In this document: positions 1 through 64,000 of the stretch, one piece after another
Layout: every line of letters begins with the position of its first letter
Numbering within the stretch: the stretch's first letter is position 1
Source of the DNA: a virus
Direction: 5' to 3' (one strand)
Length of the DNA: 64,000 nt
IMG/VR virus record: IMGVR_UViG_3300042937_000528
Location: 1-64,000 of that record
Translations under genes and position numbers: made by a program
Notes under the pieces: model-generated
The model's database searches: none
What the model was told of the DNA's origin: nothing
The model's input: the letters and a program-made list of their open reading frames with translations, nothing else

Positions 1-2489
1 CTGAAAACTTTGAAGAAATTATTCCAAGATTATTAAACACTCCAAAAGAAAAACAAATTGGTGTTGGATATAACATTTCAATTGGTGGGGGAACTCAAGG
101 ACTTCACGATAACTTAACATTCTCAGGTGGGTGTCCTGCAACAATAGAAGAAATTGTTTATCAACAAGACCCTGAAAGTTTAACCACTTATGATTTGGAC
201 AATACAATTTATTCGGGTTTAACAACTCATATTAAATTGGAAGAATATTTTGGTGGTAGTATGATTGGAGAAATTAGTGCATTTAGAATGTATACTGAAC
301 CATTAAATGCTTCACAAATTAAACACAACTTTAGAATATTAAAATTTAAATATAATTTATTAGACCCTGATTGTTTAAATTGTAGAATAACAATACCAGG
401 AAATGATTTAACTTATATTTTAATTCCTGATAATGATTTATATTATTTGAGTATCCCTGCAAATGATTTGTATTATGAAATAATTGAACCGACACCTACA
501 CCGACAAATACTCCAACTAATACGGCAACACCAACTAATACACCAACGGTAACTCAAACTCCAACGGTAACTCAAACTCCGACAAACACAGAAACCCCAA
601 CAAACACACCAACGGTAACTCAAACCCCAACAAACACACCAACGGTAACTCAAACCCCAACAAACACAGAAACTCCAACCAATACACCAACTAACACACA
701 AACTCCAACACCAACTAATACCGAAACTCCAACACAAACACCAACACCAACACCAACTAATACAGAAACTCCTACAAATACTCCAACTAATACAGAAACC
801 CCAACAAATACACCAACCCCCACAAATACAGAAACTCCTACAAATACTCCAACCGAAACCCAAATTATTACTCCAACACCAACAAACACTAATACCACAA
901 CCATTACATCAACCCCAACAAATACTAACACACCAACACCATCTGTAACACCTAATCTTGTAACTTCAGGATTGGTTATTCAACTTGATGCATATGAAAG
1001 TTCAAGTTATCCTGGAACAGGAACAACTGTTTTTGATATTACAGGTGGATATGACCATACATTAATTGGTGCAACTTACACAGTTCTTAATGGTATAAAA
1101 TGTTTTGATTGTACAACAGGAACTAATAGAGTTGATTACAACTTAACAGGACCTTTATTACCAAATTCAGGATACACATATATCACTTGGGCAAGATTAA
1201 TACCTAGTAATGCTGGGTTTAGAACAGTACTTTATACAAAGGGACCTCCTAAAATCACACCAATTACTATACCTAATGGAACAAACACATTAGGATATTG
1301 GGCGACAGGATTTGTAAGTTCAGGATATGATGTTTCATCCTCGGCAGGTGTTTGGGTTCAATTTGCAGTAGTCGGAACAAATACATCTCAAAGATTCTAC
1401 ATAAATGGTTCACAGGTGGGAAGTACAATCAATGAGGGTGCTGGTGGAACTACACATTGGGGATGGGGTAATAATGATATTGTTGCTCAACCTTGGGGTC
1501 ATGTCGCCAACATGTATTTCTATAACAGACAATTAAATCTTACTGAAATAACACAACAATACGATTATTTAGCCCCAAGATTTATAGAACCAACCGCAAC
1601 ACCTACGCCTACAATAACTCCAACTATCACTCCAACACCTACTGAAACACCAATAACAGTACTAATTAATCCCGTTTTAGTAAGTAATATTGATGAATAT
1701 ATTTCAGTTGGTAATGGTGAGTATTTGGAATTTTTTGAGACAACACCAAATCCAACAACAACCACAACACCAACTAATACACCAACTCCAACCTCAACGC
1801 CAGCAGTTCCCGTAACCACTAATCTTGTTTTATATTACGACCCAAGTAATTCATCAAGTTACCCTGGTACTGGTACAACAATAAATGATTTATCAGGAAA
1901 TGGATTAAATGGTTCAATGTCGGGTATTACATACACATCACCATATTTTTCATATAATGGAACTTCATCACAAGTTCAAGTTGCCGATAATCCATTATTA
2001 GAACCAGGAAGTGGAGATTGGACTATGGAAGTGTGGGTTAATCAATCGGTTTTAGGTAATGATGTTGTACTTGGAAAGTTTGATAATGGAGGGTTAACTA
2101 TAGATGTAAGTTATAGTATCAGAACAACCAATACTACATACTACGCTCAATTGGGTTCAGGTAGTGGTAGTGGTTCATCATTGTTTGTTAATAGTACAAA
2201 CTACGTTGGGACGATTGGTACTTGGTATCAGATAGTTTATGTGTTTACAAATGTCGCATCTAATACACTTGAAACATTTGTAAATGGTGTAAGTATAGGA
2301 AGTGTGGGTCATAGTTTGGCAAGTATATTAAATGTAACTAACCCACTTTACATTGGTAGTTATAATGGTGGAGAGTTTTCTCAATGGTTTGATGGAAAAA
2401 TTGGTATAACTCGTTTATACAACACATCATTAACAGCATCTCAAGTCCTACAAAACTTCAATGCAGATAAATCAAAATATGGATTATAA
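1..2489 (+). CDS. LamG-domain tail fibre/adhesin with Thr/Pro stalks (5' end outside window)
   Basis: The reading frame is open from base 3, so the gene starts upstream of the window. The TTG at 195 is only an internal codon. Seen: the end of one beta-rich concanavalin/LamG-like domain (to about base 380), a long Thr/Pro/Asn stalk (490-954), a second LamG-like domain (about 955-1585), two short Thr/Pro stalks (1590-1655 and 1741-1812), and a third LamG-like domain to the stop. Domains 2 and 3 both open with a Leu-Asp/Tyr-Asp strand followed by SSYPGTGTT, so they are duplicates. LamG domains commonly bind glycans. With the stalks, this suggests a host-recognition fibre. It lies directly before a small virion-like gene and a glycosyltransferase cassette. 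Confidence 0.8.
490..954 (+). repeat. Thr/Pro/Asn-rich low-complexity stalk repeat
   Basis: About 155 codons of imperfect TPTNTPT / TPTVTQTP / TNTETP units inside the LamG adhesin. The tandem structure is in frame and lacks other residue types. Proteins with this composition are extended, mucin-like linkers. Repeats of this kind are prone to length change and recombination. They are also typical substrates for O-glycosylation. Confidence 0.9.
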
Positions 2490-2494
2490 ACAAA

Positions 2495-2501
2495 TATTTA
2501 T
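2495..2501 (+). promoter_or_regulatory. TATTTAT putative late promoter element
   Basis: TATTTAT followed by AT-rich sequence, 12 nt before the ATG of the 2514 gene. It is one of sixteen exact copies found immediately upstream of genes on the gene's own strand. It resembles an inverted version of the T4 late element TATAAATA. Confidence 0.6.
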
Positions 2502-2513
2502 AAAATAAAAAAT

Positions 2514-3008
2514 ATGTCACTAACAGGTAAAACAATCGGAGAATTAACTTTTTTAGCGGAACCTACCAATAACACTCTTATTCCTGTAGAACTAAGTGGT
2601 GTAACCTATCATATTGCCTACTCAGGCATTACAAATAATCTTAGTAATACAGGTTCTTGGACGGTAACATCAGGAACCAGTAATTATAGTTTTACTCTTG
2701 AGGGTAATAGTACCTATAATTTGTGGGTTTTAGCTAATATACCGAATGGTATAATAGTTTACAACGCAACTGTATCAATAAGTAATAGTAATGTACCTGT
2801 AATTGGTTATCAATATGCGTGGAATTATACTGGAGGTGGTAGTCCAATATTGTTTACATCAATTCCTGACCAAATTATAGGTACCGCAGGTGCAATATCA
2901 ACCTCAAGTCCTAGTGTGAGTACCCCAACAAATACATTTGTGTTTGGAATACAAAATAACACAGGTTCAAATATCACTGTAAATTACGGATATCTTAAAA
3001 TAAGTTAA
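2514..3008 (+). CDS. Small virion-like protein, unknown function
   Basis: 164 residues, rich in Ser, Thr, Asn and Gly, with alternating beta-strand-like segments and a TPTNTF segment near the C-terminus. It has no signal peptide or catalytic motif that I recognise. The composition matches phage fibre, head-decoration or fibre-associated proteins. It follows the LamG adhesin and has its own TATTTAT element. I do not recognise the family, so a virion role is inferred from composition and position. Confidence 0.7.
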   Translation: MSLTGKTIGELTFLAEPTNNTLIPVELSGVTYHIAYSGITNNLSNTGSWTVTSGTSNYSFTLEGNSTYNLWVLANIPNGIIVYNATVSISNSNVPVIGYQYAWNYTGGGSPILFTSIPDQIIGTAGAISTSSPSVSTPTNTFVFGIQNNTGSNITVNYGYLKIS

Positions 3009-3056
3009 AAAGGATTGTTTTTACTTAATTTTCCTATTAACTTTTTCAAATCCTTT
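3009..3056 (+). terminator. Weak hairpin after the small fibre-associated gene
   Basis: AAAGGATTG at 3009-3017 pairs with CAAATCCTTT at 3047-3056 (one bulged A). The loop is T-rich and about 30 nt long. It starts right after the stop codon and precedes the glycosyltransferase cassette. The loop is long and there is no clean T-run after the stem, so this is only a candidate terminator. Confidence 0.35.
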
Positions 3057-3081
3057 AATATTTTTATGAAAAAATATATTC

Positions 3082-4329
3082 ATGAAAATATTTGTTCAAA
3101 TTGCCGCTTATCGTGACCCCCAACTTATAGCAACTATCAAAAGTATGATAGAAAATGCTAAAAGACCTAAAAATTTAAGAATTGGTATTGCAAGACAATT
3201 TCATCCTGAAGACGGGTTTGATGACATGTCAGAGTACGAAAATGATAAAAGATTTAGAATCCTTAACATTCCTTATCAAGAATCAAAAGGTGTTTGTTGG
3301 GCAAGAAACCAAGTTCAACAACTATATCAAGGTGAAGAATATACACTTCAAATTGATTCACACATGAGATTCGCACCCAATTGGGATGATGAAATGATTA
3401 AGATGATTAAACAACTTCAAAAGAAAGGTCATGAAAAACCATTACTTACAGGATATGTATCATCTTTTGACCCCGACAATGACCCATCAGGGCGTATGCA
3501 AGAACCATGGAGAATGGCGTTTGACAGATTTATTCCTGAAGGTGCGGTATTCTTCCTACCTGAAACAATTCCAGGTTGGCAGAGCTTAACAGAACCTGTT
3601 ACATCTCGTTTCTATTCAGCTCACTACTGTTTTACATTAGGTCAGTTCTCAAAAGAAGTACAACACAACCCTGAATACTATTTCCACGGTGAAGAAATAT
3701 CAATTGCCGCTCGTGCTTATACTTGGGGTTATGATTTATTCCACCCACATAAAGTTTTGATTTGGCACGAATATACTCGTAAAGGTAGAACAAAACAATG
3801 GGATGATGACAAAGATTGGGGTAATAAAAACAGTCATTCACATTTTACCAATAGAAAATTATTTGGTATGGATGGTGAAAAACAAGAAGGTCATGACGGA
3901 CCTTATGGATTTGGACCTGTTAGGACATTAAGAGATTATGAAAAGTATTCAGGTCTTTTATTTGAAAAAAGAGCTGTCCAACAACATACCTTAGATAAGA
4001 ATTATCCACCAAATCCATACAACTTTGAATCTGAAGAAGAGTGGAAGAAAAACTTTGCTCAAGTATTTAAACATTGTATTGATATTGGTTTCTCACAAGT
4101 ACCTGAAAAAGATTATGATTTTTGGGTGGTTGCCTTCCACGGTGAAAATGATGAAACACTGAACAGAAAAGACGCTGATAAGGCAGAAATTGATAGAATG
4201 ATGAATGACCCTGATGGTTACTGTAAAGTATGGAGAGAATTCCAAACAGAACATAAACCAAAGTATTGGGTTGTTTGGCCACACTCAGTATCTAAAGATT
4301 GGTGTGAAAGAATAACAGGAAATTTATAA
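3082..4329 (+). CDS. GlcNAc-transferase-like glycosyltransferase (PF11397/GT60-type)
   Basis: 415 residues. The first 270 or so have the look of the 'Glycosyltransferase (GlcNAc)' family, whose known members include the Dictyostelium Skp1 hydroxyproline GlcNAc-transferase. Seen: N-terminal FVQIAAYRDPQL, GVCWARNQVQQLY, then LQIDSHMRFAPNWD, whose DSH is the DxD-type metal/sugar-nucleotide site, and YFHGEEISIAARAYTWGYD. The last 80 residues form an extra charged domain (FWVVAFHGENDE... to CERITGNL) that I do not recognise. It is the first gene of a five-gene tightly packed cassette, with 1 nt to the next gene. The family call is fairly sure. The substrate is unknown. Confidence 0.82.
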   Translation: MKIFVQIAAYRDPQLIATIKSMIENAKRPKNLRIGIARQFHPEDGFDDMSEYENDKRFRILNIPYQESKGVCWARNQVQQLYQGEEYTLQIDSHMRFAPNWDDEMIKMIKQLQKKGHEKPLLTGYVSSFDPDNDPSGRMQEPWRMAFDRFIPEGAVFFLPETIPGWQSLTEPVTSRFYSAHYCFTLGQFSKEVQHNPEYYFHGEEISIAARAYTWGYDLFHPHKVLIWHEYTRKGRTKQWDDDKDWGNKNSHSHFTNRKLFGMDGEKQEGHDGPYGFGPVRTLRDYEKYSGLLFEKRAVQQHTLDKNYPPNPYNFESEEEWKKNFAQVFKHCIDIGFSQVPEKDYDFWVVAFHGENDETLNRKDADKAEIDRMMNDPDGYCKVWREFQTEHKPKYWVVWPHSVSKDWCERITGNL

Positions 4330-4330
4330 T

Positions 4331-5053
4331 ATGGAAAATTTAGATAATAATTATGCCATCACCACTTTTTGTTATGGTGAAAGGTATTATGAACAAACAA
4401 ACAGATTAATAGATTCTTTTAAAGAACTTAATGATAAACCAACAATTTTTGTTGTTACCGACAATCCCGATAAAATCACAAAAGAAAGTTGGGTTAAGGT
4501 TAAAGACATTAGGGAGTATAATGAACAATATCAAACCTACAATACAAATTATTATGATTTTGATTTTTCAGTTAAAAGGTATTCGGTTAGATTTGCATTA
4601 GAAAATGGTTTTAGTAAAATAATATTATGTGATACTGACGTTGTGGCTAATGAAAGTTTATTTACACATGAAAATATATTAAAACTATTTTTACCTAATA
4701 GTATATCTGGTCAAGTAACATATCTATTTGAAAATGAAGAAAAAAGTAATAGTGAGTTAGGTAAAAGATTCAAACACTACGAAAATAAATTCAATGTTTT
4801 ATATAGTAATGAAAATTTTTACATGCCTGAAGATTGTGTTCAATTTTTAGATATTGAAACAAATAAATTTAATGATTTTTTAAATACTTGGGATGAGTGT
4901 ATTAAAATCAAATACGATGAGAATTTACGTAACGTGCCAGCGGGTAATATTGATGAAATGTGTTTTTCAGCATTTTATAACGGTATTGAATTAAAAAATA
5001 ATTCCAGTCAAGGCATAAACTTATTGATTCCAAAACATAATAAATGGTATTAA
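4331..5053 (+). CDS. GT-A type glycosyltransferase, family uncertain
   Basis: 240 residues. It opens with a beta-strand (YAITTFCYGERYY), then a helix (TNRLIDSFKELN) and a second strand (TIFVVTD), as in GT-A folds. The motif IILCDTDVV at about residues 98-106 is a DxD metal-binding site. The C-terminal region (PAGNIDEMCFSAFYNG) is of the kind that forms the acceptor side. It resembles GT8-type enzymes in layout, but I cannot place it in a family. The stop overlaps the next start by 10 nt, suggesting translational coupling. Confidence 0.7.
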   Translation: MENLDNNYAITTFCYGERYYEQTNRLIDSFKELNDKPTIFVVTDNPDKITKESWVKVKDIREYNEQYQTYNTNYYDFDFSVKRYSVRFALENGFSKIILCDTDVVANESLFTHENILKLFLPNSISGQVTYLFENEEKSNSELGKRFKHYENKFNVLYSNENFYMPEDCVQFLDIETNKFNDFLNTWDECIKIKYDENLRNVPAGNIDEMCFSAFYNGIELKNNSSQGINLLIPKHNKWY

Positions 5054-5886
5054 AAATAATAACTTCAATCTACGATTTAAGATATGAAGACGGTAGAGGT
5101 GGAATGAGGTATAAATCATTCCCGTTGTTGGCTCAAACAATACAAAACATCATATTTGATGAATATGAATATGTTATTTATACAGATAAACACACATATG
5201 ATACATTTTCATTAGGTGATGTTTTTAACCAACAAAATGTTGTTATAAAAATTGAAGAATTAGATTCTGAATATTACTTAAACACTATTAATCCAATCAG
5301 AGAAACAAAATTCAATGAAGGTGAAATATATGATAGAATATATTGTGTTAAAAACTATATTGAGGTAATTTTAAACAAAATTAAATTTTTATTGTCTGAA
5401 AGTGAAGAAAATAAAAATGTTGTTTGGTTAGATGCGGGATTGTTTGGAACTAGTTGTCACGATGGTTGGAGAGATTATATGAATGTCTTGGCCCACTCAA
5501 AATTATTTTTGGATAAAATTAATGAAAAAATTGATGAGTATGGTTTTATATCTTTAAGAGGTGAAGCAATCCAAATTAATTATGAGTTACGAGATAGAAT
5601 GAATGCGATATATAACACAGACTTTAAATTAATACCTGGTGCATTATTTGGTGGAAATAAAGAAAATATACAAAAAGTATTATCCGATTATCTAAATATT
5701 TTTGATTTATATTTAAAAACTTATAGTGGTTTAATCAGTGAACAAGAGGTTTTGGCCATTTTAACACATAGAAATAACACCAAGTTCTTTAATTTTGGAG
5801 ATTGGAATGATTTCCAAAGAGGTATTTTAGAAATTATGGACAAATTAGACACTGAAAAATATATCTTAGAAAAATGTTATGAATAA
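5044..5886 (+). CDS. YibB/HtrL-like glycosyltransferase-related protein
   Basis: 280 residues. An N-terminal strand (KIITSIYDLRYED) and a central VVWLDAGLFG at about residues 126-135 match the 'W-(I/L)-D-A-G' core of the HtrL/YibB-like family, which is associated with lipopolysaccharide and capsule loci in bacteria. RGEAIQINYELRDR and IPGALFGGNKENI are further elements shared in layout with the N-terminal half of the 6442 gene (ARGGFFGGPKSS). It overlaps both neighbours (10 nt and 8 nt). Enzyme activity is inferred and the substrate is unknown. Confidence 0.65.
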   Translation: MVLKIITSIYDLRYEDGRGGMRYKSFPLLAQTIQNIIFDEYEYVIYTDKHTYDTFSLGDVFNQQNVVIKIEELDSEYYLNTINPIRETKFNEGEIYDRIYCVKNYIEVILNKIKFLLSESEENKNVVWLDAGLFGTSCHDGWRDYMNVLAHSKLFLDKINEKIDEYGFISLRGEAIQINYELRDRMNAIYNTDFKLIPGALFGGNKENIQKVLSDYLNIFDLYLKTYSGLISEQEVLAILTHRNNTKFFNFGDWNDFQRGILEIMDKLDTEKYILEKCYE

Positions 5887-6445
5887 TTTTTCTTTTCACA
5901 TCCTTTGTACATCTTTAGGACGAGAATCGTTAGGTCGTTTAATTGATAGTTTTGTTAATCAATTAAATGAAAATGATTATTTTACCATTGTATCGGATAA
6001 TAATCACGACTTTGTTGAGGGGGTGTTATCTACTTTTAATTTTAAATGTAAATTAAATCATATTAAAAATTTAAACGGTCCTGAAGGTAATTTTGGACAT
6101 CCATTGTTAAATAGACATATGAATACCTTAGACGGTGATTTTATAATGTTTGCCGATGATGATGATAGGTATGTTCCTGATGCATTTGAATATATTAGAA
6201 ATACTGTTACAGAAAAAAAATTATACATTTTTAAACATAAATGGGGTGGTACCGTTAATTGGGCTTCAAAACATTTTGAAGTCGGCAACATTGGTAAATG
6301 TGTTGGTGTAATACCAAACACCAAAAATTTACCGTTATTTCATGAGGATATTTTTGGAGATGGGATATTTTATTCTGACATATCAAAAATATTTGAATAT
6401 GAATTTATTGATAAAATTATTTATAAAGTTAGGGATACAGAATGA
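5879..6445 (+). CDS. Glycosyltransferase family 2-like protein
   Basis: 188 residues, shorter than most GT2 enzymes. Seen: N-terminal SFHILCTSLGRESLGRLIDS (strand plus helix), FTIVSDNN, and MFADDDDRYVPD at about residues 90-101. The last is the aspartate-rich DxD site of GT2 enzymes. The acceptor region is minimal, so it may act in complex with a neighbour or be a reduced enzyme. It overlaps the previous gene by 8 nt and the next by 4 nt (ATGA). Confidence 0.72.
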   Translation: MNNFSFHILCTSLGRESLGRLIDSFVNQLNENDYFTIVSDNNHDFVEGVLSTFNFKCKLNHIKNLNGPEGNFGHPLLNRHMNTLDGDFIMFADDDDRYVPDAFEYIRNTVTEKKLYIFKHKWGGTVNWASKHFEVGNIGKCVGVIPNTKNLPLFHEDIFGDGIFYSDISKIFEYEFIDKIIYKVRDTE

Positions 6446-8118
6446 GTAAAATAACATTAGTTACAGGTTTATGGAATATTAATCGTGATTCATTAACTGA
6501 AGGATGGTCACGTAGTTTTGAACATTATTTAGAAAAATTTGACCATCTTCTTAAGGTTGATAATAATATAATAATTTTTGGTGAACAAGAATTGGAATCT
6601 TTTGTTTGGGAAAGAAGAGATAGGTCAAACACCCAATTTATTGTTAGAGATAAAGATTGGTTTAAACAAACTGTTCCATACGATAAAATCCAACAAATTA
6701 GAACAAATCCTGATTGGTATAATCAAGCTGGATGGTTGGCAGACTCAACACAGGCAAAACTTGAATGGTATAATCCATTAGTTATGTCTAAAATGTTTTT
6801 GTTACATGATGCCAAAATTTTTGATAATTTTGATTCTGAATATATGTTTTGGATTGATGCTGGATTGGCAAATACTGTACATCCAGGTTATTTTACACAT
6901 GATAAGGTCTTAGAAAAACTTCCAAAGTATATTAATAAATTTAGTTTTGTTTGTTTCCCTTATGAGGCAAATAACGAAATTCACGGGTTTAATTTTGACG
7001 AAATTAATAAGATATCACAGACAAAGGTAGACATGGTTGCTCGTGGTGGTTTTTTTGGTGGACCAAAGAGTAGTATTAGTGATATAAATGGAATTTATTA
7101 TAATCTTTTAACATCCACATTGTCACAAAATTTAATGGGAACTGAAGAATCAATTTTTTCAATAATGTGTTATAAACATGCTGATTTGATTGATTATTTT
7201 GAAATTGAGTCAAATGGTTTATTTGGAAAATTTTTTGAGGATTTAAAAAATGACGATTTAAAAAAACAAAGTAAATTTAAAATGGATGCTGTTAATGATG
7301 ATTTAAGCCCTGATAATGTTGCCTTATATGTTATAACATTTAATAGTCCAAAACAATTTGAAACTTTAATGAATTCTATGGAAGTTTATGATATAGATTT
7401 TATTAACAAACCAAAAAAGTTCTTATTAGATAATTCATCAGATTTATCAACTACCGAGAAATACTCGGAACTTTGTGAAAAATATGGTTTTGAACATATT
7501 AAAAAAGATAATTTAGGTATTTGTGGTGGTAGACAATGGATTGCAGAACATGCTGAAGAAAATGAATTTGATTTTTATTTCTTTTTTGAAGATGATATGT
7601 TCTTTTACCCAAACAAAGGTGAGGTTTGTAGAAATGGATTTAACCGATACGTTGACAATTTGTATAAAAACATAATTGAGATTACAAAAAAATACCATTA
7701 TGACTTCATCAAAATGAACTATAGTGAGTTTTTTGGTGATAATGGAATACAATGGTCATGGTATAATGTACCGCAAGATTTTAGGGTAAAACATTGGCCA
7801 GAAAAACCAACATTACCCGTTCAAGGTCAAGACCCAAACGCACCAAAGACAAAATACAACAACATTAGAAATCACAAAGGAATTCCTTTTGTTGATGGTG
7901 AAATTTACTATTGTAATTGGCCACAGATAGTTACACGACATGGAAACAAAAAAATGTTCTTAGAAACAACATGGTCAAGACCGTTTGAACAAACTTGGAT
8001 GAGTTACATGTTCCAAGAAACAATTAAGGGAAATATTAAACCCGCATTGTTATTGATGACACCAACTGAACATGATAGGTTTGATTTTTATGATGGTTCA
8101 TTAAGAAAAGAATCTTAA
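6442..8118 (+). CDS. Two-domain glycosyltransferase: YibB-like domain + GT2-like domain
   Basis: 558 residues. Residues 1 to about 270 are HtrL/YibB-like: LVTGLWNINRDSL, NNIIIFGE, and FWIDAGLANTVHPGYF near residue 136, with a conserved Tyr/Trp-rich core. Residues from about 290 to the end form a GT2-like domain: ALYVITFNSPKQFETLMNS, KFLLDNSS, GICGGRQWIAEHA, and the metal site FFFEDDMFFYP near residue 381. Fusion of the two types in one chain suggests successive sugar transfers. It is the last gene of the cassette. Both domain calls rest on motif recognition only. Confidence 0.75.
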   Translation: MSKITLVTGLWNINRDSLTEGWSRSFEHYLEKFDHLLKVDNNIIIFGEQELESFVWERRDRSNTQFIVRDKDWFKQTVPYDKIQQIRTNPDWYNQAGWLADSTQAKLEWYNPLVMSKMFLLHDAKIFDNFDSEYMFWIDAGLANTVHPGYFTHDKVLEKLPKYINKFSFVCFPYEANNEIHGFNFDEINKISQTKVDMVARGGFFGGPKSSISDINGIYYNLLTSTLSQNLMGTEESIFSIMCYKHADLIDYFEIESNGLFGKFFEDLKNDDLKKQSKFKMDAVNDDLSPDNVALYVITFNSPKQFETLMNSMEVYDIDFINKPKKFLLDNSSDLSTTEKYSELCEKYGFEHIKKDNLGICGGRQWIAEHAEENEFDFYFFFEDDMFFYPNKGEVCRNGFNRYVDNLYKNIIEITKKYHYDFIKMNYSEFFGDNGIQWSWYNVPQDFRVKHWPEKPTLPVQGQDPNAPKTKYNNIRNHKGIPFVDGEIYYCNWPQIVTRHGNKKMFLETTWSRPFEQTWMSYMFQETIKGNIKPALLLMTPTEHDRFDFYDGSLRKES

Positions 8119-8122
8119 TGAG

Positions 8123-8129
8123 TATTTAT
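8123..8129 (+). promoter_or_regulatory. TATTTAT putative late promoter element, 5 nt from ATG
   Basis: Exact TATTTAT ending 5 nt before the ATG at 8135. If it is a -10 element, transcription would begin at or next to the start codon, giving a leaderless mRNA. There is no Shine-Dalgarno sequence. Confidence 0.6.
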
Positions 8130-8134
8130 ATGTA

Positions 8135-8536
8135 ATGGATTTTAATATTAAGAAAAATGCGACATTACCACTTTTAAAAATGCAAGTGGTTAGAGATGGT
8201 AGAAGTGAATACCAATCTTTTATGGATTCTTTAGGTAGTGCGTCAATTTTCTTTTCTATGATAAATGAAGCAACGGGAATACCAAAGATTGTTTCAAAAC
8301 CCGCATACATTACTGAAGTAATTGGTGATGACCCAAACGCATTACCCGAATATTACGTATATTTTAAATTCACTGCTCGTGATACAAATACTATTGGTCG
8401 TTATGTTGGACAATTTTTGATTAAATATAATAACGGTCTTTTGGGTGGTATTGAAGGAAATCTTATTTTACCTCTAAGAGATGAGTTATACATCAATGTC
8501 CAAGAAAGTTTCATTATAGATAGTCCTTGTTGTTGA
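8135..8536 (+). CDS. Hypothetical protein, possibly virion-associated
   Basis: 133 residues. N-terminal IKKNATLPLLKMQVVRDG and later EYYVYFKFTARDTNTIGRYVGQFLIKY look like a small beta-sandwich. The layout is reminiscent of N-terminal domains of phage baseplate upper proteins, but I cannot assign it. It ends in Cys-Cys. Its TATTTAT element suggests expression together with virion genes, although it sits between the glycosyltransferases and DNA polymerase. Confidence 0.65.
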   Translation: MDFNIKKNATLPLLKMQVVRDGRSEYQSFMDSLGSASIFFSMINEATGIPKIVSKPAYITEVIGDDPNALPEYYVYFKFTARDTNTIGRYVGQFLIKYNNGLLGGIEGNLILPLRDELYINVQESFIIDSPCC

Positions 8537-8539
8537 CGA

Positions 8540-8621
8540 GGTTAAATCCAATACCTATACTTTAACCAATGAGTAAGACAAACTCCGTATTTTACGGAAG
8601 ATAATAGGTCACTCGGTTAAA
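8540..8621 (+). promoter_or_regulatory. Structured leader of DNA polymerase with alternative helices
   Basis: TTTAACC (8561-8567) can pair either upstream with GGTTAAA (8540-8546) or downstream with GGTTAAA (8615-8621). The downstream pairing is extended by GAGT (8571-8574) with ACTC (8611-8614). Between them is a perfect hairpin, TCCGTA (8584-8589) / TACGGA (8593-8598), with a 3-nt loop. The structure ends 10 nt before the polymerase ATG. In T4, gp43 represses its own translation by binding a hairpin at its start site. A similar role here is inferred. Confidence 0.55.
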
Positions 8622-8631
8622 ATTTATAGAA

Positions 8632-11367
8632 ATGATATCAAACGAAGAAATTAAAGCGTTCTTGGAAGGTGGCGACCCCGAACAATTCATTGTGTCCATA
8701 GAATTTGATTATGTGACAGACGCAATTTACAAAATTAAAGAAGTTCCTGGTCAAGGAAAATCAATTCAAAAAGACCATTTTATACCTTTTGCTTGGGTCG
8801 GTGACCTAAAAGGTTTAAATTTTTATCAAGGCTCAAAAGGATTACAAAAAGAGGCCATGTCAAAACATAAAATTGTTATTGACAAATTAGAAACCCACGA
8901 TAATGAAAGATTAGAGAACGGTTTAACCTATATGGTTAAATGTCTTGGTGGATACCGTTCATTGGTTCAATTTTTCCGTGATGGTGGTATTGACCCTTGG
9001 GGTGATAGAGCAAAGGATAAGTTTCTTATGTTACCTCCTGTAGAACAATATCTTATTCAGAAAGAAAAACGACTATTCAAAGGATATGAAGAATACAATG
9101 ACATAACCCGACTTGTATTTGACTTAGAAACGACCTCACTTGAACCAAAGGATGGTCGTATATTCATGATTGGAATAAAAACAAACAAAGGGTTCCACGA
9201 GGTAATTGAATGTGACACAGAGGAAACTGAAAAGTTAGGTTTAATTAAATTCTTTGATACAATTAATGAACTTAAACCATCTATCATTGGTGGATATAAC
9301 TCATTTAACTTTGACTGGTTGTGGATTTTTGAACGAGCTAAGGCACTTGGATTGGATATAAAGAAGATAGCCAAGTCACTTAACCCCCAACGTACCATAT
9401 CTCAGAAAGAACAAATGTTGAAGCTTGCCAATGAGGTAGAAAGATACCCACAGACCTCAATGTGGGGATACAACATCATTGATATCTTACACTCAGTTCG
9501 TAGAGCCCAAGCGATTAACTCAAACATCAAGTCGGCGGGTTTGAAATACATAACTCAGTACTTGGAGATTCAAGATGAAGACCGTGTATACATTGACCAC
9601 ACAGAAATTGGTCCTATGTATGCTAAAAAGGAAGATTATTGGTTAAATGTTAAAAACGGAAAATACAAGAAGGCGGATAATCCACAATTTGATGACCTTG
9701 ATACACGTTTTCCTGGTACATATATCAAAACTACAGGTGATAAGATTGTAGAACAGTACCTTGACGATGACTTAGATGAAACCCTACGTGTGGATGACGA
9801 GTTCAACCAAGGTTCGTTCCTTTTGGCTTCGTTGGTTCCTACAACTTATGAGCGTGTAAGTACAATGGGTACGGCAACTTTATGGAAGATGATTATGTTG
9901 GCTTGGTCTTACAAGTACAACTTGGCAATTCCAGCCAAACAAGATAAGACTGACTTTGTTGGTGGATTGTCTCGTTTGATTAAGGTTGGTTATTCTACAT
10001 CTGTATTGAAATTGGACTTTAGTTCACTTTATCCATCTATTCAGTTGGTTCACAATGTATTCCCCGAGTGTGATGTAACAGGTGCGATGAAAGGATTGTT
10101 GGGTTACTTTAGAAGTTCTCGTATTATGTACAAACAATTGGCTGAAGAGTTCGAAAAGAGTGACCCTAAGAAGTCAAAATCTTATGACCGTAAACAGTTA
10201 CCGATTAAAATCTTTATTAACTCAATGTTTGGAGCGTTGTCAGCACCACAAGTATTTCATTGGGGTGATATGTACATGGGTGAACAGATTACTTGTACAG
10301 GTAGACAATACTTGCGTCAGATGATTGGGTTCTTTATGAAACGTGGATATGCACCATTGGTAATGGATACGGATGGTGTGAACTTTTCATCTCCATCTGA
10401 TGTTCACGAACGTAAATACATTGGTCGTGGTTTGAATTGGAAAGTAGTGGAAGGTAAAGAATACATTGGGGCGGCTGCGGATATTGCCGAATACAATGAC
10501 ATATTCATGAGAGGTGAAATGGCTTTGGATAATGATGGTGTATGGCCGGCATGTATTAACTTGGCTCGTAAGAACTATGCTTTGATGACTGATAAAGGTA
10601 AAATCAAATTGGTTGGTAATACAATTAAGTCAAAGAAACTACCAGGTTATATTGAAGAGTTCTTGGATAAAGGAATTAAGATGCTACTTCAAGGTAAGGG
10701 TAAAGATTTCATTGAATATTATTACGAATACCTACAAAAGATTTATGATATGAAAGTTCCTTTGGCTAAAATTGCCCAAAGAGCAAGAATTAAACATTCT
10801 TTAAGTGATTATAAATTCCGTTGTACTCAAAAAACAAAGGCGGGTTCATTGATGTCACGTCAAGCACATATGGAACTTGCAATTCACCATAACTTAAGTG
10901 TGAACTTGGGTGATGTGATTACATACGTAAATAATGGTCAACGAGCATCTCACGGTGATGTGGTAAAAAAAGGTGATAGTTTGGTTTTGAATTGTTATTT
11001 GTTGGACCCTGCGGAATTAGAAGCAAATCCTGATTTAACAGGAAATTATAATGTGGCAAGAGCGATTGCTACTTTCAACAAACGTATCGACCCATTATTG
11101 GTTGTATTCAAAGATGAAGTTCGTGAAGCTTTAATTGTGAATGACCCTGAAAAACGTGGAATATTTACAACCGCCCAATGTGAACTAATTAATGGACATC
11201 CATTAGGTGAAGGTGACCAAGATGATTTGAATGATGTATTAACAATTTCTGAACAAGAAATGTCTTATTGGAAAAAACGTGGATTGGAACCTTTTTATAT
11301 CTATGAAAAAGCTGAAGAAGGTTGGGAAAATCAAATTACGGGATTACCAAATCTTCAAACCATCTGA
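8632..11367 (+). CDS. 43: DNA polymerase, family B (T4 gp43-like)
   Basis: 911 residues, close to T4 gp43 (898). The N-terminal 3'-5' exonuclease shows Exo I DLETT near residue 164 and Exo II GGYNSFNFDW. The polymerase domain shows motif A LDFSSLYPSIQ near residue 461, motif B KIFINSMFGALSAP near residue 526 and motif C VMDTDG near residue 577. All catalytic aspartates are present. It is the replicative polymerase. It lies apart from the gp32-gp41 block 27 kb downstream and is preceded by a structured leader. It is followed tail-to-tail, with 24 nt overlap, by a minus-strand gene. ATG start with an AT-rich upstream region and no Shine-Dalgarno. Confidence 0.96.
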   Translation: MISNEEIKAFLEGGDPEQFIVSIEFDYVTDAIYKIKEVPGQGKSIQKDHFIPFAWVGDLKGLNFYQGSKGLQKEAMSKHKIVIDKLETHDNERLENGLTYMVKCLGGYRSLVQFFRDGGIDPWGDRAKDKFLMLPPVEQYLIQKEKRLFKGYEEYNDITRLVFDLETTSLEPKDGRIFMIGIKTNKGFHEVIECDTEETEKLGLIKFFDTINELKPSIIGGYNSFNFDWLWIFERAKALGLDIKKIAKSLNPQRTISQKEQMLKLANEVERYPQTSMWGYNIIDILHSVRRAQAINSNIKSAGLKYITQYLEIQDEDRVYIDHTEIGPMYAKKEDYWLNVKNGKYKKADNPQFDDLDTRFPGTYIKTTGDKIVEQYLDDDLDETLRVDDEFNQGSFLLASLVPTTYERVSTMGTATLWKMIMLAWSYKYNLAIPAKQDKTDFVGGLSRLIKVGYSTSVLKLDFSSLYPSIQLVHNVFPECDVTGAMKGLLGYFRSSRIMYKQLAEEFEKSDPKKSKSYDRKQLPIKIFINSMFGALSAPQVFHWGDMYMGEQITCTGRQYLRQMIGFFMKRGYAPLVMDTDGVNFSSPSDVHERKYIGRGLNWKVVEGKEYIGAAADIAEYNDIFMRGEMALDNDGVWPACINLARKNYALMTDKGKIKLVGNTIKSKKLPGYIEEFLDKGIKMLLQGKGKDFIEYYYEYLQKIYDMKVPLAKIAQRARIKHSLSDYKFRCTQKTKAGSLMSRQAHMELAIHHNLSVNLGDVITYVNNGQRASHGDVVKKGDSLVLNCYLLDPAELEANPDLTGNYNVARAIATFNKRIDPLLVVFKDEVREALIVNDPEKRGIFTTAQCELINGHPLGEGDQDDLNDVLTISEQEMSYWKKRGLEPFYIYEKAEEGWENQITGLPNLQTI

Positions 11368-11679
11368 AGATAAGATATACCAATATTGGTTAATAAAAAC
11401 AAATTCGACACACGCACCTTTTTCAATTGATATTTCATCCCACTCTTCATCAATAGAATTAATGTCGGGTATGATTAATACGTTTGTCATTGCTTTTATT
11501 TTAACTCTATCCGTTGTTAACGAATTTAATTTTAAAATACAATTATCAATACCACGAATAACGATTGAATATTCTCCATTTGTGGTGTATTGTGGTTCAG
11601 AAACAATGGCTAATTCAGAAGTTCTAATCTGAACACCATTTATGATTTTAATTGCGGGTATAGATTTAATTATTGGCAT
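11344..11679 (-). CDS. Small virion-like protein, unknown function
   Basis: 111 residues from the ATG at 11679, 1 nt after the stop of the gp13-like gene. A TTG at 11688 would add three residues. Beta-rich, with repeated strand-turn units (GVQIRTSELAIVSEPQ; GEYSIVIRGIDNCILKLNS) and a C-terminal CVEFVFINQYWYILSSDG, typical of small domains on phage structural proteins. Its 3' end overlaps the 3' end of DNA polymerase by 24 nt. It is probably co-transcribed with the neck gene. Function is unknown. Confidence 0.7.
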   Translation of the reverse strand: MPIIKSIPAIKIINGVQIRTSELAIVSEPQYTTNGEYSIVIRGIDNCILKLNSLTTDRVKIKAMTNVLIIPDINSIDEEWDEISIEKGACVEFVFINQYWYILSSDGLKIW

Positions 11680-11680
11680 A

Positions 11681-12796
11681 TTATACAACAGTAATTGGTA
11701 TTGGCATTGCTCTATATTTTAATTGCTTATTTAAATTTTCAGCAATAGAACCTTCTTTTTCCATTTGTTTTTCAGGACGTAATCTTTCTAATCTTTGTTG
11801 GAGTTCCGTCACTAAAGAAACTTTTTCATCTTTGGCTTCAGTTTGAAGAGACTGATAATCCATTGTTAATTCACTATCTGGTGTCTTCAAATTACCACTG
11901 AATTTACCTCTAACACGAGCTAAGGTCTCTTTACAGTATGCGGTGAACCATCTTCTAACCCATTGTTTTGCAGGGTCGTTTAAATCAATCCAATTTAATT
12001 CATCTAATGGAATGTCTGATGGTAATTTTACGATATCAGGATTATCTTTAAGACATTGGTCTCTGTCTGCATCAGTTGTATCATAATACCAATACCAAAC
12101 ACGACCTCTCATTAATTCATTATCACCAAAATCAAATCTACCACCAGGTGTATTATACAACATAACCGCTCTTTTTCCATCAGGAAGTGCTGTCACACGA
12201 TAACTAACATCGGGTTGCATAATTCTTCTTTTAAGATTTATGTCTTGTTGTCTTGCTAATACATCATAAGATGAGAACATGAAATATCCTCCACCGGCAC
12301 CACCTTGAGCAAACCCACCAGGTCCACCAAGTCCACCATAACCACCAAGACTTTGCATTGACCAAGGGTCAAAGAACATGTTATTTTGTTCTGCTGGTGA
12401 ATACCATAAAAGTTCGTTAATTTCACGACCCGCAGGTATTTCGTATATTTGTACGTTTTGTTGTAATTCAAAATAATCCTTCTTAAGAACCCAAGGACCT
12501 GAATTTTGAAGACCAACAATTTTAGAATAAGCGTAAGTGTATTGAGTTTCCCAATCAAGACTTCTTCTGATTAAAGCGTTTGCCACAGATTGGGTATCCA
12601 AATTCATACCATACAATGTTGTCCATTGTGATTCAATCAACCAATCATAAAGATATTGTGTATAGTCACCGATGGACAATTCAAGTAATGAATCCATCAT
12701 TTCAAATTCCAATTCAACAGCTCTTAATGGAGCCCCAAGTTGATTTAAAATCCTGTTATACAGTTTGGTTCTTTCTGGTTCAGCAATAACTACCAT
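11681..12796 (-). CDS. Neck protein, T4 gp13-like
   Basis: 371 residues. The N-terminal pattern RILNQLGAPLRAVELEFEMM...LSIGDYTQYLYD resembles gp13-type neck proteins, which begin with a Leu-Gly-x-Pro, Val-Glu-Leu and acidic/Tyr helix pattern. An odd glycine-rich insert (GGYGGLGGPGGFAQGGAGGG) lies near residues 150-170. The C-terminus is charged and helical. In T4, gp13 and gp14 close the head and join the tail. It stands on the minus strand, while the next tail-completion genes (16228 onward) are on the plus strand. It has a TATTTAT element 12 nt upstream. The call rests on pattern and context. Confidence 0.62.
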   Translation of the reverse strand: MVVIAEPERTKLYNRILNQLGAPLRAVELEFEMMDSLLELSIGDYTQYLYDWLIESQWTTLYGMNLDTQSVANALIRRSLDWETQYTYAYSKIVGLQNSGPWVLKKDYFELQQNVQIYEIPAGREINELLWYSPAEQNNMFFDPWSMQSLGGYGGLGGPGGFAQGGAGGGYFMFSSYDVLARQQDINLKRRIMQPDVSYRVTALPDGKRAVMLYNTPGGRFDFGDNELMRGRVWYWYYDTTDADRDQCLKDNPDIVKLPSDIPLDELNWIDLNDPAKQWVRRWFTAYCKETLARVRGKFSGNLKTPDSELTMDYQSLQTEAKDEKVSLVTELQQRLERLRPEKQMEKEGSIAENLNKQLKYRAMPIPITVV

Positions 12797-12808
12797 AGTC
12801 TTTTATAT

Positions 12809-12815
12809 ATAAATA
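12809..12815 (-). promoter_or_regulatory. TATTTAT putative late promoter element
   Basis: On the minus strand the sequence reads GATATTTATATATAAAAG, with TATTTAT ending 12 nt before the start codon at 12796. It fits the same gene-facing placement seen on the plus strand. Confidence 0.6.
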
Positions 12816-12823
12816 TCAAGTTA

Positions 12824-14368
12824 TTACAATTGATACAACTTGGCATCAATTGGGAAATAATAAACACCATCAATAATTTTTGTGTTTGAGTTATCAAAGA
12901 TTACCATGTCATCCAAACGTTTCATAAAAATCATCCAATTTGTTTGATATCTTTTAACATTTGCGGTACCATCAACTTTATACATGTCTTCACTTCTTGT
13001 TATATGACTGAATGGTTTTACCTGTGCAGTTTTTTCAACACCATCAACCATAATCTTAACATCCACACCCGTCATCATATCTTCTTTGTTTCCAAGTTCA
13101 CCAATACGAGTTACGTTTTCATCACCAAATTGTTTTTTAAGTTTTTCAACAACAGCATCTTCAGTTTTATTACCTTTGTCTGAAGTTACCCCCATCACAC
13201 TCATAATTGTTTTAAATGTTTCTGACTCTAATGAAAAAACTCTAAACTTAACTTTGTTTAATGTTTTTAACATTCTTGCCATTTCATTGACTTGTTCTCT
13301 TTGTGTTTTATCTGAAAAAATAATTGGTTCTTCACCTATTTTTGTAAGATATTTGTTTAAATCTTTTTTCAAGACACAAAACGCACTGTAATTTGTATTC
13401 AAATAATTGATAACAGACCTACCTTCACCTTCCAAATCATACACACCCGACATTTGTCCTTTAGCATATTCATCTTTGTTGTAAAATCTGTCAGCAAATG
13501 TTTCTTTTAAAATTTGCATTATTGCATTTTTGTATAGATTAAGAACATCACGGTTTGTATTAAATAATAATTTTGAGGCCATTTTGTCTTGAGTAGAACA
13601 AGGTTCACTCTTAACGGCTTCAGTTAAAAATTCTTTTGCGGTTGTAGATTCTTTTACCGTTTTGTCTAACTTTCTTGAAAGTTCAGATTCTACATAATCC
13701 CAATTCACAACTTTCCAAAAGTTTTTAATATATTCATCTCTTCTATTTCTATATCTTAGATAATATGCGTGTTCCCAAACATCTAACCCTAAAATTGGAT
13801 ATCCGCCTTGGTCAACAACATCCATAAGTGGATTGTCTTGGTTGGCGGTTGTCATAATCTTTAATGTTCCTCGTTTTGTAAGAACTAACCAACACCAACC
13901 TGAACCAAATCTATCTTTTGCTTGACCATCAAATTTCTTTTTAAAGTCAGATAAAGATGAAAAACTTTGATTAATTTTTTTGAGTGTTATCGGACCTGGT
14001 TTTGTTGTTTTTGGAGTTAACATTTTCCAAAACAATTGGTGGTTGTAAGCCCCACCCGCATTATTTCTGATGAACTTGTTGAAACTGTCAATTGTTTTAA
14101 CAATTTCTTCTAAAGTTAAATCTTCATCATCTTTTAATGCTCCATTTAATTTATCAACATAACCTTTGTAGTGTTTGTTGTAATGAACACTCATGGTTTC
14201 TGGGTCAATAAATTGTTTTAGTGCTGAATAAGAATAGGGTAATCTTTCTATCTTAATGTTTTTGGCTTCTGTGACAACTTTTCGTACTTTTTGTTCTTGT
14301 TGTCTTTTAATTTCTTTTTTTTGTAAATCTTCTTCAATTACTTCAATCCTATTTTTAAGATTCTTCAT
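12824..14368 (-). CDS. Mn-type superoxide dismutase fused to a PD-(D/E)XK-like nuclease domain, with prohead-protease-like sites
   Basis: 514 residues. Residues 1-34 are a charged helical leader ending V-T-E|A. Residues 43-229 are a full Fe/Mn superoxide dismutase: ligands H62 (VHYNKH), H110 (NNAGGAYNHQLFW), D196 and H200 (DVWEHAYYLRYRN). Gly-Gly before the second histidine and Q177 in ANQDNPLM are Mn-type signatures. A linker carries L248-T-E|A. The C-terminal part has NKTEDAVVEKL, GVDVKIMVDG and AQVKPF, which fits a restriction-endonuclease-like core with a QxK variant as in Mrr-type enzymes. T4 gp21 cuts (L/I)xE|A/G/S. The VTEA and LTEA sites therefore suggest a head-packaged polyprotein. 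SOD is sure, the nuclease likely, packaging inferred. Confidence 0.88.
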   Translation of the reverse strand: MKNLKNRIEVIEEDLQKKEIKRQQEQKVRKVVTEAKNIKIERLPYSYSALKQFIDPETMSVHYNKHYKGYVDKLNGALKDDEDLTLEEIVKTIDSFNKFIRNNAGGAYNHQLFWKMLTPKTTKPGPITLKKINQSFSSLSDFKKKFDGQAKDRFGSGWCWLVLTKRGTLKIMTTANQDNPLMDVVDQGGYPILGLDVWEHAYYLRYRNRRDEYIKNFWKVVNWDYVESELSRKLDKTVKESTTAKEFLTEAVKSEPCSTQDKMASKLLFNTNRDVLNLYKNAIMQILKETFADRFYNKDEYAKGQMSGVYDLEGEGRSVINYLNTNYSAFCVLKKDLNKYLTKIGEEPIIFSDKTQREQVNEMARMLKTLNKVKFRVFSLESETFKTIMSVMGVTSDKGNKTEDAVVEKLKKQFGDENVTRIGELGNKEDMMTGVDVKIMVDGVEKTAQVKPFSHITRSEDMYKVDGTANVKRYQTNWMIFMKRLDDMVIFDNSNTKIIDGVYYFPIDAKLYQL

Positions 14369-14372
14369 AAGG

Positions 14373-14411
14373 TCGGCTTTTATTAATGTTTATTGATTAT
14401 AAATAAGCCGA
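14373..14411 (-). promoter_or_regulatory. Inverted repeat enclosing TATTTAT upstream of the SOD fusion
   Basis: TCGGCTT at 14373-14379 is the perfect inverse of AAGCCGA at 14405-14411. On the minus strand the repeat brackets a TATTTAT element (14399-14405) 30 nt before the SOD start. No T-run follows the stem, so an operator or mRNA hairpin is more likely than a terminator of the helicase gene upstream. Confidence 0.45.
14399..14405 (-). promoter_or_regulatory. TATTTAT putative late promoter element for the SOD fusion
   Basis: Minus-strand GCTTATTTATAATC, 30 nt before the SOD fusion start. Its presence groups the SOD fusion with virion genes rather than with replication genes. Confidence 0.55.
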
Positions 14412-14418
14412 AGTTTGA

Positions 14419-16188
14419 TTATCGCCTCCAATTATTTATAAGTTCCAAAATTTCTTGAACATAATCACCGTTGTCTACCTTATCACCCATCACGGTTTCA
14501 AAGATGTCTTTCTTCTTTTTGAGTATGTCATAGATGATTCCCTCCACAGTATTGTCAAAAATTGGGTAATAAACTAACACATTATTTTTTTGTCCATAAC
14601 GGTAACTTCTATCTTCTGCTTGGGAGTGGTCGGATGGTAAAAACGATAAATCATTCATAACAACGGCTTCACCAGCTGTTAATGTAATACCAACACCTGC
14701 GGCTTTTATATTTCCGACAAACACCATAACATCTTCTTCGTTTTGAAAACGGTCAACAGACATTTGTCTTTCTTTTTGTGACATTTGACCATCAAGTCTA
14801 ACCGCCTTTTTTCCAAAATGTTCCAATATCATCTCCAAAGTTTTGGTGAAGTTAGTAAAGACAATCACTTTCTTACCTTGTTCCACAATGTTTTCACAGA
14901 TTTCAATTGTTGACGCAACTTTTTCTTCAGCAATCACCTGTCTTACTTTTGTAAGTTTGGTGAATTGAAGGGTTAGTGAATCGGACTCACCATTTTTATC
15001 GTACCAATCATAATATTCACCCATTAGGGCTTCATATTCTTTTGATTTTAATCTTAAGTAAACGGGTGTGATAATTTTATCAGGTAAATCTAAGACATTT
15101 TCTTTTAATCTTCTTAGAACTAAAGGTGCTGTTCGGTCTCTTAACTCTTCTAAGTTGGATGCTCCACTAACATTCCAAATTTTTCTTCTTCCTGCTTGGA
15201 ATTGAAAACCATTACAATACCTTTTGACGTATGCCATCCAATTCTTGGCTACAGGACATTCAATCAAGTTTAACAAATTAAAATAATTGATTGGTCTTGA
15301 AGTGATTGGTGTACCTGTTAACAACCAAAGTCTATCAACATTGGACACAAAGTCATTAATTAACTTGGTTCTTTGTGCTTGTTTGTTTTGAATGTAATGT
15401 GCTTCATCAATAATCACCAAATCAAACTTTGTTTTTAATAAAACAGAATCTGATTTCTTTTTTTCATCGTGAAAGTTTTTAATAATGTCATAGTTGATGA
15501 TTATAAAATCACCATCTTCCCATTTTTTACCTTCAATGATTGATGTTGGTTTATTTGAATAGTTTTCAATCTCACGTTGCCAGTTAATCTTCAAAGATGC
15601 TGGACAAATAATTAATACTTTCTTTGCTCCCGTTTCCAAAGCGGCAATAATGGTTGAAGTTGTTTTACCCAAACCCATATCATCGGCAAGAATAAACTTT
15701 TTATTTTCAACCAAAGATTTAATAGCTTCTTTTTGGTGTTCAAGTGGTGGACGGTGAGAATACTTTTCATAATCAATTACCACATCCTTAACTTTATTGT
15801 CTTTTATCAAAGCAACCTTTGGAATCCAAAAGTCGTACACTTGTTCTGAATCAAAATATTTTCCCCAAATATGGTAGGCGGTATCTTTTTCAACCAAAAG
15901 TTTTTCAACATATACTCTTGTTGGAACAGATGAAAGTAATTTATCATTGGCAATTTTTTGTGCAAAATATGAATCAAGTTCAACCCACTTCTTGGCAACT
16001 TTTGGAGCCATTTCGTGATAATTTATAATGTATTCTGCTTGGGCTCGGGTTGGATAGAACTTTTTGTTATCAATCTGTTTTTGTCTTAAACGTATGATAT
16101 AATTATTGGCACCCTGATACGTCTCTAATAAATCAAGAGCCTTTCTTTCTAACACAGAGACATTATATGCGTTTTCAGTATTTTCCAA
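14419..16188 (-). CDS. SNF2-family helicase/ATPase (superfamily 2)
   Basis: 589 residues. A short N-terminal domain is followed by the two RecA-like lobes: Q-like LEHQKEAI, Walker A DDMGLGKT near residue 168, motif II DEAH, motif III WLLTGTP, motif IV region KKVIVFTNF, and motif VI SQAEDRSYRYGQ. The compact layout resembles SMARCAL1/HARP-type annealing helicases and the phage SNF2 helicases near replication genes. A role in fork remodelling or recombination is likely. The frame starts at TTG 16188. No upstream ATG is in frame, and the next Met is residue 55, inside the conserved region, so TTG is preferred. It diverges from the 16228 gene across 39 nt. Confidence 0.88.
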   Translation of the reverse strand: MENTENAYNVSVLERKALDLLETYQGANNYIIRLRQKQIDNKKFYPTRAQAEYIINYHEMAPKVAKKWVELDSYFAQKIANDKLLSSVPTRVYVEKLLVEKDTAYHIWGKYFDSEQVYDFWIPKVALIKDNKVKDVVIDYEKYSHRPPLEHQKEAIKSLVENKKFILADDMGLGKTTSTIIAALETGAKKVLIICPASLKINWQREIENYSNKPTSIIEGKKWEDGDFIIINYDIIKNFHDEKKKSDSVLLKTKFDLVIIDEAHYIQNKQAQRTKLINDFVSNVDRLWLLTGTPITSRPINYFNLLNLIECPVAKNWMAYVKRYCNGFQFQAGRRKIWNVSGASNLEELRDRTAPLVLRRLKENVLDLPDKIITPVYLRLKSKEYEALMGEYYDWYDKNGESDSLTLQFTKLTKVRQVIAEEKVASTIEICENIVEQGKKVIVFTNFTKTLEMILEHFGKKAVRLDGQMSQKERQMSVDRFQNEEDVMVFVGNIKAAGVGITLTAGEAVVMNDLSFLPSDHSQAEDRSYRYGQKNNVLVYYPIFDNTVEGIIYDILKKKKDIFETVMGDKVDNGDYVQEILELINNWRR

Positions 16189-16215
16189 TCTAACAAAAGA
16201 TAATCAATTTATGTA

Positions 16216-16222
16216 TATTTAT
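16216..16222 (+). promoter_or_regulatory. TATTTAT putative late promoter element, 5 nt from ATG
   Basis: GTATATTTATCAAGT precedes the ATG at 16228. The element ends 5 nt before the start codon. It lies in the 39-nt divergent gap with the SNF2 helicase. Confidence 0.62.
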
Positions 16223-16227
16223 CAAGT

Positions 16228-16743
16228 ATGGCGCAACAACTCGTTCCAATTACAAGATTAGGTAAATTCTTTGGTGGTGAAGATTTTGAATTAGATATTT
16301 CTATGGGTCGTGAATGGCTTGGTGGTGATATGAATTTTACCATTGTATTATATAAAGTTGACAGGACAAAAACAGTTAATGATGATGTTTATGGTGAAGT
16401 ACAACAAGACGGAATACAATTTTTAGCACCAGTATCAATTAACGCATATGTTAGAATTGAAGAGGCCACAGAACAATTTTTAGGTAGTAGTAAAATTATT
16501 CAGAACGAGCCAGGTCTATTGAAATTCGCTGTTTACAAAAAAGAACTTGCCGATTTACAAGTTAATATTGAGTTGGGTGATTATTTAGGATATTGGATAA
16601 CAGAATCTGAAGTTAGATATTATTCAGTTATTGACGCAGGTATTCCTGATTATGACAATAAACACACTTATGGTGGGTATAAAGGATTTTATTATTCATA
16701 TACCGCAACACCTGTTAGTGAAAACGAATTTAGAGGTATATAA
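16228..16743 (+). CDS. Virion neck/tail-completion candidate (gp14 position)
   Basis: 171 residues, globular, no membrane segment. Distinct segments are MGREWLGGDMNFTIVLYKVD, DDVYGEVQQDGIQFLAPVSI, and IELGDYLGYWITESEVRYYSV. It sits directly before a tail-sheath-stabiliser-like gene (TAATG overlap) and near the gp13-like gene, so a head-tail joining role is expected from T4 gene order. I do not see the hallmark motifs of T4 gp14, so the function comes from position only. Confidence 0.7.
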   Translation: MAQQLVPITRLGKFFGGEDFELDISMGREWLGGDMNFTIVLYKVDRTKTVNDDVYGEVQQDGIQFLAPVSINAYVRIEEATEQFLGSSKIIQNEPGLLKFAVYKKELADLQVNIELGDYLGYWITESEVRYYSVIDAGIPDYDNKHTYGGYKGFYYSYTATPVSENEFRGI

Positions 16744-17867
16744 TGGCATTACCAAGAAAACGAAAGGAAATTATTCCGACAATCAATCTTAAGCCCGAAA
16801 AAATTCTTTTGGCTCGTAGAGAACAATTGCTTGAAGATATTAAGTATGATGGAACTTATTTACCAAAGTCGTTAATGCATCCTGAATTAGATAGGGGATT
16901 TTTAGATTTTGTAAAAGAAGATTTACAAACCACTGTTGCTGGTAGTATAATACCAATGATTGATTTAATTATTACCACTCAAAACTGGGCTCAATTTACA
17001 GAAACTTGGGATATTCAAGATTTGAATGGTAACCCAACATTACCGTTTATTACAGTTGTTCGTCAACCTGAAGTTAAGTACGGAAGCAATCCCGCCATTA
17101 TTTACAACATTCCAAATAGAAAAGAATATTTTTATGCTGCCGTTCCATCTTGGAATGGAAACATCAAAGGTTTGGACATTTATAAAATTCCACAACCAGT
17201 TCCTGTTGATATTACTTACAATGTTAAAATTGTTTGTAATAGAATGAGAGAGTTAAATGAGTTTAACAAAAATGTGATTCAAACTTTTGCATCAAGACAA
17301 GCCTATAGACAAATCAATGGTCATTATATCCCAATCATTATGGGTACAATTTCCGATGAGTCGGTTGTTGAAGTGCAAAGAAGAAGATTTTACATCCAAA
17401 ACTATGAATTCACAATGTTAGGGTTTTTATTGGATGAAGATGAGTTTGAAGTTGCACCTGCGGTTTCTCGTGTGTTTAATACTTTTGAAGTATCTGCTCA
17501 AACATCAAGACCAAAAAGAAAAAAATACCCCGAAAATATTGATGAATATAATTTGAGTGTTTCAATACCGAGTGGGTCAACACAAACTGACTTAATGGTT
17601 GATTATACAGGTGATTTTAATTTATTAACAAAAATAAATGTTACCAATTTTGATGTGTATATAAAACCACAAGGACAAGTAACTTTTGATTATTATGGTA
17701 GTGATGTTTCATTAATACAAGTCAATACCAACGATACTTTAAGACTTGTTTTGACAAGTAGACCCGATGATACATTACCTTCTACATTCAATTATGCAAT
17801 CAAATTGTTTGGTGTGAATTATGATGTTCCACCACAACCAAATCCAAATGGGAACCCCCACTCATGA
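16743..17867 (+). CDS. Tail completion/sheath stabiliser candidate (gp15-like)
   Basis: 374 residues. The core VPVDITYNVKIVCNRMRELN, FASRQAYRQINGHYIPIIM and RRRFYIQNYEFTMLGFLLDE resembles tail sheath stabiliser/terminator proteins of large myoviruses, which cap the tail tube. The C-terminal 110 residues are an extra beta-rich domain (NLSVSIPSGSTQTDLM...) and end in a Pro/Asn tail. The start codon overlaps the previous stop (TAATG). The tail sheath gene follows after a short divergent gene. The gp15 assignment is from pattern and position, not firm. Confidence 0.68.
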   Translation: MALPRKRKEIIPTINLKPEKILLARREQLLEDIKYDGTYLPKSLMHPELDRGFLDFVKEDLQTTVAGSIIPMIDLIITTQNWAQFTETWDIQDLNGNPTLPFITVVRQPEVKYGSNPAIIYNIPNRKEYFYAAVPSWNGNIKGLDIYKIPQPVPVDITYNVKIVCNRMRELNEFNKNVIQTFASRQAYRQINGHYIPIIMGTISDESVVEVQRRRFYIQNYEFTMLGFLLDEDEFEVAPAVSRVFNTFEVSAQTSRPKRKKYPENIDEYNLSVSIPSGSTQTDLMVDYTGDFNLLTKINVTNFDVYIKPQGQVTFDYYGSDVSLIQVNTNDTLRLVLTSRPDDTLPSTFNYAIKLFGVNYDVPPQPNPNGNPHS

Positions 17868-18017
17868 TTCACCATAAATGTCTTTTTTAGTTTGACATTT
17901 TTCTTTAATCAAATTTTCCAAAAATCTATACATCTTAATACCGTGTTTTTCACAGTATTTCTTTAAAATATCGTGTGACTCTATTGATATCTTCAAATTC
18001 TTTATTTTCTTTTCCAT
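17862..18017 (-). CDS. Small ribbon-helix-helix-like protein
   Basis: 51 residues from ATG 18017. An upstream in-frame ATG at 18050 would add 11 residues, but it lies only 3 nt from the TATTTAT element and within an inverted repeat. IKNLKISIESHDILKKYCEKHGIKMYRFLENLIKEKC has the strand-helix-helix rhythm of Arc/MetJ-type DNA-binding proteins. It is the only minus-strand gene between the tail completion and sheath genes. It overlaps the upstream tail gene by 6 nt at the 3' ends. A regulator of the adjacent divergent promoters is plausible but inferred. Confidence 0.6.
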   Translation of the reverse strand: MEKKIKNLKISIESHDILKKYCEKHGIKMYRFLENLIKEKCQTKKDIYGES

Positions 18018-18029
18018 AGGTAGAATAAA

Positions 18030-18047
18030 GGCAGAAAATAATCTGCC
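18030..18047 (-). promoter_or_regulatory. Inverted repeat in the RHH-like gene leader
   Basis: GGCAGA (18030-18035) and TCTGCC (18042-18047) with a 6-nt spacer, immediately downstream of the minus-strand TATTTAT and upstream of the 18017 start. It could be an operator for the small RHH-like protein or an mRNA hairpin. Confidence 0.5.
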
Positions 18048-18053
18048 CATATT

Positions 18054-18060
18054 ATAAATA
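18054..18060 (-). promoter_or_regulatory. TATTTAT putative late promoter element for the RHH-like gene
   Basis: Minus-strand CTATTTATAAT just upstream of the inverted repeat. It is back to back with the plus-strand element of the sheath gene at 18097. Confidence 0.55.
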
Positions 18061-18096
18061 GATGGCGTAAAGTAAAGTTTTTCTTAAATCTGTTAA

Positions 18097-18103
18097 TATT
18101 TAT
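18097..18103 (+). promoter_or_regulatory. TATTTAT putative late promoter element of the tail sheath gene
   Basis: TTAATATTTATCTATAAAATAAATAAAAC, with the element 35 nt before the ATG at 18139. The A-rich leader (ends CTAAAACAAA before ATG) resembles that of the tail tube gene, the other highly made tail protein. Confidence 0.65.
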
Positions 18104-18138
18104 CTATAAAATAAATAAAACTGAATAACTAAAACAAA

Positions 18139-21100
18139 ATGGCAGTATCAAATAAAGTATTCGTATCTCCTGGTGTATACACATCAGAGAGAGACCTTAG
18201 CTTCGTAGCTCAAAGTGTGGGGGTAACCACTCTTGGTCTTGTTGGGGAGACATTAACAGGTCCGGCTTTCGAACCAATCTTCATTACAAATTATAATGAT
18301 TTTGAATCATATTTCGGTGGAACCATCCCCGAAAAATTTGTAAACACTCAAATCCCAAAATATGAGTTGGCTTATATAGCAAAATCATACCTTCAACAAT
18401 CTAACCAATTGTTTGTAACAAGGGTATTGGGTTTATCTGGTTATGATGCGGGTCCATCTTGGTCAATCACAACAATTGCCAATGTTGACGGAAGTACTGT
18501 GGGTCTAAGTGTATCAACAGGTACAACATATACGGTTAACTTTACTGGAACAACAGGTGGAACTGCAATTACATATTCAACAACTTTCCCATCTATAATC
18601 CAAACAGGAAATACTTACACACAATATAATGGTGGTGTATCAACAATTAATGAACAATTATATAATCAAATCCAAACAATAATTAATAACTCAGGAACTA
18701 CTTCAGGAGATTCTGCTTACATTTTTGGAACTGTTGCAGATTCTGATTATAATTCGTTATTAACACCATATACTGCACAGACAAACGTTTATAATGTATC
18801 AGGACTTTCTGTTTCAGATGCTGACTTTACATCACCAAGTGATGATACTTGGTATTACGCAAACTTTGATATTACAACAGCAGATGCTTATACAGGATAT
18901 TCTTTCTATAACGTAGTGTCATCAATGACTAGTTTAGGTTCGGGTTCTTATTCAGGTACTGTCACAGGTAAAACTTATACATACTCAGGTACTGCATATG
19001 AAGGTTGGAATGATGTTGTTGTTGCGACTTTCCGTTCAAGAGGTGTTTCGTTGTTTACATCAGACTATCATGGTCCACAATATCAAATTACAGGAACAAC
19101 TGATGTTATTATAGATAATTCAGGTTCTTATTCAGGAATTTCTCAAAACCCATTCGCACAATTTGCGATTTCAGGTTATACTGACAACGCTGAAACACCA
19201 GCTTCGTTCTCGTTTGTTGCGTCTATGAATAGTAACGACACAAATTATATTACAAAAGTATTTGGTATTTCTAACTTCGGTAAAAATAGAGTTGAAACAC
19301 CATTGTTTGTTGAAGAACAATTCCAAACAATGTTGACTTATGGTTATAACAAAGGTTACATCAGAGGTATTAACTCATCGTTAATTAGTTTACCAGGTTT
19401 AAGAAACCCTGTAACTACAGGTACAATTGCTAACTACTTGGAACAATACCAATCACCTGAATCACCGTGGGTTGTATCTGAACTTAATGGTTCTACAGTT
19501 GAAAGATTGTTTAAGTTTTATTCAATTGCTGATGGTAATAGCGCAAACACTCAAATTAAAATTTCAATCCAAAATATTTCATTTAACAACTTAAGTTTTG
19601 ACATTGCGGTTCGTGATTTCTTTGATACAGACGCAAATCCTGTTGTTATAGAAAAATATACAAATTGTACTATGGACCCAACAAACAATAACTATGTTGG
19701 TGTTAAAGTTGGTACTAGTGATGGTGAATACTCATTAAATTCTAAGTACATTATGTTGGAGATGAATACTGAGGCAAATCCTGAAAGTGTACCTTGTGGT
19801 TTTGAAGGATATGTTATTAGAACATACGGTTCGGCAACTTCTCCATTCCCAGTTTATAAAGTGGCATACAACTTCCCAGGTGAAGTAATTTATAACCCAC
19901 CATTTGGTATTGTTACAAACCCACCATTCTCATTTACAGGTTTTGATAATAAAACAGTATCTGGTGGTGATAAAGTAAGAAGTACTTATTTGGGTATTTC
20001 ATCACAAATTGGTTATGACCCATTATTCTTTGAATATAAAGGTAAACAAAAACCTCTTGATTTATGTGTTGAAGGTGATGCATTACCTTGGAATACTGTA
20101 ACTAAAGGATTCCACATGGATTCAGGAGCGACAGTTGTAAATATTGCTTATGGTACTACTTCAGGAACACCAGCATTTGATTGTGGTGTGGCTTCATTCC
20201 AATCTGACCCTGAAACACCTGCAAATCCATACTTCCAAATTCAAGCAAGAAAATTCACATTACTATTACAAGGTGGATTCGATGGTTGGGACATTTATAA
20301 CGAAAGTAGAACAAATACAGATAGGTTTATATTAGGTGGTAGTGGATACCAAGCGGGAGCTTGTCCAACCACAAGATACCCTAACGCAACTGGATGGGGA
20401 GCGTTCAAACCAATCGCTATCAGTAACTTTACAGATTTCTCAAATACTGACTACTACGCATACTTGTTAGGTATTAATACTTTCGCAAACCCTGAAGCGG
20501 TTAACATAAATGTATTTGCAACACCTGGTATTGATTATGTTAATAACTCAAACTTGGTTGAGGATTCAATTTCTATGGTAACATTTGATAGAGCGGATTC
20601 AATCTACATTTGTACAACACCTGATACAGCAATGTTTGTACCAGTAACAAATATAGCTGATTTCATCTACCCAACAGAAGCGGTTAATAACTTAGATAAT
20701 ACAGGAATTGATTCTAACTACACAGCAACTTATTACCCATGGATTTTGGTAAGAGATACTGTAAATAACACACAAATTTACATACCACCAACAAATGAAG
20801 TTTGTAGAAACTTAGCGTTGACTGATAACATTTCATTCCCATGGTTCGCAACTGCGGGTTACACAAGAGGTTTGGTAAATGCTGTTAAAGCACGTAAGAA
20901 ACTTACACAAGAAGATAGAGATACTTTGTATCAAGGTAGAATTAACCCTATCGCAACTTTCTCAGATGTTGGAACTGTAATTTGGGGTAACAAAACATTA
21001 CAAATTGCTGACACAGCACTTAACAGAATTAACGTAAGAAGATTGTTATTACAAGCTCGTAAGTTGATTTCAGCGGTGGCGGTAAGATTGTTGTTTGAAC

Positions 21101-21333
21101 AAAACGATGCTAAAGTAAGACAAGACTTCTTGGATTCGGTTAACCCTATCTTGGATGCTATTAGAAGAGACAGAGGTTTATATGATTTCCGTGTTACTGT
21201 AAGTAATTCACCTGAAGATTTAGATAGAAATACTATGACAGGTAAGATTTACTTGAAACCAACAAAAGCGTTGGAATTCATTGACATTGAATTCTTAATC
21301 ACTCCAACAGGAGCATCATTTGAAAATATTTAA
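18139..21333 (+). CDS. 18: Tail sheath protein (T4 gp18-like)
   Basis: 1064 residues, far longer than T4 gp18 (659). The N-terminus VSPGVYTSERDLS and LGLVGETLTGPAFEP is the classic sheath start. The C-terminus has INVRRLLLQARKLISAVAVR, a FEQND segment and IEFLITPTGASFENI, the conserved contractile core and C-terminal strand. The extra length lies in the middle (about residues 110-700), rich in Ser, Thr and Gly, and probably forms surface domains of the sheath. It is transcribed from a TATTTAT element with a long A-rich leader. It is followed after 7 nt by the HAD gene. Confidence 0.95.
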   Translation: MAVSNKVFVSPGVYTSERDLSFVAQSVGVTTLGLVGETLTGPAFEPIFITNYNDFESYFGGTIPEKFVNTQIPKYELAYIAKSYLQQSNQLFVTRVLGLSGYDAGPSWSITTIANVDGSTVGLSVSTGTTYTVNFTGTTGGTAITYSTTFPSIIQTGNTYTQYNGGVSTINEQLYNQIQTIINNSGTTSGDSAYIFGTVADSDYNSLLTPYTAQTNVYNVSGLSVSDADFTSPSDDTWYYANFDITTADAYTGYSFYNVVSSMTSLGSGSYSGTVTGKTYTYSGTAYEGWNDVVVATFRSRGVSLFTSDYHGPQYQITGTTDVIIDNSGSYSGISQNPFAQFAISGYTDNAETPASFSFVASMNSNDTNYITKVFGISNFGKNRVETPLFVEEQFQTMLTYGYNKGYIRGINSSLISLPGLRNPVTTGTIANYLEQYQSPESPWVVSELNGSTVERLFKFYSIADGNSANTQIKISIQNISFNNLSFDIAVRDFFDTDANPVVIEKYTNCTMDPTNNNYVGVKVGTSDGEYSLNSKYIMLEMNTEANPESVPCGFEGYVIRTYGSATSPFPVYKVAYNFPGEVIYNPPFGIVTNPPFSFTGFDNKTVSGGDKVRSTYLGISSQIGYDPLFFEYKGKQKPLDLCVEGDALPWNTVTKGFHMDSGATVVNIAYGTTSGTPAFDCGVASFQSDPETPANPYFQIQARKFTLLLQGGFDGWDIYNESRTNTDRFILGGSGYQAGACPTTRYPNATGWGAFKPIAISNFTDFSNTDYYAYLLGINTFANPEAVNINVFATPGIDYVNNSNLVEDSISMVTFDRADSIYICTTPDTAMFVPVTNIADFIYPTEAVNNLDNTGIDSNYTATYYPWILVRDTVNNTQIYIPPTNEVCRNLALTDNISFPWFATAGYTRGLVNAVKARKKLTQEDRDTLYQGRINPIATFSDVGTVIWGNKTLQIADTALNRINVRRLLLQARKLISAVAVRLLFEQNDAKVRQDFLDSVNPILDAIRRDRGLYDFRVTVSNSPEDLDRNTMTGKIYLKPTKALEFIDIEFLITPTGASFENI

Positions 21334-21340
21334 TATTTAA

Positions 21341-22177
21341 ATGATTAGAAAAAAAATACTAAACCCAACATCATCATTACTTGAAGGTTTTGATGATGTT
21401 GGTACGCCTGACATGAAATATTACGCCTTTGATTGGGACGATAATATCATGATGATGCCAACAAAAATTATTCTTAAAGATGAAAATGATAATGAAGTTG
21501 GTATGTCTACAGAAGATTTTGCGGAATATAGAAGTGAAATCGGTGTAGAACCATTTGATTACAAAGGTAGTACAATAGTTGGATATGCTGACGAACCTTT
21601 TCGTAATTTTAGAACTGGTGGTGATAAACAATTTAAAATTGATGCCATGAAAGGTAAACCAGGTCCCGCTTGGTCTGATTTTGTGGAAGCAATCAACAAT
21701 GGGTCAATTTTTTCAATAATCACCGCACGTGGACACAACCCCGAGACACTTAAAGACGCAATTTATAATTTGATTATTTCTGACCACATGGGTATTAATA
21801 AAGATTTATTAATTAAGAATCTTAGAAAATTCCGTGACCTTTCAAATATGGAAGACAAATCAGATGTGGAATTAATAAAAGACTATATGGATATGAACAA
21901 ATATTATCCCGTTAGTTTTGGTACAGACGCAGGAGCCGCCAACCCCGAGGAATTAAAAGTTCAAGCAATGAAAGAATTTATTTCATATGTAAAAGGACAG
22001 GCTAAAGAATTGGGTAAAAAACTATATGTTAAAGATGATGTGAAAAATAAGTTTGTACCTAGTATTGGTTTTTCAGATGATGACTTAAAGAATGTAGAAG
22101 TAATGAAGAAGCATTTTGAAGATGAACCAGTTTTAAAGACTTATTCTACTGCTGGAGGAACTAAAACTAGATACTAA
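21341..22177 (+). CDS. HAD-like hydrolase/phosphatase with a prohead-protease-like N-terminal site
   Basis: 278 residues. HAD motif I YYAFDWDDNIMM near residue 28 supplies the catalytic DxD pair. Motif II is SIITARGHN near residue 125 and the acidic motif is IGFSDDD near residue 243. A cap-like helical segment lies between. The N-terminus is LNPTSSLLEGFDD: L-L-E|G at residues 13-16 fits the (L/I)xE|(A/G/S) site of T4-type prohead proteases, so the product may be carried in the head. It is set between sheath and tube genes. The substrate, nucleotide or nucleic-acid 3' phosphate, is unknown. Confidence 0.8.
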   Translation: MIRKKILNPTSSLLEGFDDVGTPDMKYYAFDWDDNIMMMPTKIILKDENDNEVGMSTEDFAEYRSEIGVEPFDYKGSTIVGYADEPFRNFRTGGDKQFKIDAMKGKPGPAWSDFVEAINNGSIFSIITARGHNPETLKDAIYNLIISDHMGINKDLLIKNLRKFRDLSNMEDKSDVELIKDYMDMNKYYPVSFGTDAGAANPEELKVQAMKEFISYVKGQAKELGKKLYVKDDVKNKFVPSIGFSDDDLKNVEVMKKHFEDEPVLKTYSTAGGTKTRY

Positions 22178-22231
22178 ACGATGATAATTTTTAAAAAATT
22201 AAAGTAAATACAAAAATTTTCAAACAACGAG

Positions 22232-22238
22232 TATTTAT
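22232..22238 (+). promoter_or_regulatory. TATTTAT putative late promoter element of the tail tube gene
   Basis: ACGAGTATTTATAGATAAATAAACTAAAAC, 41 nt before the ATG at 22280. The leader is A-rich, with CTAAAACAAA also present in the sheath leader. Confidence 0.65.
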
Positions 22239-22279
22239 AGATAAATAAACTAAAACAAAAAAACTAAAAAGAATATACC

Positions 22280-22768
22280 ATGGCTGATTTATTAATGAAA
22301 ATGCCGGTTCCTTACGAACCAAAAAGAGCGAACCGATTTATACTTAGGTTTGACACAACTTTAGGTATTAATGAATGGTTCGTAGAATCATCAGGAAGAC
22401 CAAGTATTGATATTAACCCTGTTGAGATACAATTTTTGAACACTTCTACATATGTAGCGGGTAGATTCAAATGGAATCCAATCTCAGTTAAATTCCGTGA
22501 CCCAATTGGTCCATCAGCAACACAAGCTCTTATGGAGTGGGTTCGTTTACACGCTGAATCAGTTACAGGTCGTATGGGATATGCTGCGGGTTATAAAAAG
22601 AATGTTGACCTTGAAATGTTGGACCCAACAGGTGTTGTTGTGGAAAAATGGATTCTTGAACAATGTATGATTACAAAATCTGCTTGGGATGGTGTATCAT
22701 ATAGTGATGACAAATTAGCAGGATTAGACGTTACATTACAAATGGACCGTTGTATCTTAGTTTACTAA
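22280..22768 (+). CDS. 19: Tail tube protein (T4 gp19-like)
   Basis: 162 residues, matching T4 gp19 (163). Characteristic segments are NRFILRFDTTLGINEWFVES, a central KWNPISVKFRDPIGPSATQA, and C-terminal LDVTLQMDRCILVY. It polymerises as hexameric rings inside the sheath. It has its own TATTTAT element and A-rich leader and ends at a strong terminator, giving a separately controlled, probably very abundant transcript. Confidence 0.95.
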   Translation: MADLLMKMPVPYEPKRANRFILRFDTTLGINEWFVESSGRPSIDINPVEIQFLNTSTYVAGRFKWNPISVKFRDPIGPSATQALMEWVRLHAESVTGRMGYAAGYKKNVDLEMLDPTGVVVEKWILEQCMITKSAWDGVSYSDDKLAGLDVTLQMDRCILVY

Positions 22769-22816
22769 TTTTGTATTTTATTTTATATTGATAAATTAAT
22801 TTAATACGGTATATTT

Positions 22817-22847
22817 AACACAGGGTCTATTCCCTGTGTTTTTTTTT
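22817..22847 (+). terminator. Strong intrinsic terminator after tail tube gene
   Basis: AACACAGGG (22817-22825) pairs perfectly with CCCTGTGTT (22832-22840) across a 6-nt loop and is followed by a run of T to 22847. The T-run ends directly at the ATG of the gp26-like gene (22848), so the downstream gene depends on read-through. Confidence 0.92.
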
Positions 22848-23597
22848 ATGGACGAAAATTTATTACAATACGCACAACAAGAATTTAATTTACCACACGA
22901 TGTGGTAAGATTACCATCTGAAGGTAAATTCTACAAATCAAAGAAAAAATCTGTTAAAGTTGGTTATTTGACAGCTGCAGATGAGAATGTCATCATGGGG
23001 TCAAATACCGATGACATGATTATGACATTAGTTCGTTCAAAATTGTACGAACCAGATTTGAAACCTGATGAAATGTTAAATGGTGATATTGAAGCAATTT
23101 TAATATTTTTAAGAAATACTTCTTTTGGACCTGAATATAAAATCAGTATTAATGACCCTGAGACTGGTAAGAAATTTTCTGCCGATATATTGTTGGACGA
23201 ATTGGATTTTAGAAAACCATCAACCGACCCAAATGAAGATGGTACTTTTGATGTAGTATTACCAAAGTCACAAGCATCTGTTAAATTAAAACCACTTATA
23301 TATAAAGAAATTCAAGAACTTAATAAAGTGGCTGACTCATATCCGGCTGGAAGGGTTGCACCAAGAGTTACAATGAAACTTCAAAAACAAATTTTATCTG
23401 TTAATGGTGATACATCACCATCAACAATTATTAAATTTATTGAAGGATTACCAATTATGGATTCAAAATTCATTAGAAAATTTATTGATGAAAATGAACC
23501 AAGATTAGAATTAACCAAAACAGTTATAGCCCCGTCAGGAAACAAGGTAGATGTTGAAATCGCCTTTGGGGTGGAGTTTTTTCGGGTTTTCTTCTGA
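22848..23597 (+). CDS. 26: Baseplate hub assembly protein (T4 gp26-like, T4_baseplate family)
   Basis: 249 residues from ATG 22848. An upstream GTG at 22836 would be inside the terminator and is rejected. It has the family start VVRLPSEGKFY, LTAADENVIM, and DIEAILIFLRNTSFGPEY, typical of the T4 baseplate-protein family. It ends VEIAFGVEFFRVFF. The last codons include TTT-TTT-CGG, where a +1 slip would join it to the gp51-like frame. Position directly before the tape measure gene matches that of tail-assembly chaperones in other tailed phages. Confidence 0.85.
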   Translation: MDENLLQYAQQEFNLPHDVVRLPSEGKFYKSKKKSVKVGYLTAADENVIMGSNTDDMIMTLVRSKLYEPDLKPDEMLNGDIEAILIFLRNTSFGPEYKISINDPETGKKFSADILLDELDFRKPSTDPNEDGTFDVVLPKSQASVKLKPLIYKEIQELNKVADSYPAGRVAPRVTMKLQKQILSVNGDTSPSTIIKFIEGLPIMDSKFIRKFIDENEPRLELTKTVIAPSGNKVDVEIAFGVEFFRVFF

Positions 23598-23733
23598 TTA
23601 TAGGAAACATCAATTAGACGAATTTTTTATTCTGAGTAGAGATTTACACATGTCTTGGACAGACTTTCAAAAAATGCCCACGTATGCTCGTAGGTATATT
23701 GTAGACAAATTAATAGAATCTTATCAAAAATAA
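23551..23733 (+). CDS. gp51-like C-terminal module, probably made by +1 frameshift from gp26
   Basis: 60 codons if started at ATG 23551, which overlaps the 3' end of the gp26-like gene by 47 nt in the +1 frame. The part that looks conserved, DYRKHQLDEFFILSRDLHMS followed by WTDFQKMP and Y-x-RRYIVDKLIE, begins after the overlap. A +1 slip on TTT at 23580-23582 to TTC (23581-23583) gives a 294-residue fusion reading GVEFFGFSSDYRK. Small proteins with a WxDF-xxMP-xxR pattern are typical of gp51-like or chaperone C-terminal partners. Separate translation, programmed frameshift and a homopolymer sequencing error are all possible. Confidence 0.65.
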   Translation: MLKSPLGWSFFGFSSDYRKHQLDEFFILSRDLHMSWTDFQKMPTYARRYIVDKLIESYQK

Positions 23734-23742
23734 GATTTATTC

Positions 23743-23749
23743 TATTTAT
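23743..23749 (+). promoter_or_regulatory. TATTTAT putative late promoter element, 6 nt from ATG
   Basis: TTCTATTTATTAGAAT precedes the tape measure ATG at 23756. It is one of the short-spacing, probably leaderless, cases. Confidence 0.58.
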
Positions 23750-23755
23750 TAGAAT

Positions 23756-25591
23756 ATGCAAGCGGCTCCACCACCAAATAATCAACCAAATAACTCCAAT
23801 GCTGCCTCACAGGCTCAAGCGGTTATTAATGATTTTACGGCAACTATCAATAGGGGTTATGACAGTTGGTTATCTAGAACCAAAGTTTTAGAACAATCTT
23901 TTTCTGATTTTACGGCAAAAATGGCTGGCACTTTTGGTCAAACCCAAATGGCCATTAAAGGTTTGACTGTTGAATTGGCTGTTGCGACACCATTAGTTAC
24001 AGGTTTAGGTGGAAGTTTAACAGATGTTCAAAATATTCAAAAAGGAATTGCCGACAGTTTAAATACAAATGTAATAACTCTTGGTGAAACTGTTGGTGAT
24101 TTATACGCTGCGGGTCAGGCGGTTGGAATTGATTCGGGTCAAATTGGTGATATGGTTAAAGGATTCCAAGATGCGGGAATTCAAACAGGAAATATTAAAG
24201 AAAATATTCAACTATCCGTTGATATTGCAAGAAAAGTTGGTGTTAACACAAGTGCGGTATTTGGACTTGTTAGAGACAATTTAAGTAATATAAATAAATA
24301 TGGTTTTGAAAATGGTGTTGCTGGTTTAGCTAAAATGTCGGCACAAGCGGCTTCATTACGTATTAATATGAATGAAATTTTTGGATTTGCTGAAAGGGTA
24401 TTCAATCCTGAAGGTGCCGTTGAAATGGTTTCCGCTTTCCAAAGGTTAGGTGTTGCTGCTGGTGATTTAGCGGACCCATTTAGATTAATGTATTTGGCAT
24501 CTGAAGATACTGAAGAACTACAGAATCAAGTTGCTAAAATGACTGAAAAGTTTACATACTTTGATGAAAAAACAAAATCATTTAAAGTATTCCCTAATGC
24601 CAAACGTGATTTACGAGAAATTGAAAAAGAAACGGGTATAGCATATAATGATTTGGTGAAAATGTCTGAAGGTCAACAAAAGTTGAACATGATTAGAAGC
24701 GAATTCAAAACAAATGCTATTGACGAAGAATCCAAACAATTTATTGCAAATGTTGCTCAATACAACAAAGATAAGGGTGGATTTACAGTTAAAGTTGGGG
24801 GAATGGATAAATTAGTTTCTGAAATTAATCCAGCCGACCTTGATGAGATAAAAAAATCGCAAGAAACCGTTACTGTTGAAGATTTGGCAAAGGCTCAATT
24901 AAATCAAACAGAATTACAAACCGCCGCTTTAAATAAGTTAGTTGATAGTCTTGCCGCTCCCGTAGCTGGTTCAAAAGCCCCAAGAGAACTTAGAGAATTT
25001 GGTCGAGCTGTTACACAAGTCGGAATGACGGCAACTGACAAAACCCTTGGAAACCAAAGAGGGGCAATATCATCTATTGATAAGTTTTATGATGAAACAG
25101 GTAAAAGTGTTATTGATTTATTAAAAGGAGAGGGAAGCCCAGCAAAAATTGCTGAAATTTTCAAAAATGCGGGTATGGATGTACAACAAAGTTTTTCTAA
25201 TATAAAACAATCAATTACAAGTATTGATTTTAAATCGGCAATCCAACCATATGTAAGTTCGGGTAATAAAATTGCTGAAGCCGCTGATTTGGCAGTAAAA
25301 GGACTTACTAATTTAGCCACAAGAGCCACAGCATCGGGAACAATTCCAAATAGAATTGAAACCAACCAAGCACAATCACCAATTAATCAAACAATAAAAG
25401 TTGAGGATATTAATTATAAAGGAGCAATTGAAATTAAAGTTACAACACCAAATGGAAGTACTAGTAATTTAACTGACACCCAAGTTTATGATTTATTTAA
25501 AAACGAAACATTTATTAAACAAATTAATAAAATGATTAGTGATGGTAGTGTTAAGGGTCCATACAGTGCCGTTCCAAACAATACTAGATAA
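23756..25591 (+). CDS. Tail tape measure protein (gp29 position)
   Basis: 611 residues, near T4 gp29 (590). Pro/Asn-rich start, then long helical, Ala/Gly/Leu-rich stretches (MAIKGLTVELAVATPLVTGL; GDLYAAGQAVGI; KMSAQAASLRI), as in tape measure proteins that set tail length. The C-terminal 100 residues are a Thr/Asn-rich domain (TIKVEDINYKGAIEIKV...) that may dock to the hub. It follows the gp26/gp51 pair, the usual chaperone position. Confidence 0.82.
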   Translation: MQAAPPPNNQPNNSNAASQAQAVINDFTATINRGYDSWLSRTKVLEQSFSDFTAKMAGTFGQTQMAIKGLTVELAVATPLVTGLGGSLTDVQNIQKGIADSLNTNVITLGETVGDLYAAGQAVGIDSGQIGDMVKGFQDAGIQTGNIKENIQLSVDIARKVGVNTSAVFGLVRDNLSNINKYGFENGVAGLAKMSAQAASLRINMNEIFGFAERVFNPEGAVEMVSAFQRLGVAAGDLADPFRLMYLASEDTEELQNQVAKMTEKFTYFDEKTKSFKVFPNAKRDLREIEKETGIAYNDLVKMSEGQQKLNMIRSEFKTNAIDEESKQFIANVAQYNKDKGGFTVKVGGMDKLVSEINPADLDEIKKSQETVTVEDLAKAQLNQTELQTAALNKLVDSLAAPVAGSKAPRELREFGRAVTQVGMTATDKTLGNQRGAISSIDKFYDETGKSVIDLLKGEGSPAKIAEIFKNAGMDVQQSFSNIKQSITSIDFKSAIQPYVSSGNKIAEAADLAVKGLTNLATRATASGTIPNRIETNQAQSPINQTIKVEDINYKGAIEIKVTTPNGSTSNLTDTQVYDLFKNETFIKQINKMISDGSVKGPYSAVPNNTR

Positions 25592-25616
25592 ATTTAATAA
25601 AAAATAAAGGTGCTTC

Positions 25617-25623
25617 TATTTAT
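25617..25623 (+). promoter_or_regulatory. TATTTAT putative late promoter element
   Basis: CTTCTATTTATAGATG, 15 nt before the ATG at 25639. Confidence 0.6.
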
Positions 25624-25638
25624 AGATGATACAACAAC

Positions 25639-28600
25639 ATGCCAAGTCGTTTAACTTTTAGTGCTACGAAATTAAAAAGGGATGAGTTACTTTTAAGAAA
25701 CTTAAGACCTTACAATAAACCAGGTGTTTATACACCTGTAGGTAGCCCTGGTGTTAATGAATATATCAGAAGTGATTATTCAGTTATTGATTCCCCTGAC
25801 GCATTAATTGATAGTGACCCATTTGCAGATAAATTATATACTAATAATGTGTTTGGACCTTTGGGTGGATACAACAAAGACATTAGTGGTTTAATTAATA
25901 CACAACAAACATTATCAAATCAAGGTCCTTATACTCAAACACCACCATATACCGAAGCGTTACAATTGTATTCAGTATCGTTTCAAAAAAGACAATACAT
26001 TAAGAATGTTTATTCGCCAGGAAACCAATACACCTATTATGACATGGGTGATGTTATTAAGGTACAGAAAAACGCCACTTATTGGGACCCACCGAGTTTT
26101 AGACCATCATCATATTCACCATATTCTGTTCTATTAGAAAAAGACCCCTTAGGTGATAATGGTCCTGCTAGTGATGACTCACAACTTGCTCAAATGGGGG
26201 TTAAAGGGGCAAGACAAGCTTTCCAATATAGAGTTGACCAAAATGTTAGAACACAAACATTAGGTAGAGTTAATATATTAAATGGTGTTCAAGACCCCGT
26301 TAATTTATCTTTAATTTTAGCAGGTAAAAAACCGTTAATTTATAGAGATTGGAAAATTACATCAGGTGGTGGAAATATTATATCGCAAGGACAAGATATA
26401 GTCCAACGTATCGCTGGATTTACATTACCATTTTCTCCAATACCGGGAAGTTATTACGAAGCCCGTGATATCAACTCAACCCAATCGGCAATTAAGGCGG
26501 CTGGAAATGGAAAACGTGGTGGGTTATTTGGATTATTTGGTTCAAGACCAACATCACCATCACAAGTATTTTTAGATTATACAGGTTCAGGTCAAAGAGC
26601 TCAATTGACTCAGAACTTAGATATGAACAGATTCCGTCCACAATACAATACGGGTGGAACAGGAATTTTATCGGCCCTTGGAAATGCTATTACAGGGGCA
26701 ATTGCTAACAACGCCAGTCAAGGAACTTATTATGTAGGTAGTCCTGAAAGGGAACCTGGATATTTAACATCACCTCCTGGCCAAGTACCTATTGACCCAT
26801 TCGGAGCTCAAGTATTGGCACCTGTTTATGGTCCTGATGTTTTAGGAAAAGAATATGAAGGTGTTGATAAAGATTTTAAATTTGGTTTAGCGGGTAAACC
26901 ATTTGTTGATGACGGTAGTATTGTTGGTGGTTTTAGTTGGGTAAGTCAAAAATGGGCACCAAACGCTGGTAGGTATCAAAAACCTGGTGGAGATTACGGA
27001 ACACAAGACCCGGCATATCCATCAATATCAAATCAATTTACATCAACTGAATCAGTAAACTATGAATTCAAACCAGGTTCAATTTTAGATGACACTCAAA
27101 GATTAATTGATTCACAACCAAATTCAGGAGCCAGATTTGGACACGTAGGTAACGCAATTAGCCAAACATCAAAAGTTTTCTTTGATGGTTATAAAGAAAT
27201 TACAAAAGGTTCTCAGATTGTTAGATATTCTGATGGACAAGCCAATGTGGGTATTGAATATTGTCGTGTTTTTACCAAAGATACACCATATTATACTTTT
27301 AACAATTTACAAAAGAAAGACGGAAATATTCGTAAGTTTTCATATTCCGTAATGGACTCTACATTTAACATTAATATTGCACCTGAAAAAGGGGGTGATA
27401 GTGTTGTTAATGGTAGGGTTAAGAAATACATGTTCTCAATTGAGAACTTGGCTTGGAGAACAGGATATAGAGCTGGATATAGAGTTGACGATTTACCGGC
27501 TTGTGAAAAAGGACCTAACGGTGGTAGAGTAATGTGGTTTCCACCATATGATTTATCATTTACTGAGGATACAAGACCATCATTTAACGAAACTACTTTC
27601 TTAGGTAGACCCGAACCAATTTATACCTATAAAAACACTTCTCGTAGTGGTACATTGAAATGGAAGATGATTGTTGACCATCCATCAATTTTGAATCTTA
27701 TTGTTAATAAGGTGTTAGCAAATGAAGGTGATAGACAAAAAGTGGATTCTATTGTTGATTCGTTTTTTGCTGGTTGTAAAAAATATGATTTATATGAACT
27801 TGCTAAAATTTATAATACAGTTCCATTAACCGATTTACAAGCTTGGCAAGAAATAATTACCAATCCAAACGCAACTAACACAAATATTGTTGACGCTTCA
27901 AGAGCAACCAATACAGTACCTACAAACTCATTACAAGATGGGGGAACAACAGATGATGCCACAGGAAACCCAACATTAAACGAATATAATGGTTTTGGGT
28001 TTTATTTTGACAATGACATACCAAGCCCAACATCGGTGGCTTTCCAAACAACATATGCTAATTATACATCAGCATCTAATAAACAAGTATATAATAACAA
28101 CTCAAAAGACAAACAAGTTACAACTCAATTTTTTGATGGTGTTATTGAAGAAAACTATACAAGATTAAAAGAAATGGCTCAAAAAATGTATAATATTTTG
28201 AGTCAAAAACAAGCTTCTAGTATTTTAGTTACTTTGGAGGCAAGTGCATCACCATCGTCATCTATTGATTATAATGATAAGTTGTCTGTTAGAAGAGGTG
28301 AATCTGTGGTTGAATTCTTTAAGACTTATAGTTTTGGTGCAAATAATAATTCGTTAGGTCAATTTATTGGTTCAACATTAGTATTCAATACTATTGCAAA
28401 AGGAGAAGTTGCAAGTGTAACCCCAAGAGGTAAACAAAGTTACAGTACTTACGATTGTAAAGACGAAGCTCTTAATACTGAAAAGTATACAACAAGAGCA
28501 ATGGCTTGTAGAACTGTATTATTAAAAAATGTTGAAATTAAACCAATTGAAAAGAACTCAGAACCAAGCTCAACAGCCACTGAAAATAGTGCTGCAAACA

Positions 28601-30498
28601 ACGCCGCTGGAAAACCAAACACAGGACAAAAACCAGGTCAAACCAATACTGTTGTAAATCAACAACCACAAAAAGATTTATATAAAGGAGCTTCTAAAAA
28701 ACTATTAAGATACTTGTTAAATGAGTGTGATTATTTTGAAGTTTTAAAGGCGGAAAATCCATTTATTTATGATTCAATTAAAGAAAAAATAAAATATTTC
28801 CAACCAGCGTTTCACTCAACAACACCTGAAGGATTAAACTCACGTTTAACTTTCTTACAACAATGTATGAGACCTGGTGAAACAATTCCAACTATTGGAA
28901 CCAATGGTGAAAAACTTTATAATGATGCGTTAAACACATCATTTGGGGCACCACCAATTATGGTTTTACGTATTGGTGATTTTTATAATACCAAAATTGT
29001 TCCAACATCTTTAAGTTTTTCATACGATAAGACATTTGATATGAACCCTGAAGGTATCGGTTTCCAACCTATGATTGTTGATGTCAATTTAAGTTTTAAT
29101 TTTGTTGGTGGGTCAGGATTGGCAGCACCAATTGACACATTACAAAATGCATTATCATTCAACTATTACGCTAATACTGAGATGTATGATGAAAGAGCCG
29201 AAGCAACTGAAGATACAAGTAAACTTGATAAACAAATTATCCAAGCCTTAACTCAAAATCCACCAACTGTTGGTGTTGCCAACATTCAAAATGATAAAAC
29301 AAATGATGGTGGAAATACTATTGGTGTTTCAACATTTACAGGTTTAACGGATAGTGGACAAACAGGAACTATTGAATATGCAACATTTACCAACAAATTT
29401 GTTGATAAAACTAAAGCGTATTATAATGGTGTTATGAATACCATGAATAGTGCGTTATTAAACTATAATTATGGTATGTTGGCAATATTAAATTATGGTG
29501 GTGATAACCAAGGATATAATACGGGTTCGTTTAATTCTTCAACACCAACAGATACCGCAATTTATGGTAAACCAATTAATACCCAAAAATATGTTGACGA
29601 AGCATTTAAAGCATTGTTAAAAGATGTTGACGATGATAACTTACCAATATTCACATCAGGTGAATTTACAAAATCTGTAATTACAACAGCTCAAAAAAGA
29701 TTGTTCAAGAAAAACTATTCAAATTTTGTTAAAACTTACAGAAGTAGTTTTTTAAATACAATTACCTCTGATGTAAATACTTTAACAGAACTACAACAAG
29801 ATTATGTTTATAATGTTGATAGAATGAATTTTGTTGCTAGTGGAACTACAACAGGACATGACGGTAAATTAAATGATAAAAATATTGCAATTATTTATAT
29901 AACAACGGGTCAAACAGAAACTGTTAATGGAACTCCAATAGATACTTTAACATCCCTTAGAAATGATTATACTTCTATAGCAACTAATAACAATCAATTT
30001 TTAACTGATTTAACCGCAGCACAATTATATGTAACTAGTTCCTATAAACCAAATGAACCTGGCGTTTTTACACCACCAACAGGATATGAATTTTTATCAA
30101 CACCAGAAAAAACAAGAGAATATTTACTAATGTCGAGAGCCTTAACAATTGAATCTATAAAAGATAATTTTTTAAACGCATTACAAGAAGGTTTAGATGT
30201 TTATACAAAATTTGCGGTTGAATCATATTATTTTTCAGGTCCAAATTCTTTATATGTAGAATGGCCAAAATTAAATCAAACAGGCCTTGCTTTAATGACA
30301 ACATTTCAAACAAATAGTACTGGTAAAAATTATGTTGATTATACACCACCATTTGGTACAACACAAAAAAGAGTTGTTGATTTTAGTGAAGATAGTGCAG
30401 CATCTGAAGACCTTAAAAAACAATTACAAAATCTTTACGCAAATAAAAACGATAGTTCAAGCATAAACCCATATAACTTCAAGAAAAAATTTAATTAA
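25639..30498 (+). CDS. Giant baseplate/hub protein with OmpA-like module
   Basis: 1619 residues. The central part has KYMFSIENLAWRTGYRAGYR, GPNGGRVMWFPPYDLSF and GRPEPIYTYKNTSRSGTLKW, a block I associate with baseplate proteins of large myoviruses. Near residues 840-970 is an OmpA/MotB-like stretch: ILVTLEASASPSS, then YNDKLSVRRGESVVEFF, ending MACRTVLLKNVEI. Later VLRIGDFYNTKIVPTSLSFS and GIGFQPMIVDVNLSFNFVGG resemble tube-like or hub domains. OmpA-like modules bind peptidoglycan in bacteria. It starts a block with gp53 and another giant gene, linked by overlapping start/stop codons. Confidence 0.75.
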   Translation: MPSRLTFSATKLKRDELLLRNLRPYNKPGVYTPVGSPGVNEYIRSDYSVIDSPDALIDSDPFADKLYTNNVFGPLGGYNKDISGLINTQQTLSNQGPYTQTPPYTEALQLYSVSFQKRQYIKNVYSPGNQYTYYDMGDVIKVQKNATYWDPPSFRPSSYSPYSVLLEKDPLGDNGPASDDSQLAQMGVKGARQAFQYRVDQNVRTQTLGRVNILNGVQDPVNLSLILAGKKPLIYRDWKITSGGGNIISQGQDIVQRIAGFTLPFSPIPGSYYEARDINSTQSAIKAAGNGKRGGLFGLFGSRPTSPSQVFLDYTGSGQRAQLTQNLDMNRFRPQYNTGGTGILSALGNAITGAIANNASQGTYYVGSPEREPGYLTSPPGQVPIDPFGAQVLAPVYGPDVLGKEYEGVDKDFKFGLAGKPFVDDGSIVGGFSWVSQKWAPNAGRYQKPGGDYGTQDPAYPSISNQFTSTESVNYEFKPGSILDDTQRLIDSQPNSGARFGHVGNAISQTSKVFFDGYKEITKGSQIVRYSDGQANVGIEYCRVFTKDTPYYTFNNLQKKDGNIRKFSYSVMDSTFNINIAPEKGGDSVVNGRVKKYMFSIENLAWRTGYRAGYRVDDLPACEKGPNGGRVMWFPPYDLSFTEDTRPSFNETTFLGRPEPIYTYKNTSRSGTLKWKMIVDHPSILNLIVNKVLANEGDRQKVDSIVDSFFAGCKKYDLYELAKIYNTVPLTDLQAWQEIITNPNATNTNIVDASRATNTVPTNSLQDGGTTDDATGNPTLNEYNGFGFYFDNDIPSPTSVAFQTTYANYTSASNKQVYNNNSKDKQVTTQFFDGVIEENYTRLKEMAQKMYNILSQKQASSILVTLEASASPSSSIDYNDKLSVRRGESVVEFFKTYSFGANNNSLGQFIGSTLVFNTIAKGEVASVTPRGKQSYSTYDCKDEALNTEKYTTRAMACRTVLLKNVEIKPIEKNSEPSSTATENSAANNAAGKPNTGQKPGQTNTVVNQQPQKDLYKGASKKLLRYLLNECDYFEVLKAENPFIYDSIKEKIKYFQPAFHSTTPEGLNSRLTFLQQCMRPGETIPTIGTNGEKLYNDALNTSFGAPPIMVLRIGDFYNTKIVPTSLSFSYDKTFDMNPEGIGFQPMIVDVNLSFNFVGGSGLAAPIDTLQNALSFNYYANTEMYDERAEATEDTSKLDKQIIQALTQNPPTVGVANIQNDKTNDGGNTIGVSTFTGLTDSGQTGTIEYATFTNKFVDKTKAYYNGVMNTMNSALLNYNYGMLAILNYGGDNQGYNTGSFNSSTPTDTAIYGKPINTQKYVDEAFKALLKDVDDDNLPIFTSGEFTKSVITTAQKRLFKKNYSNFVKTYRSSFLNTITSDVNTLTELQQDYVYNVDRMNFVASGTTTGHDGKLNDKNIAIIYITTGQTETVNGTPIDTLTSLRNDYTSIATNNNQFLTDLTAAQLYVTSSYKPNEPGVFTPPTGYEFLSTPEKTREYLLMSRALTIESIKDNFLNALQEGLDVYTKFAVESYYFSGPNSLYVEWPKLNQTGLALMTTFQTNSTGKNYVDYTPPFGTTQKRVVDFSEDSAASEDLKKQLQNLYANKNDSSSINPYNFKKKFN

Positions 30499-30818
30499 TG
30501 GATGCTTATTATAACCGATACCAACCATTTTTGATTAATGGTGAACAAACAGTAGTTCCATTTATTCCACTACAGTCAAAGTCATCAGACCAAAGATACA
30601 TCTACAGAACAGGGTTTAGTAGGTTAGATAAAGTATCTCAACAATATTACGGAACACCTTTTTTTGGTTGGTTAATATTACAAGGTAATCCTGAATATGG
30701 TGGGTTGGAATGGAATATTCCAAATAATGCAATATTGACAATCCCATATCCACTTATATCTTCATTACAAGATTATAAAAATGGTTTAGATAACTATTTC
30801 TTCTATTATGGCAGATAA
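30498..30818 (+). CDS. 53: Baseplate wedge protein, gp53-like with LysM-like fold
   Basis: 106 residues. The core LDKVSQQYYGTPFFGWLILQ, then GNPEYGGLEWNIPNNAILTIPYP, is the LysM-like repeat seen in gp53-type wedge proteins: start helix, Tyr-Tyr-Gly, Trp-Leu-Ile, closing Ile-Pro. It is shorter than T4 gp53 (196). It is coupled to the previous gene by TAATG and overlaps the next start by 11 nt. Confidence 0.75.
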   Translation: MDAYYNRYQPFLINGEQTVVPFIPLQSKSSDQRYIYRTGFSRLDKVSQQYYGTPFFGWLILQGNPEYGGLEWNIPNNAILTIPYPLISSLQDYKNGLDNYFFYYGR

Positions 30819-33800
30819 TTTTGGTACAACGGACAATATCTACATTGAATCCGATTATGATAACATATTTTTAATTGACCCAAACAAGGTTGAAAATAGT
30901 CTTGGTCAACCAATGGATAGACCAATCCATCATGAAGACCTTGTTATGTATGCAAACTTGGAAGCAAAAATGTTACCAAGAACAAAATTAGCCGTTGGTT
31001 CCGCACTAACAGATGCTGTACAAACAACACCAATTGCTTCTATTAATTTTTTAAGACCTGGTGGGAAAACAACACTAAATAACAATTATCTAAATGAAAT
31101 TACGGGTTTAAATACTGTTGATGGTAAAGGTACTAATCAACCAAGTAAAACCAATGTACAACAACAAAACAAAAGTGATGATTTTTATATTAAACAAAAC
31201 ACAATTAACAGTGAAGACACTGGTTTATTAGGTATTGAAAGTATAAGAGTTAAGAATACAAGAAGTTTAACACCAACTGTTGAAATTGTGTTGATTGATG
31301 TTCAAGGTAGAGCCTTATTTGAAAAAGGTGAAAATTCTGAATACGCTTGTTTTTTTAATTTACCATATCCAACATTTTATTTAACATTAAAAGGGTTTTA
31401 TGGTAAAGCAATAAGATACCAACTTATTTTAACAAACTTTTCAGCTGCGTTTGAGGGTAATACGGGAAACTACAGAATTAATTTAAAATTTTATTCTTAC
31501 AAATATACAATTTTAGCAGAAACACAAGTTGGTGCTTTGTTTGCAGTACCATTCATGTATACAACGGATTATAGAATTAATAACACCGCTCCTAATTCGC
31601 CTGGTGTAAACGCCGCTCAAGTATCTAACGGAAATCCTGATGTTACAACATCTTCTGTGAGGGTAACGAAGGGTGGACAAACCATTAGAGATGTATACAA
31701 ACGATACAAAGCTTTGGGTTTAATTTCTCCAAACCTTCCAGAACTTTCATTTCCTGAATTAAAAGCAAGGTTAGAAGCGTTAGAAAAAAACTTACAACAA
31801 AGTTTTGGACAAACTGATTTTACACCACTTTCTGATTGTGATACATATTTTAAATTATTAACAAGTCTAAGAGATAATGTGTTATCACCTAATGATGACA
31901 CAAGTTGGTTTAAAAAATACATTGACCAAGAAAAAATATTTGTATTAAAACCTAGTGCTGTTGGTGGTAAGAATGGTGTACTTACTTACATTTATAATAA
32001 TAACACTAGAGCTAGTTTACAATTACAAGTTAATGCATATTCCCAATTAAAACAATTAGTAGATGGGTATAAAGTTGATTTAGCTAAAAATAAAACACTA
32101 AGTGACCCTGGAACATTTACAATTGATGGTAAAAAACAAACATCAAAGGTAACTAAAATTAATAATTTAAACATACAACCAACAATTGTACCATCTGCAA
32201 TACAACCACCATATGTTGCGACAGGTTTTTCTGTTGGAGAAATTAGGGGACTTCTTAGTTCTAACAGAGTCGTAAATAATTTAGTTAATTCTAGTTCTGA
32301 TTTAGTTGGTTCGGATTCTGTTAGAAAAAGTTTAACTGATTTTAATATTGATTGGGCGGAAACATTTAAAATTAGATACAAAAGAGAGGCTCTTTCTCCT
32401 GAAGAAATTAATGAATTAGCAATTAAAGAATCAATATTTTTTCAACCATTTCCTGATAATACTGACGGTACTAGTATTCCACCAACGTATAATTTTGTTT
32501 TTGATGGACCTGGCAATTTTTCAGATATTATAGACAAAACATTTGAAGATTTATCTGGTCAAAAAGAAAAAATTGTTCTCGCTTTAAATGAATTTTTATC
32601 CAAAAAAATTGAAGGTAACGATGGTTTAGGATTTAAACCAACCATGAGAAATATTATGGCAATGATATTTGCGTCTGTTGAAGCTTTTTATAGATTAATG
32701 GATGATGTTCATAGTCAAGCTTGGAGTCAAAGGTTAAACCCAATCAGAAAAAATGCGGTGTTTGATAATACAAAATCTTCTGTTAGTACAGACAGTAAAA
32801 ACTTAGTACAACAAACCGACCAAAACGCTTTAAAAGATATTCCCGTATATCCTTGGCCACAATATTTTGTTGAAACAAACAATGCTGATGGTGAAAGATT
32901 TGAGTTAAGGTATCCTGGTGACCCATCAGAAATATCAAGAACAAGAGGAAACAATTATGAAGTTTGGCCTGAAGTTCAATTTGTTGAAGAATATATGAAA
33001 GGATTGGCTCAAAGAGCTAGTATTGATTTGGGTCCAAATGGTAGTAATAATGAAGCCAATGTTATAAGTAGAATTACTGTAAACGGTATTGAATTCCCAA
33101 CAACAAATATACCGTATAGTGATTATGATAGTGTTAAATTTATTTATGAAATTTACGAAAGAGTGTTATTAGCGTCATATTGGGATAGATTATCCACATC
33201 AGGTGCAAAACAATTATCAATATATAACACATTGTCTGATTTAGAAGTTTCAAATATAAGAACAGCTCTTAACTCAACAAGTCCAAGCTTAACTAAAATA
33301 TTAAAAAACTTTGCTTTAACACCACAAAACTTCCCATTAATTCTTAGAAGTATTTCAAATGATGGGACGGGTTCTAGTTGGCAACAATTTATTAGAGGTG
33401 AATTTACTTCTGAGTATTTAAGAACAATTACGGAAAATGATTATGCGATTTTAAATGATTCGTTTATTAAATCAAAACCAACTACAAATAAGAATGTTCA
33501 GTCGTTAACAAATTTATCAAACTATATTAAATCAACATCATCAACACAAACAAACATAATGGATGTATATCCATTTGTTATTACTGATTGGCAAAATGAA
33601 AACTTAGCTGGTGTAAAAACATCTAAAGGTAATGTTTTTGATACCACAAAAAGTTTATTTTTAAATGATACCCAAAGATATATCACCAATTATGAAAGTG
33701 CTGATAGTTTAAACAACAATAGACCTTTTGTTAATAATTGTTTCCTTCAAACATTATCAACACCCAAACCAATATTATCCGTTGGTGGGTCGGGAAATAT

Positions 33801-36800
33801 TACAGGAACTCCACCAACAGGAACTTTAGCCGCCTTTAACCAATTTTATAAAGACAGACGTTTAAATAATAGTTTCTTAGTAACTGAAGGACCAATAAAT
33901 TACCAAGCCAAAACTGGAAACGTTGATGCCTTACAAACAACATCAATGTTGAATACCCCCTTCTTTATTAATGCCTTACAAGATGGTATTAATAAAGATA
34001 GAAACAATACAAATACAACACCATATGTTTTACCAGCATATTTGTTTTTAAATTCATTACCACTTGCTACATTAAGAGAGAAATATAAAAACATTACAAC
34101 AGAAGATTCTACACCTTTAGATTATATATTTACTACTTTAACAAAATTTGGTGGTGTACATAAATTACCATATTCTTGGATTATAAAATATGGTTCTATT
34201 TGGCACCGTTACAAAACATATGTTGAAACAAATGTAGATATTTTGGATTCTGTTTGGAAAAATGTGAATGTTGCAAATCTTTATGACCCCGATGGTTCAT
34301 CATTACAGAAACAATATACATTTACATCAATTAATGAAAATTATAATATTGTTGCTCAAGATACCATATCACAACCATCACTAACTTTAAAACAAGTACA
34401 AATGAATCTTGGATTTTATCCAAAGATGATTAATGACACATATTTTTTAGTTACTGGTCAAGAACTGTTAACGGGATATACAGATACAGATATACAAACC
34501 GCAATTAATCAAGGATTAGTTGTGGGGGCTATACCAAATGCTCAAATATCAACACAAAACGGATATAGTTCAACACCAAATCAAGTGTTGAAGTTTAACA
34601 ATTTTTTTACAACATTTGAAACACAAAACTCACCAAAATTCAATTCAAGCCAACAATATAAAACTTTGTTGATGCCAAGTTTTGGTACTACATATAACCA
34701 AGTTATTGGTGAATGTTTTACGGAAACAATAACAGGATTAACACAAACACAAGAAGTTCAAAATAACAAGGCGGTGTTTAATGGTTCTGTTAGAACATTT
34801 TGGGCGGCACCAAATTTTGGATACTTTGAATTATCAAGTATTACAAAACCAAGTCCAAATGAATACATGAAAGAAGTTTATCCAAATTTGGAAATACAGG
34901 ATGTGGTTAAATTTGGCCAGACGTATTCTAAGATTGATGATGTTTTTGGAACGTTTAAAACAGAAATTTTAGATTCGTTTGAAATTGAATTTTTAAATTT
35001 CTGTAAATCGTTTACGGATTTAACATCTGAAGATTTGGCAAACTCAAGTTATGCCAATAGAAACTTTCAAGGATTGATGTCACAAATGTTGTTAGTTCCA
35101 ACAGTTACATTAACAGATACTCCGGACAAATATGTTGTTGATTGTGGAAATGCTCAATTAACACAAGCCAATACGGTAATACAATCTTTTGTGAATTATG
35201 ATATTGTTTTTAAATACGGAAATCCAAGTAATTTTAATAGACGTGTCTTTGGTACATTTACAACTTTGAATACTACAAACTATAATAAAGTTGTTGACCC
35301 TTATCCATATAACGCATATGTTCAAAACAGTGTTCCTGTTACAAACGGAGCTGTAACACAAATAACCTTAGCACAGTCAAAAGCGGCATATCCAAACGCT
35401 TGGATTGCTATGGAAACGTATATTGGATTTGCAACAACAACAGGATTAACATACTCAAATTCAGGAAGTTATTATACTGACTTTTTCCCAACATTAAACG
35501 TAGAGTTTACTGAAGGAAATGTTAAAAACTTTGCACCACTTATCAAAATTTTTGGAACTCAAAAATCATTAAATAATGGTGTATATACAAGGGCGGATTT
35601 TACAACGGCAATAAATGATTTTTATACAAATAATGATGAGTATCTGAATTATGTTTTGGGTCAATTAATGTTTACGTTACAAAAAGAATTACCTGATTAT
35701 ACACAGACAACTGAAAAACCAATATTATCTGCAATTGACGGTATGCAACCCAAAATAGAACTTTGGGAAACATTTAAATCTTTTAACGACAAGTGGATTG
35801 CTGGAAGTGAATTTAAAGATAGAACATTATATCAAGATGTTATGTTTTTAGATAGGGCGAATAGAGATATTGGAGATAAAGTATTAGTTGATGTTTTTAA
35901 ATTAAAAGATTTCTTTTCAGGAACCACATCACTTGATGCAAGAATTATTGATTTTGTAAGTAGGATTATTGCTGACAACCAATTCCAAATGATGCCATTA
36001 CCGGCATATATGAATTTTTGGGGGGCGGGAGAAATTACTCAAGGAAATGCACCTAGACCTGAAAAATCTAATGATTTGGCAAACTCGTTATTTGGTACTT
36101 TTTTAGATGTTGATTACCGAGAGTCACAACCAAAATTTGTATGTTATTATGCAGGAAAACCAAGTGAGCATTTAGATATGAGAGAAAATGCCGATTACAG
36201 ATGGAGAACGGATGCGTTTGATTTATCAAGAGCTTCAGATAACCCATTAGTTTCAGAACAAAAAAGTACAAAAACAGATTGGGCACAATCAAATAAAGTT
36301 GTTGGATTTAATGTTGATTTTGGAATTAGAAACCAAAGTGTCTTTTATAGTATTCAACTTGACCAAAATAATGCTGCGGCAACAACAGAAGCTAACCGAG
36401 TTATCACTGACATGGGTAACCAAGCTGGTGGTAGAAGAACAAACACTCAAAACGTTAGTTTGTATAATTTATATAAAAATAGAAGTTATGAGTGTAGGGT
36501 GGAGTCAATGGGAAATGCGATGATTCAACCTACAATGTATTTTAACTTAAGAAATGTACCAATGTTTAGAGGACCATATATGATTCAATCTGTTGAACAT
36601 ACAATTAGTGCTGGAGACTTTAAAACATTTTTTAGTGGTGTTAGGATGCCAATTTATTCATTACCATTAATAACAAAACAATTAGTTTCAATTAATGCTA
36701 ATTTATTGGGACAATTAGTTCAGATATTAAAAAGACAAAAAGAAACTGAAGTCGCTTCAACACAACCAACAATAAATGTTATTACTATTGGTAATGGTAT

Positions 36801-37503
36801 TCAGACTAATGTTGTGTATTCTTCAGCATTTCCATCACAATGTCAAGCAGATATGTTATCAACAAATCCTAAATATCAAAACTTTCTTGGAATTGAAAAT
36901 ACACAACAATCAATATCATTTGCTGATTTAGCAAAAATAATTAGAGATAATACTACTTTAGGTCCAGCAAGAGCTATGATTTTATATACTGCGTATGTCA
37001 ATGGTCACGATGACAATTCTGTATATACATACAATTATGATTTAGGTAACACACTATTAGGTGGTGGTAGTTTCCCACAACAAATTAGTTATGGTGGAAG
37101 AGAAAAATATTTCCAAAAACAATTTGGTTGTAAAGTTAATCAAAATGGGTATGGACAACCAACTGCGGTATTTACAACAACTACATCTGGTGAATCATTT
37201 ACAAATTCAGTTAAATTTATTAATGACTATTACGTTAATGAACAAGTTTTATCTAAAAGTTTGTTATTTGCACCATTAGTAACAACTGGAAATACCGGTT
37301 CATTAGTTTGGAATACAAAAAAAGATTACATTGATAATATGATATCAATATGGACTAAATATTGGCCACAAAATAGATTTCAAACAGATGAACAATGGAA
37401 TAAATGGGTTGATTCAAATAAAAACATGTACGACACTTTTAAAAAGGAGGCTGAAAATGTGGTTGAATTATTAGCCAAATATAAACTTGTTAATTTTAAA
37501 TGA
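30808..37503 (+). CDS. Giant baseplate protein (2231 residues), hub-like
   Basis: The largest gene in the window. N-terminal VENSLGQPMDRPIHHEDLVM, then GIESIRVKNTRSLTPTVEIVLIDVQGRALFEKG and FFNLPYPTFYLTLKGFYG, resemble hub or central baseplate proteins of large myoviruses. The distal segment FYSIQLDQNNAAATTEANR, MYFNLRNVPMFRGPYMIQ also looks tail-like. The last 280 residues form a separate globular unit (LAKIIRDNTTLGPARAMILY, then a Gly-rich stretch and FGCKVNQNGYGQPTAVF) that might be a cell-wall-degrading or binding domain. I cannot confirm this. Baseplate membership follows from context. Confidence 0.72.
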   Translation: MADNFGTTDNIYIESDYDNIFLIDPNKVENSLGQPMDRPIHHEDLVMYANLEAKMLPRTKLAVGSALTDAVQTTPIASINFLRPGGKTTLNNNYLNEITGLNTVDGKGTNQPSKTNVQQQNKSDDFYIKQNTINSEDTGLLGIESIRVKNTRSLTPTVEIVLIDVQGRALFEKGENSEYACFFNLPYPTFYLTLKGFYGKAIRYQLILTNFSAAFEGNTGNYRINLKFYSYKYTILAETQVGALFAVPFMYTTDYRINNTAPNSPGVNAAQVSNGNPDVTTSSVRVTKGGQTIRDVYKRYKALGLISPNLPELSFPELKARLEALEKNLQQSFGQTDFTPLSDCDTYFKLLTSLRDNVLSPNDDTSWFKKYIDQEKIFVLKPSAVGGKNGVLTYIYNNNTRASLQLQVNAYSQLKQLVDGYKVDLAKNKTLSDPGTFTIDGKKQTSKVTKINNLNIQPTIVPSAIQPPYVATGFSVGEIRGLLSSNRVVNNLVNSSSDLVGSDSVRKSLTDFNIDWAETFKIRYKREALSPEEINELAIKESIFFQPFPDNTDGTSIPPTYNFVFDGPGNFSDIIDKTFEDLSGQKEKIVLALNEFLSKKIEGNDGLGFKPTMRNIMAMIFASVEAFYRLMDDVHSQAWSQRLNPIRKNAVFDNTKSSVSTDSKNLVQQTDQNALKDIPVYPWPQYFVETNNADGERFELRYPGDPSEISRTRGNNYEVWPEVQFVEEYMKGLAQRASIDLGPNGSNNEANVISRITVNGIEFPTTNIPYSDYDSVKFIYEIYERVLLASYWDRLSTSGAKQLSIYNTLSDLEVSNIRTALNSTSPSLTKILKNFALTPQNFPLILRSISNDGTGSSWQQFIRGEFTSEYLRTITENDYAILNDSFIKSKPTTNKNVQSLTNLSNYIKSTSSTQTNIMDVYPFVITDWQNENLAGVKTSKGNVFDTTKSLFLNDTQRYITNYESADSLNNNRPFVNNCFLQTLSTPKPILSVGGSGNITGTPPTGTLAAFNQFYKDRRLNNSFLVTEGPINYQAKTGNVDALQTTSMLNTPFFINALQDGINKDRNNTNTTPYVLPAYLFLNSLPLATLREKYKNITTEDSTPLDYIFTTLTKFGGVHKLPYSWIIKYGSIWHRYKTYVETNVDILDSVWKNVNVANLYDPDGSSLQKQYTFTSINENYNIVAQDTISQPSLTLKQVQMNLGFYPKMINDTYFLVTGQELLTGYTDTDIQTAINQGLVVGAIPNAQISTQNGYSSTPNQVLKFNNFFTTFETQNSPKFNSSQQYKTLLMPSFGTTYNQVIGECFTETITGLTQTQEVQNNKAVFNGSVRTFWAAPNFGYFELSSITKPSPNEYMKEVYPNLEIQDVVKFGQTYSKIDDVFGTFKTEILDSFEIEFLNFCKSFTDLTSEDLANSSYANRNFQGLMSQMLLVPTVTLTDTPDKYVVDCGNAQLTQANTVIQSFVNYDIVFKYGNPSNFNRRVFGTFTTLNTTNYNKVVDPYPYNAYVQNSVPVTNGAVTQITLAQSKAAYPNAWIAMETYIGFATTTGLTYSNSGSYYTDFFPTLNVEFTEGNVKNFAPLIKIFGTQKSLNNGVYTRADFTTAINDFYTNNDEYLNYVLGQLMFTLQKELPDYTQTTEKPILSAIDGMQPKIELWETFKSFNDKWIAGSEFKDRTLYQDVMFLDRANRDIGDKVLVDVFKLKDFFSGTTSLDARIIDFVSRIIADNQFQMMPLPAYMNFWGAGEITQGNAPRPEKSNDLANSLFGTFLDVDYRESQPKFVCYYAGKPSEHLDMRENADYRWRTDAFDLSRASDNPLVSEQKSTKTDWAQSNKVVGFNVDFGIRNQSVFYSIQLDQNNAAATTEANRVITDMGNQAGGRRTNTQNVSLYNLYKNRSYECRVESMGNAMIQPTMYFNLRNVPMFRGPYMIQSVEHTISAGDFKTFFSGVRMPIYSLPLITKQLVSINANLLGQLVQILKRQKETEVASTQPTINVITIGNGIQTNVVYSSAFPSQCQADMLSTNPKYQNFLGIENTQQSISFADLAKIIRDNTTLGPARAMILYTAYVNGHDDNSVYTYNYDLGNTLLGGGSFPQQISYGGREKYFQKQFGCKVNQNGYGQPTAVFTTTTSGESFTNSVKFINDYYVNEQVLSKSLLFAPLVTTGNTGSLVWNTKKDYIDNMISIWTKYWPQNRFQTDEQWNKWVDSNKNMYDTFKKEAENVVELLAKYKLVNFK

Positions 37504-37510
37504 TATTTAT
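37504..37510 (+). promoter_or_regulatory. TATTTAT putative late promoter element
   Basis: TGATATTTATTAAG directly after the stop of the 2231-residue gene and 15 nt before the ATG at 37526. Confidence 0.55.
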
Positions 37511-37525
37511 TAAGAAACTATAGTT

Positions 37526-37750
37526 ATGAATATTAAACAACATTTAGACAATTATCTTGGTAAAAACACAAGATACACAGAAAAAAATGCCGGAAATGGA
37601 TTTACCGAAGTATGTGATTTAGATACTGGTAATTGCTATACAGTTAGAGACAGAGATGGTCTTATTGAAAGAGTTGATAACACAATAAGAACAAATAAAA
37701 GAGTTCAAGTTGAAACACCACAAGGTGTTAAACAATTATTAAATGGTTAA
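37526..37750 (+). CDS. Hypothetical small protein
   Basis: 74 residues, basic and polar. A segment NAGNGFTEVCDLDTGNCYTVRDRDGLIERVD suggests a small beta-hairpin domain with two cysteines. No family recognised. Its stop overlaps the next start (ATGGTTAA), so the two genes are probably coupled. Its TATTTAT element suggests virion-time expression. Confidence 0.6.
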   Translation: MNIKQHLDNYLGKNTRYTEKNAGNGFTEVCDLDTGNCYTVRDRDGLIERVDNTIRTNKRVQVETPQGVKQLLNG

Positions 37751-38429
37751 GAAAATGGCGATTGATAAAAAAATTATTGAAGAAATTAAAAGACACAATT
37801 CTATTAATAAGTATATTGTAGAACAAGATGCTTTGGGTGATTTACCCACACCACCTGCGGACCCGGCAGCACCTGTTGACCCAGCAGCGGCTCCTGCGGC
37901 AGCACCTGGTGGAGACCCAACATTATCGGCACCACCAGCGGCTCCTGAAGTTATTGATACAACAACTGACACTGAAGTTGAAAAAATTGATGGTGATGGT
38001 AAAAGTGAAGAAAGTGAAAGTAGTTCTGAGGAATTGGATATTACTGATTTAGTTAATTCACAAAAGAATGTTGAAAGCAAACAACAAGAATATTTTGACA
38101 TGATGTTCAAACAAATTGAAGGATTACAAACCAAGTTAAATGCTATGGATGATGTGTTTAACAAATTGAATTCAATGGAAGAAAAGATTGAACAGTACAG
38201 ACCAAAAACAGCGCAAGAAAAATTAGAATTGAGAAGTCTTGATAGTGGACCATTCAACCAAAAACTTTCAAGTTTTTTTGATGACAAACAAGATGATATG
38301 CAAAAATCAGGAAAGAATGAATATGTATTAACTTCAGATGAGGTTGAAGACATTGTACCTTCAGATATTAAAAAATCGTTTGATATGTATGGTGCAGAAC
38401 CAACAGGAACATCTTTTAAAATGAATTGA
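37743..38429 (+). CDS. Pro/Ala-rich coiled-coil protein, unknown (possible scaffold or structural protein)
   Basis: 228 residues from ATG 37743, or 224 from ATG 37755. The N-terminal helix ends INKYIVEQD. Then follows a Pro/Ala/Gly-rich disordered segment (residues 35-80), an acidic Ser/Glu segment, a coiled coil (about 105-155, FKQIEGLQTKLNAMDDVFNK), and a polar C-terminus. This layout resembles phage core or scaffold-type proteins, but no signature is seen. It ends before a terminator and is the last gene before the replication block. Confidence 0.65.
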   Translation: MVKKMAIDKKIIEEIKRHNSINKYIVEQDALGDLPTPPADPAAPVDPAAAPAAAPGGDPTLSAPPAAPEVIDTTTDTEVEKIDGDGKSEESESSSEELDITDLVNSQKNVESKQQEYFDMMFKQIEGLQTKLNAMDDVFNKLNSMEEKIEQYRPKTAQEKLELRSLDSGPFNQKLSSFFDDKQDDMQKSGKNEYVLTSDEVEDIVPSDIKKSFDMYGAEPTGTSFKMN

Positions 38430-38453
38430 TTTTTAATAACTTTTTACTATATT

Positions 38454-38480
38454 AAAGGGGTCACGTTGTGGCCCTTTTTT
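38454..38480 (+). terminator. Intrinsic terminator before the replication block
   Basis: AAAGGG (38454-38459) and CAC pair with GTG and CCCTTT, with a 3-nt loop and a small internal loop. The stem runs into a T6 tract. It lies 24 nt after the stop of the coiled-coil gene. Confidence 0.8.
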
Positions 38481-38495
38481 ATTTGGCGAAACAAT

Positions 38496-38524
38496 TTGAC
38501 GAACGGAAAAAAAACAACTATAAT
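38496..38524 (+). promoter_or_regulatory. Consensus-like sigma70 promoter of gp32
   Basis: TTGACG at 38496-38501 and TATAAT at 38519-38524 are separated by exactly 17 nt, 32 nt before the ATG. TTTG at 38495-38498 and TAATTTAT at 38521-38528 also partly fit the Bacteroidota -33/-7 pattern (TTTG and TAnnTTTG). No TATTTAT element is present, so host-polymerase (early or middle) transcription is likely. Confidence 0.75.
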
Positions 38525-38556
38525 TTATAAACAAACAATCTAATTAAACAAAAAAC

Positions 38557-39405
38557 ATGATGAGTTCACTTGACGCAGTACTTTCACAGTACGAAAAAAA
38601 CACACAGTCTTTCGGAGACTCTAACCGAATGTCCCAAGAGGAAAGAATGAAAAAGTATTTTGCTTGTATTCTTCCACAAGGGCAATCTCAAGGACAACGT
38701 AGAGTACGTATCCTTCCTACACCCGATGGTTCTTCACCTTTCAAAGAGGTTTGGTACCATGAATTACAAGTGGGTGGTAAATGGCAAAAATTCTATGACC
38801 CAGGTAAAAATGACAATGAGCGTTCACCTTTGAATGAGGTTCACGATGAGTTGATGTCTACCGGCAAAGAGTCAGACAAAGAATTGGCTAAACAATACAA
38901 ATCTCGTAAATTTTACATCGTAAAGGTTATTGACCGTGATGCTGAAGACGAAGGTGTAAAGTTTTGGCGTTTCAAACACAATTACAAGAATGATGGTATT
39001 CTTGACAAAATTATTCCAATTTGGAGACAGAAAGGTGATGTAACTGATTCACAAAAAGGTAGAGACCTTATTGTACAGTTGGTTAAATCTAAAACTCCTG
39101 GTGGAAAAGATTACACAACAATCCAAACTATTATGCACGATGACCCAGCACCTCTTCACGAGACCGCTAAGGTTATGGAAGAGTGGTTGGCGGATGAGTT
39201 GACATGGAATGATGTTTACTCTAAGAAACCTGTAGAATATTTGGAAGCAATCTCTCGTGGTGAAGAACCTCGTTGGGATAGTGAAACAGGTAAATACTTG
39301 TATAGTGATTCAGGAGATATGATGATGGGTGGTTCTAAATCAGCACCTGCGGCTCCTGCAGACCCACAATTATTTGACGAACCTGCTGAGGACTTACCGT
39401 TCTAA
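38557..39405 (+). CDS. 32: Single-stranded DNA-binding protein (T4 gp32-like)
   Basis: 282 residues (T4 gp32 301). N-terminal MSQEERMKKYFACILPQGQ and RRVRILPTPDGSSPFKEVWY form the OB-fold entrance, followed by FWRFKHNYKNDGILDKI. The C-terminal 30 residues are Ala/Pro-rich and end EPAEDLPF. That tip resembles the DDIPF tip of bacterial SSB more than the acidic tail of T4 gp32. The zinc-binding Cys/His set of T4 gp32 is absent, with only one Cys near residue 31. It binds ssDNA and coordinates polymerase, UvsX and gp41. First gene of the block. Confidence 0.86.
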   Translation: MMSSLDAVLSQYEKNTQSFGDSNRMSQEERMKKYFACILPQGQSQGQRRVRILPTPDGSSPFKEVWYHELQVGGKWQKFYDPGKNDNERSPLNEVHDELMSTGKESDKELAKQYKSRKFYIVKVIDRDAEDEGVKFWRFKHNYKNDGILDKIIPIWRQKGDVTDSQKGRDLIVQLVKSKTPGGKDYTTIQTIMHDDPAPLHETAKVMEEWLADELTWNDVYSKKPVEYLEAISRGEEPRWDSETGKYLYSDSGDMMMGGSKSAPAAPADPQLFDEPAEDLPF

Positions 39406-39416
39406 TAAAACAAAAC

Positions 39417-39452
39417 ATCATGTATGGTATCTTGTATGGTACCATACATGAT
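39417..39452 (+). promoter_or_regulatory. Long perfect inverted repeat between gp32 and uvsX
   Basis: ATCATGTATGGTA (39417-39429) pairs with TACCATACATGAT (39440-39452), a 13-bp stem with a 10-nt loop. The right part also contains a 16-bp perfect palindrome, TGTATGGTACCATACA (39433-39448). No T-run follows. It may be a terminator or processing hairpin that lowers uvsX relative to gp32, or a protein-binding operator. Confidence 0.7.
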
Positions 39453-39467
39453 TAATTTATAACACAC

Positions 39468-40478
39468 ATGGCAATCAAGAAAAACGATTTTAATTCAGTA
39501 AAGAAGAAATTCTCAACTTCGGCGAAGTATAAACCACAAAGATACTTTGACTTGGGTAAAGATTTCTTGGACGCTGTAGGACTACCAGGACCCGCCATAG
39601 GACACTTGAACATGTTCTTGGGTCACTCTGATACAGGTAAGACAACGGGTCTCGTAAAAGCGGCCGTATCGGCTCAGAAACAAAATATTCTTCCCGTGTT
39701 CATTATTACCGAACAGAAGTGGAGTTTTGAACACGCAAGACTTATGGGTTTTGATTGTGACGAAGTGGTTGACCCCGAAACAGGTGAGTTGGATTGGGAT
39801 GGATTTTTTATTTTCAACAACAACTTTTCTTACATTGAACAAATTACGGATTATATTAATAGTTTGTTGGATGCTCAAGAAAAAGGTGAATTGGAATATG
39901 ATTTATTATTCCTTTGGGATTCTGTAGGTTCGGTTCCTTGTAAGATGACTTACGAAGGTAAAGGTGGTAAACAACACAACGCCGCGGTTCTTGCCGACAA
40001 AATTGGTATGGGTATCAACCAACGTATTTCAGGTTCTCGTAAATCTGATTCAAAATACGAAAACAGTTTAGTTATTGTTAACCAACCTTGGGTTGAACTT
40101 CCTGACAATCCATTTGGACAACCAAAGATTAAAGCAAAAGGTGGTGAGGCGATTTGGTTAAACTCATCTTTGGTATTCTTGTTTGGTAATCAAAAAGGTG
40201 CGGGAACAAACAAAATTTCTGCAACAAAAGACAAAAGAACTGTTAAGTTTGCAATCCGTACTAAAGTTTCTGTTATGAAAAACCACATCAATGGTTTGGG
40301 TTATGAGGATGGAAAAATCATCGTAACACCACACGGATTCTTGGCAGGAAAAGATGCTGCGGAAGAGAAAGTATCTATTGAACAATACAAGAAAGAAAAC
40401 GCTGAGTATTGGAAAGAAATTATTGGGGCTGACGGAGATTTCAGCTTGTTTGAGGAAAAAGAAAGTGAAACAGTATAA
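39468..40478 (+). CDS. uvsX: UvsX recombinase (RecA-like)
   Basis: 336 residues. RecA core with Walker A GHSDTGKTT at residues 51-59, VFIITEQKWSFEHARLMG, Walker B LLFLWDSVGSV, and loop VKFAIRTKVSVMKNHING. It has the typical UvsX length (T4 391 residues, shorter C-terminal domain here). It forms the presynaptic filament for recombination-dependent replication with gp32. It follows the gp32 gene across a long hairpin. Confidence 0.92.
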   Translation: MAIKKNDFNSVKKKFSTSAKYKPQRYFDLGKDFLDAVGLPGPAIGHLNMFLGHSDTGKTTGLVKAAVSAQKQNILPVFIITEQKWSFEHARLMGFDCDEVVDPETGELDWDGFFIFNNNFSYIEQITDYINSLLDAQEKGELEYDLLFLWDSVGSVPCKMTYEGKGGKQHNAAVLADKIGMGINQRISGSRKSDSKYENSLVIVNQPWVELPDNPFGQPKIKAKGGEAIWLNSSLVFLFGNQKGAGTNKISATKDKRTVKFAIRTKVSVMKNHINGLGYEDGKIIVTPHGFLAGKDAAEEKVSIEQYKKENAEYWKEIIGADGDFSLFEEKESETV

Positions 40479-40488
40479 ACAATAAATT

Positions 40489-41499
40489 GTGAAGACACTC
40501 TTAGTAGATGGTGATAACCTATTTAAAATCGGATTCCATGGGGTCAGAGACCTCTTCGTGGAAGGAAACCATATCGGGGGTGTCTTTCATTTTATCAATA
40601 CCCTCAGAAAACAAATTGATGAACACAACTACGACAAAATTATTGTCTTTTGGGACGGTGACGACAACTCTGCCGTTAGACGTAAATTATATCCTAACTA
40701 CAAGTTAAACCGTAGACAGAGTATGAACGAGTTTAAACTTGAGTCATACCATATCCAAAAAGAAAGAGTAAAAGAATACCTTGAAGAATGTTTTGTTCGT
40801 CAGGTAAGAGCAACTGAATGTGAGGCGGATGATTTAATAGCCTACTATTGTCAGATTGCGAAAGAAGAATCAAAAACAATATTATCGGCAGATAAAGATT
40901 ACTTCCAACTGATTGATAAACATACATCAATCTACTCACCAATTTCCAAAGTCACATTTAAAAATGGTGATAAAGTTAAATTTGGTGATACTGAATTTCC
41001 ACACTATAACGTATTGACTCTTAAGATATTAACTGGTGATAAATCAGATAACATTAGTGGTATATTAAGGTTGGGTGAAAAGACCATTGTGAAATACTTT
41101 CCTGAGATACTTGATTCTATGGTAACTTTTAACCATATTTTAACAAAGGCTGAAGAACTTTTAGAACAAGACAAAAAAAACACAACTTTAAAAAATATTG
41201 TAAGTGGAAAAACAAAAGACGGAGAATTCGGAGAATCATTCTACCAAACAAACAAAAAAATCGTGGACTTACAAAATCCACTTATTTCTGACGAAGGTAG
41301 GGTACTTGTTGAACAATATTATGCCGACACTTTAGACCCTGAAGGTAGGGGTTACAAAAATCTAATTCGTATGATGACAGAAGATGGATTCTTCAAATAT
41401 CTCGGTAAGAGTGATGATGAATTTATAAAATTTATACGACCTTTGATGAAATTGACAAGAAAAGAAAAAAGACAACACAAACAACAAATAGAAAAATAA
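40489..41499 (+). CDS. rnh: RNase H / 5'-3' exonuclease (FEN-1 family)
   Basis: 336 residues, GTG start at 40489. Motifs of the T4 RNase H/FEN family: LLVDGDNLFKIGF (first catalytic Asp), IIVFWDGDDNSAVR, ATECEADDLIAYY, LSADKDYFQLI, and LTGDKSDNISGI (helix-hairpin-helix entry with Asp pair). It removes RNA primers from lagging-strand fragments. It is tightly packed in the replication block (10 nt and 7 nt gaps). Confidence 0.88.
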   Translation: MKTLLVDGDNLFKIGFHGVRDLFVEGNHIGGVFHFINTLRKQIDEHNYDKIIVFWDGDDNSAVRRKLYPNYKLNRRQSMNEFKLESYHIQKERVKEYLEECFVRQVRATECEADDLIAYYCQIAKEESKTILSADKDYFQLIDKHTSIYSPISKVTFKNGDKVKFGDTEFPHYNVLTLKILTGDKSDNISGILRLGEKTIVKYFPEILDSMVTFNHILTKAEELLEQDKKNTTLKNIVSGKTKDGEFGESFYQTNKKIVDLQNPLISDEGRVLVEQYYADTLDPEGRGYKNLIRMMTEDGFFKYLGKSDDEFIKFIRPLMKLTRKEKRQHKQQIEK

Positions 41500-41506
41500 A
41501 AAAATT

Positions 41507-41956
41507 ATGAAAGAAACAGATGTAATTAAAATGGAGTTCTTGATTACCTTGAACAACAACATCGTAATCCAACGTTACTTTAACGTAAGAGATTACAATC
41601 CACAAGCTCGCAGTTCTATGGAATTGTATCAGTATTTAAAAGACTTTGTAGACGGGTTTGAGTACGGCCAAAAGATGCGTTCGGTTGTATACCTTTTGGA
41701 GAACAAAGACGAAATTTTGGAGAACCCAAGTATCTTGCAAACGTCAAATACTGAGGGTCCAGAAACATTTAACTTTTTAATAAAGGTAGGAGAACAGACA
41801 ATTTGTCATAGAATTTTGGACGCTAAATTGTTCCCACCTAAAATAAGATACACCGTAGACATACGCCAGCAAGTAAAAAGTGTATTGAAGGACTTAACTG
41901 ACATTTTTTCAGACGAAAAATTTGTTACAAGTTATATGACTTATAGCTTAATCTAA
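41507..41956 (+). CDS. Conserved-looking hypothetical in replication block
   Basis: 149 residues, acidic. Strand-helix segments FLITLNNNIVIQRYFNVRDY, YQYLKDFVDGFEYGQKMRSV, and the C-terminal IRQQVKSVLKDLTDIFSDEK. It lies between the RNase H and gp41 genes. In T4, small accessory factors (gp59 loader, gp61) occur in such positions, but I see no motif for either. A helicase-loading or recombination accessory role is possible and not shown. Confidence 0.65.
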   Translation: MKETDVIKMEFLITLNNNIVIQRYFNVRDYNPQARSSMELYQYLKDFVDGFEYGQKMRSVVYLLENKDEILENPSILQTSNTEGPETFNFLIKVGEQTICHRILDAKLFPPKIRYTVDIRQQVKSVLKDLTDIFSDEKFVTSYMTYSLI

Positions 41957-41959
41957 TAG

Positions 41960-41966
41960 TATTTAT
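41960..41966 (+). promoter_or_regulatory. TATTTAT element upstream of gp41
   Basis: AATAGTATTTATCAAAAC, 25 nt before the ATG at 41992. It is the only exact copy before a recognised replication gene, so the motif may not be strictly late. Confidence 0.45.
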
Positions 41967-41991
41967 CAAAACTAACAAGGGAATTTTAATT

Positions 41992-43380
41992 ATGTCAAAC
42001 AAGAATTTTGAGTATCTAGGTAACACGTTTCAACTACAATTATTAAATCAGATTATCTTAGATAAGGACTTCTCACATTCTATCATTGATGTAATTGAAC
42101 CCTCACACTTTGAAAACAAATATTTCAAAACACTTCTCCAATTGGTGAAGGAGTACTATGTAAAATACGATTGTACTCCATCATACGAAACACTTTCACA
42201 AATGGTGAAAAGTGAGTTTCCACAAGAGTTGATGTTGAAAATTCTAAACGACACTATCAAACAGATACAAACTGCGTCTACTGAAGGAGCATCGTTTGTA
42301 CAAGAAAAATCATTGAAGTTCTGTAAACAACAAGAGCTTCAAAAGGCAATCACCAAATCACAAAAAATACTTGATAGTGGAGAATTTGAAAACTATGACA
42401 AACTTGAAGAACTCGTAAGAAGTGCTCTCCAAGTAGGAGAAAATGGAAACAAGATTGAAGATGTTTTCCAAAACTTGGAAGATGTTTTGAACGAAGATTT
42501 CCGTCATCCAATTCCAATGGGAATTACTGGCATTGATAAGTTATTAAAAGGTGGATTGGCAAAAGGTGAATTGGGTGTAATCTTGGCACCAACTGGTGTA
42601 GGAAAAACTACAGTCCTTTCAAAAATTGCTAACTCAGCATTTAATAATGGTTACAATGTTCTTCAGTTATTTTTTGAGGACAACCCAAAAGTAATCCAAC
42701 GTAAACACTTCACAATGTGGACAGGTATACCACCTGATGAACTCCCATTACACCGTGAAGAAGTTCTTGAAAAAGCACGTCAGGTCAAAGAAGAAATGAC
42801 CAACAAATTGTTCTTGAAAAAACTACCTTCAGACCAATTTACAATGACTCAAATTAAGAACATGATTAGAAAGATGGTTGCTGATGGACACAAGATTGAT
42901 ATGATTGTTTTAGATTATATTGATTGTATTGTACCTGACAGAAATATGGGTGATGAGTGGAAAAGTGAGGGTTCCGTTATGAGAGGTTACGAAGCTATGT
43001 GTCATGAACTTGGCGTAGTGGGATGGACCGCAACACAGGGTAACAGAAGCTCTATATCTTCTGAGGTTGTAACCACCGACCAAATGGGTGGTTCTATTAA
43101 AAAGGCACAAGTTGGACACGTTATCATTTCCGTGGCTAAAACTTTACAACAAAAAGAAATGAATTTAGCAACCATCGCAATTACCAAGTCTCGTGTGGGT
43201 AAAGATGGGGTTATCTTTGAAAACTGTAAGTTCAACAACGAATTGTTGGAAATTGATACTGAAAGTTCTGTTACCTTCTTAGGATTTGAAGAAAAGAAAG
43301 AAGAGAAAAACAGAGATAGAATCAAAGAACTTATGGAGAAAAGAAAAGAGCGAGTACAACAACCAAATAACTTTAATTAA
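41992..43380 (+). CDS. 41: Replicative DNA helicase (T4 gp41/DnaB-like)
   Basis: 462 residues (T4 gp41 475). N-terminal helical domain, then GITGIDKLLKGGLAKGELGV, Walker A APTGVGKTT at about residues 200-208, NVLQLFFEDNP, Walker B MIVLDYIDCI and VVGWTATQGN. RecA-fold hexameric helicase that drives the fork. No primase gene is visible next to it. C-terminal 20 residues are very basic and acidic (KKEEKNRDRIKELMEKRKER). Confidence 0.9.
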   Translation: MSNKNFEYLGNTFQLQLLNQIILDKDFSHSIIDVIEPSHFENKYFKTLLQLVKEYYVKYDCTPSYETLSQMVKSEFPQELMLKILNDTIKQIQTASTEGASFVQEKSLKFCKQQELQKAITKSQKILDSGEFENYDKLEELVRSALQVGENGNKIEDVFQNLEDVLNEDFRHPIPMGITGIDKLLKGGLAKGELGVILAPTGVGKTTVLSKIANSAFNNGYNVLQLFFEDNPKVIQRKHFTMWTGIPPDELPLHREEVLEKARQVKEEMTNKLFLKKLPSDQFTMTQIKNMIRKMVADGHKIDMIVLDYIDCIVPDRNMGDEWKSEGSVMRGYEAMCHELGVVGWTATQGNRSSISSEVVTTDQMGGSIKKAQVGHVIISVAKTLQQKEMNLATIAITKSRVGKDGVIFENCKFNNELLEIDTESSVTFLGFEEKKEEKNRDRIKELMEKRKERVQQPNNFN

Positions 43381-43406
43381 TAAAAAAAAATAGTATTTTA
43401 AATAAA

Positions 43407-45919
<2,513 letters not shown>

Positions 45920-45924
45920 CATAA

Positions 45925-47766
45925 ATGGCTCAAAGAAGAATATCATATACCGTAAGGGATTTCCAAGCAATTCGTCAGGAATTAATTAATTACACAAAAA
46001 CTTATTATCCAGAATTGATTGATAACTTCAATGATGCTTCAGTTTTTTCTGTATTCTTGGATTTAAACGCAGCCGTAGCCGACAATTTACATTATCATAT
46101 AGATAGAAGTATTCAAGAAACAGTTCTTCAATATGCACAACAACGTTCATCAATCTATAACATTGCAAGAACGTATGGATTAAAAATTCCTGGTCAAAGA
46201 CCATCTGTAGCTTTGGTTGATTTTTCAATTACAGTTCCGGCATTTGGTGATAAAGAAGATGAAAGATATTTGGGAACATTAAGACGTGGAAGTCAAGTTC
46301 AAGGTTCAGGTCAAGTATTTGAAACAATATATGATATTGATTTCGCATCACCATTTAATGCTGATGGTATACCAAATAGATTAAAGATACCAAATTTTGA
46401 TGCCAACAACAACTTAATAAACTACACAATCACTAAAAGAGAAACTGTAGTAAATGGTATTACAAAGGTATTCAAAAGAGTTATAACTCCAAATGATGTT
46501 AGACCTTTCTTTGAATTTTTCTTACCTGAAAAAAATGTTTTAGGAGTCACATCAATAATTCAAAGAGATGGTACATCTTATTCTAACGTACCAACGGCAC
46601 AAGAATTTTTAGGTGTGCAAGGTAGATGGTATGAAGTATCGGCACTTGCTGAAGATAGAGTTTTTATTGAGGACCCTACAAAACCATCAGATGACCCAGC
46701 AATTAAAGTTGGAAGATATATACAAACACAAGATAGATTTATTACAGAATACACACCTGAAGGTTTTATAAAACTTACTTTTGGTGGAGGAACAAATACT
46801 GCTGAAGACCAACTTAGAGAGTTTACAGCACTTGATGTACCGTTAAAGATTCAAAGATACCAAAACAATTCAATGTCATTGGGTAATGCTCCACAAGCAA
46901 ATACAACAATGTTTATACAATATAGAATTGGTGGTGGACAAGGTACAAACTTAGGTGTTAATGTTATTACACAAATTGGTTCTGTTGATTTCTTTGTTAA
47001 TGGACCTTCTGATATTATAAATAATTCTGTAATTAATTCATTAGCTTGTAATAACGTAACGGCCGCGATTGGTGGAGCAGGATATCCATCAACTGAAGAA
47101 GTTAGAAATTATGTAACGTTTAACTTTGCAGCACAAAACAGAGCGGTTACAATACATGACTACGAAGCGATTATAAGAAATATGCCGGGTCAATTTGGAG
47201 CACCTGCCAAAGTATCTATTACTGAAAACAATAATAAAATTAATATCAATGTATTATCATATGATGCTACAGGTAATTTAACATCTGAAGTTTCACAAAC
47301 TATGAAGAAAAATTTGGCGGAATATTTGTCAAATTATAGAATGATTAATGATTATGTTGTTATTGGAAGTGCAGAAGTAATTGATTTGGCGTTAGACATT
47401 TCAGTTGTTTTAGATGCTACACAAAACCAAGGAGTTGTTATTTCAAACATTGTGGATAGAGTCACCACATTCTTTAGTCCTACTGTAAGAGGTTTGGGTG
47501 AAAATATTGTATTATCTGAATTGAATAGAATATTACAAGCAGAAAATGGTGTATTAAGTGTTACTGACATTTCAGTATTTAACAAAGTTGGTGGTCAATA
47601 TAGTTCGGCACAAACAGCAATGCCTTATTCAGATGCGGCAACAAAGAAAATTTCTTTAGTGGACAACACAATATTTGCAGAACCAAATCAGATTTACCAA
47701 GTCCATTTCCCAACTAAAGATATTACGGTAAGAGTTAAAAATTACCAGACAACAAACTTCTCTTGA
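45925..47766 (+). CDS. 6: Baseplate wedge protein (T4 gp6/BaseplateJ-like)
   Basis: 613 residues (T4 gp6 660). N-terminal ISYTVRDFQAIRQELINYTK and FSVFLDLNAAVADNLHYHID, then IYNIARTYGLKIPGQRPS, are typical of gp6. The central VTIHDYEAIIRNMPGQFGAP and C-terminal LGENIVLSELNRILQAENGV match the BaseplateJ-like core. gp6 dimers form the inner ring of the baseplate. It follows gp25 by 5 nt. Confidence 0.92.
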   Translation: MAQRRISYTVRDFQAIRQELINYTKTYYPELIDNFNDASVFSVFLDLNAAVADNLHYHIDRSIQETVLQYAQQRSSIYNIARTYGLKIPGQRPSVALVDFSITVPAFGDKEDERYLGTLRRGSQVQGSGQVFETIYDIDFASPFNADGIPNRLKIPNFDANNNLINYTITKRETVVNGITKVFKRVITPNDVRPFFEFFLPEKNVLGVTSIIQRDGTSYSNVPTAQEFLGVQGRWYEVSALAEDRVFIEDPTKPSDDPAIKVGRYIQTQDRFITEYTPEGFIKLTFGGGTNTAEDQLREFTALDVPLKIQRYQNNSMSLGNAPQANTTMFIQYRIGGGQGTNLGVNVITQIGSVDFFVNGPSDIINNSVINSLACNNVTAAIGGAGYPSTEEVRNYVTFNFAAQNRAVTIHDYEAIIRNMPGQFGAPAKVSITENNNKININVLSYDATGNLTSEVSQTMKKNLAEYLSNYRMINDYVVIGSAEVIDLALDISVVLDATQNQGVVISNIVDRVTTFFSPTVRGLGENIVLSELNRILQAENGVLSVTDISVFNKVGGQYSSAQTAMPYSDAATKKISLVDNTIFAEPNQIYQVHFPTKDITVRVKNYQTTNFS

Positions 47767-47816
47767 TAATTTATTTTATTCATTCTTTAACTACTATTAT
47801 AAAATAGTGTATAAAC

Positions 47817-47823
47817 TATTTAT
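47817..47823 (+). promoter_or_regulatory. TATTTAT putative late promoter element
   Basis: AAACTATTTATGATAG, 17 nt before the ATG at 47841. AAAGGA lies right before the start codon, one of few Shine-Dalgarno-like sequences here. Confidence 0.58.
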
Positions 47824-47840
47824 GATAGAAAGTAAAAGGA

Positions 47841-50800
47841 ATGTCCAAAACTTATAGAATACGTACAGAAGTTGGTGTTGATAGACAAGTCAATATAGAA
47901 TTAGAACAAGATTTTGACCAGTTAGAGATACTTTCTTTAAAAGTCAGAAGTGAAGATGTCTACACAAGAATGTGTGCAGACTATGGTGTAATTGTAGGTC
48001 GTGTTCTTGCCAATGGTGGATACGGTGTTCCAAATGTAAGAGTTTCTGTTTTTATTCCAATAACAGATGAAGATTTAAATGATGAAATAATTTATGATTT
48101 ATATCCTTACCGAAGTCTTAATGATGTAAACGCTGATGGATATAGATATAATCTATTACCTTATGAGCAACAACATACAGGTCATATCCCAACAGGAACA
48201 TTCCCAAGTAAAAATGATATTTTAACAAACCCAGCGTTGATTGAGGTTTATGACAAGTATTATAAATTCACTGTTAAATCAAATGGTAGTGGTGACTATA
48301 TGATAATGGGTGTTCCAATCGGAACGTATACTGTTGTTATGGATATGGATTTGTCTGACATCGGACCATTCTCATTATCACCACAAGATTTAATCAGAAT
48401 GGGTAGAGCAACCGCAGACCAATTTGACGGTGTGAACTTTAAAAGTTCAACTAACTTATTTGAACTACCACAAATCGTAACTTTAAACCAAAGTGTAAAT
48501 GTACAACCATTTTGGGGACAACCAGAAATTTGTCAAATTGATATAACAAGAACTGATTTTGATTTACGTCAATCAGGTATTAATATATCTCCAACAGCCA
48601 TGTTTATGGGTTCTTTGATTACAAATAGTAAAGATTATGCTTTACCAAAGAATTGTAAACCACCACAAGATTTAGGAAGTCTTTGTTCATTAGAAACCGC
48701 ACCTGGAGAAATCATTGGTGTCAGACAAACCATTTTTCAAGACACCCAAGGTAGACCTATATTAGAACAAGCTCAATTTCCACAAGGGGCAAAAACAATT
48801 GATAGTGATGGAACATGGTTATTAGAAGTTCCAATGAATTTGGATTATGTAACCACTAATGAATTTGGTGAACAAGTTTTAAGTCCTGACCCAAAAATTG
48901 GTATACCAACTAGAGGAAAATATAGATTTAAAATAAAATATTCACAACCAGCCAACTTTGCAAAGGATGAAGTTAGACGAGCATATTATTTAGTACCAAA
49001 TATTAAAGAATATGGTTGGGGTACTGCTGACCCATACAATGACCCAATTTATAAACCTGACAGTAATGTGGGTTATCAAGAGTTAATAGGTTCTTATTAT
49101 TTTGGTTTAGATTGGAGTGGATATACTAACGCACAAGATGCTATTGATTGTAAAGATACATTCTATGAGTTTCAATATAATAAAGTCTATACGGTATCAC
49201 AATTAATTGATGAATATAAAAAAGGTACTAATAGAAAAAAGTTTATTGGTATTAAAGAAATTACTAATACTGAATGTGAAAGTGAAAATAATAGATTTCC
49301 GGCCACAGATGGGTTAAGACAAAATTTTAGTATAATACCAACCTTAGTGACGTATTTGTTATATACAGCATCATTAACAATTATGATTTTATTACCTATT
49401 GTCCATGTGTTAGCATTAATATGGCCAATTATAAGTGTATTATTAAAAGTTGTGTTTGGAACAATTTTGACAATTGTTTCAGTTATTTGTAAAGCGATTA
49501 ATAAACTGCGTGGTGCTGATAATCAAATAAATTGCCCAAAACCATACAATTTTCAAAATCTTTTTAAAGAATTAACAAATCCATTTAGTAAAATAACATT
49601 ACCAAATTTAACATATCCTGAATGTCAGTTTTGTGAATGTAAACAAGAACCTGTACCACAAGACAATGATGAGTTAACAGCAATTCAAGAAGCCGCGGCA
49701 CAAAATTCATTATCATTAAATGCCGATTTTTTTGTGTATGACAATTGGAATCCAAATCAATCTAATGTAACAGAACACCAAGAAGTTTTTGCGGGTAAAG
49801 GATTTAATACTGAAAGTGTTAGAGTCCCAATTAGAAAAAATGATAATAATGATTTTGATTTTATTGATAAATTACCACCATGGGAAATTATCAACAAGTA
49901 TAATTTAAAATCAAAATATTTTGATACTGACCCCTACGCTGGTTCAAACAGAATTAAAGTACAAGTAGAACCAAAGTACAATTCAAATACAAATCACTTT
50001 GATAATATCATGGCGGTATTTGTTGACCCAGATGTTCAAAATACTTTTATTTCGGGGCAACTATTATCTTTCCAAGAGTTGACCAAATCAACTGACCCAA
50101 ATACAAGTGGTGCGACTTCAACACCTGAAACAGGGATAACAGGAACAACAAACGTTGGTAAAAGTGTAACGATGACATTTGCCAATCCAACATCACCAAA
50201 TTTATCAAATAGTACTGTAACATATAATTTCCCGACAGTACCAAATGAAACTAAATCTTACAAGTTCCCAACGGACATTGAATATTTCCAAGTTATTACT
50301 GGTGTTACTTATAATGATTTTGTATCTCAAAACGCGGCATATGCTAAAGGAACTACAACTTGTAACTACCTTAATTATACTGTAACGAATCAAACTAAAA
50401 ATCCAATCACAATTAATTATACGGATTACAATGGAACTTCACAAACAGCAACAATTGGTATTGTTGTGGACCAAGACACAAATACAACTTATGGTGCGAC
50501 CGAAGATATATGTGCGTGTGAAAATAGTTTAAGCTCAACAAAAAAATTCAGTATAGATAATATAAATTCTTGTTCAGTTCCAGCACCTGCTGGTTCGGTC
50601 TTACCAGGAAATTTATTAAGTCAATTATACCAAAAAATTGAACTTTTTAGAAATGATGGTAAAGACGGTCATGATTTTTACGATTCATATATTGGACAAT
50701 GGATTGGTGGTGAAATTAGTTTAGTCTTTATGGTTAGGGGTGTTGACCCACACAGTGGACGTAAATCAATCAAATATGATTTATCAAGAATTTTTGGTTA

Positions 50801-52880
50801 TAGTAGTTATGGTAGAAAAGTTATTAGTGGTGACTTTTACATGAACGTTCCCGTTCAACAAGGGTTAAAGACCGTAAGAAACGCAGAATTAACAAATAAC
50901 TTACAATCCAATTCAAATGGATATTTGTATTTTAACTCTTTCCAATACACCGCTGGTACTCAATACAGTGCTTATACCACTACACTTCAAAACTATTATT
51001 CATCGTTGGATATGAACCAAGTTGATGATTATCCAATTAACAACGACAATCCTGATAGTTTATTAACAAGTGATATGGTGTACAATGGTGGAAGTGGACA
51101 GTTAGTTGCAAATAGTAGTACTGAGGGTTATATACAAGGTGAATATATTGAAGGTGGTTCGTTTATATGGGCAGAAAAGGCTAAGAAAATTAAAAAAGAC
51201 AATAACGGTAATGACAACAATGATACAAGACCGTGGCTTTATTTTGCACCATCTTGGGCAAGATATGCTCCTGCTAAGATGGTTGTTTATAAAGATAAAA
51301 TGGTTATGAGGTCAGATAGATTACCAGTAGGTACTATATTTGATGGCAGTGCTAATAACTATTTTGCTTGGCAAGCATCAAACGCATTACCTTATACCTT
51401 TGTCGATGATAATGGTACATCTAATACCCAACTTGTTGTACCATCATTTGATTTTAGTGACCCAACAGAAAATCCTGATTTAGTAACAGGTGCGACATTT
51501 AATGCTATCGCCAATTCATTTACCTGTAATGGTATGGTTGATTTGTCTTGTTATCAAGGTGACGGTAGAAATTTTACTGCATTACCCGCAACCAATGAAT
51601 GTAATACTAATACTAAAAAGGGAGATAAAGTTGTTGTTAAGGGTTGTTACATATTAGTAAACAAACCAATTGGTACCCTCTTTGGTAGGAACAATGATTA
51701 TTCATTAATTATAGAATGGATTGGAAGACTTAGATTAATGATTGCAGTATGTCAAGGAACTTTTTCACATACGTTTGTAAACTCTTGGATAAATGGAACA
51801 TTGTTTGCGTTCCCATTCCAAAATGCTGTTAGATTTAATGCTAAGAATGAGCCAATTGTTAGAACAGTTGTTTTAAATAAAGCCTTTTATAATTTTTGTG
51901 CCGATACAATAGTGTACGAACCACAATCTAATAATTTTTATTATCGTTCAAGTCCATGGGATGGTCAAAATTTTATAGGTCAATACCCACCATCAGGACT
52001 ATTTAATTCACCAGTGAATGATAGAAACTTATTATACCCAACTACAATTATGGATTTGGGTCCAAAATTTATTTGGAGTAAAGATGTAAACAAAAGTCCA
52101 AATTACTTTGGATATCAAATGGATAGGTTCAATGCAACATCTTGGAACAATGTGTCTGATTTATTGCAATTATTTATAATATCAAGAATATCAAACTCTA
52201 ACCTATTAAAATCAACCAAAACAGGTTTAGACACATCAATTTCTGCATTTTTCAGTAGACCCCAATTAAGGGTTGATGGTGATTATGCTCAGATGTTACA
52301 AATCAATTCACAGTATGGTATTGTACCATATACTGCGGATAATTATTTTGATGACCCTGCAACAACAACTGACAATGTTGTTTATGTGTCTGTTGATAAT
52401 CAAAAAAATTCGGTATTTGGTATTTTTTATAGTGGGTATACTGAAGAAAGGGATTTAATATCACCACGTAGAATAGACAGAACATTTACTGGAAATACAT
52501 TAATTGCCGATTATTTAGGAACCAAATCACAAGAAGTTCCATTTTATAGATGGTCAAATACAGCATATATTGATGGTCAACCGTCCATTTTTGGTAACGA
52601 GGAAAACAATTGGTATACAGAAGGTAATGCTTACAAAGAAAAATATCAAAATTTAGATAGAATGTTAAACCCAATGTTCATTGGAGGAAACAATCAAATT
52701 CAAAACAGAAAAGGTTACATTTACCAAACAAATAGTTTGGGACAATATTCCCAATCACCGGCACTTGGTAATAATAATGAAACTATAACAAGTGCACCAT
52801 GGTATTTTTATTTCGGTTTAAAGAAAGGTTCGTCTGCCATGGATAAATTTACAAAATTATATATTAAATCAGAAGAATGA
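47841..52880 (+). CDS. Giant tail/baseplate protein with an internal hydrophobic stretch
   Basis: 1679 residues. Near residues 50-75 an Ig-like/carboxypeptidase-regulatory type module (VIVGRVLANGGYGVPNVRV) is seen. Residues 501-553 are almost entirely hydrophobic, enough for two membrane spans (from TLVTYLLYTASLTIMILLP to LTIVSVICKAI). This is unusual for a baseplate protein. A Cys cluster (ECQFCECKQE) follows at about residue 595. The rest is Tyr/Asn-rich and beta-like. The next gene starts at ATGA overlap. It may cap or pierce the host envelope, but no family is recognised. Confidence 0.7.
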   Translation: MSKTYRIRTEVGVDRQVNIELEQDFDQLEILSLKVRSEDVYTRMCADYGVIVGRVLANGGYGVPNVRVSVFIPITDEDLNDEIIYDLYPYRSLNDVNADGYRYNLLPYEQQHTGHIPTGTFPSKNDILTNPALIEVYDKYYKFTVKSNGSGDYMIMGVPIGTYTVVMDMDLSDIGPFSLSPQDLIRMGRATADQFDGVNFKSSTNLFELPQIVTLNQSVNVQPFWGQPEICQIDITRTDFDLRQSGINISPTAMFMGSLITNSKDYALPKNCKPPQDLGSLCSLETAPGEIIGVRQTIFQDTQGRPILEQAQFPQGAKTIDSDGTWLLEVPMNLDYVTTNEFGEQVLSPDPKIGIPTRGKYRFKIKYSQPANFAKDEVRRAYYLVPNIKEYGWGTADPYNDPIYKPDSNVGYQELIGSYYFGLDWSGYTNAQDAIDCKDTFYEFQYNKVYTVSQLIDEYKKGTNRKKFIGIKEITNTECESENNRFPATDGLRQNFSIIPTLVTYLLYTASLTIMILLPIVHVLALIWPIISVLLKVVFGTILTIVSVICKAINKLRGADNQINCPKPYNFQNLFKELTNPFSKITLPNLTYPECQFCECKQEPVPQDNDELTAIQEAAAQNSLSLNADFFVYDNWNPNQSNVTEHQEVFAGKGFNTESVRVPIRKNDNNDFDFIDKLPPWEIINKYNLKSKYFDTDPYAGSNRIKVQVEPKYNSNTNHFDNIMAVFVDPDVQNTFISGQLLSFQELTKSTDPNTSGATSTPETGITGTTNVGKSVTMTFANPTSPNLSNSTVTYNFPTVPNETKSYKFPTDIEYFQVITGVTYNDFVSQNAAYAKGTTTCNYLNYTVTNQTKNPITINYTDYNGTSQTATIGIVVDQDTNTTYGATEDICACENSLSSTKKFSIDNINSCSVPAPAGSVLPGNLLSQLYQKIELFRNDGKDGHDFYDSYIGQWIGGEISLVFMVRGVDPHSGRKSIKYDLSRIFGYSSYGRKVISGDFYMNVPVQQGLKTVRNAELTNNLQSNSNGYLYFNSFQYTAGTQYSAYTTTLQNYYSSLDMNQVDDYPINNDNPDSLLTSDMVYNGGSGQLVANSSTEGYIQGEYIEGGSFIWAEKAKKIKKDNNGNDNNDTRPWLYFAPSWARYAPAKMVVYKDKMVMRSDRLPVGTIFDGSANNYFAWQASNALPYTFVDDNGTSNTQLVVPSFDFSDPTENPDLVTGATFNAIANSFTCNGMVDLSCYQGDGRNFTALPATNECNTNTKKGDKVVVKGCYILVNKPIGTLFGRNNDYSLIIEWIGRLRLMIAVCQGTFSHTFVNSWINGTLFAFPFQNAVRFNAKNEPIVRTVVLNKAFYNFCADTIVYEPQSNNFYYRSSPWDGQNFIGQYPPSGLFNSPVNDRNLLYPTTIMDLGPKFIWSKDVNKSPNYFGYQMDRFNATSWNNVSDLLQLFIISRISNSNLLKSTKTGLDTSISAFFSRPQLRVDGDYAQMLQINSQYGIVPYTADNYFDDPATTTDNVVYVSVDNQKNSVFGIFYSGYTEERDLISPRRIDRTFTGNTLIADYLGTKSQEVPFYRWSNTAYIDGQPSIFGNEENNWYTEGNAYKEKYQNLDRMLNPMFIGGNNQIQNRKGYIYQTNSLGQYSQSPALGNNNETITSAPWYFYFGLKKGSSAMDKFTKLYIKSEE

Positions 52881-54568
52881 GCGAAAGTAATTACATAGTA
52901 GTTAAACCTGATTTGAGGTATAAGTCGGCACCCGATGCAGATTTATCTTTTGTAACAGAATTAAATCAAACACAATCACAAGTAATTGATTATGATAGAA
53001 CTGTTAATGTTAATTTAGCAACATTGTTTGATGCTGAAAGGCAAAAATCTGTATTGTTTAGACCAACAGTTAAGTTATCATATATCTACGAAAATAACTT
53101 GGTAGGTTATAGTAATTACAAACCGTATAGAGATAATTTATATTATATTAATCCCGAGTTGTCTGTAATCAATGGGATATGGAGTGGATTACCAACATAT
53201 CAAGAATTTGAATTTATTAGAACAGATGTGGAATCAACCCAATTAAATTTTGTTGCAAAAAGTGCGTCAACATATAATTGGAATGTTGTTTTATCCTATC
53301 CATATGAAAATGACTATACGGTACCAATGCAATATTACTTTTCAAATGGTCAGTCATTAACACCATGGGTATCAGGGGATGGAATACCATTTAAAATATC
53401 TCAAGGAACTGAAAATGGAACACCGTTAATTCAGTTTACTTGCCCTGTTCCACACGGGTTATCTGTTAATGAATATGTTGAATTGTCATTTAATTATAGT
53501 GGTGTTAACACATTCCAAGTTTCTTATTTGGGTGATAATACAATTGGTTCAGATGAATATATTTTTAGTATATACAATGTTGGATTTACGGGTTCAACAT
53601 TTAATAGTGGTAATCAAGGATTCTTTAAACGAATCATAGACATTAATAATTCTGGTGAAACAAAATCAAAATATTATGTTAGATTACATAAGATTATTAG
53701 TAATCCACATGATTCAATCATTACAAGAAACGGATTTGAATTGAATCCATTTAGTGATGGTTCATTTTATCAATTTTCTTCATTAACACCAAACAATGTT
53801 GGAAGGGTTGTTAATTATCAAAGCTCAAACACATATAATATTACCATGGCTCGTGATTTGGAAGTTACAAATCAAGTTGATAATAATAAAAAACCTTTAA
53901 CACAAGTGTTTGCAACATTTCAAAACGTTGGATACTTTGGTTGGTTCAATCAATTAAGAAGAGGTTGGGGATTTAATATGGTGCCAAAGACAACAAACCC
54001 GTGGTGGGCAACAACAAATCCAACATCATTAGAAAATAACACAACATCAGGATACACAAAAACACAAAATGGTGTTCCTTATAATTTTACGGTTAATCTA
54101 CCAAGATATAGTGGGGATACAATGTATGGTGATTGGTGTGAGTGGAATGAAAGTAATCAATCAGAAAGGGTTATTTCAAACTACATGAATAAAATGACCT
54201 ATTACCAAAAAGCGTTTGATATTGCACCTACCGCATCTACAAACCCAAGTGGGTTTTATTACCAAGTTCATTATCCAATTACCTTGAAAGTGTTTTCAGA
54301 TTATATTGAAACTGCTGAACAAAGTGGAACTGAAGGAATTCCATATTGGGCTTACTTCAGTAATAACAACAAATTATGGTTTTGGAGAGATATTTACGAA
54401 TATGGGTATATTGACAATTTAGGTAGAGGTGTTGATTATCCATACTTGAATACTGCCCACTACCCATTCCAAGATATTACTTTCAGATTATATCCTGAAG
54501 GTGCGTCATTTGACATAACAGATTTGTACCAAATTGTACCAGACCCGATAATAGATGGATGCGAATAA
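52877..54568 (+). CDS. Tail/baseplate protein, unknown
   Basis: 563 residues, Tyr- and Asn-rich and beta-like throughout (ATLFDAERQKSVLFRPTVKL; GVNTFQVSYLGDNTIGSDEY; GYFGWFNQLRRGWGFNMVPK). Members of long Tyr-rich structural series in phage baseplates look like this. It overlaps both neighbours (4 nt and 14 nt). No catalytic motif or fold signature is recognised. Confidence 0.7.
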   Translation: MSESNYIVVKPDLRYKSAPDADLSFVTELNQTQSQVIDYDRTVNVNLATLFDAERQKSVLFRPTVKLSYIYENNLVGYSNYKPYRDNLYYINPELSVINGIWSGLPTYQEFEFIRTDVESTQLNFVAKSASTYNWNVVLSYPYENDYTVPMQYYFSNGQSLTPWVSGDGIPFKISQGTENGTPLIQFTCPVPHGLSVNEYVELSFNYSGVNTFQVSYLGDNTIGSDEYIFSIYNVGFTGSTFNSGNQGFFKRIIDINNSGETKSKYYVRLHKIISNPHDSIITRNGFELNPFSDGSFYQFSSLTPNNVGRVVNYQSSNTYNITMARDLEVTNQVDNNKKPLTQVFATFQNVGYFGWFNQLRRGWGFNMVPKTTNPWWATTNPTSLENNTTSGYTKTQNGVPYNFTVNLPRYSGDTMYGDWCEWNESNQSERVISNYMNKMTYYQKAFDIAPTASTNPSGFYYQVHYPITLKVFSDYIETAEQSGTEGIPYWAYFSNNNKLWFWRDIYEYGYIDNLGRGVDYPYLNTAHYPFQDITFRLYPEGASFDITDLYQIVPDPIIDGCE

Positions 54569-55337
54569 GATAAGAGTGTTGTTTAATAACCAACCCAAAG
54601 ATTTGGTTATACCTCTTCAACAAGAGTGGGACTTCTATGGTCAGCAACAAGCCATTGAACAATACGAGTCAACCATTATTGAAAAAATATTAAATCAAGG
54701 GGATGATTACGAAGTTAATAGGTTTGACCATCAGTTATATGATGGAACAAAAAGTTCTTTAAACTATGATTTTTATTTAAACAATCCCGTGTTTGCGGTT
54801 AACAATTTTTGGGAAAATTCTTACTTAGCAAAATTTACTGCTGACCAAGTATATTATTACAGTCCATCATTTACAAAATCTTTTTGGAAAATAGATTTTT
54901 ATGATAGTCCAACTACAAGAACACAAAAATCTTATTTTACTACAATATTACCAGTACAACAAGGAAAGTTTCAACCAACAGTTTTAAATAATACAACAGC
55001 GGTTACAATTAAAAGACCAAGTTATCAATTAGATTATATTGGTGATAAAGAAGGGTTTTTTCTTTATTGGTTGAAATCAAGACAATTCTTGAATATCAAT
55101 ACTTTTTATATGACGGCCAAGTTCTTTGATGGTAATACAGGACAGTTTATAAAAATGATGAAAGCACCTCAAAGTTCTTTACCAAATTATTATGATTTTC
55201 CATCTGAAGAATATTTTTACTACAAAGTAGATTTAGATTATGTAACACAAACATATCAAGTGTTTGATTACCCAAGAGGGGTACGAGCCGGAACAGTTTC
55301 AAATCCGATAAAATGGTATGAATACGTAAACCCATAA
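54555..55337 (+). CDS. Tail/baseplate protein, unknown
   Basis: 260 residues. N-terminal IRVLFNNQPKDLVIPLQQEW, then Tyr/Phe-rich beta segments (FYLNNPVFAVNNFWENSYLA; YYKVDLDYVTQTYQVFDYPR). It shares the composition of its upstream neighbour. It ends with a TAATG junction to the next gene. A baseplate periphery role is inferred from the operon. Confidence 0.68.
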   Translation: MDANKIRVLFNNQPKDLVIPLQQEWDFYGQQQAIEQYESTIIEKILNQGDDYEVNRFDHQLYDGTKSSLNYDFYLNNPVFAVNNFWENSYLAKFTADQVYYYSPSFTKSFWKIDFYDSPTTRTQKSYFTTILPVQQGKFQPTVLNNTTAVTIKRPSYQLDYIGDKEGFFLYWLKSRQFLNINTFYMTAKFFDGNTGQFIKMMKAPQSSLPNYYDFPSEEYFYYKVDLDYVTQTYQVFDYPRGVRAGTVSNPIKWYEYVNP

Positions 55338-56416
55338 TGGATACACAAGTAATGAATATCAGGGTATCACCCGAAGTCTTGAATACAATCATTCATGATG
55401 TTACTTACTCAGGTGAGACATTTGGGGTGTATTCATCTATGACTCAAACTTTAACAAGTGGTGTTAACAACACATCAAGTTTAACAGGTCTTACAGTTCC
55501 AATTCTTTTAACACAAAATACAATTGATTTGGGTTATTACTCTGTATTTGATGGTGCAATTTCACAAATAAATGTTGTAAACAATTTTATATTTTCATCC
55601 ACAACAGGAAATCCATTTACTTGGTATGTTTATAATACCGCAGATGTTGAGTTTAATGCCTACCTTCAGTTATCAACATATTTTTTAGATTGGGGTGATG
55701 GAACACCATTACAACCAATTAATACGTACGCACCTAATTCTATTGTTCACACGTATAATACAAACCCAAGTGAATATACAATTACATTATCACAAAATAA
55801 TCCTTGGGGAAACACAACGGTATCTAAAAATATTCAAACACCATATGTTGAAGTTCCTGATTTTAATCCAAGTGGAACTGCATACTTTACACCAAATGTT
55901 GGTTCTTGGAGTGCAACACCAATATCGTACAACTATATTTTTACTGGTGACAGTGTTAATTTAGTTGAAGACCAAGTTTCATCGGCATATGTTTCAGTAC
56001 CATTTACTGTTAGTGGATATACCGACTCAAGAATTAATGACTTGGCATTTTATGGTACACCAAAATTTAAATTATTGGTACCTGTTCAAAAGAATAATGT
56101 TGATTATGGTATTATTACTGAAATTAATTTAGTTTATACAGCATATACAATACAGAATGTTGACTATGTTGACTATGCTGATGGAACTACAATTTTCTTT
56201 CTTCAGTCATCGGGTTTAACGGCAGATTGGATGGTACAAGAACCTTTAGTAAAAGATGAATTATTGTTGGGTGTCATTGCTCAAGCTGAAGTCCAATCCA
56301 ATATATTCATTGAACGAGGTAAAAATTCGGCGTATGAAAGAATACAAAGAATTGGTGAGGTTGATAATTTGGGAGACTTAATAAAATATGGATATTACTT
56401 TTTTAATGTTACATAA
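55337..56416 (+). CDS. Tail protein with PKD-like domain
   Basis: 359 residues. Near residues 115-155 is a PKD-like fold: TYFLDWGDGTPLQP, then a Tyr-rich HTYNTNPSEYTITL. The C-terminal part (VQSNIFIERGKNSAYERIQR IGEVD in two segments) looks like a conserved connector of phage baseplate or fibre proteins. PKD domains are common in Bacteroidota surface proteins and may aid glycan or protein contact. It starts on the previous stop (TAATG). Confidence 0.7.
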   Translation: MDTQVMNIRVSPEVLNTIIHDVTYSGETFGVYSSMTQTLTSGVNNTSSLTGLTVPILLTQNTIDLGYYSVFDGAISQINVVNNFIFSSTTGNPFTWYVYNTADVEFNAYLQLSTYFLDWGDGTPLQPINTYAPNSIVHTYNTNPSEYTITLSQNNPWGNTTVSKNIQTPYVEVPDFNPSGTAYFTPNVGSWSATPISYNYIFTGDSVNLVEDQVSSAYVSVPFTVSGYTDSRINDLAFYGTPKFKLLVPVQKNNVDYGIITEINLVYTAYTIQNVDYVDYADGTTIFFLQSSGLTADWMVQEPLVKDELLLGVIAQAEVQSNIFIERGKNSAYERIQRIGEVDNLGDLIKYGYYFFNVT

Positions 56417-56430
56417 AAAAATAAAAATGG

Positions 56431-56437
56431 TATTTAT
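56431..56437 (+). promoter_or_regulatory. TATTTAT putative late promoter element
   Basis: ATGGTATTTATTACTAATAG, 22 nt before the ATG at 56460, in a fully AT-rich 43-nt gap. Confidence 0.58.
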
Positions 56438-56459
56438 TACTAATAGATAAAATAAAAAA

Positions 56460-57368
56460 ATGGCTACAGGAACCTATGGTACAATAAGACCGGCAGATGT
56501 ATCACCCGAAGACGTAAGTATCGTCATGAATTATACACCATCAAGAGATGTAACGGACAATTTTGTTCTAACCACTTTGGATGCAACAACAATATTAAGA
56601 CCTTATTTTAATAATGCTGCAACTGGCGGAAACTCAAATGAAATCTTGGGTGGTTTATACAATCTTAGATTACCTGCAGAAACATTCACTCAATTAGGTA
56701 TCTACACTCTTTATATAAGACCAGCGGAAATTAGAACAAGTATTACTGATTGTGGTGTGTTATCAGCATTACCAAACGTTAAAGGAATTGTAATTGATTT
56801 AAGTAACGTACCAAGTCAATATGTTAATAAATTTGTTGCTCAAGGACTTGTTGGATTTAGAATTGAATATTTAAACTCTGATGGTAGTAAAATACCTAAC
56901 TTCTTTAGGATTGTTACTTCAAATTTTTATTGTGAGCCTGTTATTCAAAATTTAACTAATACTTTACAAAAGGCTGTTAGATATAGATATACTGAAGGTC
57001 AAACTAATTTGGTGTTTTGTACTTTATCACCAAGTTCATCACCAACAAACAAACCAAACGCCACACCATATATTGGACAACCAGCTCAGAGTATTGTATT
57101 ATCAAATACTTACTTCAATCCATTAATGTTAGAGGTTCAAGTTTCTGAATATGACATTGATACATTGGGTATTGCTCTTTATGGTAATCAAACTAAATCT
57201 ATGGAGGATGGTATCTACACTATCTATGATGCTCAAAACAACATCTATCAACAATTTAACTTGTATGAAATTAAAGATGACTTTAATAACTTGTTGTATG
57301 AGGTTAAAGATAATAGAGGTACTAATATTGACTTCAGTAAAAGTTATCAAAATATTACAGCTCAATAA
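56460..57368 (+). CDS. Tail/baseplate protein, unknown
   Basis: 302 residues. Segments VSPEDVSIVMNYTPSRDVTD, LRLPAETFTQLGIYTLYIRP and GLVGFRIEYLNSDGSKIPNF are beta-like. The C-terminal MEDGIYTIYDAQNNIYQQFN region is regular. A CTLSPSSSPTNKPNATP segment is a short Pro/Ser linker. The stop overlaps the next start (TAATG), so it forms a unit with the following wedge-size gene. Confidence 0.7.
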   Translation: MATGTYGTIRPADVSPEDVSIVMNYTPSRDVTDNFVLTTLDATTILRPYFNNAATGGNSNEILGGLYNLRLPAETFTQLGIYTLYIRPAEIRTSITDCGVLSALPNVKGIVIDLSNVPSQYVNKFVAQGLVGFRIEYLNSDGSKIPNFFRIVTSNFYCEPVIQNLTNTLQKAVRYRYTEGQTNLVFCTLSPSSSPTNKPNATPYIGQPAQSIVLSNTYFNPLMLEVQVSEYDIDTLGIALYGNQTKSMEDGIYTIYDAQNNIYQQFNLYEIKDDFNNLLYEVKDNRGTNIDFSKSYQNITAQ

Positions 57369-60325
57369 TGGCTAAAACATTCATACCTAACACAGCGGCT
57401 TCAGGTGCCGGAACTCCCTTTGATAATATCGTAGGGTTACAGACTGTGCAAGGTGGTGGATTGACACAAGGAAATTTTGAATTTGATTTAGGACTTTCAG
57501 AAAAAACAAATAGAACATTTAACATTGGAACGTTTCAAAATCCTGTTTCTCTACAAGATTTAGATTTAGATTCAATAAATGCTTCAAGAGAGTTATTAGC
57601 AAAGGAATATAGAGTTTATCCAAATTATGATTTATCAGTTGTAACTAATTTTACAATATTTGGTTCGTTACAAAAAAGATTTGAAGTATCAATACAAAAA
57701 ATATTAAACTTCTTTCCTGCGGCAATTGAAGTTGATGCAATCTATTATGATTTCACATCAGGATTAACTGCGGAAAATATCGTATATAGTCCTGTACCAA
57801 ATGAAACTGAATTTACGATTGATGCAACAAGGATTAAAAACCCATTCAACATTGATTATTCTGTTAATTCTATAATTAATCTTCAAAATAGAGAACAACA
57901 ATTTTCACCAATTAGGGATTTAACAAATAGATACCGAGATTATAGTTTGTTTGTAAATGGTAATGAATACCCAATTATTGATTTAGACCCAACAGATAGT
58001 TTATATTCAGGTAATCTTAAAATTATCGTTACTGGACAACCATTCATTAGTGTTACATCAACGGTAGATTCAATCTATATTAAACCAAACACATATTATA
58101 CTGAAAAAGGATTTTCGGAAGATTTTGATGAGGTTGAAAAGTTTTTATTAAATAGATTGGCGACACCACCATATACGGCAACATTTAATGTTCCTGTTGA
58201 AACTGATTCTGGTGTTGTATCAATACAAACATCTACATTAACTTGGCCTAAAGACGGTCTTTGGAATTTAGATATTAGAACTCCATTATTTACGACCTAT
58301 CTTGAAAAGTTAAATGAAATCGCAATTAATTTTGATTCATTCAAGACAAACTTAATTACCCGTTTCTTAACAACAGAATCATTTTTAGAATTTGACACGC
58401 CAGACCATAGAGTTGCTAAAGTATTACAAATATACGGAAGAAGTTTTGACCAAGTAAAACAATTCATTGATGCCTTAGCGTACATGAATTCTGTTAACTA
58501 CACGCCAGGGAATGATATACCATCAATGTTATTGAAAAATTTAGCACAAACATTAGGATGGAGTACAAACATATCACCAATTACAAATGAAAACTTTTTA
58601 GATTCGGTATACTCGTCAACAGGTGTTACACAATACGCTGGTTTTTCAAGAGAACTTACACCTTCAGAATTAAATTATCAATTTTATAGAAACTTAATAT
58701 TAAACTCAGCATATCTTTTTAAATCCAAAGGTACGAGACGTTCAGTTGAGTTTACATTAAGATTGGTTGGAGCTCCTGAAGCGTTGGTTGAATTTAATGA
58801 ACACGTTTATGTTGCCGACCAAAGAATCAATATGAGACAATTTGGTGAGCAGTACGCTCAAATTACTGGCGGTACATATATTGAAAATACAACAGCGTTA
58901 GCAACGGGTAATACCTTTTCAATTTACGGTCAAACATACACAGCATTTACATCATCAACACAAACTTTTTTTGTGGGTGAAACAATTGATGATTATCCCG
59001 TTGATGAATTTGGTTATCCAAGAGCACCAATTGAAACTTCTGATTATTATTTTGAAAAAGGTGCAGGATGGTTTGAATCAACACCACAACACAGAAGTCC
59101 ACAAATTGTAAATCAAACCACATCGGTTTTTACAGGTAATAGCCCAAATGTTCAAACAACATTACAACCTTTTACTTACGGACAAGAATATTTTGATAGA
59201 TTCAGAAATTTCCCATATATGAATTTGGGTTATAACTTGAAACTTGTTCCTGACAATAAAAAAAGTTGGCAACCACCAACATTCAGAGTTAGTGTTGAAT
59301 CGGGGTACAATGCGTATTACGTGGTTTCAGATGACAGATTAGTTCTTAATGCCAAAAATGTTGATTTGTTTATGAACCCTGGTCAAGGTATTCTTTATAA
59401 TGTTTGGTCAATGTCCAAGAATTATAATTACCCAATTCCTAATGCAGGAATGACATCGCCATACCCAAGTTTAGGAACGTATGATTGGACATATATTAAT
59501 CCTGAAGCAAACAAAAAAACATTTTTTGAATTTGCTCAAACATTTGTTAACAATACAATTAATATTAGAGATAGGTGGTATTCAACAGATGGTAAAACAG
59601 GTGGATATCCAACACTATTAAATATTTTTTACAATTACCTTCTTTCTGAAGAAAATGTTGGAATTCCAAATGATAATTTTACATATCAAAAATTAATTGA
59701 GTATGTTGATGGTCTTGGTCCATATTGGATTAGATTAACACAACAAATGATTCCAGCCTCTACAATATGGAATACTGGTACCCGTTTAGAAAACTCGGCA
59801 TTACAAAGACAAAAATATGTTTATAGAAGACAAAGAGGTTGTCAATTAGTACCAATTGAAAATGACCCATGTTTAGTAACAAGTCAACTATTCTCTTTTG
59901 ATTGTACCAAACAAAGTGCAACATGTTCAATATACCCTTGGATTGGAGCAAATCCTGGTGATGTTACGTCATTCTCAGAAATACTATATAACGTATTATA
60001 TAATTACTTAGATACACAAGGTTATCTCCTTTCAGATTGTAACGCAAACTCATTGTATTCACAATGGTATGTTGATGTTAAGATTGATGGTACAACTGTA
60101 ATACAAAATAAATTTTTTGATGGTTATGGAACAGGACAAGTCCCAACAAATAACCAATGGAAGACAGCACTTATTTTAAATTTACAACAATTAGTTAATT
60201 ATGGTTATTTCTTTTATGTGAACGGTAATGAGGTTACAATATATAACTTGACATGTGCTTCAAGTTCAGAACCAATTACTTTACAAATAAACGTGGGGGT
60301 TAATATAGACATTAGTTGTCAGTAA
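57368..60325 (+). CDS. Large baseplate wedge/tail protein (gp7-size)
   Basis: 985 residues, close in length to T4 gp7 (1032). N-terminal FDNIVGLQTVQGGGLTQGNF; middle FYRNLILNSAYLFKSKGTRR SVEFTLRLVG in two segments; late PYWIRLTQQMIPASTIWNTG, then RQKYVYRRQRGCQL, a block I associate with wedge proteins of large myoviruses. The last 110 residues form a separate small domain (WYVDVKIDGTTV; PTNNQWKTAL; INVGVNIDISC) that recurs at the end of the following SprB adhesin. The gp7 role is by size and position only. Confidence 0.72.
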   Translation: MAKTFIPNTAASGAGTPFDNIVGLQTVQGGGLTQGNFEFDLGLSEKTNRTFNIGTFQNPVSLQDLDLDSINASRELLAKEYRVYPNYDLSVVTNFTIFGSLQKRFEVSIQKILNFFPAAIEVDAIYYDFTSGLTAENIVYSPVPNETEFTIDATRIKNPFNIDYSVNSIINLQNREQQFSPIRDLTNRYRDYSLFVNGNEYPIIDLDPTDSLYSGNLKIIVTGQPFISVTSTVDSIYIKPNTYYTEKGFSEDFDEVEKFLLNRLATPPYTATFNVPVETDSGVVSIQTSTLTWPKDGLWNLDIRTPLFTTYLEKLNEIAINFDSFKTNLITRFLTTESFLEFDTPDHRVAKVLQIYGRSFDQVKQFIDALAYMNSVNYTPGNDIPSMLLKNLAQTLGWSTNISPITNENFLDSVYSSTGVTQYAGFSRELTPSELNYQFYRNLILNSAYLFKSKGTRRSVEFTLRLVGAPEALVEFNEHVYVADQRINMRQFGEQYAQITGGTYIENTTALATGNTFSIYGQTYTAFTSSTQTFFVGETIDDYPVDEFGYPRAPIETSDYYFEKGAGWFESTPQHRSPQIVNQTTSVFTGNSPNVQTTLQPFTYGQEYFDRFRNFPYMNLGYNLKLVPDNKKSWQPPTFRVSVESGYNAYYVVSDDRLVLNAKNVDLFMNPGQGILYNVWSMSKNYNYPIPNAGMTSPYPSLGTYDWTYINPEANKKTFFEFAQTFVNNTINIRDRWYSTDGKTGGYPTLLNIFYNYLLSEENVGIPNDNFTYQKLIEYVDGLGPYWIRLTQQMIPASTIWNTGTRLENSALQRQKYVYRRQRGCQLVPIENDPCLVTSQLFSFDCTKQSATCSIYPWIGANPGDVTSFSEILYNVLYNYLDTQGYLLSDCNANSLYSQWYVDVKIDGTTVIQNKFFDGYGTGQVPTNNQWKTALILNLQQLVNYGYFFYVNGNEVTIYNLTCASSSEPITLQINVGVNIDISCQ

Positions 60326-60340
60326 ACTACCTTATAATAA

Positions 60341-60347
60341 TATTTAA
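60341..60347 (+). promoter_or_regulatory. TATTTAA variant of the putative late element, 5 nt from ATG
   Basis: AATATTTAATAGTT precedes the SprB adhesin ATG at 60353. One mismatch from TATTTAT and the same 5-nt spacing as three exact copies. Confidence 0.4.
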
Positions 60348-60352
60348 TAGTT

Positions 60353-63232
60353 ATGGCGTTAGTAGATAAATTATTTCAAAATTGTTTCAATTATACAGGA
60401 GATACAATTTATAAAACATTTACTATTGATGATGCGAGTGGATGGACTGTAAACCAAAGCTATGTTATTTATAGCGGTGATGGTGCGTGTTATGCTTATA
60501 TTTCAAGTGCTGGTGGTATTCCGAGTTCAACATACCTATCACCTGACGCGACAAATGCTGGTGGTGCTTGTAATTCGTCAACAGGATGTCCGTCAGTTAA
60601 CACCAATATGTACCCATACAATTTGTTTTACACATTTTCGGCATGTTGCGATGGTTCAACATTTAGTTTCAGACGTGGTGATATTGAATTAGGTTCCGAT
60701 TATGTTAATGGTACAACAATGTTCCTTAACTATGTTGGAACTGGTGGAACTTTTAATGGTTGTGCAACAGTAATTACTGGATACACAGGGTCAACAATAT
60801 ATACCGACAATAATTGTGTTTTTAGTTATCTATCAACATTTTCAGATTGTCCCGATTGTGAAACATATTCGCCTTGCCCAACAACTCCAACACCAACACC
60901 AACAATTACGCCAACACCAACAATTACGCCAACGGAACTACCACCAACTCCAACACCAACACCAACAATTACGCCAACACCAACAATTACGCCAACGGAA
61001 CTACCACCAACTCCAACACCAACACCAACAATTACGCCAACACCAACAATTACGCCAACACCAACAATTACGCCAACACCAACAATTACGCCAACGGAAC
61101 TACCACCAACTCCAACACCATCATCATCACCATATAATAATGGTAATACATTTGCATATACCCTAACAGTTACGGGTGCTTGTGAAACAGGGTTGGGTTC
61201 GGCATTGATTACGGCTAGTGGGGGAACACCACCATATACTTTTGATTGGTATTATCCAAACTTAGGTACGGGTGATTACAAAACAAATTTACCTGCGGGA
61301 ACTTACTATGTTAGAGCAAATGACTCTACAGCACCTACAAATAACGAATTTTATATTAACGTTGTTATTGGTTCGGGGTTGACAATTGGATTTCAAACTG
61401 AAGTTGCAACAACATGTGGTTTAGATAATGGTTCATTGACGGTAACCGCAACATCAAGTTGTGATGTTATCAATTATTATTTATATTCCGCTTATGGATT
61501 TGTTGATTCACAAACAAGTTCAACAAATATTGGAACTTTTAATAATTTATCCGCTGGAACTTATTCAGTAACAGCTGTTGATTGTGCTGGTTGTTCAGGA
61601 ACTTCTGAAACGTGTATAATCTATTCATCTAATACGCTTGATTACGGATTTTATATTGTAAATGATACTCAATGTGCTAGTCCAACAGGAAAAGTTTATG
61701 TTACAGGAGTTACGGGTAATGCTCCGTTTACTTATGAATGGTCTAATGGTGTTACAGGTGATACTATTACGGGTCTTACTGCTGGCGGTTATGGGGTTAC
61801 AGTAACTTCATCGGATGGTTGTGTATTATCACAAGTGGCCACAGTAGATTTTGTCCCAAGTATTGGGTTAGGTTCATGGACTGCGGTTACACCTTCTTGT
61901 TTTGTTGCCGATGGTTCACTTACGTTAACTATAACTGGAGGAACTGGACCTTACTATTATTCGGGTTCAAATGGTACAGTTGCAATTACCTATGCAACAT
62001 CATATGTTTTTTCGGGATTATCTTCAGGACCATTCTCGGTGGATATTACTGATGCTGCTTTATGTAAAGCAACATTTTCAACAGTTTTACAAACGCCAAA
62101 CACTTTTAATAGTTTATCTGTTACTCAAACTAACTCTACATGTAGTAGTAGTGATGGTAAAATATCAATTACTTTAGACGGTGGTGAAATTCCATACACA
62201 TATACTTTAGTTTATCCCGATTCATCAGTAGTCAATGCAGTTTCAAACTCAACTGCTTATGATTTTGTTAATTTAGAAAGTGGAACTTATACTGTTTATG
62301 TTTCTGATAGTACTAGTTGTTTATATCAACAAGAAATAACTATTATTGCCCAAAATCTTTACACTGTAACAACATCAAGTTCAGGTTCAACTTGTAATTT
62401 AAATAACGGTACTGTTACACTCACATTATCAACAGGTGGTACGGCACCATATACCTACCAATTAAGTAATGGTCAGTCGGTTAACACTAGTTTTAGTGCG
62501 GCAACCTTTGATGGATTGGGAACTGGTACCTATGGTTATACTGTGACTGACACAACAGGTTGTGTTCAAACAGGAAATGTTACCGTATCATACGGTACAC
62601 CATTACAATATTCTTTATATCCAACAAGTTGTGGAACTGGTTCAGGTGGTACAATAACGGCATTAATTAGTTCAGGTACACCACCTTTTACATTTACTTG
62701 GTCCAATAATATTAGTGGTAATCCACAAAATATAACGGTAACAGGTCTTACGGGTGGAACTTACAGTTTAACAATTGTTGATGATAATGGATGTGTTCAA
62801 ACAAGGAGTACTATTATAAGTTGTACGGCAATTGAATCAACATATCAAATTTACACAATGTGTGAAAAAGAATTTCAATATACTTCGGGAACAGAGAGAG
62901 GTATTCTTCAAATGTTAAATGAAGGTTATTATGATATTATATCTGGACACACCAATTGTTTATTAAGTGCAGCAACTTTTGTTGCTCAAGTAGAGGTTAG
63001 TGGAGTGACATATACAGATTCTTTTTATACGGGTACAACATTATTAGATATTCCAACCAATCAACAATGGTACGATGCGGTTGAAACAATTTTATTATCA
63101 ATACCCGGTGTTAGTAGTGTTACGATAGATACTACAACAAGTGTGGTAACAATATCTACAGAAGGTGGATTGGCAAATCAACAAATTGTAATTGACCTAA
63201 TAATCCAATATGATATTAATTGTGTGAGTTAA
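60353..63232 (+). CDS. SprB-repeat adhesin with Thr/Pro stalk
   Basis: 959 residues. N-terminal 175 residues are Cys- and Gly-rich. A Thr/Pro/Ile stalk follows (about 180-258). About seven SprB-type Ig-like repeats then run to residue 835. Each ends in aGTYxVTVxDxxGC form, for example [20 protein letters not shown] and [14 protein letters not shown]. SprB repeats are known from surface adhesins of gliding Bacteroidota. The last 110 residues form a small domain shared with the preceding gene. Probably a host-binding fibre. Nothing suggests an enzyme. Confidence 0.85.
60889..61122 (+). repeat. In-frame Thr/Pro tandem repeat (63-bp and 18-bp units)
   Basis: Units of [21 protein letters not shown] (63 bp in frame), with the third copy lengthened by two further 18-bp TPTPTI units before its ELPP end. 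Copies are nearly identical at the DNA level, so copy number can change by slippage without a frameshift. Confidence 0.92.
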
Positions 63233-63233
63233 T

Positions 63234-63554
63234 ATGGCAATGATAGAAATCATATCAATAACAGGTACATCACCATATCAGGTGTATGTTTCTGATGTTT
63301 ATGGTAATAATGAATATTTTGTTGGAACAATTAGTGGAGCGGTTCCACCTACTGAAAATTTTTATCTTCCCACAATATTTGATAATGCGCCTGCAATCAT
63401 GTTAAAAATAACTGACGCTAATGGGTGTTCAAAATTTAAAATTCTTGAATGTAGATATGGTTGCGGATTTACAATTCAAATCGTTGCAAGTGATTGTATT
63501 TTTACAATTGCCTTGGACAATCCTGATTGTATTTTTGATACAATTGTAATTTAA
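63234..63554 (+). CDS. Small adhesin-associated protein
   Basis: 106 residues. ITGTSPYQVYVSDVYGNNEY resembles the first half of an SprB-like or fibre-tip domain, followed by DANGCSKFKILECRYGCGFT. It carries seven cysteines. Starts at ATG 63234 one base after the adhesin stop. A second ATG at 63240 would remove two residues. Probably a fibre accessory or short fibre module. Unknown function. Confidence 0.65.
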   Translation: MAMIEIISITGTSPYQVYVSDVYGNNEYFVGTISGAVPPTENFYLPTIFDNAPAIMLKITDANGCSKFKILECRYGCGFTIQIVASDCIFTIALDNPDCIFDTIVI

Positions 63555-63600
63555 GTTTATAGAAAAAAAAAATATTATTTTATAAACTACAATGTCATTG

Positions 63601-63607
63601 TATTTAT
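63601..63607 (+). promoter_or_regulatory. TATTTAT putative late promoter element
   Basis: TTGTATTTATTAAG, 19 nt before the ATG at 63627. A weak 8-bp A/T hairpin (63554-63561 with 63581-63588) lies before it. Confidence 0.58.
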
Positions 63608-63626
63608 TAAGAAATAAAATAATAGA

Positions 63627-64000
63627 ATGGGGCAAATTTATGATATTATCGTAGTTAATGAGGCTAGTGGATGTCTTAATGCGGTAACTAATCAATACAC
63701 CATTACAGGTTGTAATCAGAACATTATTGTTAGGTTTGATGGTATTAACAATGCTGTTGGTCCATTTGATATTTATGTTGGTTCTACAGGAACTACTGCT
63801 GTATATACTGGAGTTACAAGGACCGAAATGATTTATGGTGTTGTATTAACGTTATCAGATTCAGGTGCGGGATGTACACCAACACCAACACCAACAGTTA
63901 CACCAACACCAACTCCTACTGACCCAATGACTGGAGTTACCACAACACCAAGTCCTACACCAACAATAACACCAACTAACACTCAGACACCGAGTGTAAC
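63627..64000 (+). CDS. Thr/Pro-stalked adhesin (3' end outside window)
   Basis: Open from ATG 63627 to the window end with no stop. N-terminal 85 residues form a small domain (MGQIYDIIVVNEASGCLNAV; GPFDIYVGSTGTTAVYTGVT), followed by a Thr/Pro stalk ([29 protein letters not shown]) like those in the LamG and SprB adhesins. The PFDIYVG segment resembles PYQVYVSD of the preceding gene, so the two N-terminal modules are probably related. Third fibre-like gene in a row. Confidence 0.75.
   Translation, partial: MGQIYDIIVVNEASGCLNAVTNQYTITGCNQNIIVRFDGINNAVGPFDIYVGSTGTTAVYTGVTRTEMIYGVVLTLSDSGAGCTPTPTPTVTPTPTPTDPMTGVTTTPSPTPTITPTNTQTPSV
63870..64000 (+). repeat. Thr/Pro stalk repeat at window end
   Basis: ACACCAACACCAACA-type triplet-phased repeats, close in DNA sequence to stalks at 490-954 and 60889-61122. 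Continues beyond the window. Confidence 0.85.

Follow-up and report, generated by a model that had tools for sequence, protein, structure and literature searches.

A minus-strand gene in the viral DNA analysed here (64,000 nucleotides, hereafter the window) encodes in one chain of 514 residues a leader, an Fe/Mn superoxide dismutase (SOD) and a probable PD-(D/E)XK nuclease, and we think it likely, on balance, that the product is a head polyprotein which the prohead protease cleaves and from which both SOD and nuclease are packaged and delivered. This SOD-nuclease gene family is widespread in uncultured giant phages and directly testable. In the proposed mechanism, whose timing, proteolysis, packaging and injection we infer, as we do the activity of either enzyme, the identity of the host and any benefit to the phage, the polyprotein would be expressed late and its 34-residue leader would bring it into the prohead core, where a Peptidase_S77 protease would cut after three L/I/V-x-E sites (E34, E240 and E250) and free, within the same head, a Mn-SOD of ~206 residues and a 264-residue nuclease of the PD-(D/E)XK type. 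Both would then stay associated with the DNA and be injected along with it into the next cell; the SOD may remove superoxide around the DNA, either while still inside the virion or soon after infection begins, and the nuclease may cut host, competing or branched DNA. Joint packaging and injection of the two enzymes, with the SOD as a possible guard against an oxidative burst, had already been put forward in a preliminary description of the gene, whose mechanism comes out partly supported and, in our judgement, rather probable.

The extent and content of the gene (Table 1) were also given correctly in that description, and only its strand had to be changed to minus: that strand holds the 514-codon frame, and a plus-strand translation of the same interval was rejected for its stops throughout. 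We counted 460 full-length relatives, a figure that possibly includes stand-alone SODs because some of the search patterns lie in the SOD part, and the C-terminal part was present in 548 of 563 stretches. The 119 unique family proteins considered are a sample (the best 80 per scan), from which conservation was read in 46 non-redundant SOD-containing relatives and in 62 non-redundant proteins with and without SOD. One of 47 SOD-containing rows (L421) was left out, its chosen start being past the leader (its upstream frame reads LLTE/M, where the slash, here and below, marks the proposed cut), and the site counts over the 46 rows include four without matching text anchors. A probable family member, judged by name and length, is already deposited in UniProt as A0A6J5L953, 'superoxide dismutase [uncultured Caudovirales phage]', of 501 aa; its C-terminal structure is near-identical (TMq 0.93, 32% identity), and its record name covers the SOD alone, with the nuclease part unmentioned. 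In another relative (L162, IMGVR_UViG_3300001282_000822) the SOD and nuclease halves are in different frames, with the break in the linker before FLTE/A, which is either an assembly error or a true frameshift.

Table 1. Features of the SOD-nuclease locus in the window (positions of the window; residues of the 514-aa protein).
Feature	Position	Strand	Basis or remark
Downstream neighbour: neck / head-tail adaptor protein	11681..12796	-	phrog_211, E 3.3e-10
Leader-SOD-nuclease gene, 514 aa	12824..14368	-	ORF, Pfam, full-length relatives
PD-(D/E)XK-like core, ~residues 395-514, with E403, D436, Q449-x-K451	12827..13186	-	VIA-align, residue conservation
C-terminal piece 251-514: helical part + PD-(D/E)XK-like domain	12827..13618	-	AlphaFold2, fold matches
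Spacer 241-250, bounded by proposed sites E240/S241 and E250/A251	13619..13648	-	
Mn-type superoxide dismutase, proposed mature piece 35-240	13649..14266	-	Pfam match 40-228, solved relatives, ligands
Leader (residues 1-34, last four V-V-T-E34), a proposed propeptide for capsid targeting	14267..14368	-	
TATTTAT element upstream of the SOD-nuclease gene	14399..14405	-	Probable late promoter element
Upstream neighbour: DNA helicase	14419..16188	-	phrog_62, E 3.5e-114

The Pfam families Sod_Fe_C (E 5.6e-39, 132.8 bits against a cut-off of 20.9) and Sod_Fe_N (E 1.2e-20, 74.2 bits against 27) together span residues 40-228, and the best solved relatives of this part are Fe/Mn SODs, many of them named Mn SOD. 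The four metal ligands pointed out beforehand (H62, H110, D196 and H200) and the Mn-type signatures (the GG before H110, and Q177) are all present, and every one of these residues, G105 and G106 included, is invariant in 46 of 46 non-redundant SOD-containing relatives. The assignment to the Mn type is made from GG105-106 together with Q177.

Two prohead-protease-like sites, V32-T-E34/A35 and L248-T-E250/A251, had been described around the SOD, and both are as stated, with the hydrophobic-x-Glu part kept in 45 or 46 of the 46 relatives. At the first, E34 is found in all 46, and residue 32 is always L, I or V (L or I in 42, V in 4, the window having V); at the second, E250 and an L, I or M at 248 are each found in 45. 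Moreover, the linker holds a third site, with E240 and an L, I, V or M at 238 both present in 46 of 46. Mean pairwise identity among these relatives is 30% over the other linker columns and 33% over the leader, whose length is 34 residues in the window and 24-41 (median 30) in the 46. The published motif of the T4 protease gp21 is L/I-X-E, as given in the excerpted text of PMC9026906. The stricter form of the gp21 rule invoked in the preliminary description holds for its hydrophobic-x-Glu half and only partly for the Ala, Gly or Ser that should follow, which is found in 15 of 46 after E34 (Met in 28, Ala in 14), in 37 of 46 after E240 (Ser in 35) and in 34 of 46 after position 250 (Gly in 22, Gln in 11, Ser in 9). 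As the sequence MKKIGIEKLPY resembles a natural SOD start, the cleavage site may be the point immediately after which the SOD was acquired. The predicted 34-residue leader and 264-residue C-terminal part stand, and the number of sites and the length of the free SOD had to be revised: instead of ~216 residues from two sites, cuts at 34 and 240 would give ~206 (35-240) plus a 10-residue spacer, and several of the best solved relatives have 199-208 residues. A single relative (L063) is without Glu at 250, and there E240 would still free the SOD. In the full-length model (pTM 0.50, the domain arrangement being without confidence), pLDDT below 50 in runs of at least three residues is confined to 29-35 and 239-248.

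A gp21-like protease, which the proposed cleavage calls for, was found in related records: Peptidase_S77 (PF03420, the gp21 family) scores above cut-off in 7 of 15 SOD-containing ones, and in that of G001 the protein also matches phrog_207, a head maturation protease family. One of the seven records (G012) shares 99.99% identity with the window across 19,833 bases, and its protease therefore belongs to the phage of the window, whose own 67.7-kb record, a fragment, gave no protease match and nothing in a phrog_24 search. Peptidase_S77 was not found in 8 of the 15 SOD-containing and 9 of 10 SOD-less records, which may be fragments; the SOD-less record that carries it is G016. Near the protease lies the major capsid protein (phrog_138 in G001), which reads LINE/A with the Glu at position 60 in G001, G002, G012 and G016, presumably the point where a T4-like capsid propeptide ends. 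The SOD-nuclease gene is far from this cluster: in G001 it lies at 53 kb, and the cluster at 105-114 kb.

The SOD itself is absent from 20 of the 119 unique family proteins, or 15 of 62 after removal of near-copies. Ten of these 15 start with MKNTENK and read like MKNTENKVNLIIEEIKKNETDRKVTLVLSE/SKAEKC, with a leader like that of the SOD-containing proteins placed directly before the nuclease, and a hydrophobic-x-E/S, T or G just before the nuclease is kept in 14 of the 15, the exception being L208 with STE/K. The leaders of L208, L324 and L330 are ~14 residues long. In L344 the leader, SINE/M and SIISE/G are all kept, and the SOD is cleanly missing, in frame, between the first and last site. 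A tree of the nuclease part, rooted by two outgroup sequences on very long branches, nests the SOD-less rows within the SOD-containing ones and requires at least two changes, which suggests that the SOD was lost at least twice, with leader, site and nuclease retained; the opposite order, a SOD added late to a bare nuclease, is unsupported in the sampled tree, given this nesting. No SOD was found elsewhere in ten SOD-less records (nine pieces of 19-61 kb and the 308 kb of G016), and the SOD-containing controls G001 and G002 have one SOD each, namely the fusion. As leader, site and nuclease are kept without the SOD, the lasting unit would be leader plus nuclease, and a leader that stays while the SOD is optional would not be there for the SOD alone.

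The gene also carries an upstream TATTTAT, 37 nt before its ATG, and in each of the 27 relatives tested the same element stands no more than 60 nt upstream of the family gene. The window has 14 copies that lie less than 60 nt ahead of an open reading frame of at least 100 aa, where 0.58 are expected; they precede the neck, sheath, tube, one baseplate and several unnamed genes, as well as a DnaB-like helicase gene and a glycosyltransferase-like gene, and no copy stands in front of those for DNA polymerase, SSB, the UvsX-like recombinase, the exonuclease and ribonucleotide reductase. Judging from these gene classes, TATTTAT is probably a late promoter element. Its earlier designation as virion-type fits with the structural genes and not with the helicase and glycosyltransferase-like ones. 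A possible hairpin, CGGCTT ... AAGCCG, surrounds the element in the 5' untranslated stretch (window 14374-14410, minus strand). Two glycosyltransferase-like genes lie near the DNA polymerase gene (window 3082-4329 and 6442-8118; phrog_24687 and phrog_842, the latter a family of HMC glucosyltransferases) and perhaps have a role in DNA modification. Around the gene, the order helicase, family gene, neck protein recurs in 9 of 9 loci checked, five of them without SOD, with the neck gene being the next gene of known kind in all nine and L062 having ~1.1 kb extra before it. This neighbourhood bears on a different account, namely that of an uncleaved bifunctional enzyme that stays unpackaged in the infected cell, its SOD guarding phage DNA or replication enzymes and its nuclease degrading host DNA or processing that of the phage. 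The helicase gene does adjoin, and the presence of TATTTAT before the DnaB-like helicase gene leaves a virion role unproven by the element. We nonetheless regard an uncleaved enzyme as unlikely, as it does not account for three protease-type sites around the SOD, each conserved separately although the linker varies, for a leader and site that persist where the SOD is absent, or for a model that places the domains with so little confidence.

Concerning the nuclease, the 264 residues after E250 give nothing above chance in Pfam and PHROGs, where matches to GLUCM-like_C, TatD, NuiA and others were below threshold and were taken as chance. A profile of this part against PDB sequences gave nothing convincing (best E 0.052), and among GTDB genomes 70 pattern matches yielded no confirmed relative. 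The PD-(D/E)XK-like pattern noticed at the outset (TEDAVVEKL, GVDVKIMVDG and AQVK) is present in full, and the predicted structure of the C-terminal part points to the same fold: with the AlphaFold2 model (pLDDT 89, from an alignment of 23 sequences), Foldseek against the PDB returned the homing endonuclease I-Ssp6803I in its top four rows (best E 2.6e-3), and VIA-align placed the resolvase Hjc first (Z 8.5, rmsd 3.4, 101 aligned residues), with NhoI, I-Ssp6803I and Eco15I also among its first ten rows, a moderate match according to the tool's own note that Z 7-8 is also reached by models without a clear match. The aligned ranges fall between model residues 139 and 259, corresponding to roughly 395-514 in the full chain. 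The titles of rows 1-23 (Z 8.5 to 4.9) all name a resolvase, a restriction or homing endonuclease or SPARDA; row 24 we take to be RecU under a different title. Four residues, E403, D436, Q449 and K451, do not vary in any of the 62 relatives, whether these carry the SOD or lack it, and stand in the order E403, D436, Q449-x-K451 expected for this fold. Q449 takes the place of the D or E of the canonical motif, a replacement that makes nuclease activity of the C-terminal part putative; such QxK variants occur in Mrr-type enzymes. From the modelled fold, then, the domain is a probable PD-(D/E)XK nuclease, which differs from the Hjc resolvases, I-Ssp6803I and NhoI/Eco15I, of the same fold over ~395-514, in having QxK for (D/E)xK and an additional helical part, 256-394, for which no matching family or fold was found.

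Several distant relatives of this domain deserve a record. The order E, D, QxK was seen by eye in homologs from G001 and G002, which are diverged SOD-less paralogs (G001:178526-179605 and G002:118104-119060, the latter also L140:4104-5060), and in a 290-aa open reading frame without SOD in a 735-kb uncultured phage (L227:3743-4615). The G002 paralog has a short leader, MKITISE/G, and sits between the prohead protease and a presumed scaffold gene. A protein of 1113 aa from an uncultured marine phage (BFVD A0A8D9CCA0) covers most of the C-terminal model (TMq 0.84).

Since Holliday junction resolvases are among the closest folds, the nuclease may serve to process the phage's own DNA. In one such account it would act late in infection, as a Holliday-junction resolvase or in packaging, standing in for T4 endonuclease VII and working in the prohead or at the portal, with the SOD riding along and no delivery to the host. 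Hjc indeed heads the structure list, and the endonuclease VII family stays below cut-off in three large relatives (20 against 23.6 bits in G002), the control genomes behaving likewise. Restriction and homing endonucleases, however, reach Z 7.3-7.6 in VIA-align, about equal to Hjc, so the fold does not choose the function, and a resolvase would leave the SOD and the two linker sites unexplained. We hold this account to be improbable too.

Leaders ending in a similar site are not restricted to the SOD-nuclease protein. In a scan of proteins of at least 80 aa for [LIV][TSN]E[SAG] with the Glu at residue 6-10, G001 has 15 of 316, G002 24 of 321 and G016 16 of 333, against expectations from the remaining proteins of 0.7, 1.2 and 1.1, respectively, counts that are inflated by paralogs and do not represent independent events. 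These short leaders (found in L118-L133 of G001, L134-L150 of G002 and L469-L485 of G016) read MKKIIRLTESDL, MKIIISESQ or MKYLITESK, often in clusters of small genes; as shared examples, MKKIIRLTE/SDL, MKIIISE/SQ and MKYLITE/SK show where the cut would fall. Of ten such proteins scanned, eight match nothing in Pfam at E <= 0.01, another has a weak DUF4795 match, and one a weak DHH match (22 bits against a cut-off of 28.1) and is not an obvious head protein. TATTTAT is enriched before their genes in G001 (9 of 15 against 74 of 301) and G002 (19 of 24 against 79 of 297), and not significantly in G016 (7 of 16 against 84 of 317, p = 0.15). The short leaders strikingly resemble the short propeptides of the T4 internal proteins and, going by sequence, are possible capsid-targeting leaders. 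This would amount to a T4-like, much larger delivery system, in which the S77 protease matures the SOD-nuclease cargo and trims ~15-24 small head-packed proteins per genome, a proposal to which we give a little less than even chances; if true, the host would receive from the virion an antioxidant and an enzyme that cuts DNA, along with effectors that differ from phage to phage.

A single site kept in two genomes is weak evidence, as hydrophobic-x-E-[AGS] is conserved at 67 sites in 160 G001/G002 ortholog pairs, and the case for cleavage, made from sequence, rests on conservation over many relatives. That the hydrophobic-x-Glu positions are instead structural, at helix ends or dimer contacts, is a view helped by this frequency elsewhere, by the residues that relatedness alone preserves and by the varying residue after the Glu, and it is nonetheless very improbable, as the model is at its least confident in both site regions and the three sites obey the same rule as the capsid protein and the short-leader proteins.

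With regard to the carriers of the polyprotein gene, 74 of the best 80 of 580 SOD relatives in GTDB genomes, a pattern-limited set, were placed in Bacteroidota by title, with phyla assigned from the genus names. The large terminase has only distant relatives in the phage collection, the top cultured phage being Flavobacterium phage immuto with 28% identity. The host is thus likely a member of Bacteroidota, and T4-related jumbo phages are the best explanation for the phages carrying the gene.

Stand-alone Fe/Mn SODs are known from records filed as phage, such as PA5oct, Callisto and MW462191; they share the same kind of SOD, but none of 28 records covers 80% of the query. Among open-access PMC articles, searched by titles and the starts of abstracts (the best 25 of 4,567 and the best 15 of 96), we found no report of a phage SOD-nuclease fusion or of a packaged phage SOD. 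One of the closest parallels is offered by the internal proteins IPI, IPII and IPIII and by Alt of T4, which have a capsid targeting propeptide cut by gp21, just as the present protein has a leader ending in L/I/V-x-E and its phages a gene of the gp21 protease family. According to excerpts of the T4 literature, the propeptides of the internal proteins are cleaved and comprise 10-19 residues, and fusion to them also brings a nuclease into the head (PMC9026906; PMC3012670). In comparison, the polyprotein described here has two enzyme domains per chain, two further internal sites and a longer leader of 24-41 residues. Given that longer leader and a virion presence that is a prediction, we do not class it as a T4-type internal protein.

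Polyvalent proteins such as DdrB of P1 are described, in the consulted portion of PMC5512222, as carrying several effector domains per chain, being processed, being delivered at invasion and often having a peptidase domain of their own; the word 'superoxide' is absent from the main text of that paper. No peptidase domain was found in the SOD-nuclease protein at E <= 1 in Pfam or PHROGs, and its cutting, unlike theirs, is assigned to the prohead protease. The Cu/Zn SOD of chlorovirus PBCV-1 (A245R) is expressed late and packaged into virions; its authors associate it with lower superoxide levels in infected cells, and the excerpted account leaves a nuclease unmentioned (PMC7019647). Both are SODs of large DNA viruses, A245R belonging to the Cu/Zn family and to a virus of a eukaryotic host. 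If the proposed mechanism is true, an antioxidant and a nuclease would share the head of a phage as one precursor split by the capsid protease, which makes it testable whether superoxide hinders phage entry or virion survival, and the leader rule would offer a way to predict delivered proteins across many uncultured phages. Altogether, the family would then give bacterial viruses a counterpart to the SOD packaged by PBCV-1 and would bring a polyprotein strategy into a T4-type head.
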